The position numbers and the translations under genes were made by a program. From positions 23,245 to 69,619 of the forward strand of contig JAJYQN010000051.1 in NCBI GenBank assembly GCA_021794595.1: DNA of 46,375 nucleotides, in the 5' to 3' direction. This stretch comes from Pseudomonadota bacterium. Its GTDB lineage: Bacteria; Pseudomonadota; Gammaproteobacteria; Acidiferrobacterales; Acidiferrobacteraceae. The notes beneath the pieces are model-generated. The model searched no databases. It was not told the DNA's origin and saw nothing but the letters and a program-made list of their open reading frames with translations. Below, piece by piece: positions 1-46,375 of this stretch (the stretch's first letter is position 1; each line of letters begins with the position of its first letter).

Positions 1-138
1 CACATAACCGCCGCCGACGAACTGCCGACCAATCAAGCGCACTTCCGCCGCCTTGGTCATCGCATCCGCCGCTTCGATAGCCGGCACCAGTCCCCGTGTT
101 TCGATCATGCCCAACGCAATACCCGTTACATCTGCCAT
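1..138 (-). CDS. csoS1: Carboxysome shell protein CsoS1 (BMC hexamer), partial
   Basis: This is the first 46 codons of a BMC-domain shell protein, cut off by the left edge of the window. The start [16 protein letters not shown] and the following [14 protein letters not shown] are typical of CsoS1A/B/C, the hexamers that tile the facets of the alpha-carboxysome and let bicarbonate and sugar phosphates pass. The ATG is preceded by a good GGAGGA ribosome-binding site. It lies 39 bp downstream of csoS4B at the distal end of the operon. Further csoS1 paralogues would be expected beyond the edge, as in Halothiobacillus, but cannot be seen here. Which paralogue this is cannot be told from the fragment. 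Confidence 0.95.
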
Positions 139-177
139 TTTCGTTCCTCCTGTCCGGACCCACTCTAAAAACCTGCC

Positions 178-423
178 TTACGGCTCCCAAAAATCGATGA
201 TCCCGCCGATGGTAAGATCGGTAAGGACCCCGAAGTCCCCCTGGGCGTATCGCGCTGCCGATCCCGCCACCGTGAAGACCCATTTGCCAGCGGGAACCCC
301 CACGGGGTCCGTCGCTACGCTCAGCTTGCCATCAATATCCGCTAGCACCCGCAGGGAGCTTTGCTTCAGCCCCGGAACCCGCCTGGTTATCACCAGATCC
401 GAAACCACCCGCATAATCTCCAT
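178..423 (-). CDS. csoS4B: Carboxysome vertex protein CsoS4B
   Basis: The 81-residue product belongs to the CcmL/EutN family, whose pentamers cap the vertices of the icosahedral carboxysome shell. The start MEIMRVVSDLVITRRVPG and the end DLTIGGIIDFWEP match the family, as does the length. The gene starts two bases after the stop of csoS4A, so the two are almost certainly translationally coupled. The second paralogue in the operon is conventionally called CsoS4B. It carries the central GVPAGKWVFTVAGSAAR strand-loop segment where CsoS4A has GCIPGDWVICVGSSAAR. Function is inferred from family and operon position. Confidence 0.95.
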   Translation of the reverse strand: MEIMRVVSDLVITRRVPGLKQSSLRVLADIDGKLSVATDPVGVPAGKWVFTVAGSAARYAQGDFGVLTDLTIGGIIDFWEP

Positions 424-424
424 C

Positions 425-676
425 TCACTCGGGCTTCCAGTTGTCGATGATCCCGATAATGGTGAGATCCGAGGGGTACTCCTTACTCCCCGCGGCCTCG
501 CGCGCGGCCGACGAGCCCACGCATATCACCCAGTCACCGGGAATACACCCGACCGAATCCACGGCCACCGAGCGCAAACCGCCCTCCCGTTCCTGCACCA
601 CAAGGAGTGGGCGGTGCCCCATCTCGGCGATGCGGTTCGTCGACACCAGCGTCTTCTCAACCCGCATAATCTTCAT
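425..676 (-). CDS. csoS4A: Carboxysome vertex protein CsoS4A
   Basis: An 83-residue CcmL/EutN-family pentamer that closes the carboxysome vertices. It begins MKIMRVEKTLVSTNRIAEMG and ends DLTIIGIIDNWKPE, the hallmark ends of CsoS4A. Its ATG overlaps the stop of csoSCA by 4 bp (ATGA), and csoS4B follows after one base, so csoSCA, csoS4A and csoS4B form one tightly coupled block. The pair are about half identical by eye, consistent with the old duplication found in all alpha-carboxysome operons. No anomaly was seen. Confidence 0.95.
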   Translation of the reverse strand: MKIMRVEKTLVSTNRIAEMGHRPLLVVQEREGGLRSVAVDSVGCIPGDWVICVGSSAAREAAGSKEYPSDLTIIGIIDNWKPE

Positions 677-2238
677 GCCAAGCCAACCTCCTCGAAAGTG
701 CCGCCCAGGGGCAGATTCTGAATACTGCCATGCAAATACAGCAAGCTCTGGGCCGCAAGCTCCGGGTAGCGATGACGAATCGCCGCGGCCACCCGCCGAA
801 TCTTGTCCTGCATTCGCTCCCGACTCCCCGGAACCCGCGCATCAAATCGATAGCGCAGCATCATCGGGATCGGTAAGCCACGCTCCAAATTCAGATGGCG
901 AAAAATTTTCACACCGACATCCAGATCTGGCGCGCCCTCCTCCACCGTATCCAGATGGGCGTAATAGGCAATATTCCGGACCTGAACTTCCTGAAACCCG
1001 TTACCAACACCTATAAAATACTCACCGTGTCCCGCATCGGCGTACCACCCGCCGTGATACTGCCCCACATACTCAATCTGACTTAGATTATTGATGAGTA
1101 AGGTCGCTATAAGCCGCCGCATCCCATCATGAGGCACACCCGCCCCCTGCCCCCAGCCGACCGTCTCGCTCGCCGCCCGAATCGCGTCATAGACCGCAAG
1201 ACAGGCTCGATCCGCGTCCAAATCCAAGGTCTTCCGATACAGTGCGGCGCTATCCACATAGCGATACGCGCTTAAATCCCCGTTTGCGTCCGGCACATGA
1301 ATACGGATGCTGTCGGTATCCGTATCAACCCCGATCAGCAGAAGATCGGTGCTGGCCCCGCAGCAAAACGCGTTTTCAATCGCCTCGCGAAACTGATGGA
1401 GGCGCTCCAACGCCGCCTCGACCGCGACCCTCTCGTTACTGCCGTGCGCGGCGCAGCCCTCATGCGTCGGATCCAACGAGCTCCCATGGTAGACCGCCAC
1501 CTTGAGATACCGCGTATTCGCATCGGCGGTCGTCGGAAAACCCTCCCGAAACCGCCGCAGCTCCGCGTCCTCCCAGTGCTGCGTATCCGCCTCGACATCG
1601 AACAAGGTCCCGGCAAAGGCGCTCCGCCGTACCAGATCCGAGGCCGGTACACGCAAAATGTAAGGAAACAAGCCCTTCAATCGGCCGTCAGAACAGGCCG
1701 ATACATTCATCGCGTGAAAACCGCAGTCCACCAATAACGAATCAAAACTCTGCCCGGCCGCCGCTTCCGCCTGAATACGCGCCGAAAATCGCTCAATCGC
1801 TGCCGTCGCCACCGAGAAGGTGGCCGCGGCGTGCAGGGCGCCGATATCCGGCCCCCGCACCCAAGCCCGCTCCAACAAGGACTCCGGCAGCGGCAAGCCT
1901 AATCGACCCTGCGCCAACTCCTGCGCCCGGCGTGGGAAATCTACCCCGCGCGGCACGCCCGAAATCTCCTGCAAGGCTGGGACGATCGCCTCGAACTGCG
2001 CCTTAATGTCCTGTTCGCACTGATAAAGCCGGGCATTCTCCTGGCGCTGCGCCAAACCATGCCTACAGGCCTGCCCGGGAAGCGTCCCGCACGCCGGATG
2101 CTGAGCACCTAGAGCTAAGGCATTCATAGCTCCCTCCGGCGGGCCTTCGCGCTCTGCGAGTGCGCGGGCCATGGCCACCGGGGCCTGTCGCGCCGCAGAC
2201 CGTCCATGTCGAAGGGCCCAGGATTTGCGCGTATCCAT
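673..2238 (-). CDS. csoSCA: Carboxysomal carbonic anhydrase CsoSCA
   Basis: This is the shell-associated epsilon/beta-class carbonic anhydrase that converts bicarbonate to CO2 next to RuBisCO. With the ATG at 2238 the protein has 521 residues. The zinc ligands and catalytic dyad are recognisable. Cys182, Asp184 and Arg186 lie in SACSDGR, His251 in VAVYHG and Cys262 in HEGCAAHGSNE. Their spacing (69 and 80 residues from the first Cys) equals that of Halothiobacillus C173/H242/C253. The C-terminal part (NLSQIEYVGQYHGGWY, AYYAHLDTVEEGAPDLDVG, PGSRERMQDKIRR) is also conserved. An in-frame TTG at 2280 would add 14 residues. I prefer the ATG because MDTRKSW resembles the MNTRN start of homologues and no Shine-Dalgarno sequence precedes the TTG. 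It sits between csoS2 and csoS4A. Confidence 0.95.
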   Translation of the reverse strand: MDTRKSWALRHGRSAARQAPVAMARALAEREGPPEGAMNALALGAQHPACGTLPGQACRHGLAQRQENARLYQCEQDIKAQFEAIVPALQEISGVPRGVDFPRRAQELAQGRLGLPLPESLLERAWVRGPDIGALHAAATFSVATAAIERFSARIQAEAAAGQSFDSLLVDCGFHAMNVSACSDGRLKGLFPYILRVPASDLVRRSAFAGTLFDVEADTQHWEDAELRRFREGFPTTADANTRYLKVAVYHGSSLDPTHEGCAAHGSNERVAVEAALERLHQFREAIENAFCCGASTDLLLIGVDTDTDSIRIHVPDANGDLSAYRYVDSAALYRKTLDLDADRACLAVYDAIRAASETVGWGQGAGVPHDGMRRLIATLLINNLSQIEYVGQYHGGWYADAGHGEYFIGVGNGFQEVQVRNIAYYAHLDTVEEGAPDLDVGVKIFRHLNLERGLPIPMMLRYRFDARVPGSRERMQDKIRRVAAAIRHRYPELAAQSLLYLHGSIQNLPLGGTFEEVGLA

Positions 2239-2296
2239 GGCCGCTAGCCCCGACCGTCCGGGCGCCCGCTGCGTCGACAACGCGACGCGACCCGAA

Positions 2297-4792
2297 TCAT
2301 CCCCGCGCTCCGCCAGAATAGGTCACGAGCGAACCACTCCGGGTGTTGCCACTACTGCCCGTAACCTTGCCATCCGGTACCGGCACCGCCAACGGCTGGT
2401 CCTTATTTTTAGCCGCCGACATCGTGCACGTGCGCGCCACGCCCCGCTGAGTGGGGTTACGACCCTGGGCCCAGTGGCCTTCGGTGCCCGTGACCTGCTG
2501 GCTCCGACTCCAATCGTCACCGGTAATTTGGTGCGCGCCTGGTGCCGGCGGCTCCTGTTGTCCCTCGGACTGCACGGCCGGCGGCGCGCTCTCGGGTACC
2601 GATACCGCACTGGCATCCCGCGACCGAAACTCCGGCGTCCCCGTGACCAGGCCGCGCGCGAGATCCACCGGACCGGTAATGCGTCGGCCCATTTCGGCGT
2701 TCCCCGTCACCTGCGACCGCCCCTGCCGGGACGGCGGAATGATGCTGAAGTCCTCGGGCACCGCAGGACTCGCCACAGCCGCGGCCGGGCGCGGACTCAC
2801 GTACCGCCGGCTCGCGACCGCGCCCGCCGACGAGGGCTGGCCCTGCATCTTCTCTAACTGCGCTTCAAGCTCCTGCACTCGGGCCTTGCAACCACAAGCC
2901 GCACAGTCGCCGCCGGCCGCCGGCACCTTATCCCGGGCGCTACGCGCTGCCGCCTGGGAAAAGTGCAACTCCTCCCCCGCATACGGGGTGCCGGAAACCG
3001 CCACGTGCGCACCTGCCTCGTTGCCGGTGACATCCGGGGCCGGACCCAAAGCCGGCCCACTCACGAGCTGGCCGCGGCCGGTCCTGGTCAAGGCGACCTT
3101 GGAGGCCTCGGCCTGAGGCACGCTGTCGCACTGGGCGTAGTGCTCACGCCCGTAATAATCGATCCCGGTGACGGGCAGGCATCCGCCGCGCTCGTCACCT
3201 GTCGTTTTTGGGAGACGATCCATCCCCGTTCCCGTCACGACAGAGCCGTTTAAGTTGGTCATGGTCTGCACCTTGTCCGTACCGCCGCCGCAAAGGCGGG
3301 GGGCTACATAGCCCGCACCGGTGACGCGCTGACAAGATCCAGGCTCGTTACCAGTGACCTTCTCCGAACGCTCCACCAAATTTCCGGTGATGCGCTGACC
3401 CTTCCGAGTATCGGTCTCCTCAACCTTAGCTGGCCTTGTCGGCTCAGCCTCGGTTCGACACGTGGCCCGAAAGGTCTCCTGACTCAAGTACTCGATGCCC
3501 GTCACCGTGCGGCACGCACCCGCTTCGAGCCCCGTGATCCGAGAACTCGCATCGGCAGCCGTGCCTGTGACCCCGGTACCTCGAAAGGTGTGGGTCTCGG
3601 CGACCTTCTTCGGCACACCGTTTATCGTCATGCGCGCCGCGCCGCCATCGGAATACTGAGAACCCGTAATCTTCTGCGCGGCGCCAATCTCAGCGCCCGT
3701 AGCCCGACCAAGCCTAGCCTCATCGCTTCCCGATACCGGCACTTGCCGACGCTCGGTCAAACCCACAGCCACCTTGTCTGGACGGGCCGGGGCTTCGGTC
3801 TTACAAAATGATTGGAAATTCTCGAGACTCAGATACTCGGTCCCCGTGACGCCACGGCAAGCCCCCGCCTCGTCACCCGTGACACCTCCCGCGCGCCCGA
3901 CCTGGGTACCGGTCACCGCCACATGCTTCGCCGTGCTCCCCACGCCCACTTTCGCGGGATTAGGGGTCGCTCGCGTCCCACAAAACCGCGAATAATGCTC
4001 TGCGCCCGTATACTCGGTGCCCGTGATGCTCCGGCAACTCCCGGCCTCGACCCCGGTGACGGCATGATTCCGATCAACCAGCGTTCCGCTCACCGTACCG
4101 CCGGCTGCCGTTGTGCTAATCTCGACCTTTTGCGGCGCCCTAAACTTCCGAGAACGTTGTTGTCCGGTCGGACGCGCCGGCTTTGCTGACCCGCGCCCGT
4201 GCTTCGCCAGTTCCTCGCGGTGTAACCGCGCAAACTCGTGAGTATTCCCGGTCTCCAGATACCGCAGCCGAGCGGCCGCCGAACTTAAGCCACGCATCAC
4301 GTTCAGGGCGACCTTCCCGCGATTCGCGAGCGAACGCCGCCGTGCCTTGCATAAGGTCCGCACCGATCCGTCGCGCCCGCCAAAAACCTCGGGATGGGTC
4401 TCCGCAATCTCGCAGACCGAATCAAGAAACTCTTCCTCGACCCCAGGCACCAAAGGCGGGGCAGTCCGCGTCTCGGGCGCCTTAGCGGGAGGGGTAGACG
4501 GTGAGCGCCCTGGCGCCTGACGCTGGCCAGGATCTGACCAGCACTGGGCGCCAGCGCAACGCGCGGCGCGATACGCCAAAGCGGCTTCCCGTCCACGAGG
4601 TTTCGCGACCTGGCCCTCGGCCTTCACCGGCCCAGGCGTCACCGCCGAAGCCATGGGCTTCGTCTTGGGCACATCCTTCCGAACGGCGGGCCGTCCCTGC
4701 TGTCCACCCTGCTTACGCAAGGCCTGCTGACGCCGCATTTCCTGCGCCAGCTCACGGCCGCGCAAGCCACCGGATGAGGATAAGTCAGACAT
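2297..4792 (-). CDS. csoS2: Carboxysome assembly scaffold CsoS2
   Basis: CsoS2 is the disordered scaffold that links RuBisCO to the shell; here it has 831 residues. The N-terminal region carries Rubisco-binding basic helices (GRELAQEMRRQQALRKQG, TLCKARRRSLANRGK, EFARLHREELAKHGRG). The middle region has the repeated VTG motifs with paired cysteines (for example AGSCRSITGTEYTG). The C-terminal region ends in the shell-anchoring peptide GSSGN...SLVTYSGGARG. I chose the ATG at 4792 because GAGAGGGGGAC precedes it; an in-frame GTG at 4822 would add 10 residues. The gene carries a -1 frameshift signal at 3167-3212 (listed separately), which predicts a 532-residue short form (CsoS2A-like) besides the full-length form. 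It lies between cbbS and csoSCA. Confidence 0.96.
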   Translation of the reverse strand: MSDLSSSGGLRGRELAQEMRRQQALRKQGGQQGRPAVRKDVPKTKPMASAVTPGPVKAEGQVAKPRGREAALAYRAARCAGAQCWSDPGQRQAPGRSPSTPPAKAPETRTAPPLVPGVEEEFLDSVCEIAETHPEVFGGRDGSVRTLCKARRRSLANRGKVALNVMRGLSSAAARLRYLETGNTHEFARLHREELAKHGRGSAKPARPTGQQRSRKFRAPQKVEISTTAAGGTVSGTLVDRNHAVTGVEAGSCRSITGTEYTGAEHYSRFCGTRATPNPAKVGVGSTAKHVAVTGTQVGRAGGVTGDEAGACRGVTGTEYLSLENFQSFCKTEAPARPDKVAVGLTERRQVPVSGSDEARLGRATGAEIGAAQKITGSQYSDGGAARMTINGVPKKVAETHTFRGTGVTGTAADASSRITGLEAGACRTVTGIEYLSQETFRATCRTEAEPTRPAKVEETDTRKGQRITGNLVERSEKVTGNEPGSCQRVTGAGYVAPRLCGGGTDKVQTMTNLNGSVVTGTGMDRLPKTTGDERGGCLPVTGIDYYGREHYAQCDSVPQAEASKVALTRTGRGQLVSGPALGPAPDVTGNEAGAHVAVSGTPYAGEELHFSQAAARSARDKVPAAGGDCAACGCKARVQELEAQLEKMQGQPSSAGAVASRRYVSPRPAAAVASPAVPEDFSIIPPSRQGRSQVTGNAEMGRRITGPVDLARGLVTGTPEFRSRDASAVSVPESAPPAVQSEGQQEPPAPGAHQITGDDWSRSQQVTGTEGHWAQGRNPTQRGVARTCTMSAAKNKDQPLAVPVPDGKVTGSSGNTRSGSLVTYSGGARG
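3167..3212 (-). promoter_or_regulatory. Programmed -1 ribosomal frameshift signal in csoS2
   Basis: On the minus strand the in-frame codons CTC CCA AAA ACG contain the heptamer C CCA AAA (3212-3206), a canonical X XXY YYZ slippery site. After a 6-nt spacer, GGTGACG (3199-3193) can pair perfectly with CGTCACC (3173-3167), with a possible inner 3-bp stem GGC/GCC. In the -1 frame the ribosome reads AAC GAC AGG and then TGA (3197-3195), adding Asn-Asp-Arg and stopping. Known fact: Halothiobacillus csoS2 makes CsoS2A and CsoS2B by -1 frameshifting at a slippery site plus a 3' structure. Part of the stem comes from codons for the repeated VTG motif, so the hairpin alone would be weak evidence. The combination is strong. 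Confidence 0.8.
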
Positions 4793-4854
4793 AATGTCCC
4801 CCTCTCGGGCCGCGTCCGACACATGCCGGATCCGCCCGAATCATCTAACAAGCT

Positions 4855-5187
4855 TTAGGAGCCCCGATACACCACAAAAGATAGGCCTTGGCTCTGCGTG
4901 TAATTGTCATAGCCAATGAGCCGCACCAAATGGTTCGGATATTCCCGCCGGCATGCCTCAAGCTCGGCCAGGATCGCATCCACATTGCGCTCACCGAACA
5001 TGGGCAACTTCCACATGTACCAGTAGTACGCAAACGAGCGGCTAGGTTCGACATGCTCGACCGAGGGATTCCAACCCTGCGCTACGATGTACTGAATCTG
5101 CCCACGAATCTGATCGGCAGACATGGGGGGCAGATACGAAAACGTCTCGTACCGACGGGCTTGCTTATACTCTTGCATTTCAGCCAT
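4855..5187 (-). CDS. cbbS: RuBisCO small subunit, form IA
   Basis: The 110-residue RuBisCO small subunit caps the L8 core to give the L8S8 holoenzyme. [22 protein letters not shown] and the central [18 protein letters not shown] are typical of carboxysomal form IAc enzymes. The ATG is preceded by GGAAGGAGG at good distance. It lies 39 bp downstream of cbbL and upstream of csoS2, the standard order for alpha-carboxysome operons. Confidence 0.97.
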
Positions 5188-5226
5188 AACGACCTCCTTC
5201 CTGAATGACGCGTCTAATCCCCGAAA

Positions 5227-6645
5227 CTAGCGGTTCTGGCCGTCGAGCTTATCGACGGTATCGAACTCGAACTTAATTTCTTTCCAGGTCTCCAGGGCAA
5301 TCTTAAGCTCGGGCGAATGACGTGCCGCATTCGTCAGGATCTCTTTGCCTTCCTTCTCGATATCGACGCCCCGATTGCGGGCCTCGACGCAGGCCTCGAG
5401 GGCCACGCGGTTGGCCGCAGCGCCAGCGGCGTTGCCCCACGGATGGCCGAGCGTACCGCCACCGAATTGAAGCACGGAATCATCCCCGAAGATCGCGACC
5501 AGTGCCGGCATATGCCATACATGGATACCGCCGGAGGCAACCGCAAAAACGCCAGGCATGGAGCCCCAGTCCTGATCAAAGAAGATCCCGCGACTGCGGT
5601 CTTCAGGAATAAAGGATTCCCGCAGAAGGTCGATCCAACCGAGGGTCGAGGCCCGGTCGCCTTCCAGCTTCCCGACCACGGTCCCGGTATGGAGATGGTC
5701 GCCGCCGGAAAGACGCAGCGCCTTGGTCAATACTCGGAAGTGAATACCATGGTGCGGATTGCGATCGATCACCGCATGCATGGCGCGATGGACATGCAAA
5801 AGCAGGCCGTTCTTACGGCACCAGCGCGCAAGACCCGTGTTCGCGCAGAACCCCCCCGTGAGGTAGTCGTGCATCACAATGGGCATCTTCAGTTCTTTCG
5901 CGAACTCGGCCCGCTCGTACATCTCTTCCGGCGACGGCGCCGTGCAATTTAAGTAATGTCCCTTGCGCTCTCCGGTCTGGGCCTCGGCATTGTGGATAGC
6001 GTCAGCGACAAAAAGGAAACGGTCGCGCCAACGCATGAAGGGCTGCGAGTTGACGTTCTCGTCATCCTTCGTGAAATCCAAGCCCCCACGCAAGGCCTCA
6101 TAGACGGCGCGCCCATAGTTCTTGGCGGACAGACCGAGCTTCGGCTTGATGGTACAGCCCAAAAGCGGACGGCCGTACTTGTCCATCTTGTCCCGCTCCA
6201 CCTGGATACCGTGCGGCGGACCGTTACAGGTCATAACGAAGTGCAGCGGGAAGCGAACGTCCTCCAAACGTAAGGCGCGCACGGCTTTGAAGCCAAAGAC
6301 GTTACCCACCAACGAGGTAAAGACGTTGACCACCGAACCCTCTTCAAAGAGGTCGATGGGATAAGCAATAAAGGCATAGAAGGCGCTATCGTCGCCCGGA
6401 ACATCTTCGATCCGGTAGGCGCGGCCCTTGTAATAATCCATATCGGTAAGCAGGTCGGTCCAGACAGTCGTCCAGGTACCGGTGGAGGATTCTGCAGCGA
6501 CAGCCGCTGCCGCCTCTTCCCGGTCAACGCCAGGCTGAGGGATAATTTTGAAACAAGCCAGAATATCTGAGTCCAAAGGCACGTAGTCAGGAGCCCAATA
6601 AGTCTGGCGGTACTCCTTGACGCCGGCTTCATATTTACCAGCCAT
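5227..6645 (-). CDS. cbbL: RuBisCO large subunit, form IA
   Basis: The 472-residue large subunit fixes CO2 onto ribulose-1,5-bisphosphate in the Calvin cycle. The active-site segments are intact. TIKPKLGLS holds the catalytic lysine (Lys167), and GLDFTKDDE holds the carbamylated Lys193 with the Mg ligands Asp195 and Glu196. [12 protein letters not shown] and the loop-6 segment [11 protein letters not shown] are also present. Length and motifs fit form IA packaged in alpha-carboxysomes. The ATG follows a strong AGGAGG. It is the promoter-proximal gene of the carboxysome operon and divergent from cbbR, which probably controls it. Confidence 0.98.
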
Positions 6646-6965
6646 AGATCCCTCCTAAGGTATCAATCACTCAACTCGACCTGCGAAACTGCATCCCTCG
6701 ATGCACGCCTGCGCTGGCTCTGGAAATGTACGACCGGGATACCCCAATCGCGCTCGCGCCTTCACTGTCGGCGCCACTTATAACCGCTCCGCGTCCGGGG
6801 TGCTTGCTACCGCCCTGTAGACAAATCATGTCCGTTGCGCCACACAGCCTGCTCACACACCCTGGGCGGCGATTTCTGTCCCCGAGGTGGCTCGCGACCA
6901 CCGCTCACAACCTCACGCGTCTTGCGTGAGCGCGCACCGTCCGCTCCACTATCCCTAGCGTAGGA

Positions 6966-7021
6966 AATGTACGGAAGCTACTTCATAGGGTAAAGTAAAA
7001 AGAACTTAACGTTACCTTTTA
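6966..7021 (+). repeat. 56-bp direct repeat, copy A (candidate CbbR site)
   Basis: This AT-rich block matches the block at 7269-7324 at most positions, in the same orientation and 303 bp apart. The best-conserved part is GTAAAGTAAAAAGAA followed by TTAA and GTTA. It includes TAA-N7-TTA at 6996-7008, which resembles the TNA-N7-TNA half-sites described for CbbR. CbbR binding is inference from sequence shape and position. Confidence 0.6.
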
Positions 7022-7268
7022 GAAAAGTAATACCAAGATCTCCGCTCTGCTCGCTCGCTGAACCGCGGCTCCGAGCATCACGGGGTCCGCGCGGCATCTT
7101 AACACGACCAAGGCCCCTGGCGAGTCGTCGGAGACAAACGGCGTTTCCCGTGCCCAATCCCCTTCCATCGCTGATCCCGAGATCAAAACCCTGAGTCGGC
7201 TGGTGGCGCGCTCCTCATGAAGAGGGCACGAACCGTCCGGTCGAGCCGCAATCGGCCTAGCCCGGGGC

Positions 7269-7324
7269 AATGTACAAAGGCCATTTCATAGAGTAAAGTA
7301 AAAAGAAATTAAGGTTATATTATG
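7269..7324 (+). repeat. 56-bp direct repeat, copy B (candidate CbbR site)
   Basis: The second copy of the AT-rich block, ending 14 bp before the TTG start of cbbR. The TAA-N7-TTA arrangement is retained at 7299-7311. Its position suggests that CbbR could control its own gene here, while copy A serves the cbbL side. The block also contains the GGAG that may act as the cbbR ribosome-binding site. Confidence 0.6.
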
Positions 7325-7338
7325 GAGAACTAAAACCT

Positions 7339-8262
7339 TTGTCCGTTCGTCACGTCACCTTACACCAGCTGCGCATCTTCACGGTTCTGGCCCGGCACCT
7401 CAATATGACCCGTGCCGCCCACGAATTGCACCAGACTCCGGCTGCCTTATCAATACAGATCAAACAATTAGCCGCCCATTCAGGAGCCCCGCTCTACGAG
7501 CAAATCGGGAAGAAGCTCTATCTGACAGCCAACGGCGAGGCAGTCGAGCGCGCCGGATGCGACATTCTGCGCCGACTTGAGGCCCTGACTCAGGAACTCG
7601 ATGCCAACCGAAACGTCGAGCGCGGGCTCCTGCGCCTCTCCATTATCTCCACCGCCGAGTATTTCGCTCCCCGCCTAGCCGGGGCCTTCTGTAAAGAGCA
7701 TCCAGGCATCGAAGTCCACCTGGAGATCATCAACCGCGACAGCATTCTCGAGCGCCTGAAGCAAAATTTGGACGATATTTACATCATGGGCCAGGTTCCT
7801 AAAGACATCGACGGTGTCGCTCACCCCTTCCTCGACAACGCGATCGTGGTGATAGCGCCGGCCGGACACCCGCTTGCGGGCGAGACGGACATCGCGCCGG
7901 AGCGTCTGCGTGACGAGCCCTTCATCCTCCGCGAGGAGGGTTCCGGCACCCGCATGACGGCCGAAAACTTCTTCCGCGAACGCAATATCCAGTTGCGGGT
8001 CCGGATGACCATGAGCAGCAACGAAGCCGTCAAACAATTAGTGGCCGGAGGGCTTGGGCTCAGCGTGCTGTCGCGTAACACGGTGGCCGCCGAGGCGAAC
8101 TCCGGGGATATAGCCATCTTGAACGTCCATGGCTTTCCGATCCTCCGCCAATGGCATGCCGTGCACCGGAAGAATAAGCGCCTCTCGGCGGTCGCGGAGC
8201 GATTTCTCGATTTTCTCTTGCAGGGACGAAAATTTACCGAACCGGAACTCACAAAGCCCTGA
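7339..8262 (+). CDS. cbbR: LysR-family transcriptional regulator, CbbR type
   Basis: The 307-residue LysR regulator has an N-terminal winged helix-turn-helix (LHQLRIFTVLARHLNMTRAAHELHQTPAALSIQIKQL is split by family motifs into recognisable helices). A periplasmic-binding-like effector domain follows; EGSGTRMTAENFF and VKQLVAGGLGLSVLS are typical of CbbR. It is divergent from cbbL, the classic place for the activator of Calvin-cycle genes, which senses phosphorylated metabolites. The start is a TTG (7339) with GGAG 11 bp upstream; no ATG fits the alignment better. The name cbbR rests on context plus these motifs. Confidence 0.9.
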   Translation: MSVRHVTLHQLRIFTVLARHLNMTRAAHELHQTPAALSIQIKQLAAHSGAPLYEQIGKKLYLTANGEAVERAGCDILRRLEALTQELDANRNVERGLLRLSIISTAEYFAPRLAGAFCKEHPGIEVHLEIINRDSILERLKQNLDDIYIMGQVPKDIDGVAHPFLDNAIVVIAPAGHPLAGETDIAPERLRDEPFILREEGSGTRMTAENFFRERNIQLRVRMTMSSNEAVKQLVAGGLGLSVLSRNTVAAEANSGDIAILNVHGFPILRQWHAVHRKNKRLSAVAERFLDFLLQGRKFTEPELTKP

Positions 8263-8488
8263 CCGGCTCACGTCCCACAACACAGGGCCACAATTGGGGT
8301 CTAGTGGAAGAGGAATGTCACGGGCGTAATGGGCGCCATTCGCCTCTTGGTATCCGGATGGTCCGAACATACATCGTCCACGGCGCACTCCTACACACGA
8401 TCGCCGTGCGACTTGTCAGGCGGCGGCGCTTCTCGGTAAGGTAGGTTACGCACGCGCCGCTTCTGCCCTCGTATTCAGGACTCGCCCC

Positions 8489-9970
8489 ATGGCCGCCACA
8501 GCGAATGACATCGGTGCCAGACTCGATCGACTTCCCTGGTCGCCGTTCCATAGGCGCATGGTGTTCGCGCTCGGTATCGCGTGGATTCTCGATGGGCTCG
8601 AGGTCACCCTCGTGGGCTCGCTGGCCCCGATCCTAAGGCGTCCCCAGACCTTGGGGCTTTCCGCCCAATCGGTCGGACTGGTCGCGAGCAGCTATCTTCT
8701 CGGCGCGGTCCTCGGGAGTCTGCTTTTTGGCTATCTCGCGGATCGTTCGGGCCGCAAACGCCTCTTTACGGTGACACTCATTCTCTACATCACCGCTACC
8801 GCCGCCTCGGGTCTCGCCTGGAATATCGGCAGTCTTGCTCTGTTTCGCTTCTTAACGGGTGCCGGGATCGGCGGGGAGTACAGCGCCATCAACTCGGCGA
8901 TTCAGGAGCTTGTACCGGCCGCGCGCCGGGGGCGGATCGACATCGTGATCAATGGCAGCTTTTGGTTGGGGGCCGCGGGAGCCGCGGGCCTGAGCCTCGC
9001 GCTACTCAATCCCGCTTGGCTACCACTCTTTTTTGGCTGGCGTTTCGCGTTCGGGGCCGGCGCGATTCTAGGTCTCATCGCCCTTGCCTTGCGTACCCGC
9101 ATCCCCGAAAGCCCGCGCTGGCTCGCAGGCCGCGGGCGCTGCCGCGAGGCCCTGGAAATAGTCGGGACGCTTGAGCGCGCGGTGTACCAGAGTCTCAAGA
9201 AAGAGCCGCCCCTTAAGCCTCGGCCGATGACCACGGGCCGCGCCGCCGGCTTTCGGATCACACTCACCAGCGCTTTTCGGATCGTGTGGACGCACTACCC
9301 GCAGCGCGCCCTCCTCGGCACAATCCTTATGGCGTCCCAGGCCTTCTTCTACAATGCGTTTTTCTTTACCTACGGCCTGGTCTTGGTCCGTTTCTACCAT
9401 GTGCCGGCAGCCACCATCGGCCTTTATATCGTGCCCTTCGCCTTAAGTAACTTTCTGGGCGCTGCCTTTTTGGCGCGGTTTTTCGATACCGTGGGCCGGC
9501 GCCCGATGATGATCGGCACCTATGCCCTTTCCGGGCTTCTGATGATAGTGAGTGCCGCCCTCTTTCGTGACCACACACTGACCGTCACCGCCCAGACCGG
9601 GGCCTGGGCGGTCATATTCTTTTTTGCCTCGGCCGGCGCAAGCGGCGCCTACCTCACCGTAAGCGAGAGCTTTCCCGTCGAGATCCGGGCCAGCGCGATC
9701 GCGCTTTTTTACGCCTTAGGCACGGCTATCGGCGGGGTCCTCGCACCGACCGTCTTCGCGGTCCTGATCGCCACAGGATCGCGCGAGCAGGTCTTCGACG
9801 GTTATCTTCTAGGGGCCGGTTTGATGGGGCTTGGGGCCTTGGCCGAGTGGCTTTTTGGGATCGCCGCCGAAGGCCTGCCTCTCGAGGGGCTAGCCGCCCC
9901 CTTGTCGTCTCAGCTCCCGCCGGGCATTCCCCCCTCAGGCCCTGATCCTGACCGCGATCGTGCCCCTTAG
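8489..9970 (+). CDS. MFS transporter, metabolite:H+ symporter type
   Basis: This is a 493-residue major facilitator superfamily protein with about 12 membrane segments. The signature loop between helices 2 and 3 (GYLADRSGRKRLF) and its counterpart in the second half (FFDTVGRRPMMIGTY) are clear, as is FRFLTGAGIGGEY at helix 4. These motifs fit the sugar/aromatic-acid:proton symporter branch (Pfam Sugar_tr/MFS_1), but the substrate cannot be read from sequence. The C-terminal 30 residues are proline-rich and cytoplasmic. It stands alone between cbbR and luxI. The 226-bp gap upstream (8263-8488) shows no gene. Confidence 0.85.
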   Translation: MAATANDIGARLDRLPWSPFHRRMVFALGIAWILDGLEVTLVGSLAPILRRPQTLGLSAQSVGLVASSYLLGAVLGSLLFGYLADRSGRKRLFTVTLILYITATAASGLAWNIGSLALFRFLTGAGIGGEYSAINSAIQELVPAARRGRIDIVINGSFWLGAAGAAGLSLALLNPAWLPLFFGWRFAFGAGAILGLIALALRTRIPESPRWLAGRGRCREALEIVGTLERAVYQSLKKEPPLKPRPMTTGRAAGFRITLTSAFRIVWTHYPQRALLGTILMASQAFFYNAFFFTYGLVLVRFYHVPAATIGLYIVPFALSNFLGAAFLARFFDTVGRRPMMIGTYALSGLLMIVSAALFRDHTLTVTAQTGAWAVIFFFASAGASGAYLTVSESFPVEIRASAIALFYALGTAIGGVLAPTVFAVLIATGSREQVFDGYLLGAGLMGLGALAEWLFGIAAEGLPLEGLAAPLSSQLPPGIPPSGPDPDRDRAP

Positions 9971-10084
9971 AACATGCCTACGGGATATGACTCCCTCCAG
10001 ATAGCCACCCTTCCGTAAAGAACGGGGTCACCGAATGCCGCAAATACGCTATCTAGGGATGACTCAATTCCTGAGGCGCCAATC

Positions 10085-10777
10085 ATGGCTGATCGCTTTC
10101 GCTTCACCGACAACCGATTAACCGTCCGCATCCTGGAGACCTGCAAAGATCATCTCCAAGCCTTCCAACTGCGCCATGTTATCTATTGCAGTAGCCTGGC
10201 CTGGGTGAAGGGCCGTCCCGATGGGCTTGAATGCGACGCCTACGAAGAGGGCTCCACGTCGATCGGTGTCTTTACCGAGGACAACACCCTTGTCGGGGTC
10301 GTGCGCCTCATACCCTCCGAGCGTCCATTTATGCTGGAACGGGAGTTCCTGACCCTTGTCGGTCCCGATCACTCCATCAAAAAGCAGGCCGACACCGTCG
10401 AGGTCACCCGTCTGGCCACCCGCCGGACGCCCCGATCGCAAGGCCCCTCGCTACCGATCTCCTGTCTCCTCTACAAGGGTATCTATCACTGGTCTTGCGG
10501 CCACAGTGTTCGCTATCTCTACCTCGTCGTCGAAACGGCTTATCTGCGGACCCTGCGTAGATGGGGCTTTCCCTGCTCGGCGCTGGGTCCCGCTCAGATC
10601 CTCGATCGCGGCGCACCGTGTGTCGCGGCACTCTTGGATTGGGAGGCCTTCCGTGCTCAGGCGCTGATACGACCCTCGCCGTTCACGAGTTGGCTCATAG
10701 ATAGTCGCCAAACACGCCGAGCGCCGCCGCCTGCGCTATCGCCTGAACCCGATTACGCACCTTCAACTTGCGCATGA
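10085..10777 (+). CDS. LuxI-family acyl-homoserine lactone synthase
   Basis: This 230-residue autoinducer synthase would make an N-acyl-homoserine lactone from SAM and an acyl-ACP or acyl-CoA. Conserved family residues are visible: Arg30 in LRHVIY, Trp40, Asp51 in ECDAYEE, Arg74 in VVRLIP, Phe82, and the Glu106/Arg109 pair in VEVTRLATRR. The usual second acidic residue after Asp51 is Glu54 rather than Asp, and the Phe four residues after Arg30 is Tyr34; both are mild substitutions. The C-terminal 27 codons run antisense to the end of the luxR gene (83-bp overlap). The acyl chain made cannot be predicted. The short region upstream contains an imperfect inverted repeat (CCAGATAGC at 9997-10005, GCTATCTAGG from 10048) that may be regulatory. 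Confidence 0.88.
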   Translation: MADRFRFTDNRLTVRILETCKDHLQAFQLRHVIYCSSLAWVKGRPDGLECDAYEEGSTSIGVFTEDNTLVGVVRLIPSERPFMLEREFLTLVGPDHSIKKQADTVEVTRLATRRTPRSQGPSLPISCLLYKGIYHWSCGHSVRYLYLVVETAYLRTLRRWGFPCSALGPAQILDRGAPCVAALLDWEAFRAQALIRPSPFTSWLIDSRQTRRAPPPALSPEPDYAPSTCA

Positions 10778-11531
10778 CATTGTGAAAATGAAAAGTCACG
10801 GTGCGCTCGCTAATGCCCATAATCCGCGCCATTTCCCATGTCGTCTTGCCCAGGCTCGCCCAACGCAAGGCCTCGTGCTCCCGAGTCGTCAACGATACGG
10901 CGCGGGGCGCACCTCCCGCGAGCCGCACCAAGATACCGTGCAGCATCGGCGTCAAGTACTTGAGCATAATCTGGTAGCGCGACTCCTGGAGAAAGTCCTC
11001 TCCGACAAAAGACAGCACGCTGCCTCCGCTTTGTCCGCTGCAGGCCATACCCAGCGTCATGCCGTCCCTTAACCCAAAACGCCCCGAGGTCTCGATAAAC
11101 TGGCGTTCATCCGAGGACGTGACATTGCGATAGGTGTGCGACCAAATCTGGGGGGCATAGTGCGCAAAATGGATGCGCAGCACGGGATCGACTAAGTCAT
11201 ACCGATGGTCTTGGTACAAGGCAAGCCATTCCGGGGGCCAATCGATGGCGAGAATCGCCTTTACTTCAAGAGCCCCGATTCTGGTATCGAGTCGGACAAG
11301 GGCACATAAGACGGCATCGAGAGGGACCAAGGCCTTAAGCGCACGCAAAACGTCCTGTCCCGCGTCCAGGCTCGCGGCCCTTCCGGCTTGGTAGGCGAGC
11401 ATCGCGAGCGCTACCATATCTCGTTTCGAGAGCCGTGCGAGCTCGCTTTGCAGGCCGCCCATCCCATCAGGTGCAGACGCTAAGGTCATACATTCAAAGA
11501 GACGCGGGTTTGTGTCCTTCCACAGTACCAC
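10695..11531 (-). CDS. LuxR-family quorum-sensing regulator
   Basis: A 278-residue regulator with an N-terminal autoinducer-binding domain (WPPEWLALYQDHRYDLVDPVLR, then PQIW and FGLRDGMTLGM, carry the family's Trp, Tyr, Asp-Pro, Trp and Gly) and a C-terminal GerE-type helix-turn-helix (LTTREHEALRWASLGKT, ISERTVTFHFHNVMRKL). It would bind the lactone made by the convergent luxI product and then bind DNA. The 5' end is uncertain. AGGAGG at 11536-11531 overlaps the GTG used here and is better spaced for a rare CTG at 11525; an ATG also exists at 11489. The last 27 codons overlap luxI tail to tail. It sits next to the pigment operon, a plausible but unproven target. Confidence 0.9.
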   Translation of the reverse strand: MVLWKDTNPRLFECMTLASAPDGMGGLQSELARLSKRDMVALAMLAYQAGRAASLDAGQDVLRALKALVPLDAVLCALVRLDTRIGALEVKAILAIDWPPEWLALYQDHRYDLVDPVLRIHFAHYAPQIWSHTYRNVTSSDERQFIETSGRFGLRDGMTLGMACSGQSGGSVLSFVGEDFLQESRYQIMLKYLTPMLHGILVRLAGGAPRAVSLTTREHEALRWASLGKTTWEMARIMGISERTVTFHFHNVMRKLKVRNRVQAIAQAAALGVFGDYL

Positions 11532-11786
11532 CTCCTTTGCGCACGTTCCAATCGGCGCAGGCTTTGCCTCTCTCTTGGTGCTTACCCATCAGTACCAGCG
11601 GTTGAACGCCCGGCTTGAAGGCCCGCGCCCGCAGCGCCCGATCCCGGCACTCGTTGGGGCCCGGGTCTGTGCCGTATATCAGCCCGCACTGATCCCCTCT
11701 CCTCCCGGGAGCGTTTGCCCTGCTACACTAAGCGAACTTTTAGACAAACATGACCTCTCTTACTTCCCTCTACCCTGTGGATACTT

Positions 11787-12086
11787 ATGGATAAAACGAC
11801 ACGACACCTGGCCCGACCCCTACGTCATCCCATTGGACGGAGTCTCACCCTAGCGGCGCTTGTCGCGAGCGCCATGGTTATATGTGCGCCCACGGCCTCG
11901 GCCAACATCAAGCAAGAGGCTCGCCATGTCGGCCATAACGTGGGCCGGGCGACGCACGACGTAGGCCAGAAGTTCAAGCATGCCGGGCTTACGGTCGGGC
12001 ATGAAGCGAAAAAGGTAGGCCTTGCGATAGGTCACGCGGCCAAGACTGGCGGGCTCGCCTTCTGGCACGCCGTGAAGGGCCACTAG
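11787..12086 (+). CDS. Small exported protein with 11-residue repeats
   Basis: A 99-residue protein of no family I can name. Residues 1-39 look like a Sec signal peptide (basic start, hydrophobic LTLAALVASAMVICA, cleavage near ASA). The mature part is almost entirely a perfect 11-residue repeat: units at 47-57, 58-68, 69-79, 80-90 and a partial 91-99. Each has V/I/F at position 2 and Gly or Trp at 3, usually followed by His. It is rich in His, Lys and Gly with few acidic residues. An 11-residue period is typical of amphipathic helices that lie on membranes or lipids. It is divergent from luxR, 255 bp away. The ATG lacks a clear Shine-Dalgarno sequence, so expression is not certain, but the repeat register argues that it is a real gene. 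Confidence 0.65.
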   Translation: MDKTTRHLARPLRHPIGRSLTLAALVASAMVICAPTASANIKQEARHVGHNVGRATHDVGQKFKHAGLTVGHEAKKVGLAIGHAAKTGGLAFWHAVKGH

Positions 12087-12145
12087 GTCCCCGACGCATG
12101 GGTTTAGGACCCCGGTTCTGGCTCATGCATCGGAGCGTCCGCCTT

Positions 12146-12943
12146 CTAGCCCGCGATTGGCGAGACGTCGAGGACCAGTTGCCCGTCCACTAAATAAGGG
12201 AGCACGACCCGGGTCGATGCGCCTTGGGCTATGGCTTGCAACAACGGCAGGGAGCGCGCGGCCGGGTTCGCGCGGCGCAGCGCCTCGAGATCAGGTGCCG
12301 ATAGTTCGCTTTCCTTAAGATCGCACGGCCGCCATCCCCACTCGACCAGGACGCATGGGCTAAGAGGACGCTCCCGCGCCACCGCCACCGCCACCGCGAA
12401 CGGGACCGTGACCGGCCGCACCGGGGCCAATGCCGGCGGCGGAGGCAAATCATAGGCCACCATGAGACAAGGGGGGCCGTCCCCGGAGATCATTAGGGCC
12501 TCAAGCAAACCGGCGGCAAAGCTATCGTCGTAGGCGGACAGACTGGTCGTGGCCGCTCGGGACTGCATGGCAATCCCCCAATAGCCGGCGACCGCATTAT
12601 GGACCGAGTTATGAAACAAGGTCGGCGATAAAGCGATCGGGGGGCGCGCGAGCGCCCGACAATTCTTATCAAGGATATCGAGGTCGCCGCTCCCGGAACT
12701 AAAGACCGTAGCGACCTCAGCCGCCGCCCAGCCTGCCGCGTTCAAGGCCTGATAACCGACATCGAGGGCGTAACGCGCCAGCATCGGACAGCGTCGGGCT
12801 TCATTCGCGGCAAGGCCCCTCGCCTCGGGTACCCGGAGCGCGGTCGGCTGGTAGGCGCGTTCGCCGCGCAAAACGGCAAACCCCTCGTCGGCGTTCGCAA
12901 GACCGGGCCCTAAGAGACCAATTCCGGCAATAAAGGCCTTCAT
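12146..12943 (-). CDS. Ketosynthase-like chain-length factor
   Basis: A 265-residue protein resembling the N-terminal half of beta-ketoacyl synthases (Pfam Ketoacyl-synt_2), as found in aryl-polyene and xanthomonadin clusters. LFHNSVHNAVAGYWGIAM and SAYDDSFAAGLLEALM are characteristic. The nucleophilic cysteine of true ketosynthases is absent from this segment, so it is probably the non-catalytic partner that sets chain length in a heterodimer with the upstream ketosynthase. It overlaps that gene by 4 bp (ATGA) and is the last gene of the operon. No terminator was recognised downstream. Confidence 0.85.
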   Translation of the reverse strand: MKAFIAGIGLLGPGLANADEGFAVLRGERAYQPTALRVPEARGLAANEARRCPMLARYALDVGYQALNAAGWAAAEVATVFSSGSGDLDILDKNCRALARPPIALSPTLFHNSVHNAVAGYWGIAMQSRAATTSLSAYDDSFAAGLLEALMISGDGPPCLMVAYDLPPPPALAPVRPVTVPFAVAVAVARERPLSPCVLVEWGWRPCDLKESELSAPDLEALRRANPAARSLPLLQAIAQGASTRVVLPYLVDGQLVLDVSPIAG

Positions 12944-14142
12944 GCATCACGCTCCAAGGCCAAGCTACAATTGCTTCCGCCAAATCCAAAGGTGTTGATC
13001 AAGACCCGGCGCACTGGGCTAAAACGCCCCTGAAGGACCAAGGTCGATTGCAGCCGCGGGTCGCGGGCCAGGGTGTTGATGGTCCCTGGTATAAAACCCT
13101 CTCTCATGGCCAATTGCGCGATCGCGACCGCGCACGCCCCGGCCGCGCCCAAGGTATGGCCGGCCGCGCCCTTGGTAGAACTGACCGGGGTCGCGCTACA
13201 ACCGATCTTGGCGATCGCGAGATCCTCAGCGGCATCGTTCGCAAGGGTTCCGGTGCCGTGGAGATGGATATAGTCGAGATCAGACGGCCGCCAGCCGGCG
13301 TCCGCCAAGGCCGCGGACATCGCCTCATAGGCCCCTAGGGCCTCGGGGTGCGGGGCTGTCATGTGATAGGCGTCGGCGCTATCGCCGATGCCCATAAGCC
13401 GCATGCCCCCGACATCACCCAGAACTCCCGGCGCGGCCAAGATCGCAAAGCCTGCGGCCTCACCGATCGCAATACCATCGCGATCGGCGCTAAATGGTCG
13501 CGGGCTTTGGGCGGCTAAAAGCCCGAGCGACTGAAAGCCATAAAGCGTCGTGTCGCAGAGGCTATCGACGCCGCCCACGACCACCGCCTTGCAAATCCCG
13601 GCGCGGATAAGTCGCATGCCGGTGGCAAAGGCCTTGGCGCTAGACGAGCACGCAGTCGAGATGACGAACGCCGGTCCCTTCACGCCCAAGTAACGGCGGG
13701 TAAAATCGGCGCACGCAAAGACATTGTGGGTTTCCCGATACGGAAAGCTCGCGGGCAAGGCGTCGGCCACGGCAAACGCCGGGTCGCGGTAGGCGGCTTC
13801 AGTCTTCGCGATACCCGAGGTGCTGGTTCCAACGACCACGCCGATCTGGCCTGCTCCCAGCTTGCGCGCCAATCGTTCGACCGCCTCAGAGAAGCCATCG
13901 GTCTCGAGCGCCAAGGCCGCGAGCCTATGGTTGCGGCAGTCGTAGCGCGCCAAGATCCGGGGCAAGACCACATCCTCGATCCCGGATACCCGCCCTACCG
14001 CACACACGAGGCCGCCGACCGTAGTGTATGGCTGAAGGCCCGACTCCCCGCCCACCAGCTTCGCAAACGTCGCGTCCAGCCCGCGCCCGAGCGCGCTCAC
14101 CAGGGTTAGAGGCCCGATCTCCGGGGTGGCGTTGCGGCCCAT
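12940..14142 (-). CDS. Beta-ketoacyl-ACP synthase (FabF-like, polyene elongation)
   Basis: A 400-residue condensing enzyme that would extend an ACP-bound aryl starter with malonyl units. The full catalytic set is present: Cys165 in ISTACSSSAKA, His295 in HLHGTGTLAND, and Lys324/His329 in SSTKGAAGHTLGAAGA. The ATG at 14142 overlaps the exporter's stop by one base (TGATG). The reading frame stays open further upstream, but that would run 53 codons into the exporter gene and is unlikely. It pairs with the chain-length factor encoded just downstream. Confidence 0.92.
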   Translation of the reverse strand: MGRNATPEIGPLTLVSALGRGLDATFAKLVGGESGLQPYTTVGGLVCAVGRVSGIEDVVLPRILARYDCRNHRLAALALETDGFSEAVERLARKLGAGQIGVVVGTSTSGIAKTEAAYRDPAFAVADALPASFPYRETHNVFACADFTRRYLGVKGPAFVISTACSSSAKAFATGMRLIRAGICKAVVVGGVDSLCDTTLYGFQSLGLLAAQSPRPFSADRDGIAIGEAAGFAILAAPGVLGDVGGMRLMGIGDSADAYHMTAPHPEALGAYEAMSAALADAGWRPSDLDYIHLHGTGTLANDAAEDLAIAKIGCSATPVSSTKGAAGHTLGAAGACAVAIAQLAMREGFIPGTINTLARDPRLQSTLVLQGRFSPVRRVLINTFGFGGSNCSLALERDA

Positions 14143-16463
14143 CAAACCCCCGACCCTGAGTTCCCGTCGGGGCGCGACCAGGCGGCGGTGAACAGCAGCG
14201 CGAGGAGCGCGCCTACGCTCACCGTCAGCCCCACGGATTGGAGCAACGGGACCTGGGCAAAGGCCATTACCCCAAACCCGGTCATAGTGGTCGCCGCACA
14301 TACCCAGGGAGCGACTGCGCGTCGCCCATGAATCAGACCGTTATCACCCAGAAAGAGTGCGTAGCCCATGCCTAAGCCGACGATGAGAAGCAAGGCGACC
14401 ACATTCAAAAGCGTCAGTCCATGCCCTATGAGCACCAAAAATGCACAGGTCACCAGCACCGCCGCCCCCATAGGAAGCAGAAGCCGCAGGGTGCCGACAA
14501 ACGAACGTAAACCCCACGTGAGTACGAGCGCGATAAACAGGACCGCCCACGCCGAATGCCACAATAAGGCGTTGCGGTAACGGCCTAAGAGCCTCCCGAC
14601 CGCGCGCTTGACCTTCACGAAGTGCACGTCTTTTACGCCGCTTTGCGCGAGAGCGCGAACGATCGCGGCCGGTTTGCGGACCCCGGTCAAGTGCACAAAA
14701 GCCACGCTGTGACCGTGGATGGTAGTCAAGAGCGCCGCAATCCGGGCGCGAATGGCGGGCGGCAAGGCCGCGTAAGTCAGAACGGGGGCGACACGCGCGG
14801 CGTGCACCGCCCGGAGAAATGGCCGGAACGATCGCAGCCGAAACGGGAGGCCGCGGCTTGCGACTCGCAGGCGCGCGGCAAGCTGCGCTCTTGTCGGCAG
14901 CGCGCGCTGACGCCTGCGCTGGACAGCGGCGCTAGGAAGATAGCGTTCCGCAAGATCGAAACCCGTCAGCGCCCCAGCCTTTCGTAACTGAACCAGGGTC
15001 GGCACAAGGGCCGCGCTGCGCGCCAACACCACCTGCCGATTAGAGCCCACGATCACCAGTAGTGACGACAAGCCGGGCACACCGAACTCGCGGGCCAAGG
15101 CTCCCGTTTGGCGCATCAAGGCCGGGGGCGCCGGACTCAAGGCCGAGACATGATTATCCCAAACGCGTCTCCCTTCGGCCGCTAAAAACAAGACCGCGGC
15201 TATACAGGCCACGATAACGACCCAGCCCCCCCGTCGAAGGACCCCCATGGCGACATGGGCCCGCTGGTCGAAAACCGCGAGACTCGAACCCTGGGTCCAC
15301 GTAGGCATCATGAGCGGCAATAGGAACCGGGCCGCCAGGGCCGCTGCCACCAGACCGACACTAGCAAAGACTCCAAGCTGCACGAGCCCGGCAAGATGCG
15401 ACACCGTCATGGTCGCAAAGCCTATGACCATAGCCGCCATCGCGAGCATGAGCGCGGGTCCCACCCGCCGCGCGGCGGCCGCAACGTGTTCGCTCCGACC
15501 GGTATGCAACAAGACATAGGCGGGGTAGTCCATCGCCACCCCTATGAGCATGGTGCCGAACCCGAGGGTCGTAACCGTCAGGTGAGTAAAGAGCAGGGCC
15601 GCGGTCAAAGCCGCAGTCAGACCACCGGTCACAAGCGGCACCAGGCTCGCCACGAGCGGCGGCCACGAGCGATACACAAACAACAGGATCGCTGCCACTA
15701 GCAGAACGTCGATGATGGTGAGAACTTGGGCATTACGGGCCACGCGATCGTTCGCGGCGACCGTGATCGCCCCAGTCCCCCCTAACTCCAGGTGGAGGGT
15801 GGTTTTGGCCGCCACCTGCGCAAACGCCTGGCGCACCAGGGCCACCGCGCGCCTTTGCGCCGCCACGGAAAATCCCGATTGGCGGGTCTCGACCAACAAT
15901 AAAGCGGCCTTGTGGTGACGCGAGACCCATACCCCGTCTTGCGTGGCAGGCCCAGTGTTCCGGAGCCATGGCTTGACCGAGGCCATAAAAGCCCCGGTCG
16001 GATCGGCCAGCATGCGCCCGGCGCCGAGACCAGCCGGAGAGGCCAAGACCGCGAGGGCGCGCTCGAGATCGGCATGTAAGGCGGCCACCGACCATGAGGT
16101 GCGCGGGGCCAAAAGGTAACGATGCCGAAACAAAAACCGGGTGAAGCCACGGGTCGTCCCGTGGCCACCGTTGGCGATGAGCGTAAAGCACCGGCTGTGA
16201 CGGTGCAGAAGCGGTACGAGCGCGGCGCTGGCCCGCTCGCGGGCGGCGGCCGTGGCGCCGGTAATGGACACCAACAAAAGCCGGGCGGCCTCGCCCTTAT
16301 GTAAACCTTGCACCAGGGCCCGCTGCACGATGCTTCCGGAACGCGGTAAGAAGGCGGTCAGGCTACCGCCCAGCCGCGCCTCCCTCATAAGGCCGAGGAC
16401 CAGAACGCCCATCACGCCCAGCCACACCAAGACCACCACTCGCGCGCGTTGAGTGGGCGTCAC
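14142..16463 (-). CDS. MMPL/RND-type lipid exporter
   Basis: A 773-residue inner-membrane protein with two repeats of the RND/MMPL fold: an N-terminal helix (VVVLVWLGVMGVLVLGLM), a large periplasmic loop, then five to six helices, repeated once. The second half contains GLGMGYALFLGDNG and FGVMAFAQVPLLQSVGLTVS; the first half contains GTMLIGVAMDYPAYVLL. Homologues in aryl-polyene clusters are thought to move the finished lipid toward the outer membrane together with a LolA-like carrier. I place the start at GTG 16463, which overlaps the LolA-like stop as GTGA. The frame is open further upstream, but that part lies inside the LolA-like gene. Confidence 0.88.
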   Translation of the reverse strand: MTPTQRARVVVLVWLGVMGVLVLGLMREARLGGSLTAFLPRSGSIVQRALVQGLHKGEAARLLLVSITGATAAARERASAALVPLLHRHSRCFTLIANGGHGTTRGFTRFLFRHRYLLAPRTSWSVAALHADLERALAVLASPAGLGAGRMLADPTGAFMASVKPWLRNTGPATQDGVWVSRHHKAALLLVETRQSGFSVAAQRRAVALVRQAFAQVAAKTTLHLELGGTGAITVAANDRVARNAQVLTIIDVLLVAAILLFVYRSWPPLVASLVPLVTGGLTAALTAALLFTHLTVTTLGFGTMLIGVAMDYPAYVLLHTGRSEHVAAAARRVGPALMLAMAAMVIGFATMTVSHLAGLVQLGVFASVGLVAAALAARFLLPLMMPTWTQGSSLAVFDQRAHVAMGVLRRGGWVVIVACIAAVLFLAAEGRRVWDNHVSALSPAPPALMRQTGALAREFGVPGLSSLLVIVGSNRQVVLARSAALVPTLVQLRKAGALTGFDLAERYLPSAAVQRRRQRALPTRAQLAARLRVASRGLPFRLRSFRPFLRAVHAARVAPVLTYAALPPAIRARIAALLTTIHGHSVAFVHLTGVRKPAAIVRALAQSGVKDVHFVKVKRAVGRLLGRYRNALLWHSAWAVLFIALVLTWGLRSFVGTLRLLLPMGAAVLVTCAFLVLIGHGLTLLNVVALLLIVGLGMGYALFLGDNGLIHGRRAVAPWVCAATTMTGFGVMAFAQVPLLQSVGLTVSVGALLALLFTAAWSRPDGNSGSGV

Positions 16464-17032
16464 GGAAGGATATGCATTACCGAGAAATCGCCGCGCGGCG
16501 CATGAGTCGTGATCTCCACGAGCTGTCCGCCACGCCCCGTCACCGTCACCGTGGTCACAGCCCTCCGTAGCTCCGCTAGACGCGGATGCAGCACCAGCCG
16601 CCACGCCCCGGCATCGCCGCTCAATGTCACCGCAAAGTCATGAGTCAAAAGCGCCTGGTTTCCGCTCAAAAGACCCTCAAAACCAGACACGATCGCGACC
16701 AGGCCGGGATAGCGGCTGACCGAGACACCCCGCGTGGCGTGGTTCACATATAAACGGTCACCGACAATGCGGTACACCGCTTTATGCGGCACACTTTGCG
16801 CCATGACCAGGGTACTCGGCGGCGTATAGCGCAGAGCGCCACGTAGGTGTAGAGGGCGCTTTAGACCAGCAATGTGATTGGTTTCGGTAAAACGCACCTT
16901 ATGACTTGTCGTGTGCCGGAGGGTTTGTAGTAAGGAAGACAGGGTCCAGGGGCGCTCGGCGGCCTGCGCCATAGAGCTTATCATGCTGACCCAGAGGACT
17001 CGGGCGACCCATCGGGGCATGCCAGAAATCAT
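16460..17032 (-). CDS. LolA-like periplasmic carrier protein
   Basis: A 190-residue exported protein with a signal peptide (MISGMPRWVARVLWVSMISSMAQA) followed by a LolA-like fold: SSLLQTLRHTTSHKVRFTE, then LRGALRYTPPSTLVM and FEGLLSGNQALL. This is the outer-membrane lipoprotein carrier-related family (DUF6702/LolA-like) seen in polyene pigment clusters, where it is thought to escort the product across the periplasm to or from the MMPL exporter. ATG 17032 or 17020 could be used; neither has a good ribosome-binding site. Its first ~130 bases lie inside a duplicated fragment of the acyltransferase gene, read in another frame, so the signal peptide is overprinted on that remnant. Confidence 0.75.
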   Translation of the reverse strand: MISGMPRWVARVLWVSMISSMAQAAERPWTLSSLLQTLRHTTSHKVRFTETNHIAGLKRPLHLRGALRYTPPSTLVMAQSVPHKAVYRIVGDRLYVNHATRGVSVSRYPGLVAIVSGFEGLLSGNQALLTHDFAVTLSGDAGAWRLVLHPRLAELRRAVTTVTVTGRGGQLVEITTHAPRGDFSVMHILP

Positions 17033-17240
17033 AAAAGTTGAACCCGTTGTCCGGTGCGATACGGCAATATTTCTGGAGAGCGGCCGTACATCGCTCCCCC
17101 AAGTCCTGCACCCAGAACGACCGTTCATGTCCGCTGGGGGCGGCCAAACTCAGCTCGGGCCATACTACCGCATAGTGGCGTAAACCATCAACGGACCTGA
17201 TAGGCAAGGCACCCAGGACGAAGACCGGAGCGGACCGCAA
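16899..17240 (-). pseudogene. Orphan 3' fragment of the acyltransferase gene (partial duplication)
   Basis: This stretch encodes a degraded second copy of the C-terminal ~113 residues of the neighbouring acyltransferase (17536-18543). SGHERSFWVQDLGERCTAALQKYCRIAPDN here matches SGRERSLWVQDLGERYTAALQNYCRIAPDN there, when broken at the substitutions. Both end in a related tail (NPPAHDKS versus DPPAHDKP). The N-terminal two thirds, with the catalytic His, are missing, so it cannot be an active enzyme. Its 3' part overlaps the start of the LolA-like gene out of frame. The two copies are about 636 bp apart and differ at many sites, so the duplication is not recent. Confidence 0.8.
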
Positions 17241-17535
17241 AGACCACGGCGAGACACAGCTCCGCTCATTGGCGTCAGCCCCGCCGGATAGATGAGTACC
17301 CAGGCACGCGACGGGTGAGACCGCTTACTACCAAAGCCCCCGCGACAAAGAGCTTAAGGTACGGGCCCCACCGACCGAAGACCTGCTCCCACCTCCCGGA
17401 GGCCAGACGCTTGGGGGCGGCGCGAGATCGGGGTCACGCCACCCACTTAGGACCGTGGCGAATAAAGAGAGGCGACAAGCCCAAGACCGGACCCAAAGGT
17501 GCCCGTTGCCAGCGAACAGAGCGATAAAGCCCGCC
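17241..17535. other. Degenerate spacer between duplicated blocks
   Basis: These 295 bp separate the acyltransferase gene from its truncated copy. I see no gene with a start, a ribosome-binding site and family resemblance. One minus-strand frame reads a hydrophobic stretch (LKLFVAGALVVSGLTRR) before a stop. It could be a remnant of a small membrane protein, but it is too short to identify. Confidence 0.4.
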
Positions 17536-18543
17536 CTAGGGCTTGTCGTGTGCCGGCGGGTCTGTCGTAAAAAAGGCCGGGTCCAGGGACGCCCGGTGGT
17601 GCGCACTCTGGGCCTTACCAGGCCGACTTAGAGGGCTCGGGTGACCCATAGGGGCATGCCAGAAATCATAAAAGTTGAACCAGTTGTCCGGTGCGATCCG
17701 GCAATAGTTCTGGAGAGCGGCCGTATACCGTTCCCCCAGGTCCTGCACCCACAACGACCGTTCACGTCCGCTGGGGGCGGCGGGACCGAGCTCTTCAAAG
17801 ACGACCTCGTAGTAGCGCGAGCCATCACCGGCCGTCTTGTACAGCGCGGCAAAAAAGAAGACCGGGGCCTGTAGGGCGGCTGCCAGCCGGAAAGGACGCA
17901 CCGGAAACTCGGCATGCGCTCCGAGGAAGGGGACGCTACGGGTCGTTTCAGCGGCCAAGGCGCGATCGCCCATCATGCCGACCAGGCCCCCTTTGTCGAG
18001 CAGCTCCTTGATGCGCAAGAGTCCTAAGGGACTGCCAAGCGCGACCGCGGCGTCAGGGCGATCCGAGGGGCCAAGCGCGGCGTCCAGATTGCGCGAGATT
18101 TCGGTATGCATGATGACCTGCATACGCAACTCCGGTCGGCTCAGGGCTGCGGCTCGCGCGGCCTCGAAACTGCCAATATGAGCCCCCAATAAGACACAGC
18201 CTTGGCCGCGCCCCAAACACTCGGTCACCCGCTCAAACCCGCGAATCTCGCAGCGAGGGGCATCTGGGTGCTGAGCCAACAAAAACACGCGATCGAGAAT
18301 CGTCTGGGCAAATACATAGAAGTGGCGCACAAGGCGGGCCGACGATGGCTTGGTACCGGAAAGTCGTTCATAAAAGCGCACAAGACCCCGCCGCGCATCA
18401 CGGGATACGACATAGAAATAGAGCGTCACTGGCCACAAAAAGATCAGCGCCGGGCGCCGCCCCATCCATAAAACAAGGCCCCGCGCCCTTCGCAGGACCC
18501 CGGCGCTTACTTGTTCGCGTCTCTCGAACCACGCTCTTGCCAT
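17536..18543 (-). CDS. LpxL/HtrB-like lysophospholipid acyltransferase
   Basis: A 335-residue membrane-associated acyltransferase of the LpxL/HtrB family, standard in aryl-polyene operons, where it is thought to attach an acyl or polyene chain to a lipid head group. The conserved block CVLLGAHIGSFEAARAAA contains a variant of the HX4(D/E) catalytic motif (His-Ile-Gly-Ser-Phe-Glu). GGLVGMMGDRALA and VRPFRLAAALQAPVFFFA follow. The family usually ends near NWFNFYDFW; the ~40 residues beyond are unusual. That tail is where the LolA start used to overlap: the other frame still reads MISGMPLWVTRAL before a stop. The gene lies 30 bp after the ACP gene. Confidence 0.87.
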   Translation of the reverse strand: MARAWFERREQVSAGVLRRARGLVLWMGRRPALIFLWPVTLYFYVVSRDARRGLVRFYERLSGTKPSSARLVRHFYVFAQTILDRVFLLAQHPDAPRCEIRGFERVTECLGRGQGCVLLGAHIGSFEAARAAALSRPELRMQVIMHTEISRNLDAALGPSDRPDAAVALGSPLGLLRIKELLDKGGLVGMMGDRALAAETTRSVPFLGAHAEFPVRPFRLAAALQAPVFFFAALYKTAGDGSRYYEVVFEELGPAAPSGRERSLWVQDLGERYTAALQNYCRIAPDNWFNFYDFWHAPMGHPSPLSRPGKAQSAHHRASLDPAFFTTDPPAHDKP

Positions 18544-18573
18544 TGTGTTCCCTCAGGGCACACTTACCCGCAC

Positions 18574-18861
18574 TCAGGAGCGGCGCGCCGCAACCGCCGT
18601 CGACAAAGACCTTAGGGACGCAAATATCGTCGCGTTCTCGGGGTCGTCTGAGCGCAGCTGGATTCCGTAGTGCTGCGACATGGCCAAGGCGATTTCTAAC
18701 ATATCGATAGAGTCCAGACCCAGGCCCTCACGAAAAAGCGGCGCCTCAGGGTCGATAGCGTTCGGATCAAGCGCCAAATTCAAGCTACTGACCAGGAGCT
18801 GGGCGATCTCGTATTCAAATGCGGTTTGCTGTTTCGTCACGGTCAGATGGCCTCGGTTCAT
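18574..18861 (-). CDS. Acyl carrier protein
   Basis: A 95-residue acyl carrier protein with the phosphopantetheine attachment Ser51 in the motif GLGLDSIDMLEIA. It would carry the growing aryl-polyene chain for the downstream ketosynthase pair. Aryl-polyene clusters usually encode two ACPs; only one is visible here. ATG 18861 is used; an in-frame GTG at 18840 is possible because neither has a strong ribosome-binding site. Position between the MipA-like and acyltransferase genes supports a role in the same pathway. Confidence 0.9.
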   Translation of the reverse strand: MNRGHLTVTKQQTAFEYEIAQLLVSSLNLALDPNAIDPEAPLFREGLGLDSIDMLEIALAMSQHYGIQLRSDDPENATIFASLRSLSTAVAARRS

Positions 18862-18934
18862 GGGATTACGCTAAGACAAAAGCGGAAGCCTTGCACAGGA
18901 TCTCCGTACTGACAAGCCACCCCGGTGGTCAGAC

Positions 18935-19801
18935 TCACGGCCAGGACCGCAGAAAGATCCAGACCACGGCCACCCCCACCATCAAGGTGTTGGAGCTCTT
19001 TAGGAGCGGACTGGCAAGAAAGGCCGCCCCGCGATAGTTTCGGTAGCGCCCAAACACCGTAAAGCTCATATCCCCGCGCCGGGCGGTGATTGCCCCGGTC
19101 ACGCGCAGACCGGCATAGCCGCCGGGGGCCTCATAGGCTGGACGGTCGGCGGCGGCATAGGCCGGAGACACCCCAAAAAAATAATTGTTGGCCGCGCGAC
19201 TGCGCCACACCGGGCCGATACTCAGAGAAAACGGCCAGCGAGCCCCATGAGGGCTTTTCATCTCCCAAAAACCCGCGGCGCTCGTCCCTACCCTCGATAG
19301 CTGTAATTCAGGTCCCAAAGCAGCCCTAAGGCGCGTTTCAAGACCCACAAAGACCCTGAGGCCCAAGGGCCGCCAGGGCGACCGATAACGGATATCGGGA
19401 CCGAGCGAGAATGTCGGCCAAAGCGCCGGCATGCCCTGGCGGGCATCGGGCGAACCCGCCGCCACGGGCGGCGAACCGTTGGCGCCGAAACCGATGCTGA
19501 AACGCGAGTGCGGGGCGAGCTTGGCATGCAGGTGCTCGTGGCGCAAATCCAAGATCTTCGAGCGATAATCCCAGGACGGATACGGATAGATGAAGAGCCG
19601 TTCGCTATCCGATCCGGGGTAAGCGGGCGCCATAAAAAGGGCCAGACCTATGCCGCCCCGAAAGCGCCCCTCTTGCCCATAAGCGGTCTGCGTCATAAGG
19701 ATGCCCACGAGCGCGAAAGCACAGCCTTGGCCCCTGGCCCACCAGCGACGACTCTCGGCGCCATGCCACGCGCCCATAGAGCCCGTGGAGGCACGGCTCA
19801 C
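18935..19801 (-). CDS. MipA/OmpV-like outer-membrane protein
   Basis: A 288-residue exported beta-barrel of the MipA/OmpV family. A hydrophobic signal segment (GCAFALVGILMTQTAYG) is followed by alternating beta-strand sequence: FRGGIGLALFMAPAYPGSD near the start, then LFIYPYPSWDYRSK, and a C-terminal FTVFGRYRNYRGAAFLASPL. The GTG at 19801 overlaps the chorismatase stop as GTGA and is preferred; ATG 19777 is an alternative with no better signal. In Escherichia coli MipA scaffolds murein synthesis, but the family is broad. Its place inside a pigment operon suggests a role in placing or anchoring the product in the outer membrane. That is inference. Confidence 0.75.
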   Translation of the reverse strand: MSRASTGSMGAWHGAESRRWWARGQGCAFALVGILMTQTAYGQEGRFRGGIGLALFMAPAYPGSDSERLFIYPYPSWDYRSKILDLRHEHLHAKLAPHSRFSIGFGANGSPPVAAGSPDARQGMPALWPTFSLGPDIRYRSPWRPLGLRVFVGLETRLRAALGPELQLSRVGTSAAGFWEMKSPHGARWPFSLSIGPVWRSRAANNYFFGVSPAYAAADRPAYEAPGGYAGLRVTGAITARRGDMSFTVFGRYRNYRGAAFLASPLLKSSNTLMVGVAVVWIFLRSWP

Positions 19802-20742
19802 CTTCCGCCCTGTCCGTGTCTGGACCAGCGCACGAGCGCCTCGATCTCGACTGCGAGTTCCGAGCGACAGATATCGCCGCGAAGATAGAGCACCGGGGCC
19901 TCTTGCCACATCCCCGACAACCGAGCGGTGGTCTCGGCGCGCAGGTAGACCTTGGTTGCCACCACCTGGGCCTTGGGCCCGCATCCGGCCTGTGCCACCA
20001 CCGCATCCAGATTCGCAACCGTCTCCCGCACCTGGGCGGCGAGATCACCGGGGGCCCGGCTCTCGTGGCCGACGATCGCGGCGGTGCCCGATATCCACAA
20101 AGACCATCCCTCCGCGTCCTCTACCTTCATGGCCCGCACGAAATCGGGCGGCTGCGGCCCGTAGCTTGCGGGATAACGGTAGGCAGCGATCTGACGAGGG
20201 TTTTCTATCGGGATACCCGGACGCTGGCGCGCGAGCGCATAGATCGTAAGCCCGGCCCCCTTGCTTCCAACGCAGGTCGCCGCGGGGCGCAGACCCCCGG
20301 CGGCCAGATAAGGAACGAGCGCGCGATGGCGGCCACAATTGAACTGTCGATATCGCTCGAGACCGACATCGATCTTGTGGATGTCCGGAAAGTGCTGCCA
20401 AGTCCGAATCAAGCACGGGTAACCGAGACGATCGATCGTTTCGAGAATCCGATCGTAGCTATCCGCTACGAGATCCTGAAATATCCCCTCTTCAGCGATC
20501 GTTATGGCAGCAAAAAGCCACTCGCCGTCATGGGCATAGCGCACAGAGCCCGCCTCTCCGTAGGCGGCAGGGCCCCCGATCATAATCTCACACAGCCCAG
20601 GGGGATGGGCCGCTAGCGGTAACGAGAGACAGGGACAGGCGCCGCGCCACGCGGGTTTCTCGCCATAACAAACCACGGCCAGAAGATCTGGTCTCGCTTC
20701 CAGCTCTGTAAGCCGTGCGCTCGGGTGGTAACGGATCTGCAT
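19798..20742 (-). CDS. XanB2-like chorismatase (hydroxybenzoate synthase)
   Basis: A 314-residue protein closely resembling XanB2 of Xanthomonas, a bifunctional chorismatase that makes 3- and 4-hydroxybenzoate from chorismate. Diagnostic segments are ENPRQIAAYRYPASYGPQP, SLWISGTAAIVGHES and the C-terminal DICRSELAVEIEALV; the fold is of the FkbO/Hyg5, YjgF-like type. In Xanthomonas 3-hydroxybenzoate is the starter for xanthomonadin and 4-hydroxybenzoate feeds ubiquinone. Here it is the first gene of the pigment operon, which indicates a hydroxyphenyl polyene head group. The start ATG is at 20742 and MipA follows with a 4-bp overlap. Confidence 0.88.
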   Translation of the reverse strand: MQIRYHPSARLTELEARPDLLAVVCYGEKPAWRGACPCLSLPLAAHPPGLCEIMIGGPAAYGEAGSVRYAHDGEWLFAAITIAEEGIFQDLVADSYDRILETIDRLGYPCLIRTWQHFPDIHKIDVGLERYRQFNCGRHRALVPYLAAGGLRPAATCVGSKGAGLTIYALARQRPGIPIENPRQIAAYRYPASYGPQPPDFVRAMKVEDAEGWSLWISGTAAIVGHESRAPGDLAAQVRETVANLDAVVAQAGCGPKAQVVATKVYLRAETTARLSGMWQEAPVLYLRGDICRSELAVEIEALVRWSRHGQGGR

Positions 20743-20911
20743 AAATACCAGCGCTTCCTAACCAATCAGAAAATGAGTCTCGGGGGCTTTAACAAGCCGC
20801 CATCTCCTGGAGCTCGCCCGAAGGCTCGCCCCTCATGGTATTCTATCGCGCCGTGTCAGGTGCCACCGTGTGATCCCCGCACGCCGCTTCCGGGCCCTGC
20901 TTGAGGAGTCT

Positions 20912-21733
20912 ATGCCCAAAGTGGATCCACGCCGTGTCTTTCAAACCGTGAGTCTCGTAGACGGTCTCGTCGGTGCGGCCGCCGCCGCCCACCTCATGCC
21001 TCTGACCCAAGGCCTCGCCTGGATCGGGCTCACTCAGGCCGCGCTCGCTGGCGCCTGCCTTTGCCCACGCTGCCGCTTGGTGGGCCCGGTACTCACGCGC
21101 GCTACGACCACGCGGCCGTATATTGCTCTGAGCTTCGATGACGGTCCCGACCCAGCCTTGACACCGTGGACCCTAAAGACCCTGAAACAGTATGGCGCTA
21201 AAGCGAGCTTCTTTTGTATCGGCACAAGAGCTCGCCTTCATCGTCAGGACGTCATGGCGATCGCCCGCGCCGGACATAGTATCGAAAATCACAGCGACCA
21301 GCATAGCTACCGCTTCGCCTTCCTGGGCTCCCGCGCTTTGGCCCATGAAATCGACGCCGCCCAGCGCACCCTTGAAGACTTATGTGGACAGGCACCTCGC
21401 TTCTTCCGGGCGCCGTTCGGATTTCGCAATCCGTGGCTTGCGCCCTTGCTCGCAGACCGCGGTCTACACTACGCCGCGTGGTCGCATCGTGGCTTCGATA
21501 CCTGGCCCCAGGACAGCGAGCGGGTCCAGAACCGTTTGACGCGCGACCTTAAGCCCGGGGACATTCTCCTACTTCACGATGGCCATAGTGGCCGTGACCG
21601 TAAAAACCGCCCCATTATCCATACCGTGCTGCCGCAACTCCTTCAGGAGCTCCAAAACCGCGGACTCACCGCTGTCGATCTCCCGACGCTTTTGGAGCTC
21701 TCGCCCTCAGCCGCGGACCCGCGCCTCCGGTGA
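20912..21733 (+). CDS. Polysaccharide deacetylase (NodB/CE4 family)
   Basis: A 273-residue CE4-family deacetylase. Motif 1 is LSFDDGPDP (Asp76, Asp77), motif 2 is ENHSDQHSY with the metal-binding histidines, motif 3 is [11 protein letters not shown], and LLLHDGH near the end supplies the catalytic His. An N-terminal hydrophobic region (about residues 12-50) probably anchors it in the membrane. I prefer ATG 20912 because GAGGAG precedes it; a GTG at 20870 would add 14 residues. It diverges from the chorismatase gene across 170 bp that must hold both promoters. Deacetylases of this type occur near some polyene pigment clusters, so it may act on the product or on cell-surface glycan. Confidence 0.85.
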
Positions 21734-23332
21734 CGAGGTGCGCACAACGATACCCTGACTCATTAAATAGTCCTCGTAACCCCCGCCAAACGACACGATC
21801 TCCCGATCGCGGATCTCCAATATCCGCGTTGCGAGCGACGATACGAACTCGCGATCATGACTCGCGAACAGGATGGTTCCGGGATAATGGACGAGCGCGA
21901 GATTCAAGGCCTCGATAGACTCCATGTCCAAATGATTGGTGGGCTCATCGAGCACGAGAACGTTCGGTCGCAACAACATAAGCTTCCCAAAGACCATCCG
22001 CGCCCGCTCCCCACCCGACAAGACGTGCACGGATTTGGCGCTTTCCTCCCGGGAGAAGAGTAAGCGCCCCAATACCGCGCGGATGCCCTGTTCGTCGTGG
22101 CCCGGCGGAGCCCACTGGCTCATCCAGGCAAAAAGGCTTTGGTCTTCGGCAAAATCCTCGCCGTGGTCTTGCGCACAGTACCCGATCCGGGCCCCTTCCG
22201 CCCACTGGATCTCCCCCGCTTGCGGGCCAAGCTCGCCGACCAGCGTACGTAAAAAAGTGGTCTTTCCGGCGCCGTTCGCGCCGATCACGCCGATCCGCTC
22301 TCCGGCCGTGACCCGCAGATCAAAATCGGCCCATAAGGGCTGATCAAAGCCCTGGCTCAGCTTCCTCGCCTCCACGGCCTGCCGGTATAGCTTCTTTTCC
22401 ATCTCGAAACGAATAAATGGACTGACCCGGCTCGAGGGTTTGATTTCATCGAGTTGGATCTTATCGATCTGACGGGCACGCGAGGTCGCTTGCTTGGCCT
22501 TGGAGGCATTGGCCGAGAACCGGCTCACGAAGGCCTGTAAGTCGGCGATCTGGGCCTTCTTTTTGGCGTTGTCCGCGAGCCGTCGCTCGCGGGCCTCGGT
22601 GGCCGCGGTCATGTATTCGTCGTAATTGCCCGGATAGAGACGAACCTCGCCGTAATCGAGATCGGCGATATGGGTGCACACCCGATTTAAAAAGTGGCGG
22701 TCGTGCGAAATGATGACCATTGTGCTGCGTCGGCCGTTCAGCAACTCCTCAAGCCATCGTATCGTATGAATATCGAGATGGTTGGTCGGCTCGTCCAGCA
22801 GCAAGATGTCCGGATCGGAGAACAAGGCCTGGGCCAACAAGACCCGCAGCTTCCAGCCGGGGGCGACCGCGCTCATCGGTCCGGCATGCTGCACCAAGGG
22901 CACGCCAAGCCCCGTGAGCAGTTCGCTCGCGCGGGCTTCTGCGGTATACCCGTCCCGTTCAGCAAACTCCCCTTCCAACTCCCCGACCCGCATGCCGTCT
23001 TCCTCGCTCATGGCGCTTAGGGCGTAGATCCGATCGCGCTCGGCCTTCACTCGCCACAGCTCGGTGTCGCCCATGATCACGGTGTCGAGCACCGACTGAT
23101 CCTCATAGGCAAACTGATCCTGGCGCAGCTTGCCAAGACGCAAGCCGGCATCCAGGACCACGTGGCCCGAGGTCGCCTCGAGGTCGCCGCCAAGAATCTT
23201 CATGAAGGTCGATTTGCCGCAACCGTTGGCACCGATAAGCCCGTAGCGGTTGCCCGATCCGAACTTAACGGTGACATGCTCAAATAACGGCACGGCGCCA
23301 AACTGCATAGTGAGTAGGGTAGTAGAGAGCAC
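21707..23332 (-). CDS. ybiT: ABC-F family ATPase, YbiT type
   Basis: A 541-residue cytoplasmic protein with two ATP-binding cassettes and no membrane domain, characteristic of ABC-F translation factors. Walker A motifs are GANGCGKST and GANGAGKTT; both halves have [22 protein letters not shown], and the second has the signature LSGGERAR. The start [18 protein letters not shown] and the arm/linker sequence match YbiT rather than Uup or EttA. Such proteins act at the ribosomal E site to relieve stalled translation. The start codon is GTG. The 3' end overlaps the convergent deacetylase gene by 27 bp. Confidence 0.92.
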
Positions 23333-23408
23333 GGGAATCCTAAGCTTTGAGAAGGGCGCGCAAAAACGCAGGTTCAGTTTTCAGCGCGTGAGTGTACCGC
23401 AAGCTGCC

Positions 23409-24782
23409 CTACGGGTCACGAGACGATATCAATTCCGGCGCGGTCAGCGCCCGCGGCTCTTCCACCAACGATTCCATAAGGGGGATATCTCCTTCATCCC
23501 CAGCCCTTAACTCCTTGAACTTACGCGCCTGCGGGAGAACGCGCGCCTCCAGGGTGCCGACAGTCTTATTGTAGGCCTCAACCGCCCCACGCAGCTTGGC
23601 ACCCATCTCCGACCACCCCTTACTGAGAAGACTCATCCGCTTATAAAGCTCCTTACCTAAGGCCGCTATCTCCTCGGCGTTGCGCGCAATCGTTTCTTGT
23701 TGCCAACCAAACGCCACCGCCCGCAAGAGTGCGATTAGAGTGGTAGGGCTCGCCGGTATCACCTTCTGCTCGACTCCGCATTCAATGAGCCCCGGGTCTT
23801 CTTTCAAGGCCGCGCTAAAAAACACCTCTCCCGGCACGAACATGACCACGAATTCCGGCGCCTTCGTAAACTGCTCCCAATACGCCTTTTTGCCAAGTTG
23901 CCCCAAGTGCGTACGCACTTGCGAGGCATGACGCTTCAATGACAGGGAGCGAGAGGCCTCGTCCTCGGCCTCCATGGCCGTCAGATAGGCGTCGACCGGG
24001 GTTTTCGCGTCCACGACGACATAGCGACCGCCCGGCAGACGCACGAGCAGGTCCGGGCGCAAGAACCGGCCCTCGTCATCTTCTCGATGCGCTTGTTCCA
24101 CAAAATCGCAGTGATCGAGCATACCCGCCATTTCAACAACCCGACGCAGCTGCAGCTCCCCCCAACGCCCGCGGGCTGCGGGTTGACGCAAGGCCTTGAC
24201 GAGGTTTGCAGTCTCCTTATGGAGCAAGGGAAGGTGGCTCTCGATCAAGGACTTCACTTGGTCGGTCAAAGACTGATAGGCACTCTCGCGTTTCATTTCC
24301 ATTTGCGCCATCAACTTGTCGACCTGGCTCAAGCGCTCCAGGACCGGCTCAACGAGGTGCGCGACCGCCTTCTCGCGCGCGCCTAAATCGGCTGCCGCCG
24401 CCTGCGAAAGATGAGCAAAACGCTCCTGGGCCAAGGTCAAAAAGAGCTCGTTATTGCGTTGCAAGGCCTCTTGCGAGAGCCCCTTGAAGGCATCGCCGAT
24501 TTGGGCTTGCGCGTCCTTGACGGCCGCGAGGCGCTCATCGTGGACCTTTTGATCGTAGCGCAGCCGCTCTTCCAGCTTCACCTGTTCCAACAAAAGCGTG
24601 TTCATGCGCCCCTGACTTCCGGACAACTCGGCCTCGCGCGCAGCGAGCAGTTCCCGAATCCGGCCCAGTTCCGCCTCCAAGACCGCCAAGCGCCTGAGGG
24701 AGATGGCGCGGGTCAGCCACCACACACAAACCGCCACCGCCACGACCACCACAAAACCGCTTAAAGACCACGGTCCGTTCAT
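23409..24782 (-). CDS. rmuC: DNA recombination protein RmuC
   Basis: A 457-residue RmuC-family protein: an N-terminal membrane anchor (FVVVVAVAVCVWWLTRAI), a long coiled coil (about residues 30-190), then a restriction-endonuclease-like domain with GRWGELQLRRVVEMAGM, RPDLLVRLPGGRYVVVDAKTP and FVVMFVPGEVFFSAAL. RmuC limits inversions at short inverted repeats; recent work on homologues also suggests nuclease activity. ATG 24782 overlaps the HxlR stop as ATGA, so the two are co-transcribed. The frame is open further upstream only inside the HxlR gene. Confidence 0.93.
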   Translation of the reverse strand: MNGPWSLSGFVVVVAVAVCVWWLTRAISLRRLAVLEAELGRIRELLAAREAELSGSQGRMNTLLLEQVKLEERLRYDQKVHDERLAAVKDAQAQIGDAFKGLSQEALQRNNELFLTLAQERFAHLSQAAAADLGAREKAVAHLVEPVLERLSQVDKLMAQMEMKRESAYQSLTDQVKSLIESHLPLLHKETANLVKALRQPAARGRWGELQLRRVVEMAGMLDHCDFVEQAHREDDEGRFLRPDLLVRLPGGRYVVVDAKTPVDAYLTAMEAEDEASRSLSLKRHASQVRTHLGQLGKKAYWEQFTKAPEFVVMFVPGEVFFSAALKEDPGLIECGVEQKVIPASPTTLIALLRAVAFGWQQETIARNAEEIAALGKELYKRMSLLSKGWSEMGAKLRGAVEAYNKTVGTLEARVLPQARKFKELRAGDEGDIPLMESLVEEPRALTAPELISSRDP

Positions 24783-25186
24783 CCCAGTTCTCCCTGCCCA
24801 TGAGCATCTGCATTCGCGTCGGCGGCCCTCTCCGGCGCCAACGCCTCGTCGACGCCGGTCACGTCCAAAGCCCCTTGCTCGGTCCATTCCCTGACAATAG
24901 GCTGAAGTTGCGCCAAGACCTCGCCCAGCTTGCGGCCGCGGACCGTCAGGCTATACGACACCTGCGGCGGTACCGTCGGAACACAGTGACGGATCACGAA
25001 ACCAGCCGCCGTCAGGCGCCGGAGCCGTTCCGCCAAGAGCCGACTCGAGACCCCCGGGATAGCGCGCTTCAAGACCCCAAACCGAAGGGTCCCGTGCGTC
25101 TGTAAGGCCCACAGCACGTGGGTCGTCCAAGGCCCAGCGAGGAGCTTTAGGACCGCGTCGACGGGGCAGGGGGAGGGCGTCTCCAT
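24779..25186 (-). CDS. HxlR-family transcriptional regulator
   Basis: A 135-residue HxlR/MarR-like winged-helix regulator: CPVDAVLKLLAGPWTTHVLW with the conserved cysteine at position 7, then GVLKRAIPGVSSRLLAERLRRL and VSYSLTVRGRKLGEVL. HxlR proteins often sense quinones or aldehydes through that cysteine and repress a divergent reductase. Here the divergent gene is wrbA, an excellent fit. The ATG at 25186 is preferred; an in-frame TTG at 25213 would add 9 residues. Its own promoter region carries two TACTT boxes 14 bp apart. Confidence 0.88.
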   Translation of the reverse strand: METPSPCPVDAVLKLLAGPWTTHVLWALQTHGTLRFGVLKRAIPGVSSRLLAERLRRLTAAGFVIRHCVPTVPPQVSYSLTVRGRKLGEVLAQLQPIVREWTEQGALDVTGVDEALAPERAADANADAHGQGELG

Positions 25187-25270
25187 GGTTACTTTAAAAT
25201 ACCTACTTCCCAAAGATAACTGTAAAGGGTTATATAACGCATCATACGCGTTTCCACAATGGAGGTTGAG
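25187..25270. promoter_or_regulatory. Divergent HxlR/wrbA promoter region with candidate operator
   Basis: An 84-bp AT-rich gap between divergent genes. TACTT occurs at 25190-25194 and 25204-25208 in the same orientation, 14 bp apart, close to the spacing of known HxlR-family half-sites. GTAAAGGGTTATATAACG follows and includes an AT-rich palindromic core. GGAGGTTGAG just before wrbA is its ribosome-binding site. Operator function is inference. Confidence 0.5.
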
Positions 25271-25879
25271 ATGAGCCGCATCTTAGTTCTGTATTACAGC
25301 ACCTGGGGTCACGTCGAGCGCATGGCCGAGACGATCGCCGAAGGCGCGCGCAGCGTGGCGGGCACTACCGTCGATATAAAACGGGTACCGGAGATCATCC
25401 CGGCCGAGACCCTGACTGCAATGCACGCCAAGACCCAACAAGCGGCCCCTATCGCCGAACCCAACGACCTTGAGCAGTACGACGCCATCGTCTTTGGAAC
25501 CCCGACTCGGTTTGGAAACATGGCCGGGCAGATGCGGGCGTTCCTCGATCGCACCGGGCCTTTGTGGAACGCCGGCAAATTGATCGGCAAGCTTGGGAGT
25601 GTATTTGTCAGCACCGGCACCCAGCACGGTGGCCAGGAGACGACCATCACCTCCTTCCACACCACCCTTTTGCATCATGGCATGGTGATCGTAGGCGTAC
25701 CGTATTCCTGCGCCGGGCTCACCAAAATGGATGAGATCAGCGGCGGATCGCCCTATGGCGCCACGACCTTGGCCGGCGGCGACGGCTCACGCACGCCAAG
25801 CGCCAACGAACTCGCCATCGCCCGTTTTCAGGGTGAGCATGTCGCGCGCCTCGCCAGTCGGCTGTTCCCCGCATCATGA
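25271..25879 (+). CDS. wrbA: NAD(P)H:quinone oxidoreductase WrbA
   Basis: A 202-residue flavodoxin-like enzyme that reduces quinones by two electrons, avoiding semiquinone radicals. The FMN loop is [36 protein letters not shown] and [13 protein letters not shown] are hallmark WrbA segments, as is [18 protein letters not shown] 25271 is used because GGAGGTTGAG precedes it; an in-frame ATG at 25259 is poorly placed. It is co-transcribed with the pirin gene (overlap of 4 bp) and probably repressed by the divergent HxlR protein in response to quinones or electrophiles. Confidence 0.94.
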
Positions 25880-26580
25880 TGCGGGTGCGACCATCCAACG
25901 ACCGCGGGCTTGCCGAACACGGGTGGCTGACCAGTCGCCACTCGTTTTCGTTCGCGGATTACCATGATCCCCACGAGATGGGCTTTGGCGATTTGCGCGT
26001 CATCAATGAAGACATCATAGCGGGCGGCGGCGGTTTTCCGCCCCATCCCCATCGAAATATGGAGATTCTGACCTATGTCTTGGAGGGGGCTTTGCGTCAC
26101 GAAGACAGTATGGGTCATGGCTCGGTCATAAAAGCCGGGGACGTGCAACGCATGACGGCCGGGACCGGGGTGGTCCATAGCGAGGCGAACGCCTCGCCGG
26201 ACGCACCCGTCCATTTGTTCCAAATCTGGCTGCTGCCGGATCGCACCGGCTATCCCCCGGAGTACGAACAGGAAACGCCCGATAGGGCCCTGCGCCAAGG
26301 GCAATTTCAGACCTTGGCCTCTGGCCGGTTGCAGGAACCCGGGCTACATTGGCACCAGGACGCGCGGCTTTTGACCGCCGAACTGGCGGCTGGAGCGGAT
26401 GCAAGCTACCCCCTGGCCGCGGGCCGACGCGCCTACCTCCATGTCATTGATGGCGAGCTTCTCATCGGCACCCAAAGGCTCGGCACCGGTGACGCCTGCC
26501 GCATCGAAGACGAGACCGCCGTCCGTCTCGCGGCCCGCAAGGAGACTCGGGTCCTACTCTTCGACCTCCGTGGGCCTTGA
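25876..26580 (+). CDS. Pirin family protein (YhhW-like)
   Basis: A 234-residue bicupin of the pirin family. The metal-binding site is recognisable: [15 protein letters not shown] gives two histidines and a Glu/His region, and GVVHSEAN gives the last ligands. In E. coli YhhW has quercetin 2,3-dioxygenase activity; the physiological substrate is generally unknown. The start overlaps the wrbA stop, linking it to quinone or aromatic-compound stress. It ends directly at the TetR palindrome, with no gap. Confidence 0.9.
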
Positions 26581-26606
26581 CATTCCATACCGATCGGTAT
26601 GGAATG
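26581..26606. promoter_or_regulatory. Perfect 26-bp palindrome, probable TetR operator
   Basis: A perfect inverted repeat with 13-base arms (CATTCCATACCGA and its reverse complement) begins immediately after the pirin stop and ends 6 bp before the tetR ATG at 26613. The core ATACCGATCGGTAT resembles many TetR-family operators. A repressor bound here would block expression of tetR and the efflux genes downstream, giving autoregulation. The symmetry is seen; the binding protein is inferred. Confidence 0.8.
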
Positions 26607-26612
26607 GGCGCG

Positions 26613-27275
26613 ATGAGGACCCAGGGTCTACCGACGCGCGCCCGTCTCTTGCATGCGGCCTATACCGAGTTCCAGGAACAGGGATATAGGCAGGCCCGTT
26701 TGAGCCGCATTCTCGCCGGAGCCGGCGTCACCAAAGGGGCCCTCTACCACCATTTTCCCGACAAATGGGCCCTGGCCATTGCCGTCATCGATCAAACCCT
26801 CGCTGCACATATCGAAACCACCTGGATCGCACCCTGGAGTCTGAGCCAGGATCCGTTGGGCGAGTTGGTGGCGACGGTACGCCAACACTTCGCCGCGCCC
26901 GGCTGGGACGCGAGGGCTTTGAGCTGTCCTCTCCGGCTGCTCTTCGCGGACATGGCGACTCTCGATAAAGGCTTCCCGGAAGCCATTGAACGGGCCCTGG
27001 CTCGTCCTCGGAGTGCGCTCGTGAGCCGCCTTATGGGGGGGCGCGCGGCCGGCATTGTGCGCGCCGACCTCGACTGCGAGGCCGCAGCGCTATTCATTCT
27101 GTCCGCATGGAGGGGCTGCTGGGGTCTTGCCCGCACCTTGCACTCGGTGAAGGCCGCACAGTCCTGTGGTGAAGAGTTGTTACGCTATGTAGCGTCGCTC
27201 GCTTCATTGCCGACTCCCCTATCCCCCCGGACCGTACCCAGCCACTCAACGCCACCCCTGTCCGGTGGCCTCTAA
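26613..27275 (+). CDS. TetR-family transcriptional repressor
   Basis: A 220-residue TetR regulator. The N-terminal helix-turn-helix reads RARLLHAAYTEFQEQGYRQ, then LSRILAGAGVTKGALYHHF and PDKWALAIAVID, all standard. The C-terminal ligand domain is variable (CPLRLLFADMATLDKGFP). ATG 26613 lies just after the 26-bp palindrome; ATG 26604 overlaps it. It precedes a three-gene efflux operon and is most likely its drug- or solvent-responsive repressor and its own repressor. The ligand is unknown. Confidence 0.9.
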   Translation: MRTQGLPTRARLLHAAYTEFQEQGYRQARLSRILAGAGVTKGALYHHFPDKWALAIAVIDQTLAAHIETTWIAPWSLSQDPLGELVATVRQHFAAPGWDARALSCPLRLLFADMATLDKGFPEAIERALARPRSALVSRLMGGRAAGIVRADLDCEAAALFILSAWRGCWGLARTLHSVKAAQSCGEELLRYVASLASLPTPLSPRTVPSHSTPPLSGGL

Positions 27276-27328
27276 ATGTTGCATGCCCGTTCCCCAAACC
27301 GTTTTGGCGACAAAGGACCCTTACGGCC

Positions 27329-28786
27329 ATGAGGCGCGGGTCGGCGACGAGAACCACGCTGATTCTCGGCACCGTGCTGGGCACGGCGCTCCTCACAAGC
27401 TGCGTGCCCGCGCCCCGGATGCCGCTCGCCACCATGCGGCGTGCCGTTCCCGCCTTTACGACGGTCCGCACGGCCTTGGCCCATGCCGGTCTCCATCCCG
27501 GGAGGTGGCCTGCGACACGCTGGTGGCGCGTCTTCCATGACCCTAAACTCACTCAACTGATCCATCAGGGCTTGGCAGCCAGCGGCACTATCAAGGCGGC
27601 CTTGGCCCATGTCCGAGCGGCACGCGCGGCCTATCGGCTCGCGGCCAGTGCCAACGGCCTTTCACTCGCCGCGAACGCGAGCGTCCAGCGGGAGCGCGCC
27701 TCGGCCACAGGTCTCGTCCCCCCGCCGTTTGCCGGACACATCTTCAATTACGGGACGCTGGGACTTAATGCCCATTACGATCTCGCGTTTTGGGACCGCC
27801 AGCACGCGGCCGTCAAGGCCGCCCTGGGCAACATCGCCGCCCGCCAAGCCCAAGCCGCCCTACTGCGGCTTATCATGAGCACCGAGATCGCCGAGCGGTA
27901 TTGGAATTTGGCCTTGGCGCAAAGCCGCGTCCGCACGGCCCAGGCCAGGGCTCGCGTCCGCGCCCACATAGTCGGGCTTTTACAGTCCCGCTATCGCGCA
28001 GGCCTCGCCAGCGCCATTCAGGTCAACAACGGGCAGGCGGCGCTGGCCGCGGCCCGCATGGGCCTGCACGCCACCCAAACCGGCCTGCTCCGCGCCCGCT
28101 TTGCCTTAGCCGCGCTTGTGGGGCGCGGGCCGGGATTCGCCTACCGGCTTTCGGCACCGACGCCAAGCCATCTTCCGGCTCTCGATTTTCCACGCCGCAT
28201 CAGCATCGACTTGCTGGCCCGACGCCCGGACATCGAAGTTCGGTACTGGCAGGTCAAGATCGCGTCGGCCGGCCGCGCGGAGGCTCGTGCGCGCTACTAT
28301 CCCGATGTGTCTTTGAGCGGCGCCTTGGCATACCAAAGCATCACCCTCGGGACCTTGATTGATCCCGCCAACATCGCGGCGGCCGTGGGGCCGGCTATCA
28401 ATCTGCCGCTCTTTGGGAACGGTGCGAGACGGGCCGGACTGAGTAGAAGCCGTGCGCGCTTCGACATGGCCGTCGACCACTACAACGCCAGCATCATAAA
28501 CGCCGTGAACCAGGTCGCCTACGCCCTCCTAGCATTGGCCGGCGCGCGCCAAGAGTGGCAACAGGCCAAGGCCCAAACCCGCCACGCAAAGCGCGCCTTC
28601 GTTCTCGTCAAGACCCGCTTGCGGGCAGGTATCGTCGGGGACTTGTCGGCCCGCCGCGCCCGACTTTCGCTGCTCGCCGCACAGACGGCCGAAGACCAAA
28701 GCCGGGTACGCGTCCTAAAGGCGCTGGTGGCCGTCATCAAGAGCTTAGGGGGCGGCTATCACGCCCTAAACCATGGCCGCGCTTAA
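27329..28786 (+). CDS. Outer-membrane efflux lipoprotein, NodT family
   Basis: A 485-residue TolC-like outer-membrane channel of the NodT/OprM group. A lipoprotein signal ends in LLTSC (Cys25). TRWWRVFHDPKLTQLIHQGLAAS starts the first repeat, and RRPDIEVRYWQVKIASAGRAEARARYYPDVSLSG is the classic mid-protein signature. It would form the exit duct for the adjacent EmrA- and EmrB-like proteins. It lies 53 bp after tetR in the same direction, so the repressor gene is probably co-transcribed with the pump. Confidence 0.9.
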   Translation: MRRGSATRTTLILGTVLGTALLTSCVPAPRMPLATMRRAVPAFTTVRTALAHAGLHPGRWPATRWWRVFHDPKLTQLIHQGLAASGTIKAALAHVRAARAAYRLAASANGLSLAANASVQRERASATGLVPPPFAGHIFNYGTLGLNAHYDLAFWDRQHAAVKAALGNIAARQAQAALLRLIMSTEIAERYWNLALAQSRVRTAQARARVRAHIVGLLQSRYRAGLASAIQVNNGQAALAAARMGLHATQTGLLRARFALAALVGRGPGFAYRLSAPTPSHLPALDFPRRISIDLLARRPDIEVRYWQVKIASAGRAEARARYYPDVSLSGALAYQSITLGTLIDPANIAAAVGPAINLPLFGNGARRAGLSRSRARFDMAVDHYNASIINAVNQVAYALLALAGARQEWQQAKAQTRHAKRAFVLVKTRLRAGIVGDLSARRARLSLLAAQTAEDQSRVRVLKALVAVIKSLGGGYHALNHGRA

Positions 28787-28809
28787 CGGTACATAACGGT
28801 AGGAGACGC

Positions 28810-29976
28810 ATGAATACCTCAACGGAAGCGGTCGCAGGTCGGGCGAAGAGCCGCAAACGGGCCCTCTGGGGCCTCATTCTGCTGTTTGTCCTTCTCGCTC
28901 TGGGCTATCTCCTGTACTGGGTGCTGGTCGGGCGCTTTTATGTGAGCACGGACGATGCCTATGTTCGGGGCAACCTCGTGGCACTGACCGCGCGCGTACC
29001 AGGAACCGTCGTCTCGATCGCCGCTGACAACACCGATCTCGTCTCCGCTGGCGAGCCGATCGTGGTCCTAGACCCCACCACCGCCCGCCTGCGTCTCCGG
29101 GCAGCGACCAGCGCCTTGGCGCTCGCTGTACGCCGGGCACGTGCCTCGCGGGCGCGCCTACGCTCGCTAGAGGCGAACAGGCAAGCCGCCTACGCGCTCT
29201 ATCAAGAAGCGTTGGCCAACGAACGCCGGCGCCAGCGCCTCGTTCCCCTGCACGCCATCTCCGAAGAGGTTTGGCAGAACAGCGTAGCCCGGGCCGCAGC
29301 GCTCAAGGCGCGCTACCTCGCCGCCGAGGCCGAGGCCGAGGCGGTCGCGGCAGAAATCGGCACGGGGCCGATCGCGCACTTACCTGGCATTCGTAGGGCC
29401 GCCACCGCAGTGGCCAAGGCCTACGCGGACTGGGCGCGCTGCATCGTGCGTGCACCGGTGTCCGGTTACATCGCCAAGCGCCACGTGCAGCTAGGGCAGC
29501 ACGTCACCCCGGGCCGGCCCTTAATGGTTATCATTCCCCTGCACCAGTTGTGGGTCACGGCGAACTTCAAGGAAAACGAGATCGGCTCCCTGCGTCTAGG
29601 ACAAAGCGCCAAGATCGTGGCCGAAGTCTACGGGGACTCGGTCGTTTACCACGGACGCGTCATTGGAATAGGGGCCGGCACCGGCTCGGCATTCGCGCTT
29701 CTCCCACCCAGCAACGCGAGCGGCAATTGGATCAATATCGTGCAACGGATCCCGGTGCGCGTGAGCCTCCCGAAGACCTTGCTCACTCGTTACCCCTTGC
29801 GGGTCGGCCTCAGCGCGACCGTTACCGTCAATATTCACAATACCCACGGCCATGCGCTCGCCTTACATCCGCGCCACGGTTTCCTCTATCGCACACCCAT
29901 CTACGGGCACAGCGAGGCCAAGGCCCGGGTACTAGTCCACAAAATCTTGATCGCCAACGGCGCGCGGCGGGGCTAA
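28810..29976 (+). CDS. EmrA-like membrane fusion protein (HlyD family)
   Basis: A 388-residue periplasmic adaptor. One N-terminal helix (ALWGLILLFVLLALGYLLYWVLV) anchors it; STDDAYVRGNLVALTARVPGTV and VSAGEPIVVLDP form the lipoyl half-motif, an alpha-hairpin follows, and APVSGYIAKRHVQLGQHVTPGRPLMVIIP completes the barrel. It joins the EmrB-like pump to the NodT channel. ATG 28810 has GGTAGGAGACGC upstream; the frame is open upstream only within the NodT gene. It ends 3 bp before the emrB-like ATG. Confidence 0.92.
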   Translation: MNTSTEAVAGRAKSRKRALWGLILLFVLLALGYLLYWVLVGRFYVSTDDAYVRGNLVALTARVPGTVVSIAADNTDLVSAGEPIVVLDPTTARLRLRAATSALALAVRRARASRARLRSLEANRQAAYALYQEALANERRRQRLVPLHAISEEVWQNSVARAAALKARYLAAEAEAEAVAAEIGTGPIAHLPGIRRAATAVAKAYADWARCIVRAPVSGYIAKRHVQLGQHVTPGRPLMVIIPLHQLWVTANFKENEIGSLRLGQSAKIVAEVYGDSVVYHGRVIGIGAGTGSAFALLPPSNASGNWINIVQRIPVRVSLPKTLLTRYPLRVGLSATVTVNIHNTHGHALALHPRHGFLYRTPIYGHSEAKARVLVHKILIANGARRG

Positions 29977-29979
29977 GCC

Positions 29980-31515
29980 ATGGCCACCAAAACCCCCGAA
30001 ATCCCGCTGGCCCTTATTACGCTTGCGCTTTCGCTCGGGACGTTCATGCAGGTCTTGGACACCTCGATCGCCAATGTGTCGATACCGACGATCGCCGGCG
30101 ACCTCGCCGTGAGTCCCGACCAGGGGGCGTGGGTCATCACCTCGTTTGCGGTCAGTAACGCCATAGCGCTCCCGATGACGGGCTTTTTGGCACGCCGCAT
30201 AGGCGAGGTCCGGCTCTTTGTCTTCGCGACTTTGCTTTTTACCCTCTCCTCCTGGGCCTGCGGGCTGGCCCCAAGCCTCCCCGTCCTGTTGTTTTTCCGG
30301 GTGGTCCAAGGCGCCATGGGCGGCCCCATGATCCCCTTGTCGCAGAGCCTGCTATTGCGCAGCTATCCCCCGAAAAAAAAGGGGTTTGCGCTCGCGCTGT
30401 GGTCGATGACCGTGGTCGTGGCCCCCATTCTCGGACCAATACTTGGAGGCTACATCACTGAAGACATCTCCTGGCCGTGGATCTTTTATATCAATATCCC
30501 GATCGGGATATTCACCGCGTTCACGGTCTGGGAGACCCTGGCCCACAACGAGACCCCGCGCCAGCACGTGCCGATCGATACGGTCGGTATCGGCCTCCTC
30601 GTACTCGGCGTCGGCGCCCTTCAAATCCTGCTCGACAAAGGCAATGACCTCAACTGGTTTGGATCGAATACGATCATAGCGCTCGCGATCGTGGCGACCG
30701 TAGCCTTGGCCTTCTTTATTGCCTGGGAACTCACCGACGAACATCCGGTCGTCGATCTCCGGCTCTTTAAAATTCGCAATTTCACGGTCGGCACGATCGC
30801 CATGAGTCTCGGTTATCTCGTATTCTTTGGCGGCATCGTCATCTTTCCGCTCTGGCTCCAAACGAATCTGGGTTATACGGCGGTCTGGGCCGGGCTTGCG
30901 GCCGCTCCCATCGGCGTGCTGTCGGTTGTCCTGTCACCTTTCGTGGGTCGCTTCATTCATCGCGTGGATTTGCGCCTCATTACGACCGTTTCGTTTCTGA
31001 TCTTTGCCTGGGTATCGTTTTGGACGAGTACGTTCCCAGGTGACGTCGATTTCGCGCATCTGATCGCGCCCCGTTTAGTCCAGGGCGCGGCCATGGCCAC
31101 CTTCTTCGTGCCCACCGTCACCTTGTTGTTGTCGGGGCTACCCCAATCTCGGGTGGCGAGCGCGGCCGGGCTTTCCAACTTCATGCGTTTGCTCGCAGGC
31201 TCCTTCGGAACCTCGCTCAGTATCACCTTATGGACGCGTCGCGCCACCTTTCACCGGTACCGACTGAGAAGCAACCTCACCCCCGAGAATCCTACGGTTC
31301 ACCACACCCTACGGGTCTTAGAACAGCACGGGCTTTCTTACCATGCCGCAGTCGGTGTCTTGATGGGGCTTGCCCGCAGTCAAGCCGTGGTCATGGCGAC
31401 CGACGATTTTTTCTGGCTGTCGGGCTGGATATTCCTGGCGCTTCTGGTGCTGATCTGGTTTGCCAAACCGCCGTTCGGTTCCCCTGACTCAGGGGCCGGC
31501 GGCGGGGCCCACTAA
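29980..31515 (+). CDS. EmrB-like drug efflux MFS transporter (DHA2 family)
   Basis: A 511-residue 14-helix proton-driven exporter of the DHA2 family. LDTSIANVSIPTIAGDL at helix 1, GAWVITSFAVSNAIALP, motif A-like GFLARRIGEVRLF and RVVQGAMGGPMIPLSQSLL are all diagnostic for EmrB. With the NodT and EmrA proteins it would span both membranes and expel lipophilic acids, uncouplers or similar compounds. That trait would be useful to an acidophile exposed to organic acids, which is inference. No terminator was seen directly after it; the next gene starts 131 bp on. Confidence 0.93.
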   Translation: MATKTPEIPLALITLALSLGTFMQVLDTSIANVSIPTIAGDLAVSPDQGAWVITSFAVSNAIALPMTGFLARRIGEVRLFVFATLLFTLSSWACGLAPSLPVLLFFRVVQGAMGGPMIPLSQSLLLRSYPPKKKGFALALWSMTVVVAPILGPILGGYITEDISWPWIFYINIPIGIFTAFTVWETLAHNETPRQHVPIDTVGIGLLVLGVGALQILLDKGNDLNWFGSNTIIALAIVATVALAFFIAWELTDEHPVVDLRLFKIRNFTVGTIAMSLGYLVFFGGIVIFPLWLQTNLGYTAVWAGLAAAPIGVLSVVLSPFVGRFIHRVDLRLITTVSFLIFAWVSFWTSTFPGDVDFAHLIAPRLVQGAAMATFFVPTVTLLLSGLPQSRVASAAGLSNFMRLLAGSFGTSLSITLWTRRATFHRYRLRSNLTPENPTVHHTLRVLEQHGLSYHAAVGVLMGLARSQAVVMATDDFFWLSGWIFLALLVLIWFAKPPFGSPDSGAGGGAH

Positions 31516-31646
31516 GGAGGCGAAACCCAGGAACGGGCGCCGAGCGTGTAGTGGGGGCCCCGTAATTCGGCCCGGCTCTGTGCTTTAAGTCCGGCAACAG
31601 GCCCATAGACCTTGAGCCGAGTCCGCCAATTGAATAGGATAGGTCC

Positions 31647-33272
31647 ATGTCTGCCCTTAGTAAATACCGACCGATCGTCGCAGTCCTTGTCCTCACGATT
31701 TTGGTTTTGACCCTAGTCCCGCTCGCCCTGCGGCCTCTCTTTAATCTCAACGAGGGCCTGTATGCCGAAGCGGCGCGCGAAATGCTGCATCACAACCCGC
31801 TCATTCCGCGCCTAGACGGCTTACCCTATCTCGAAAAGCCGCCCCTCTTCTATTGGCTTATCATGCTGTCGTATAAGATCTTCGGCGTAGGCAAGTTCGC
31901 CGCCCGCCTGCCTTCGGCGCTCGCCGCGCTCGGAACCTTGGCCGTGGTATACCGTTTCGCGAGACATCGATCGACGATCCCCGCGTGGCCGGCCCTGATC
32001 CTGTTTTCCTCGGCAGGCTTTTACATCATGTCGCAACTCGCGATGTTCGACATGACCTTCACACTCTTTCATACTATCACGCTACTCGCGTTTTTTAGCT
32101 ACATGGAGAAGCCGGACCAGACCTGGCGATTGCTCGTCGCGGCGGCGGCCAGCGCCTTGGCCTGCCTCACTAAGGGTTTGATCGGGATCGTCCTGCCGGG
32201 GCTTACCGTCATGCTGTTCCTGCTGCGGGAACGCCAGACCATACGCTGGCGCCCATTTCTGATCGCCTGGGGGGTGTTCTTCGTCATCGCCCTCCCGTGG
32301 CACATCTGGATGACCCTGCATGTGCCGGGGTTCTTTGATCGCTACATCATCCAAGAACACTTCGACCGGTTCCTCGGAACCCTAAAGCCCATGGACTATC
32401 GAAGGCCGCCTTTTTACTACAACTTCGAGCATATCCTGCTTGGGATATTCCCATGGACGCCGTTTCTGATAGAGGCCCTCATCAGGCGGCGCCCCTACGA
32501 CCGGCTGGATCGCTTCCTGCTTCTGTGGGCTGGGGTCTATGTGGTGTTTTTTACGATCTCCAAGACCTCATCTTCGTACTACATGCTACCGGCCTTTCCA
32601 GCCCTGGCGCTCTTTATCGGCCGGGCCTTACCCGAGCTCAAGAAGCGCTCGTTGCCGTGGCTTCTGGCGGGGTTTGCGTTGCTGTGCGTGGCCGTGGGTA
32701 TTAGAAGCCTCCACATCGCCCACCCCTTCATGCGCCCCTACTTAGTCGCCAGCTCCCTAATATATCTCGCGTTCTTTTTGGCCGCCCTTCAGGAACACAG
32801 GGCCCATTTCGGACGCTTCTTGGCCTTTTCGGCGATCGGATCGCTGAGCGGCTTTATCGTGCTTGCCCTGGTCTTTTCGATCGCACACGCCAATCGCTAT
32901 GCCTCAAAAGATCTGGCCGTGGCACTCCTACCGCACCTCACGCCCCACTCTTACGTCTTCGTGGCGCACCACTACGAGGACTTATCGTCTTTTGATTTTT
33001 ATTTACACAGAAAGATCTACGTCTTCGATCCCCGCCAAGGAGATCTCTACTACGGGATTCGGCACAATCCGCGCAAGACGACGCTGATTACCGGGCAATC
33101 ACTCGTCGATCTTGCGCGTCACCACCGGGTCTTTATCGTCGGCTCGCCATCCGCGGAACCTTCGTGGCAGCGCTACGGGGCGTTTCATGTCATCGTCACT
33201 AATGGCCACGATGTGGTGGTTGAAAATAGCCCGGACTTAAGTCGGAGAGCGCAGCGCACACAGCCGCGCTAG
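31647..33272 (+). CDS. Glycosyltransferase family 39 / ArnT-like membrane protein
   Basis: A 541-residue polytopic protein of the PMT/ArnT group, which moves sugars from polyprenyl phosphate carriers to lipid A or other periplasmic acceptors. The first periplasmic loop reads LFNLNEGLYAEAAREML, where ArnT and relatives usually have Asp-Glu; the Asp is Asn here while the Glu is kept. EKPPLFYWLIMLSYKIFGVGKFAARLPSAL is strongly family-like. About 11-12 helices are followed by a soluble C-terminal domain. AGGATAGG precedes the ATG. Donor and acceptor cannot be predicted. A strong terminator follows at 33320. Confidence 0.87.
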   Translation: MSALSKYRPIVAVLVLTILVLTLVPLALRPLFNLNEGLYAEAAREMLHHNPLIPRLDGLPYLEKPPLFYWLIMLSYKIFGVGKFAARLPSALAALGTLAVVYRFARHRSTIPAWPALILFSSAGFYIMSQLAMFDMTFTLFHTITLLAFFSYMEKPDQTWRLLVAAAASALACLTKGLIGIVLPGLTVMLFLLRERQTIRWRPFLIAWGVFFVIALPWHIWMTLHVPGFFDRYIIQEHFDRFLGTLKPMDYRRPPFYYNFEHILLGIFPWTPFLIEALIRRRPYDRLDRFLLLWAGVYVVFFTISKTSSSYYMLPAFPALALFIGRALPELKKRSLPWLLAGFALLCVAVGIRSLHIAHPFMRPYLVASSLIYLAFFLAALQEHRAHFGRFLAFSAIGSLSGFIVLALVFSIAHANRYASKDLAVALLPHLTPHSYVFVAHHYEDLSSFDFYLHRKIYVFDPRQGDLYYGIRHNPRKTTLITGQSLVDLARHHRVFIVGSPSAEPSWQRYGAFHVIVTNGHDVVVENSPDLSRRAQRTQPR

Positions 33273-33319
33273 AGTAGGAACCGTCGCAGGATGCGTCATA
33301 CCATCAAGGACGATGGCGG

Positions 33320-33350
33320 AGCCCCTATCCTAAAGGTTAGGGGCTTTTTT
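33320..33350 (+). terminator. Rho-independent terminator after the GT39 gene
   Basis: AGCCCCTATCC (33320-33330) and GGTTAGGGGCT (33335-33345) pair over 11 positions with one T-T mismatch and a TAAA loop, followed by a run of T. It ends transcription from the glycosyltransferase gene. The T run overlaps the stop codon of the convergent helicase gene. Confidence 0.9.
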
Positions 33351-36300
33351 ATGGGCGCTCATACCGCCAATGCCGGAAGGCCTGCAACAACGGGAAGTAG
33401 AGCGCAAGCTCCACCGGTCTCGGATCAAGCTCGGTAAAGAAACGAGCATAGTTCGTCAATTGCTCCCGATACCGGTTCTGCTCCTGGTCCAAAAAGGCCG
33501 CGAGATCGGAGCCCTCGTGCCAACTCGTTTTGTAGTCGACGATCCACCGTACTCCGTCGGTATCCACAAAGGTGCGATCGACCCGGATCGTGGTCAAGCG
33601 ATCCTCAATCAAGGCGCTTAAAGCACACTCGCTACCCGCCTCGTTGTGCGGCCCGAGCAGCCACCGGCCTTGGGGATCCGTGAGGGTAAGTCGCAGGGCC
33701 TCTAGCACGCGGGAATGCGCTCCCTCCCAGTCGCTTCCCTGCAGACCGTAGCCACGCAAAAGTGACTCGGCGCGGGCCATAAGGGTGTCCGGCACGACCC
33801 CGGGCGGCGGCAGACTTTGATAGGTCAATTGGGCAAAAATCTTATGTACGACAACCCCCACTGTGCGGATACAGCTACCGGCCCAATCGAACACGAGCCC
33901 CGTCGGCAGTGTCGGCAAAGGACTCTCTCCTAAAACCAAGCCCCCGTCTCGCTCGGGCCACACCGCCTGCGGCACACGCCGAGCGGGACGCGCCCTCTCG
34001 GGAACCGACCGAGAGCCCGAGGGCGTAAGACGCGGGGTTTCGAAATCGGACTCGATAAAGGGCCAGAGGACACGCAATAGCCCCCGGGGGCGCGCGACTC
34101 CGTCACGGCGAGCGCTATGGCCCACGAGATGAAGACGCGTACGCGCACGGGTACAAGCCACATACAACAGCCGCGCCGATTCATGCCGGCGCTTGCGGGC
34201 CAGACTTGCCCGTAGGGACTCGTAAAGGGCGTCGGGGTCTTCACCATCAGCCTTCAAAGGCGCCAGCAACAGGTCCGGCCCACGAGGCCCTGGAGTCTCG
34301 AGCGCCAGCAACAAGGATCTGCGATCAGACGCCGTCTCGCGGCCGAGCCCTGGGCAGATCACCACGTCGAACTCAAGTCCCTTGGCCTTATGGATGGTCA
34401 AAATCTGAAGATCCTCGGCACCTGGGTCGGCAGGCGCATACAGTGCCTCCAAACGCTCCCTGAGACCCCAGAGAGAGACCTCGGCCGCGTACTCAAGCTC
34501 CGCCAAGACCTGAAAAAAAAGCTCCGCCTCCTCCAATTCCCCGTCCGCGTCGAGACCGGCGGGGCCGCCGAGCGCGATCCACGCCTCCTCCACGCGCGAA
34601 ACGAGCGGCGCCTTGGCGCGACTGGCGCAGGAGGCCATCCAGAGGTCGCGAAACCGCCGCACCCGTACTTGGCCTTCGGTGCTCAAAAGCGCAAGCCGCG
34701 CCTCGTCCGCCAAAAGCTCGTTCAGGTCGCGTTCATCGCCGTCGCAGAGCGTGGAGAGGTCAGCAACATCCAAGCCGCACCAAGGGGCCCTGAGGCAGCT
34801 CAAGACACTGAGCCGGGCCCCGGGCCAGACCAAGGCCTCGGTGAGCGCCAAAAGGTCAGAGATCACAGCACGACCCGCCAGACCGTAAAGATCGACCGCC
34901 GAGAACCGCAAGCCGGCCTTACTCAAGGCCTCCGCAATGGCGTGGCCATGGGTCCGGGAGCGCACTAGGATCGCCAAGCGCGAACCGGGCTCGTGCGTTC
35001 GGGTCTCGGTTACGAGGTCGGCCACATACTGGGCCTCGTCCGCGAGCTCGACGTCTTCTAACGCGTGCACGTCGACCGTCCCGCCAGGACCCTTGACGGC
35101 AGTCGCCGCGACATGTGGGACCGCGCCTTCCTGGGGATCGAAGTGGCGCGGGAGAATGGCCCCAAAGCAGGCGTTGGCCCACCCCACCAAGCCATCTTGA
35201 GAGCGGAAGTTGGCGGTCAATGTGAGCGGCGTAAGTGGCCAGCCCCCCAAACCCTCCTCAACCACGCGCACAAACAGGCTCACCTCGGCCTTGCGGAAAC
35301 TATAAATGGACTGCATCGGGTCGCCGACCACAAAAAGGCTGCGATCCTCACCCCTTACCCATTCTCCCGTCAGCCGTTCCAAGAGCCGGTATTGGAGCAC
35401 CGAGGTGTCCTGAAACTCGTCGACCAGGATATGGCGGAGGCTCCGATCGAGACGCAACACCCCACAGCCCGGCTCATCGCCCGACCCTAAAGTCTGCAGC
35501 GCCCGCAAGGCCACCTCGGTGAAATCCCAGGTCTGGCGGCGGGCAAACACCAGTAAGAGTTCGGCCGAGGCCTCAGGAAGGATGCGCACAAGTGCCGCTA
35601 AGCGCTGCCATTGATCCTCGCTGTAGGCGCAGGGGCCCCACGCCTTGAGTTGCCTTAAGGCCTCGGCGAGTTCCGGCAGGGCCGAGAGTTCAGCGCAGAA
35701 CTCCGCGACCGGGCCCCACCCCTTTGGCCACCCCGTTAGGCGCTTACGAAACTCGCCTTTCGCGGTCAGAAGACGGCCTGCAAGCTCCTGCCAACGGAAC
35801 ACGGTCTCGCCGTCATGTCTGCGCAAAGCGGCACTCTGCCACGTAGGGTCTCCGGTCACGGCCTCGAGATAAGAGCAGGCCGTCATCAATATCCCATCGG
35901 GGCAGGCGCGCTGAGCACGCTCCAGGGTCTTCAAGGCCTGCGCCATAAACGCCGCCTCGAGCACCCGACGCGAGGCGGTCGGGTCGGGCCCCATGCTGCC
36001 TAACACGATAGGCAACCACTGCTCGCGCCGCCCGAGAAGCTCGCTTACGAGGGTCACGAACTTATTGATATCGTTCTCAAGCGTCGGCAAGAAATCGGCC
36101 AACGCCTGGCCAACCGCGGAGTCCTCGCCCAAACGCTCAAAGGTCGCCAGCGCCGCCTCCGCATAGAGGGCCTCGGGCGTGTCGGTCACATCGAATGCTA
36201 CGCCCGCCCCGGCGGCCGCCGGCCACTGCTTCACGAGTTCGGCGCATAAGGCATCGAAGGTCTGAATGCGCAGACGGGTCGGGCAGGCCTCAAGGAGCCA

Positions 36301-36609
36301 GGCACGTGAGTGCGCGCGGCGTGCGGCGCCCTCCGCCAAGAGCCGAGTCGTCGCCTCCGGGCCATCCGCTTCCGATGACCCTTCGCCGACCGCGACCAAG
36401 GCGTCCAGCACCCGCGCGCGCATCTCTTCTGCGGCCTTGCGGGTAAAGGTCAGCGCCACGATCTCCTCGGGGTTTTCGACCCGCCCCAAAAGCGCGAGAT
36501 AGCGCTGAATCAAAAGCGTAGTCTTGCCGGATCCCGCCGGTGCCTGGACGACAAACGACTGGGCGGGATCGATGGCGAGTCTCCGGGCCTCGCTGTCACT
36601 GACCGTCAT
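33349..36609 (-). CDS. AddA/RecB-like helicase-nuclease (UvrD superfamily)
   Basis: A 1086-residue superfamily 1A helicase with a C-terminal nuclease domain. Walker A is APAGSGKTT (about residues 23-31). The DExx motif reads HILVDEFQDTSVLQYRLLERL, VVGDPMQSIYSFRKAEV is motif III, and TIHKAKGLEFDVVICPGLG and LLYVACTRARTRLHLVG are motifs V and VI. The RecB-type PD-(D/E)XK core is RWIVDYKTSWH near the C-terminus. It overlaps the partner gene by 4 bp (ATGA). Together the two should resect double-strand breaks, like AddAB. No RecC or RecD gene is nearby. The frame is open upstream only within the partner gene. Confidence 0.88.
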   Translation of the reverse strand: MTVSDSEARRLAIDPAQSFVVQAPAGSGKTTLLIQRYLALLGRVENPEEIVALTFTRKAAEEMRARVLDALVAVGEGSSEADGPEATTRLLAEGAARRAHSRAWLLEACPTRLRIQTFDALCAELVKQWPAAAGAGVAFDVTDTPEALYAEAALATFERLGEDSAVGQALADFLPTLENDINKFVTLVSELLGRREQWLPIVLGSMGPDPTASRRVLEAAFMAQALKTLERAQRACPDGILMTACSYLEAVTGDPTWQSAALRRHDGETVFRWQELAGRLLTAKGEFRKRLTGWPKGWGPVAEFCAELSALPELAEALRQLKAWGPCAYSEDQWQRLAALVRILPEASAELLLVFARRQTWDFTEVALRALQTLGSGDEPGCGVLRLDRSLRHILVDEFQDTSVLQYRLLERLTGEWVRGEDRSLFVVGDPMQSIYSFRKAEVSLFVRVVEEGLGGWPLTPLTLTANFRSQDGLVGWANACFGAILPRHFDPQEGAVPHVAATAVKGPGGTVDVHALEDVELADEAQYVADLVTETRTHEPGSRLAILVRSRTHGHAIAEALSKAGLRFSAVDLYGLAGRAVISDLLALTEALVWPGARLSVLSCLRAPWCGLDVADLSTLCDGDERDLNELLADEARLALLSTEGQVRVRRFRDLWMASCASRAKAPLVSRVEEAWIALGGPAGLDADGELEEAELFFQVLAELEYAAEVSLWGLRERLEALYAPADPGAEDLQILTIHKAKGLEFDVVICPGLGRETASDRRSLLLALETPGPRGPDLLLAPLKADGEDPDALYESLRASLARKRRHESARLLYVACTRARTRLHLVGHSARRDGVARPRGLLRVLWPFIESDFETPRLTPSGSRSVPERARPARRVPQAVWPERDGGLVLGESPLPTLPTGLVFDWAGSCIRTVGVVVHKIFAQLTYQSLPPPGVVPDTLMARAESLLRGYGLQGSDWEGAHSRVLEALRLTLTDPQGRWLLGPHNEAGSECALSALIEDRLTTIRVDRTFVDTDGVRWIVDYKTSWHEGSDLAAFLDQEQNRYREQLTNYARFFTELDPRPVELALYFPLLQAFRHWRYERP

Positions 36610-39203
36610 AAGGTCCCCTCCCGCACCCGGCACAGACTTTCGCGGCCGCAATACTCGCAGGCCCCCGGTTGGGGATCGACCCGCACCGATCCCGCCACGA
36701 AGGCCTCGGCCAGACCCTCTAGCACCGTGCGCCACGCGGCGGACTTCTGTTCCCACTGCGGGACCTCATCGGCCCCCGGCCAGAGCGCGGCATGGGCGAC
36801 CCAGGCCTTGTAGGCGGCGCCTTGCGCGGACAGCGCGGCGTAGGCGATCCCCGCCACCATCGGACCTTCGGCAACCGCGTAAAAAAGGAGCTGTGGGTGC
36901 AAAGGACGAGCGCCATCGAGGTCAAGCGTCGGCAGTGCCCCGGTCTTGTAGTCAATCAAGATCCATTGGCTGTTGACCTCGTCTACGCGATCGATGCGCC
37001 CGCGCGCCCCTAAAGGCCCACAGGGAAATATCACCTCCTTTTCGCAGGCGCGCACCACAAACGGCGGACGCTGCGATTCCAGCGCCAGAAAGTCGCCCAG
37101 CAGTCGCTGGTAGCGCGACACCTCGAGGGCCAGGAAGGCCGCGGGAAAGGGCTCGTAGTCGGCGCGCGCTTGGGCCACGGCGTGGTGGACCGCACGCGCC
37201 ACGTGCTCCCCCCGGTCGTGCGGGGTGAGCGCCGTAAGGTGGGCATGGTCGGGAATGATCCGAAAAATCTGCTCTAAGGCCGCATGTAAAACCGCCCCGC
37301 GCACCGCCGGAGCCAAGCCGTAGGAAGGGGCCACCAAGGGATCGGCACGCCACCGATACTGCGCCGCGGCCTTGAACGAACAGCCCGCTTGCGCGGCAAA
37401 GAGCCCGACACCGTAGCCTCGCTCGCGGGGCTTGCCCACCGGCGCCAAGGGCTCGGGTATCTCCTCCAAGGGCAGGCGCTGGGCGAAGATCCGGCGCGCC
37501 CGACACGCGAACACCGGGGCCTCTGCCACCCGGGGCCTAAGACGCTCGAGGATCGGGCTTGGGCGCAGCACGTCTAAGCCGTCGTGCAGGGCGCTACTGA
37601 CCGTCACCTCCGGCGCGGCCGCCAAAAACGCCTGGGCCAGGGCCTCGGCATAACGCACATCGTCTTCAAAATGGGCGTGCGGCAGATGATGGGTGCGCTG
37701 AAAGCCGGGCGGCAATAAGGGGTGGGGGGAGCGCGGCGCGGGCCAGGCCCGATCATGGAGATTGAGCACCCAGACCCCGTCGAAGGTCAGACCAAGGGCC
37801 TCGAGCGGCCCCAATATCTGGATCGGGGTCTCGGTCTCGGCCTCGCCCCCCTGAAAAGCGCGCGCCGCCACCGCCTCTTGGATCGCCCGGAGGACCTGGT
37901 CGTAGCTCATGGGGGCTGCGAGCGCATCGAGGGCCGCCACCGCCTCCAATACCTCGTGCAAGGCCGCCACCCCCTCATAGTCCCGCGGGTCTGCATGCCC
38001 GGGCCATCCGAGGGCCGCCAAGGCGCCGGTCATGTGCCCGGCCCACAGGCTGGCCCGGGCATGCGGGGGCCAGGTCTTACGGATAGTTAGAAGTCGCTCC
38101 CACAAGCTGGCTGCAAGGGGTACCCGATGGCGACCGGCCAGGACTGCCAAATCGGACATTCTCCAAGGTCGCGCCCCGGCGAGCAGCTCGCAGGCCGCAC
38201 GGAACCGCGCCCCCTCCTCTCTGGCCAGACCTCCGATAAACGGCGACTGCATGAGCGAGGCCGCATCCACCGGCTCCAGGGGGCCTGCGAGGAGACGAAA
38301 AACGCGCAGGGCCGCGGCCACGACCGGGGCCTCGGTCAGAGGCGGGGCCCACGAGACGCCATAAGAACGTGGTTGCGCCCCCCCGATTATTTCATCGGCC
38401 AAACGCATCAAAGACCCGTGCTGGCGCTCGAGATCAGGAACGATGAGTGCGTAGCGTCCGGTCGGGTTGTGCATCCAGCGGTCCTTAGCCCAGAGGAGCG
38501 CTGCGGTCCCTTCATGCACTGTCGAAGGAAAGACCAAGGCCTCTGTTGCGGCGCGGATTCCGGGGAGCTTCAGGACCTCGCACACCGCGCCCGCGCGCTC
38601 CCAAGCGGCCTTCACCTCCGCCTGAATCGGGGTCAGGTGCTCGAACCCGGCCCACACCAGCACGGACGGCGGGGTCCATATGCCTTGTTGCAGCGCGGCC
38701 ACGACCCGTGCGCCGTCGCGCGCCCGGTCCTCGCGTTGCAAGCCGCGCAAGCGATCCGTAAAGGCACGCGCCAAAGCCAGAAAGATCTCGGTCTCCGGGT
38801 TCCCGTTTCCCGGAGGTAAGGGCAAGTTGTGGTCGGCGAGCAGGCGCCACGCATCGGCAGCTAAGCCACCAAAGGCCGTGTCGCTGCACAAAAACCCGGT
38901 CTCCTGCCCACGCACGAGCTCCGCCCAAAGCCAGCGCTCCTGGGTCGCGGACAGGGGCGCCGAGCGCGTCCCTTGCGCCTCACGCACGGCATCGGCGGCG
39001 CGCACGATAAAGGCCGACCATGGAAGGATGTCCGGTGACGTCCAGACCCGCAACCCTCGGGCCCGCTGGTCCGCGGCCCATCGGAGCGCGATTTGACGCG
39101 CGAGCCGATTGTTGGCGGTCACGACGGTGGCGCCTGCGGAAAGCGCGCAAAAGAGCCGGGTTTCGGAATCGTTCGTGAATTCGCCCGCAGTTTTAAGTAC
39201 CAT
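36606..39203 (-). CDS. AddB-like PD-(D/E)XK nuclease / inactivated helicase
   Basis: An 865-residue protein of the group annotated as 'probable DNA repair protein', partner of AddA-like helicases. It lacks a proper Walker A motif at its N-terminus (ATVVTANNRLARQIALRWA instead), so the helicase part is probably inert. The C-terminal nuclease domain has SQWILIDYKTGALP. Four cysteines fit the AddB 'iron staple': one in AQAGCSFKAAAQYRW and Cys849, Cys852 and Cys858 in the pattern C-x2-C-x5-C near the C-terminus. It begins only 11 bp from the divergent gltX start, so its promoter must lie at least partly within gltX. Confidence 0.85.
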   Translation of the reverse strand: MVLKTAGEFTNDSETRLFCALSAGATVVTANNRLARQIALRWAADQRARGLRVWTSPDILPWSAFIVRAADAVREAQGTRSAPLSATQERWLWAELVRGQETGFLCSDTAFGGLAADAWRLLADHNLPLPPGNGNPETEIFLALARAFTDRLRGLQREDRARDGARVVAALQQGIWTPPSVLVWAGFEHLTPIQAEVKAAWERAGAVCEVLKLPGIRAATEALVFPSTVHEGTAALLWAKDRWMHNPTGRYALIVPDLERQHGSLMRLADEIIGGAQPRSYGVSWAPPLTEAPVVAAALRVFRLLAGPLEPVDAASLMQSPFIGGLAREEGARFRAACELLAGARPWRMSDLAVLAGRHRVPLAASLWERLLTIRKTWPPHARASLWAGHMTGALAALGWPGHADPRDYEGVAALHEVLEAVAALDALAAPMSYDQVLRAIQEAVAARAFQGGEAETETPIQILGPLEALGLTFDGVWVLNLHDRAWPAPRSPHPLLPPGFQRTHHLPHAHFEDDVRYAEALAQAFLAAAPEVTVSSALHDGLDVLRPSPILERLRPRVAEAPVFACRARRIFAQRLPLEEIPEPLAPVGKPRERGYGVGLFAAQAGCSFKAAAQYRWRADPLVAPSYGLAPAVRGAVLHAALEQIFRIIPDHAHLTALTPHDRGEHVARAVHHAVAQARADYEPFPAAFLALEVSRYQRLLGDFLALESQRPPFVVRACEKEVIFPCGPLGARGRIDRVDEVNSQWILIDYKTGALPTLDLDGARPLHPQLLFYAVAEGPMVAGIAYAALSAQGAAYKAWVAHAALWPGADEVPQWEQKSAAWRTVLEGLAEAFVAGSVRVDPQPGACEYCGRESLCRVREGTL

Positions 39204-39214
39204 AGCCCCCCACT

Positions 39215-40615
39215 ATGACCATACGCACCCGTTTTGCCCCAAGCCCCACAGGCTATCTCCATATAGGTGGCGCGCGTACCGCGCTTTATTCATGGCTCTA
39301 TGCCCGTCGCCATCAAGGGCAATTCATTCTGCGCATAGAAGATACCGATCTTGAGCGCTCGAGCCCCGAATCCGTGGCCGCCATTCTCGAGGGCATGGCG
39401 TTCCTGAACCTGGACTATGATGAGGGTCCATTCTATCAAACTCAGCGCTTCGACCGTTACCGCGCGGTTCTCCAGGACCTCGTGGCCCAAGGGCATGCCT
39501 ATTACTGCACCTGCACCAAAGAAGACCTTGAGGAACGGCGGGCTGCGCAAATCGCTCGCAAGGAAAAGCCGCGCTACGATAGACGCTGTCGGGACAGCCA
39601 TCATCCCGCCTCGGCCCATGCCGTTGTCCGCTTCAAAAACCCCCTGCATGGCGAGGTCGTGGTCCAGGATGCGGTGAAGGGCCCGGTGGTCTTTCAGAAC
39701 GAGGAATTGGACGATCTGATTATTGCCCGAAGCGATGGGACACCAACCTACAACTTTACCGTCGTCGTAGATGACATGGACATGCGTATCACTCATGTCA
39801 TCCGGGGTGACGATCACCTCAACAATACGCCCCGCCAAATCAATATGCTGCGCGCCCTCGACGCGACCCCGCCGAGTTACGCCCATATCCCGATGATTCT
39901 TGGTGAAGACGGGGCTCGGCTATCTAAGCGCCACGGCGCGGTCAGCGTAATGCAGTATCACGACGACGGCATCCTTCCCGAGGCGCTCATGAACTACCTG
40001 GTGCGCCTAGGCTGGGCGCACGGTGATCAAGAGATCTTCTCGCGCGCGGAGATGGTGAGCCTATTCGACATCAAAGACGTCCATAGTGCGGCGGCGGCCC
40101 TCAATCCAAAGAAGCTCTTGTGGCTCAATCAGCACTACATCAAAACATTACCGCTCGCCGATGTGGCCGAGCGCCTGCAGCCCTTTCTTCAGGATCGCGG
40201 GGCGCAATTCGCCAATGGACCTGCGCTAATCGATGTCGTAGATGCACAACGCGAACGCGCCAAGACCTTGGTCGAAATGGCGGAGTTAAGTCTCTTCTTT
40301 TACCAAGACTCGATCGCGATCAGAGACCCGAAGAACCAAGCGGCCCTAGCGGCTGCCCCCAAGCCTGCCCTGCTCGCCCTCTCCGAGGCCCTGAGAACCC
40401 TCCCGGATTGGACCAAGGAGGCCATTCACACGAGCATCGAGGCAACCAGTGCCGCCCATGGCTTAACTTTCGGCAAGCTCGCTCAACCGGTACGCATCGC
40501 GATAAGCGGAACAGGTGTCTCGCCACCGATCGATATCACCTGCCAGCTCCTCGGACGCGAACGTTGCCTTGATCGCCTCACAAAGGCGCTTGCTTTTGAG
40601 AGCCCGACATCTTAG
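39215..40615 (+). CDS. gltX: Glutamyl-tRNA synthetase
   Basis: A 466-residue class I aminoacyl-tRNA synthetase that charges tRNA-Glu. The HIGH motif is HIGG (residues 16-19) within TGYLHIGGARTALYSW. DDHLNNTPRQINMLRAL and the KMSKS equivalent LSKRHGAVS are intact, and the C-terminal anticodon-binding domain is complete. The ATG lies 11 bp from the divergent nuclease gene. tRNA-Ala follows 16 bp after the stop, so the two are probably co-transcribed. Confidence 0.97.
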   Translation: MTIRTRFAPSPTGYLHIGGARTALYSWLYARRHQGQFILRIEDTDLERSSPESVAAILEGMAFLNLDYDEGPFYQTQRFDRYRAVLQDLVAQGHAYYCTCTKEDLEERRAAQIARKEKPRYDRRCRDSHHPASAHAVVRFKNPLHGEVVVQDAVKGPVVFQNEELDDLIIARSDGTPTYNFTVVVDDMDMRITHVIRGDDHLNNTPRQINMLRALDATPPSYAHIPMILGEDGARLSKRHGAVSVMQYHDDGILPEALMNYLVRLGWAHGDQEIFSRAEMVSLFDIKDVHSAAAALNPKKLLWLNQHYIKTLPLADVAERLQPFLQDRGAQFANGPALIDVVDAQRERAKTLVEMAELSLFFYQDSIAIRDPKNQAALAAAPKPALLALSEALRTLPDWTKEAIHTSIEATSAAHGLTFGKLAQPVRIAISGTGVSPPIDITCQLLGRERCLDRLTKALAFESPTS

Positions 40616-40631
40616 AGTAGCGACCCGTTAG

Positions 40632-40707
40632 GGGGCCATAGCTCAGCTGGGAGAGCGCCTGCATGGCATGCAGGAGGTCGGCGGTTCGATCCCGCCTGGC
40701 TCCACCA
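40632..40707 (+). tRNA. tRNA-Ala (GGC)
   Basis: A 76-nt cloverleaf with encoded CCA. The acceptor stem GGGGCCA pairs with TGGCTCC, the D-arm is GCTCAGCTGGGAGAGC, the anticodon arm is TGCATGGCATGCA with GGC at the anticodon, and the T-arm contains GGTTCGATCCC. It lies directly downstream of gltX. The reverse strand gives a spurious frame with the well-known PGGIEPPTS artefact. Confidence 0.97.
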
Positions 40708-41468
40708 TGAAAAACAAATGGTTACGTGATACTCCCTCTCCGCAAAATTCCTTTATTTGATTTTTTGCTCCAATTTCGCGCCACTTGAGTCCGGTTTGCT
40801 GCGCATAACGATCCCAGGGAACCAAGCGGCGTCTATTCGCAAGCGCGACGATCTCCAACCGGAGGCTTACGCCTGTCAGCACGGCCAACCCATTCCATGA
40901 AAAACTGTCACCCCAAAAGCGAAGACAGGGTCTTTGTTGCGACACAGAGAAAACGAGAGGGGTTGAGGGGGAAGTTTGTTTCACGGACCGAGGCCGAGGC
41001 CACACGCTTGCGCGCGGCGGGACATCCAAGACGCCCTTGTGTATCCGGTCTTAGCGCAACCTATGATCTCACAGCGCAGTTGAGAGATGCTTGCCGCAAT
41101 CCCGTAGTCGAGCCATGCGCTTTTCCGGCGCACAAGAATCACGCCCACAAATAACGGGGCGGCGTGTCGATGTCCTTAAGCTAGGTGGCCTGCGGCCACC
41201 CGCCCGGACCCTACGCCTTCCGCGGACTACGCGCCCTAGCTTGCGCTCTCCCTGGCGCGCAGCGTGGGAATAACGGGGCAAGGGCAGAGCTCATCGCGAT
41301 CCGCGCAACCCAATCGACAAATGATGTCGCCTATCCGCATACTCCCCCGCGACACGCGCCCACCCTTTGCGTCATAATTCCGAACTCAGCGGGAACAAAA
41401 CCCCAGCGGCCAAGTCATTAAGGTGCGGCCTTCGATCCCCAACCACGAGACAGACTTCACTAAGACCT
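40708..41468. other. Intergenic region after tRNA-Ala, no gene seen
   Basis: About 760 bp without a credible gene. It includes an AT-rich start with a T run, a compact hairpin GGTGGCC-TGC-GGCCACC (41184-41200), and two copies of AATAACGGGGC about 120 bp apart (from about 41150 and 41268) that bracket the hairpin. The right end must hold the promoter of the outer-membrane protein/copC operon. The low coding signal and odd repeats suggest old recombination between the tRNA gene and the copper operon. Confidence 0.4.
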
Positions 41469-42371
41469 ATGCGTATCAGACTCGTTTTGCTCGCGGCGCT
41501 CGCGCTGCGCTGCGCCCTCGTGGCCGCTTATGCCCATGCTGTAGTAGGCATGCGCGTCTTCCCAGGCACCCTCACGTTCCCTGACCCCGGCGTAACAGAT
41601 GAGCTGGATCTCAACTACGCAGGGGCAGCCTTAAGCCCGGTGCCGGGTGAATCCGCCCCTTACGCCCGGACCTTGGCCTTAAGTGACTCAAAGACCCTCA
41701 CCCCACGCCTTGCTATGAGCGTTGGTACGGACTATCAATACGCATCCGGTGGCGCGCTGCCCAAGGGTTTTGGAAACCTGGCCCTCGGCCTTGATTACCG
41801 CCTCTGGAAAAGTGACAGTCAGGAGACCCTCGTCACCGGCGCCCTGAACGAATCTTTGGGGAATACCGGAAGCCATGGCGTTGGCACAACGTACTCAGTC
41901 TTTTCCCCAACCTTGCTCTTTGGTCGGGGCCTCGGCGACCTTCCCAGCGCCTGGCGCGATCTGCGGCCTTTGGCGATCAGCGGCATCATAGCGCCCAATA
42001 TCCCGTCGGCCGCTGGGATCCCCAAAAGCCTCACTTGGGGACTCTCGGTACAATATAGTCTCCCCTACCTCCAATCCTACGTGCGCGACGTGGGCCTGCG
42101 CGCGCCATTTAATAACCTCGTGCCGCTCGTTGAATTCCCCATGCAGACTTACACAAGCGGCCCCTATGCCGGCCAAACCTTGGGGACCATAAACCCAGGG
42201 GTGGTCTGGATCGGGCACTACGGGCAGATCGGCATCGAAGCCACACTCCCGATCAACCGCGCGAGCGGCCATGGGCTTGGCGTCATATTGGGTGTGGGCT
42301 TCTATTTTGACGACATCTATCCGCATACACTCGGCGCACCCCTTTTCCCCACTACCCCAGAGCCCCTCTAA
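41469..42371 (+). CDS. Outer-membrane beta-barrel protein of the copCD operon
   Basis: A 300-residue exported protein: signal peptide MRIRLVLLAALALRCALVAAYAHA, then strand-rich sequence such as RLAMSVGTDYQYASGG, GNLALGLDYRLWK, and a C-terminus GLGVILGVGFYFDDI typical of small barrels (the 'transporter'/MetA-like group). The frame is open 34 codons further upstream, but the signal peptide fixes the start at 41469. It ends one base before copC and is presumably part of the same copper-handling unit, perhaps as a porin. The function is inferred from context only. Confidence 0.7.
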   Translation: MRIRLVLLAALALRCALVAAYAHAVVGMRVFPGTLTFPDPGVTDELDLNYAGAALSPVPGESAPYARTLALSDSKTLTPRLAMSVGTDYQYASGGALPKGFGNLALGLDYRLWKSDSQETLVTGALNESLGNTGSHGVGTTYSVFSPTLLFGRGLGDLPSAWRDLRPLAISGIIAPNIPSAAGIPKSLTWGLSVQYSLPYLQSYVRDVGLRAPFNNLVPLVEFPMQTYTSGPYAGQTLGTINPGVVWIGHYGQIGIEATLPINRASGHGLGVILGVGFYFDDIYPHTLGAPLFPTTPEPL

Positions 42372-42372
42372 T

Positions 42373-42747
42373 ATGTCACATAGGTCCCTACCATTCGCGG
42401 TCCTTAGCCTCTTCTTGACCCTAAGCATCCCTGGGCTGGCCTACGCCCACGCCTTTCCGGAACGTTCGCGACCACGGGTCGGCTCGACACTGACAAAACC
42501 ACCCCACCTTGTGCGGATCTGGTTCGACGCCGGACTGGAAGCGCTCTTTTGCTCATTGACTGTCAAAAACGCAACGGGGCAGATCGTAAGCGAGGGCCGG
42601 GGACACGTAGTGGCCGGAACCCATGATCGTTTGTTAGAAACCCAGGTGCCGCCTCTGGCGCCCGGCCGATATCACGTCTATTGGAGCGTGGTCGCAGTCG
42701 ATGGCCACCATACCGAAGGTCGCTATATGTTCCGGATCCAAAAATAA
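42373..42747 (+). CDS. copC: Copper-binding protein CopC
   Basis: A 124-residue periplasmic copper carrier. A signal peptide ends at AYA, leaving His26 as the mature N-terminus, the classic Cu(II) ligand in HAFPERSRPRVG. A second histidine pair occurs at DGHHTEG (112-113). The family's Met-rich Cu(I) loop is not evident, so it may bind Cu(II) only. The gene starts one base after the outer-membrane gene and is followed after one base by copD, so translation is coupled. CopC and CopD together deliver or buffer periplasmic copper. Confidence 0.92.
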   Translation: MSHRSLPFAVLSLFLTLSIPGLAYAHAFPERSRPRVGSTLTKPPHLVRIWFDAGLEALFCSLTVKNATGQIVSEGRGHVVAGTHDRLLETQVPPLAPGRYHVYWSVVAVDGHHTEGRYMFRIQK

Positions 42748-42748
42748 C

Positions 42749-43885
42749 ATGCCTACACATACCCCCTACATCGCCGTAACTGCCTTCGATATCCTTGCCA
42801 TTATGACCGTGACCGGCGCTCTAAGCGTGCGATTATGGGTCCTGCCCAAAAACACTAGGGCCCTCCTCCACCCACGGCTTTGGGCCCTTGTGGGTCTTGG
42901 CCTTGCGGCCCTTACGGCCAGCAGCCTTACGCTTTTAGTCGGACGCACCGCCGAGATGAGTCAACAGTCTCTCGCCCATGTGTGGCACTGGCTCCCGCTC
43001 GTCGTACATGAGACCGCGTTCGGCCATATTTGGCTCATTCGCCCCGCCGCGCTTATCATCATGTGGGCCGCGTGGTTTCTCGGCCGACAATCACTGCGTG
43101 GACAACTCATCAGCGGTCTTTTGCTCGCCTTAGTGGCTCTGGTCGCCTTTACCCGCAGCGCCACTGGTCATCCGGCAGACCAGGGGCAGTGGACATTCGC
43201 AGAGTGGATAGACTGGGCCCACCTTATGATGGGTTCGGTCTGGGCGGGCAGTCTGGTGGCGATGACAGTGGCCGTGTTTCCGGGCCTATCGGCACCGAAG
43301 CTGCCAGCCGCGGCACGCGTACGGCTTGTGACCAACCTCTCCGCCTTGGCCGCGACCGCCTTAGCCGCAGTCCTTGTCACGGGTATCTGGAGCGCCTTTC
43401 ATTATCTCGGCGCCTGGAATGAGCTCTGGTACTCGAGCTATGGGCGCATATTGCTTGTAAAGATCAGCTTCGTGCTCGCGGCCATAGGACTTGGCGCCTT
43501 CAATCGCTTCGTGTGCATACCCCGCATCCGGCGCAGCGCTCACGCTCCTGAAGGCCCGATAAGCCAATCATTCTTGAGCCCCCTCTCGCTTCTGAGGCGC
43601 TCCGTGGCCATAGAGACTGCTTTATTGCTTGCTACCCTCGTCACGGCTGCGGTTTTGTTGCACGCTATGCCGCCACAGACTATGCAGCGAGCCAATATGG
43701 CCTCTCTTTCTGATGGCAGCAAAGGGGCGCGAGTGCGCATCGAGGACGCGGCGTGGGTCATACCACAGACAGCTGATCATCGTCTGCCGGTTTCTGCAGT
43801 CCACTATGGCGTGCTTGATTTTAGCCGCCGCAAACCTTACAGTACCGGGCCTTTCAAGCTCACTGTGGGCGTGACGCCGCTCTAG
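42749..43885 (+). CDS. copD: Copper resistance membrane protein CopD
   Basis: A 378-residue inner-membrane protein with about eight helices, of the CopD family, which moves copper from CopC across the membrane. IAVTAFDILAIMTVTGALSVRLW starts helix 1, and HVWHWLPLVVHETAFGHIWLIRPAALIIMW and WIDWAHLMMGSVWAGSLVAM carry the conserved histidines and tryptophans. The C-terminal ~90 residues form a periplasmic tail. ATG 42749 is used because it follows the copC stop; the frame also runs back into copC. tRNA-Glu begins 26 bp after the stop. Confidence 0.9.
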   Translation: MPTHTPYIAVTAFDILAIMTVTGALSVRLWVLPKNTRALLHPRLWALVGLGLAALTASSLTLLVGRTAEMSQQSLAHVWHWLPLVVHETAFGHIWLIRPAALIIMWAAWFLGRQSLRGQLISGLLLALVALVAFTRSATGHPADQGQWTFAEWIDWAHLMMGSVWAGSLVAMTVAVFPGLSAPKLPAAARVRLVTNLSALAATALAAVLVTGIWSAFHYLGAWNELWYSSYGRILLVKISFVLAAIGLGAFNRFVCIPRIRRSAHAPEGPISQSFLSPLSLLRRSVAIETALLLATLVTAAVLLHAMPPQTMQRANMASLSDGSKGARVRIEDAAWVIPQTADHRLPVSAVHYGVLDFSRRKPYSTGPFKLTVGVTPL

Positions 43886-43911
43886 GCCCCAAATGGGCCA
43901 ACACATCATGA

Positions 43912-43987
43912 GTCCCCATCGTCTAGAGGCCTAGGACATCGCCCTTTCACGGCGGTAACAGGGGTTCGAATCCCCTTGGGGACGCCA
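43912..43987 (+). tRNA. tRNA-Glu (TTC)
   Basis: A 76-nt tRNA with encoded CCA. The acceptor GTCCCCA pairs with TGGGGAC, the anticodon arm is CCGCCC-type with TTC in the loop (GCCCTTTCACGGC), and the T-arm contains GGGTTCGAATCCCC. An integrase pseudogene begins 89 bp downstream, so its 3' end is a likely attachment site. Confidence 0.97.
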
Positions 43988-44076
43988 ATAACATCAAGAA
44001 CTTAGTAACGCCAGCTTCCCTTTGAATCCGAATATGTCCGCCATATGTCCACCGGAAGGAAAACGTGCGGGTGGAC

Positions 44077-45336
44077 ATGGCGAGTTTACGCGCAAGGCCG
44101 GAGCCATGCGGCCGGCGGGTTTGGCAGGTACGGATCAAGGAGCGGGGCTACCCAGAACTCGCCAAAACCTTTGACCTGAAGACCGAGGCTACCGCCTGAG
44201 CCAAGCAAATCGAATCGGAGATGGACCGCGGATCTTTATGTCCCGAGCCGAAGCGGAATCCACCTCACTGGCTGAACTACTCGACCGTTATCAGCGCGAG
44301 ATCGCCACACAAAAGCACGGGGCCGCAATGGAGCGCTCCCATCTTCGGATGATCCGCCAAGACCTCGTTGCTCACGGCTTTTTTTCTGGTATCACAGGCA
44401 AGGAATTGACCCTAAATTCAGCAGTTGAACCGCGGCGCCCTCGGAAACTGCCCGATTCATAGGGCTTTGTACCAAAATCTGTGTTCACCGCTTGGGTGAA
44501 CCGCAGAGTTGTTGAAATCCCTTGCAAATAGGCCGATTAGGGTGGATTTCCGACATCAACTGCCGGATCTAGGTTGACGGCTTAAGGTCGTATCCGCCTC
44601 CACCGTAAATCGCGAACTGAATATCCTCTCCCATGTCTTTACCGTAGCCGCGCAGGAATGGCATATCCACTTGCTGTGGGGAAATCCGGTCCGACTCGTG
44701 AGCCGCCCACACGTCAACGATAAGAAAGACCGCCGCCTGGTGGGCGACGAAGAAAAGAGATTACTCACAGCGGCCGGGGTCTATGGAGACGCCGGCGAAA
44801 TCGCTTTCATCATCACATGGGCCATTGAGACCGCCATGCGCCGCGGGAAGATCACCGGCATGCGCTGGGAGCACCTCGATCGAAAGGACCGGGTGCTACT
44901 GATCCCAGAGACCAAGAATGGCACACCACGGCAGGTGCCATTGTCCACGGTGGCCTTGAGCATCCTGGACGCCCTGCCCCGGCGAATCGATGGTCGTGTT
45001 TTCGCTATTCACGCAGCATCTATAAGTCGAGCCTTTGCCGAGACATGTAAGGCCGCCGGCATCGAGGGACTCACCTTCCATGATCTGCGCCATGAGGCCA
45101 CCAGCAGGCTTTTCGAGAAGGGGCTGAATCCCATGGAAGTGGCCGCCATTACGGGACACAAGACCCTGCAGATGCTGAAGCGGTATACTCATCTCAAAGC
45201 AAAAGATTTGGGGGGGGAGGTCAGGGTAACAATGCATATCCATTCCGCATTTTTTATTCTCATGGCGATGATTCTTGCGGCCGGAGAGCCATTAGGGCAA
45301 TTCCGCCACCCTCTTCATGATCAGCTGTATTTGTAG
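44077..45336 (+). pseudogene. Broken tyrosine-recombinase integrase beside tRNA-Glu
   Basis: Pieces of one phage-type integrase are spread over three frames. The N-terminal arm (SLRARPEPCGRRVWQVRIKERG) has an in-frame TGA at 44197, probably once a Trp codon (ATA-W-AKQIE). The core-binding part (MSRAEAESTSLAELLDRY) follows in the -1 frame. A 163-bp insertion (44411-44573) and a small loss disrupt the next region. The catalytic part from about 44583 is intact: STVNRELNILSHVF, then Arg in ETAMRRGKITG, HDLRHE, GHKTLQML and the nucleophile Tyr in KRYTHLKA. It is dead as a full protein. Its position right after tRNA-Glu marks it as the relic integrase of an island. Confidence 0.88.
44411..44573. 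mobile_element. 163-bp MITE-like insertion in the integrase pseudogene
   Basis: The ends are inverted repeats: CCTAAATTCAGCAGTTGA (44411-44428) and the reverse complement of 44556-44573, matching at 14 to 15 of 18 positions. Both sides are flanked by TTGAC (44406-44410 and 44574-44578), a 5-bp target duplication. It has no room for a transposase, so it would be moved in trans by an insertion sequence with the same ends. I could not assign the IS family. Confidence 0.75.
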
Positions 45337-45629
45337 ATCGTCATTTTGGTTTGCCTGCCCTTTCAGGTTCATTTCTCTCTCATTCAGCTCACCTTTGAGG
45401 GCAACCGTAAACTTCTGCAATGGCCCAAGATTGAGTCAATATCGTTGGCATAATGTATTACTGTGAGGCTAACAGATATCTGATCGCCATCCACACGATA
45501 ATCACCAACGTAGTAGTACTGGCTATCACCACCAAAAGCGCGCGCCCTCTCCAGCACGACAATTCCCGCCCCGAATGTCCCCTTATTGGATTGGAACTGT
45601 GCCGTCCACATCGCCTCAATGCTCACCAT
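45292..45629 (-). pseudogene. GrlR-like gene with a frameshift
   Basis: The first frame begins MVSIEAMWTAQFQSNKGTFG and includes RAFGGDSQYYYVGDYRVDGD, which resembles the GrlR/T4-like 'negative regulator GrlR' domain found in many proteobacterial genomes. After SILG (about 45425) the similarity continues in the -1 frame as GPLQKFTVALKGELNEREM and ends LIMKRVAELP at 45292. In the original frame it stops early, at 45384. The 338-bp span is one base short of whole codons, as expected for a single-base deletion. No slippery heptamer is present, so I call it a pseudogene, not programmed shifting. It converges on the integrase remnant. Confidence 0.65.
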
Positions 45630-45662
45630 CTTCTCCTGTCTATGCAGCCTATTGTCGTGTTT

Positions 45663-46375
45663 TTATCCTGCCGGGTATGGCCCCAAGAACCGCACACCGT
45701 TAAAATGGATGAGGTGGCTCGGATGATCAGCGATCCACACCTCGGATTCCCAGGAAATCACTTCCTGGTATTTGTTGAACGTACGGCGATCAGGGAAGGC
45801 GGACACGAACACAAGACCGGCACCGCAATTCGTAAAGAGCTCGCTCAGTTCCTGGTGGCGCTTGGCGTCCACGGGTCCGTGCGAGGTCACGGCCTCGGCC
45901 AGAATCAGCCAACGCCGATCCGGGTCGTAAATCATGATATCGGGCATTTTACCATGTGCCCCCATGGTGATACCGAGGGAAGCTAGTAAGAGTTCGTTAC
46001 AGTATCCCCATTTCTTGCCCGTATCGCCGGCATACACGAGTTGCCCACCCGGTACAAAGCGCGGTCCAAATTCTTCACAGAGGGCCTTGATGAGCGCGCT
46101 ATGATTGCCGGGCGAAAGCAGGACCTCCTGACCTGATGCCACCCGTAATGGCACCATACGCATCCAGCGGGGCATTGCCTGTTGAGCAACCAACGTCCCA
46201 CGTATTGCCAGAAAGTTGGCAAGGTGGGTCGGATAATCCTTAGTCCCCAAGGCCCGAAGGGCATCTAGGCACGCGGGCTCAATCTGGTAGACGGCGTTCG
46301 GGCTATTGACCGGCCGGTCGGGCTGGTCCGGGTTGTAAAGTGCCAGCCCAGCCTGAATAAACTGGTGCATAGTCT
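45663..46375 (-). CDS. BsuBI/PstI-type restriction endonuclease, partial
   Basis: At least 235 residues of a type II restriction enzyme of the BsuBI/PstI family (sites like CTGCAG). The end of the N-terminal helical domain is seen (HQFIQAGLALYNPDQPDRP, NSPNAVYQIEPA), then the catalytic domain: VYAGDTGKKWGYCNELLL, HGKMPDIMIYDPDRRW, ILAEAVTSHGPVDAKRH with the PD-(D/E)XK-like Asp and Glu, and HLIHFNG near the end. Family members are about 315 residues, so the start lies beyond the right edge; the Met at 46370 is probably internal. The cognate adenine methylase is not in the window and would be expected just outside. Confidence 0.88.
   Translation of the reverse strand, partial: TMHQFIQAGLALYNPDQPDRPVNSPNAVYQIEPACLDALRALGTKDYPTHLANFLAIRGTLVAQQAMPRWMRMVPLRVASGQEVLLSPGNHSALIKALCEEFGPRFVPGGQLVYAGDTGKKWGYCNELLLASLGITMGAHGKMPDIMIYDPDRRWLILAEAVTSHGPVDAKRHQELSELFTNCGAGLVFVSAFPDRRTFNKYQEVISWESEVWIADHPSHLIHFNGVRFLGPYPAG

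Follow-up and report, generated by a model that had tools for sequence, protein, structure and literature searches.

CsoS2 governs the building of alpha-carboxysomes, and the csoS2 gene of Halothiobacillus neapolitanus is known to undergo a -1 frameshift (Chaijarasphong et al. 2016, as cited in the accessible text of the review PMC5009743). Excerpts of the same 2016 review give 79 of 162 csoS2-bearing species as predicted to frameshift, and the available sections of a 2025 review (PMC12312397) place a slippery sequence in most proteobacterial csoS2 genes and call the reason why some alpha-carboxysomes need two CsoS2 forms unclear. Thiomicrospira crunogena is the organism reported in the literature to have a single CsoS2 form. 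The gene taken here as H. neapolitanus csoS2 (L126) encodes an 869-residue product, which matches PDB 9ly8 over residues 1-869, and carries the heptamer CCCAAAG, a D-V-R tail and a 570-residue short form; the same figures are published in the accessible part of PMC5009743.

In the 46,375-nt stretch of DNA analysed here (the window), csoS2 occupies positions 2297-4792 of the minus strand as an open reading frame with an ATG start and encodes an 831-aa full-length (CsoS2B-like) product. This product belongs to the CsoS2 family: its middle region matches the Pfam domain CsoS2_M (PF12288; E 2.3e-116), the protein matches CsoS2B chains in PDB, and the gene adjoins cbbL, cbbS, csoSCA and two csoS4-type genes. 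Two 72-nt direct repeats (6963-7034 and 7266-7337), which are 78% alike and 303 nt apart, are located in the interval separating cbbL from a LysR-type gene of divergent orientation and are perhaps duplicated operator or promoter regions. An autoinducer-synthase gene (identified by Pfam; 10085-10777, plus strand) lies ~3.4 kb from cbbL and is faced by a frame at 10695-11531 (minus strand) for a putative LuxR-type regulator, assigned by eye.

The frameshift cassette predicted in csoS2 spans positions 3212-3167 of the minus strand, where the RNA reads CUC CCA AAA ACG ACA GGU GAC GAG CGC GGC GGA UGC CUG CCC GUC ACC. The slippery heptamer C CCA AAA (3206-3212) is in the correct phase, as the zero-frame codons at this position are CTC CCA AAA, the last two encoding P528-K529. 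In this gene, CCA accounts for 5 of 56 Pro codons and AAA for 4 of 32 Lys codons. The heptamer is followed by a 6-nt spacer (ACGACA; 3200-3205) and a perfect 7-bp stem, which consists of the 5' arm GGTGACG (3193-3199) and the 3' arm CGTCACC (3167-3173; codons GTC ACC, Val-Thr). After a slip, the -1 codons are AAC GAC AGG TGA (Asn-Asp-Arg-stop), and the predicted short form thus comprises 529 zero-frame residues plus N-D-R, i.e. 532 residues, beside the full form of 831. These features were all found as the earlier note had described them; its reading is refined in that the -1-frame TGA (3195-3197) lies inside the 5' arm and is itself part of the stem. The note had also proposed a 19-nt loop. 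The interval between the arms (3174-3192) is indeed 19 nt long, but 12 of its bases are predicted to be paired here (7+3+3 bp).

The segment is very probably an H. neapolitanus-type element for programmed -1 ribosomal frameshifting in csoS2. When CCA occupies the P site and AAA the A site, the ribosome would encounter the GGUGACG/CGUCACC stem 6 nt downstream, and in some ribosomes both tRNAs would move back by one base and pair anew with CCC AAA. The shifted ribosomes would read AAC GAC AGG and stop at UGA, producing a CsoS2A-like protein of 532 residues that lacks the shell-binding region at the C terminus, whereas unshifted ribosomes would produce the 831-residue form. Slipping in this organism and its rate are inferred, and what either CsoS2 form does is taken from the literature; the slipping A-site tRNA would be tRNA-Lys(UUU). 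According to the accessible text of PMC4066793, V_VV.A_AA.R motifs rank as efficient, and in E. coli C_CC.A_AA.G combined with a strong stimulator gave 54%. Such a delimited cis-element would make the presence or absence of the short form predictable from sequence. Re-initiation was also considered and rejected: the GGNTGC motif provides a -1-frame NTG beyond the stop, but the -1 frame that follows varies between 0 and 229 codons, no length being shared, and one gene has no stop in the -1 frame past the NTG.

The heptamer and the stem, whose absence from close relatives would have spoken against the earlier note, are conserved in 12 of the 13 genomes of the same genus. All 13 contain csoS2; CCCAAAA is replaced by CCG CAA in the exception (G007). 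In a second genus of the family, one genome (G017) keeps the site, whereas the CsoS2 of another (G016) is shorter and lacks the repeat. A wider set of 93 distinct csoS2 frames was assembled from the best 80 of 579 loci (one genome scan), the relatives and three Halothiobacillus-genus genes, and it is biased towards site-bearers because the 80 loci were chosen by similarity to this gene. In this set, C CCA AAR with an early -1 stop was found at the homologous repeat in 71 frames, the other 22 lacking the site. The spacer length is constant in all 71 elements, although its sequence varies, and three codons precede the -1 stop in every one of them. The search required an early -1 stop; yet in the unfiltered alignment every row with CCCAAAR has the early stop and GGT. 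Site presence needs five changes on the CsoS2 tree of the 93 rows. In the genus Halothiobacillus, the site occurs in four of eight genomes (G060 being represented by L059); four more genes of this genus, which lack the site (L128-L131), were left out of the 93. This conservation at the nucleotide level strongly supports the proposal that programmed -1 frameshifting at the H. neapolitanus position would yield CsoS2A- and CsoS2B-like forms.

For a class-wide census, 369 genomes were drawn evenly over the class of the window, and CsoS2 was found in 72 of them; stretches with one csoS2 place each were taken from 70 genomes, the other two being G000 and G003. The homologous site is present in 12 of the 72 (10 of the 70 plus G000 and G003), a lower bound because at least 4 of the 70 stretches stop at a contig end. 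A covariance model of the element recovers the same 12 at >=54 bits, and G258 scores 52 bits without a proper heptamer. The genome containing the window yields one strong match (69.4 bits, by construction, as this element is a member of the model) and one weak match in the preceding csoS2 repeat. Among the matches listed for the 369 genomes, one lies outside csoS2 (G308, 29 bits) and was taken as chance. The census suggests a share below the 'most proteobacterial csoS2' of the available sections of PMC12312397, from which its sampling differs. As the site is present in only 12 of the 72 census genomes and half of the Halothiobacillus-genus genomes, it is dispensable for alpha-carboxysomes generally. 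In Chromatiaceae, the csoS2 genes of the closely related L071 and L057 differ at the site (GGC CCA AAA and AGC CGA AAA, respectively). This pair, together with G007 within its genus, offers natural pairs for testing the loss of the short form.

Codon usage was compared between the site repeat (67 of the 71 genes fit the repeat pattern used) and 207 other M-repeats of the same genes. The Gly codon GGT, the source of the TGA, is used in 67/67 site repeats vs 69/207 others, and GAC for Asp (62/67 vs 59/102), GTC for Val (66/66 vs 28/103) and ACC for Thr (66/67 vs 131/207) are likewise enriched at the site, the last two forming the 3' arm. The seven outer stem pairs form in 67/67 site repeats and 6/207 other M-repeats. 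Within the conserved loop motif (GGATGC at 3179-3184, GGGTGC in most relatives), the Gly codon is GGG or GGA in 59 of the 61 site repeats with Gly there, and codon identity is 0.83 compared with an expected 0.33. Codon identity was examined along the gene among genes <60% identical (69 of the 71 genes; 2019 of 2346 pairs), and 15-codon windows over the element rank top of 555 (1.95). CCA and the preceding C are fixed by gene selection, and GGT partly so; a window starting at +4, without the proline codon and the preceding base, still reaches 1.78, compared with 1.34 for the best window away from the site. Numbered from the proline codon, identity is well above the usage-based expectation at +4, +5, +6, +9, +10, +12, +13 and +14 and below it at the Gly codons +8 and +15. 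Outside the element, expectation is also exceeded at AGC/GTG (+29/+30), GGG (-5), GGC (-25) and TCC (+36), in fewer pairs than at the element codons. The consensus element can be written as NNC CCA AAR NNN NNN GGU GAC GAG NNN NNN GGG UGC NNN CCC GUC ACC. Because the -1 stop cannot account for the codons of the 3' arm, the predicted stem itself is selected.

Base pairing was analysed in 60 of the 62 distinct elements, after exclusion of L087 and L090, which carry a 3-nt insert. All seven outer pairs are present in 60/60 elements; a compensated U-A occurs once (L108), and six cells are wobble pairs. Four of the seven are invariant, which was counted against the structure. Past an A.C mismatch, the stem may continue with two upper pairs, picked after inspecting the sequences, between stem positions 10 and 9 (3190-3191) on the 5' side and 25 and 24 (3175-3176) on the 3' side. 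Pair 9-25 is formed in 52/60 elements and pair 10-24 in 48/60 (C-G 41, U-A 5, A-U 1 and G-U 1; 12 unpaired). RNAalifold alone predicted the seven outer pairs and not the upper ones. In a shuffle control, none of 500 alignments reached four of five pair measures and 7 of 500 reached the fifth. In the true register, 96.3% of cells are paired vs 20-52% when the 3' side is slid; a slide of the 3' arm by one column yielded 12 both-side changes vs 10 in the true structure, though with 38.5% of cells paired. The mean fold z relative to synonymous recodings is -2.62 for site repeats and -0.52 for the others, and in 48 of 65 genes the site repeat has the lowest energy of all repeats listed. Seven pairs can also form in three site-less rows (L054, L056 and L057), six in L010 and four to six in the others, some on a neighbouring repeat. 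The alignment that the earlier note had called for, in search of a conserved phase and a covarying stem, revealed a conserved heptamer and stem with a few compensated pairs. Judged from prediction and conservation, the downstream stem-loop is under selection at the RNA level. The frameshift model does not account for the conserved GGGUGC loop motif, which was counted against it; AGC/GTG at +29/+30 is, by eye, not complementary to the motif, and a pseudoknot with this loop is not supported. An alternative inner GGG/CCC hairpin was rejected, as it is lost, by eye, where the proline codon reads CGC.

How readily such a cassette could arise by chance was estimated from 20,000 synonymous recodings of csoS2 with its own codon usage: 394 contained, at any position, an in-phase CCCAAAR followed by an early -1 stop, and in 64 of them a 7-bp stem was also present at a suitable distance. 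The cassette is the sole one of its kind among the 41 frames of >=200 codons in the window. CCCAAAR with an early -1 stop was also found at a non-homologous place in 7 of the 70 census csoS2 genes, so that a heptamer with a short tail is in itself weak evidence, and it is conservation at one homologous place that makes the case for the predicted element. These seven genes are also what would be expected if the cassette were a by-product of the amino-acid code of the repeat, in which the pairing of the codons for TGDE...VTG and the spelling of P-K as CCA AAA would be coincidental. TGxE and VTG are encoded in other M-repeats too, and two other repeats of this csoS2 can form six of the seven pairs. 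However, the site and the 207 other repeats in the same genes contrast strongly in their choice of codons, constraint falls on the element codons and not on the Gly codons +8 and +15, and the recodings reproduced the complete cassette in the 64 cases alone. The by-product explanation is in essence refuted by codon choice, codon identity and stem pairing, and we consider it very unlikely.

The two remaining explanations concern the way in which the element acts. Transcriptional slippage on the A run, generating mixed mRNAs in place of ribosomal frameshifting, might be suspected from the five consecutive A in the window, but such slippage would require longer runs, 26 of the 71 genes have only three A followed by G, and a stem at ribosome spacing would be superfluous; the probability of this mechanism is practically negligible. 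It has also to be asked whether the stem and slippery codons form a pause element that slows the ribosome for co-translational assembly, the short product being inconsequential. Although the short form is reported, in the accessible literature, to be non-essential for carboxysome formation, a pause could do without an in-phase CCA AAR and without a -1 stop at a constant distance. The TGA-making GGT is fixed as well, though GGT serves the stem too. A mere pause is therefore highly improbable, and programmed ribosomal frameshifting is the reading adopted below.

If ribosomes slip at the site, the lysine tRNAs of the host may matter. According to PMC4066793 and PMC5009743, AAG is paired well by tRNA-Lys(CUU), which makes slipping less frequent. 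The genome of the window contains tRNA-Lys(UUU), tRNA-Lys(CUU) and three tRNA-Pro, including UGG. In a survey of 67 of the 71 site-bearing genomes (42 with an AAA site and 25 with an AAG site), the tRNA-Lys(CUU) pattern was matched in 30/42 AAA-site vs 3/25 AAG-site genomes (Fisher p 2.6e-6) and, among the 57 genomes with any tRNA-Lys by a looser pattern, in 30/38 vs 3/19 (p 7.9e-6). No match was obtained in 22/25 AAG-site genomes, where an absent match is not proof of an absent tRNA gene, and G064 (H. neapolitanus) gave no tRNA-Lys match with any pattern used. The slippery codon is AAA in 30 of the 33 tRNA-Lys(CUU) genomes, though AAG is preferred elsewhere in the gene: from the other Lys codons, AAG would be expected at 27.4 of these 33 sites and was seen at 3, and in the genomes without tRNA-Lys(CUU) it would be expected at 24.0 of 34 and was seen at 22. 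The Fisher p-values are weakened because the genomes are kin, and an independent-pairs test falls short of significance; the tree provides 10 independent AAA/AAG pairs, of which ~5 follow the predicted direction, none the opposite and five are equal (median p 0.0625). The three exceptions with an AAG site and tRNA-Lys(CUU) (L065, L070 and L073) belong to one five-row tree group with two AAA rows.

The association of AAA with tRNA-Lys(CUU) fits slippage on tRNA-Lys(UUU). No earlier report of it for csoS2 was found in the literature searched, though the 2016 csoS2 paper could contain one, and the association is thus apparently new. If true, it would show by comparison between genomes that bacterial -1 frameshifting is governed by the tRNA in the A site. 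In the available part of PMC4066793, a survey of IS elements found that tRNA-Lys(CUU) does not preclude AAG motifs, which occur in 46 of the 83 species with this tRNA; csoS2 may for this reason be a cleaner case.

A search of 80 site-less csoS2 genes for in-phase X XXA AAN or X XXT TTN heptamers gave G GGA AAR, in 10 genes, as the commonest at one column. This candidate is at codon 510 in L078 and in the same column in L079, L080, L082, L084, L089, L097, L099, L166 and L167; these genes, picked by having the motif, are mostly from Thioalkalivibrio. In a Thioalkalivibrio-type tree group of ten rows, it is present in eight and absent from L098 and L100. GGA represents 3-9% of the glycine codons in the eight of the ten genes examined closely, and the preceding codon, be it for Thr, Ser, Ala or Val, has G as its last base. 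Only seven of the 91 invariant Gly columns keep one codon in all eight genes, and the only other GGA is found just before the start codon. The -1 stop follows after 19 codons in six genes and after 3 in two, and no downstream fold signal was seen at the candidate site (z -1.4 to +1.3). For E. coli, G_GG.A_AA.G ranks in the top three heptamers by efficiency according to excerpts of PMC4066793, and it is possible that G GGA AAR is a second, differently placed -1 frameshift site. That the original site is tuned to host tRNAs, with AAA held where tRNA-Lys(CUU) exists, and that a Thioalkalivibrio-type lineage holds this new site is a tentative proposal, somewhat more likely to fail than to hold. 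If both were true, the ratio of CsoS2 forms would be a selected trait rebuilt by a different route.

Upstream of the heptamer, at a distance of 10 nt, a Shine-Dalgarno-like GGGGA is present in the window (3223-3227), with an anti-SD duplex of -7.2 vs a synonymous mean of -4.9; a fraction of 0.14 of recodings were as strong. In 13 of the 22 genes of a beta/alpha-type group (L074, L075, L076, L077, L083, L085, L086, L088, L091, L102, L104, L107 and L108), the heptamer is preceded at ~9-10 nt by GGAGGT, a full Shine-Dalgarno match. The mean duplex energy in this group is -8.9 vs -6.1 in recodings, and only 9% of the genes pass 0.1 singly.

The earlier note regarded the element as an extension of the mechanism to another lineage with a very short frameshift tail. 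This novelty claim fails because the cassette is already present in H. neapolitanus, where the tail is just as short, three residues being the length in all 71 site-bearing genes; the mechanism and tail length are already known, and the present element is a further example. The csoS2 genes of the window and H. neapolitanus share the homologous repeat, CCCAAAR, the 6-nt spacer, the GGTGACG/CGTCACC stem, the GG-purine-TGC loop motif and three -1-frame residues followed by TGA. They differ in the lysine codon of the heptamer (AAA here, AAG in H. neapolitanus), the tail (NDR and DVR, respectively) and the upstream GGGGA stretch, which is present here and absent from H. neapolitanus. In beta-carboxysomes, the short form of CcmM is an internal-start product without the N-terminal domain, not a frameshift product. 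CcmM nevertheless resembles CsoS2 in that one gene gives rise to long and short scaffold forms (PMC12312397, available sections). The E. coli dnaX gene resembles csoS2 in having a lysine codon AAR as the second codon of the heptamer, a downstream stem and two products per gene (PMC5009743, accessible text), but its heptamer is A AAA AAG, unlike the C CCA AAA of csoS2, and it is described in the accessible literature as requiring an upstream Shine-Dalgarno stimulator.
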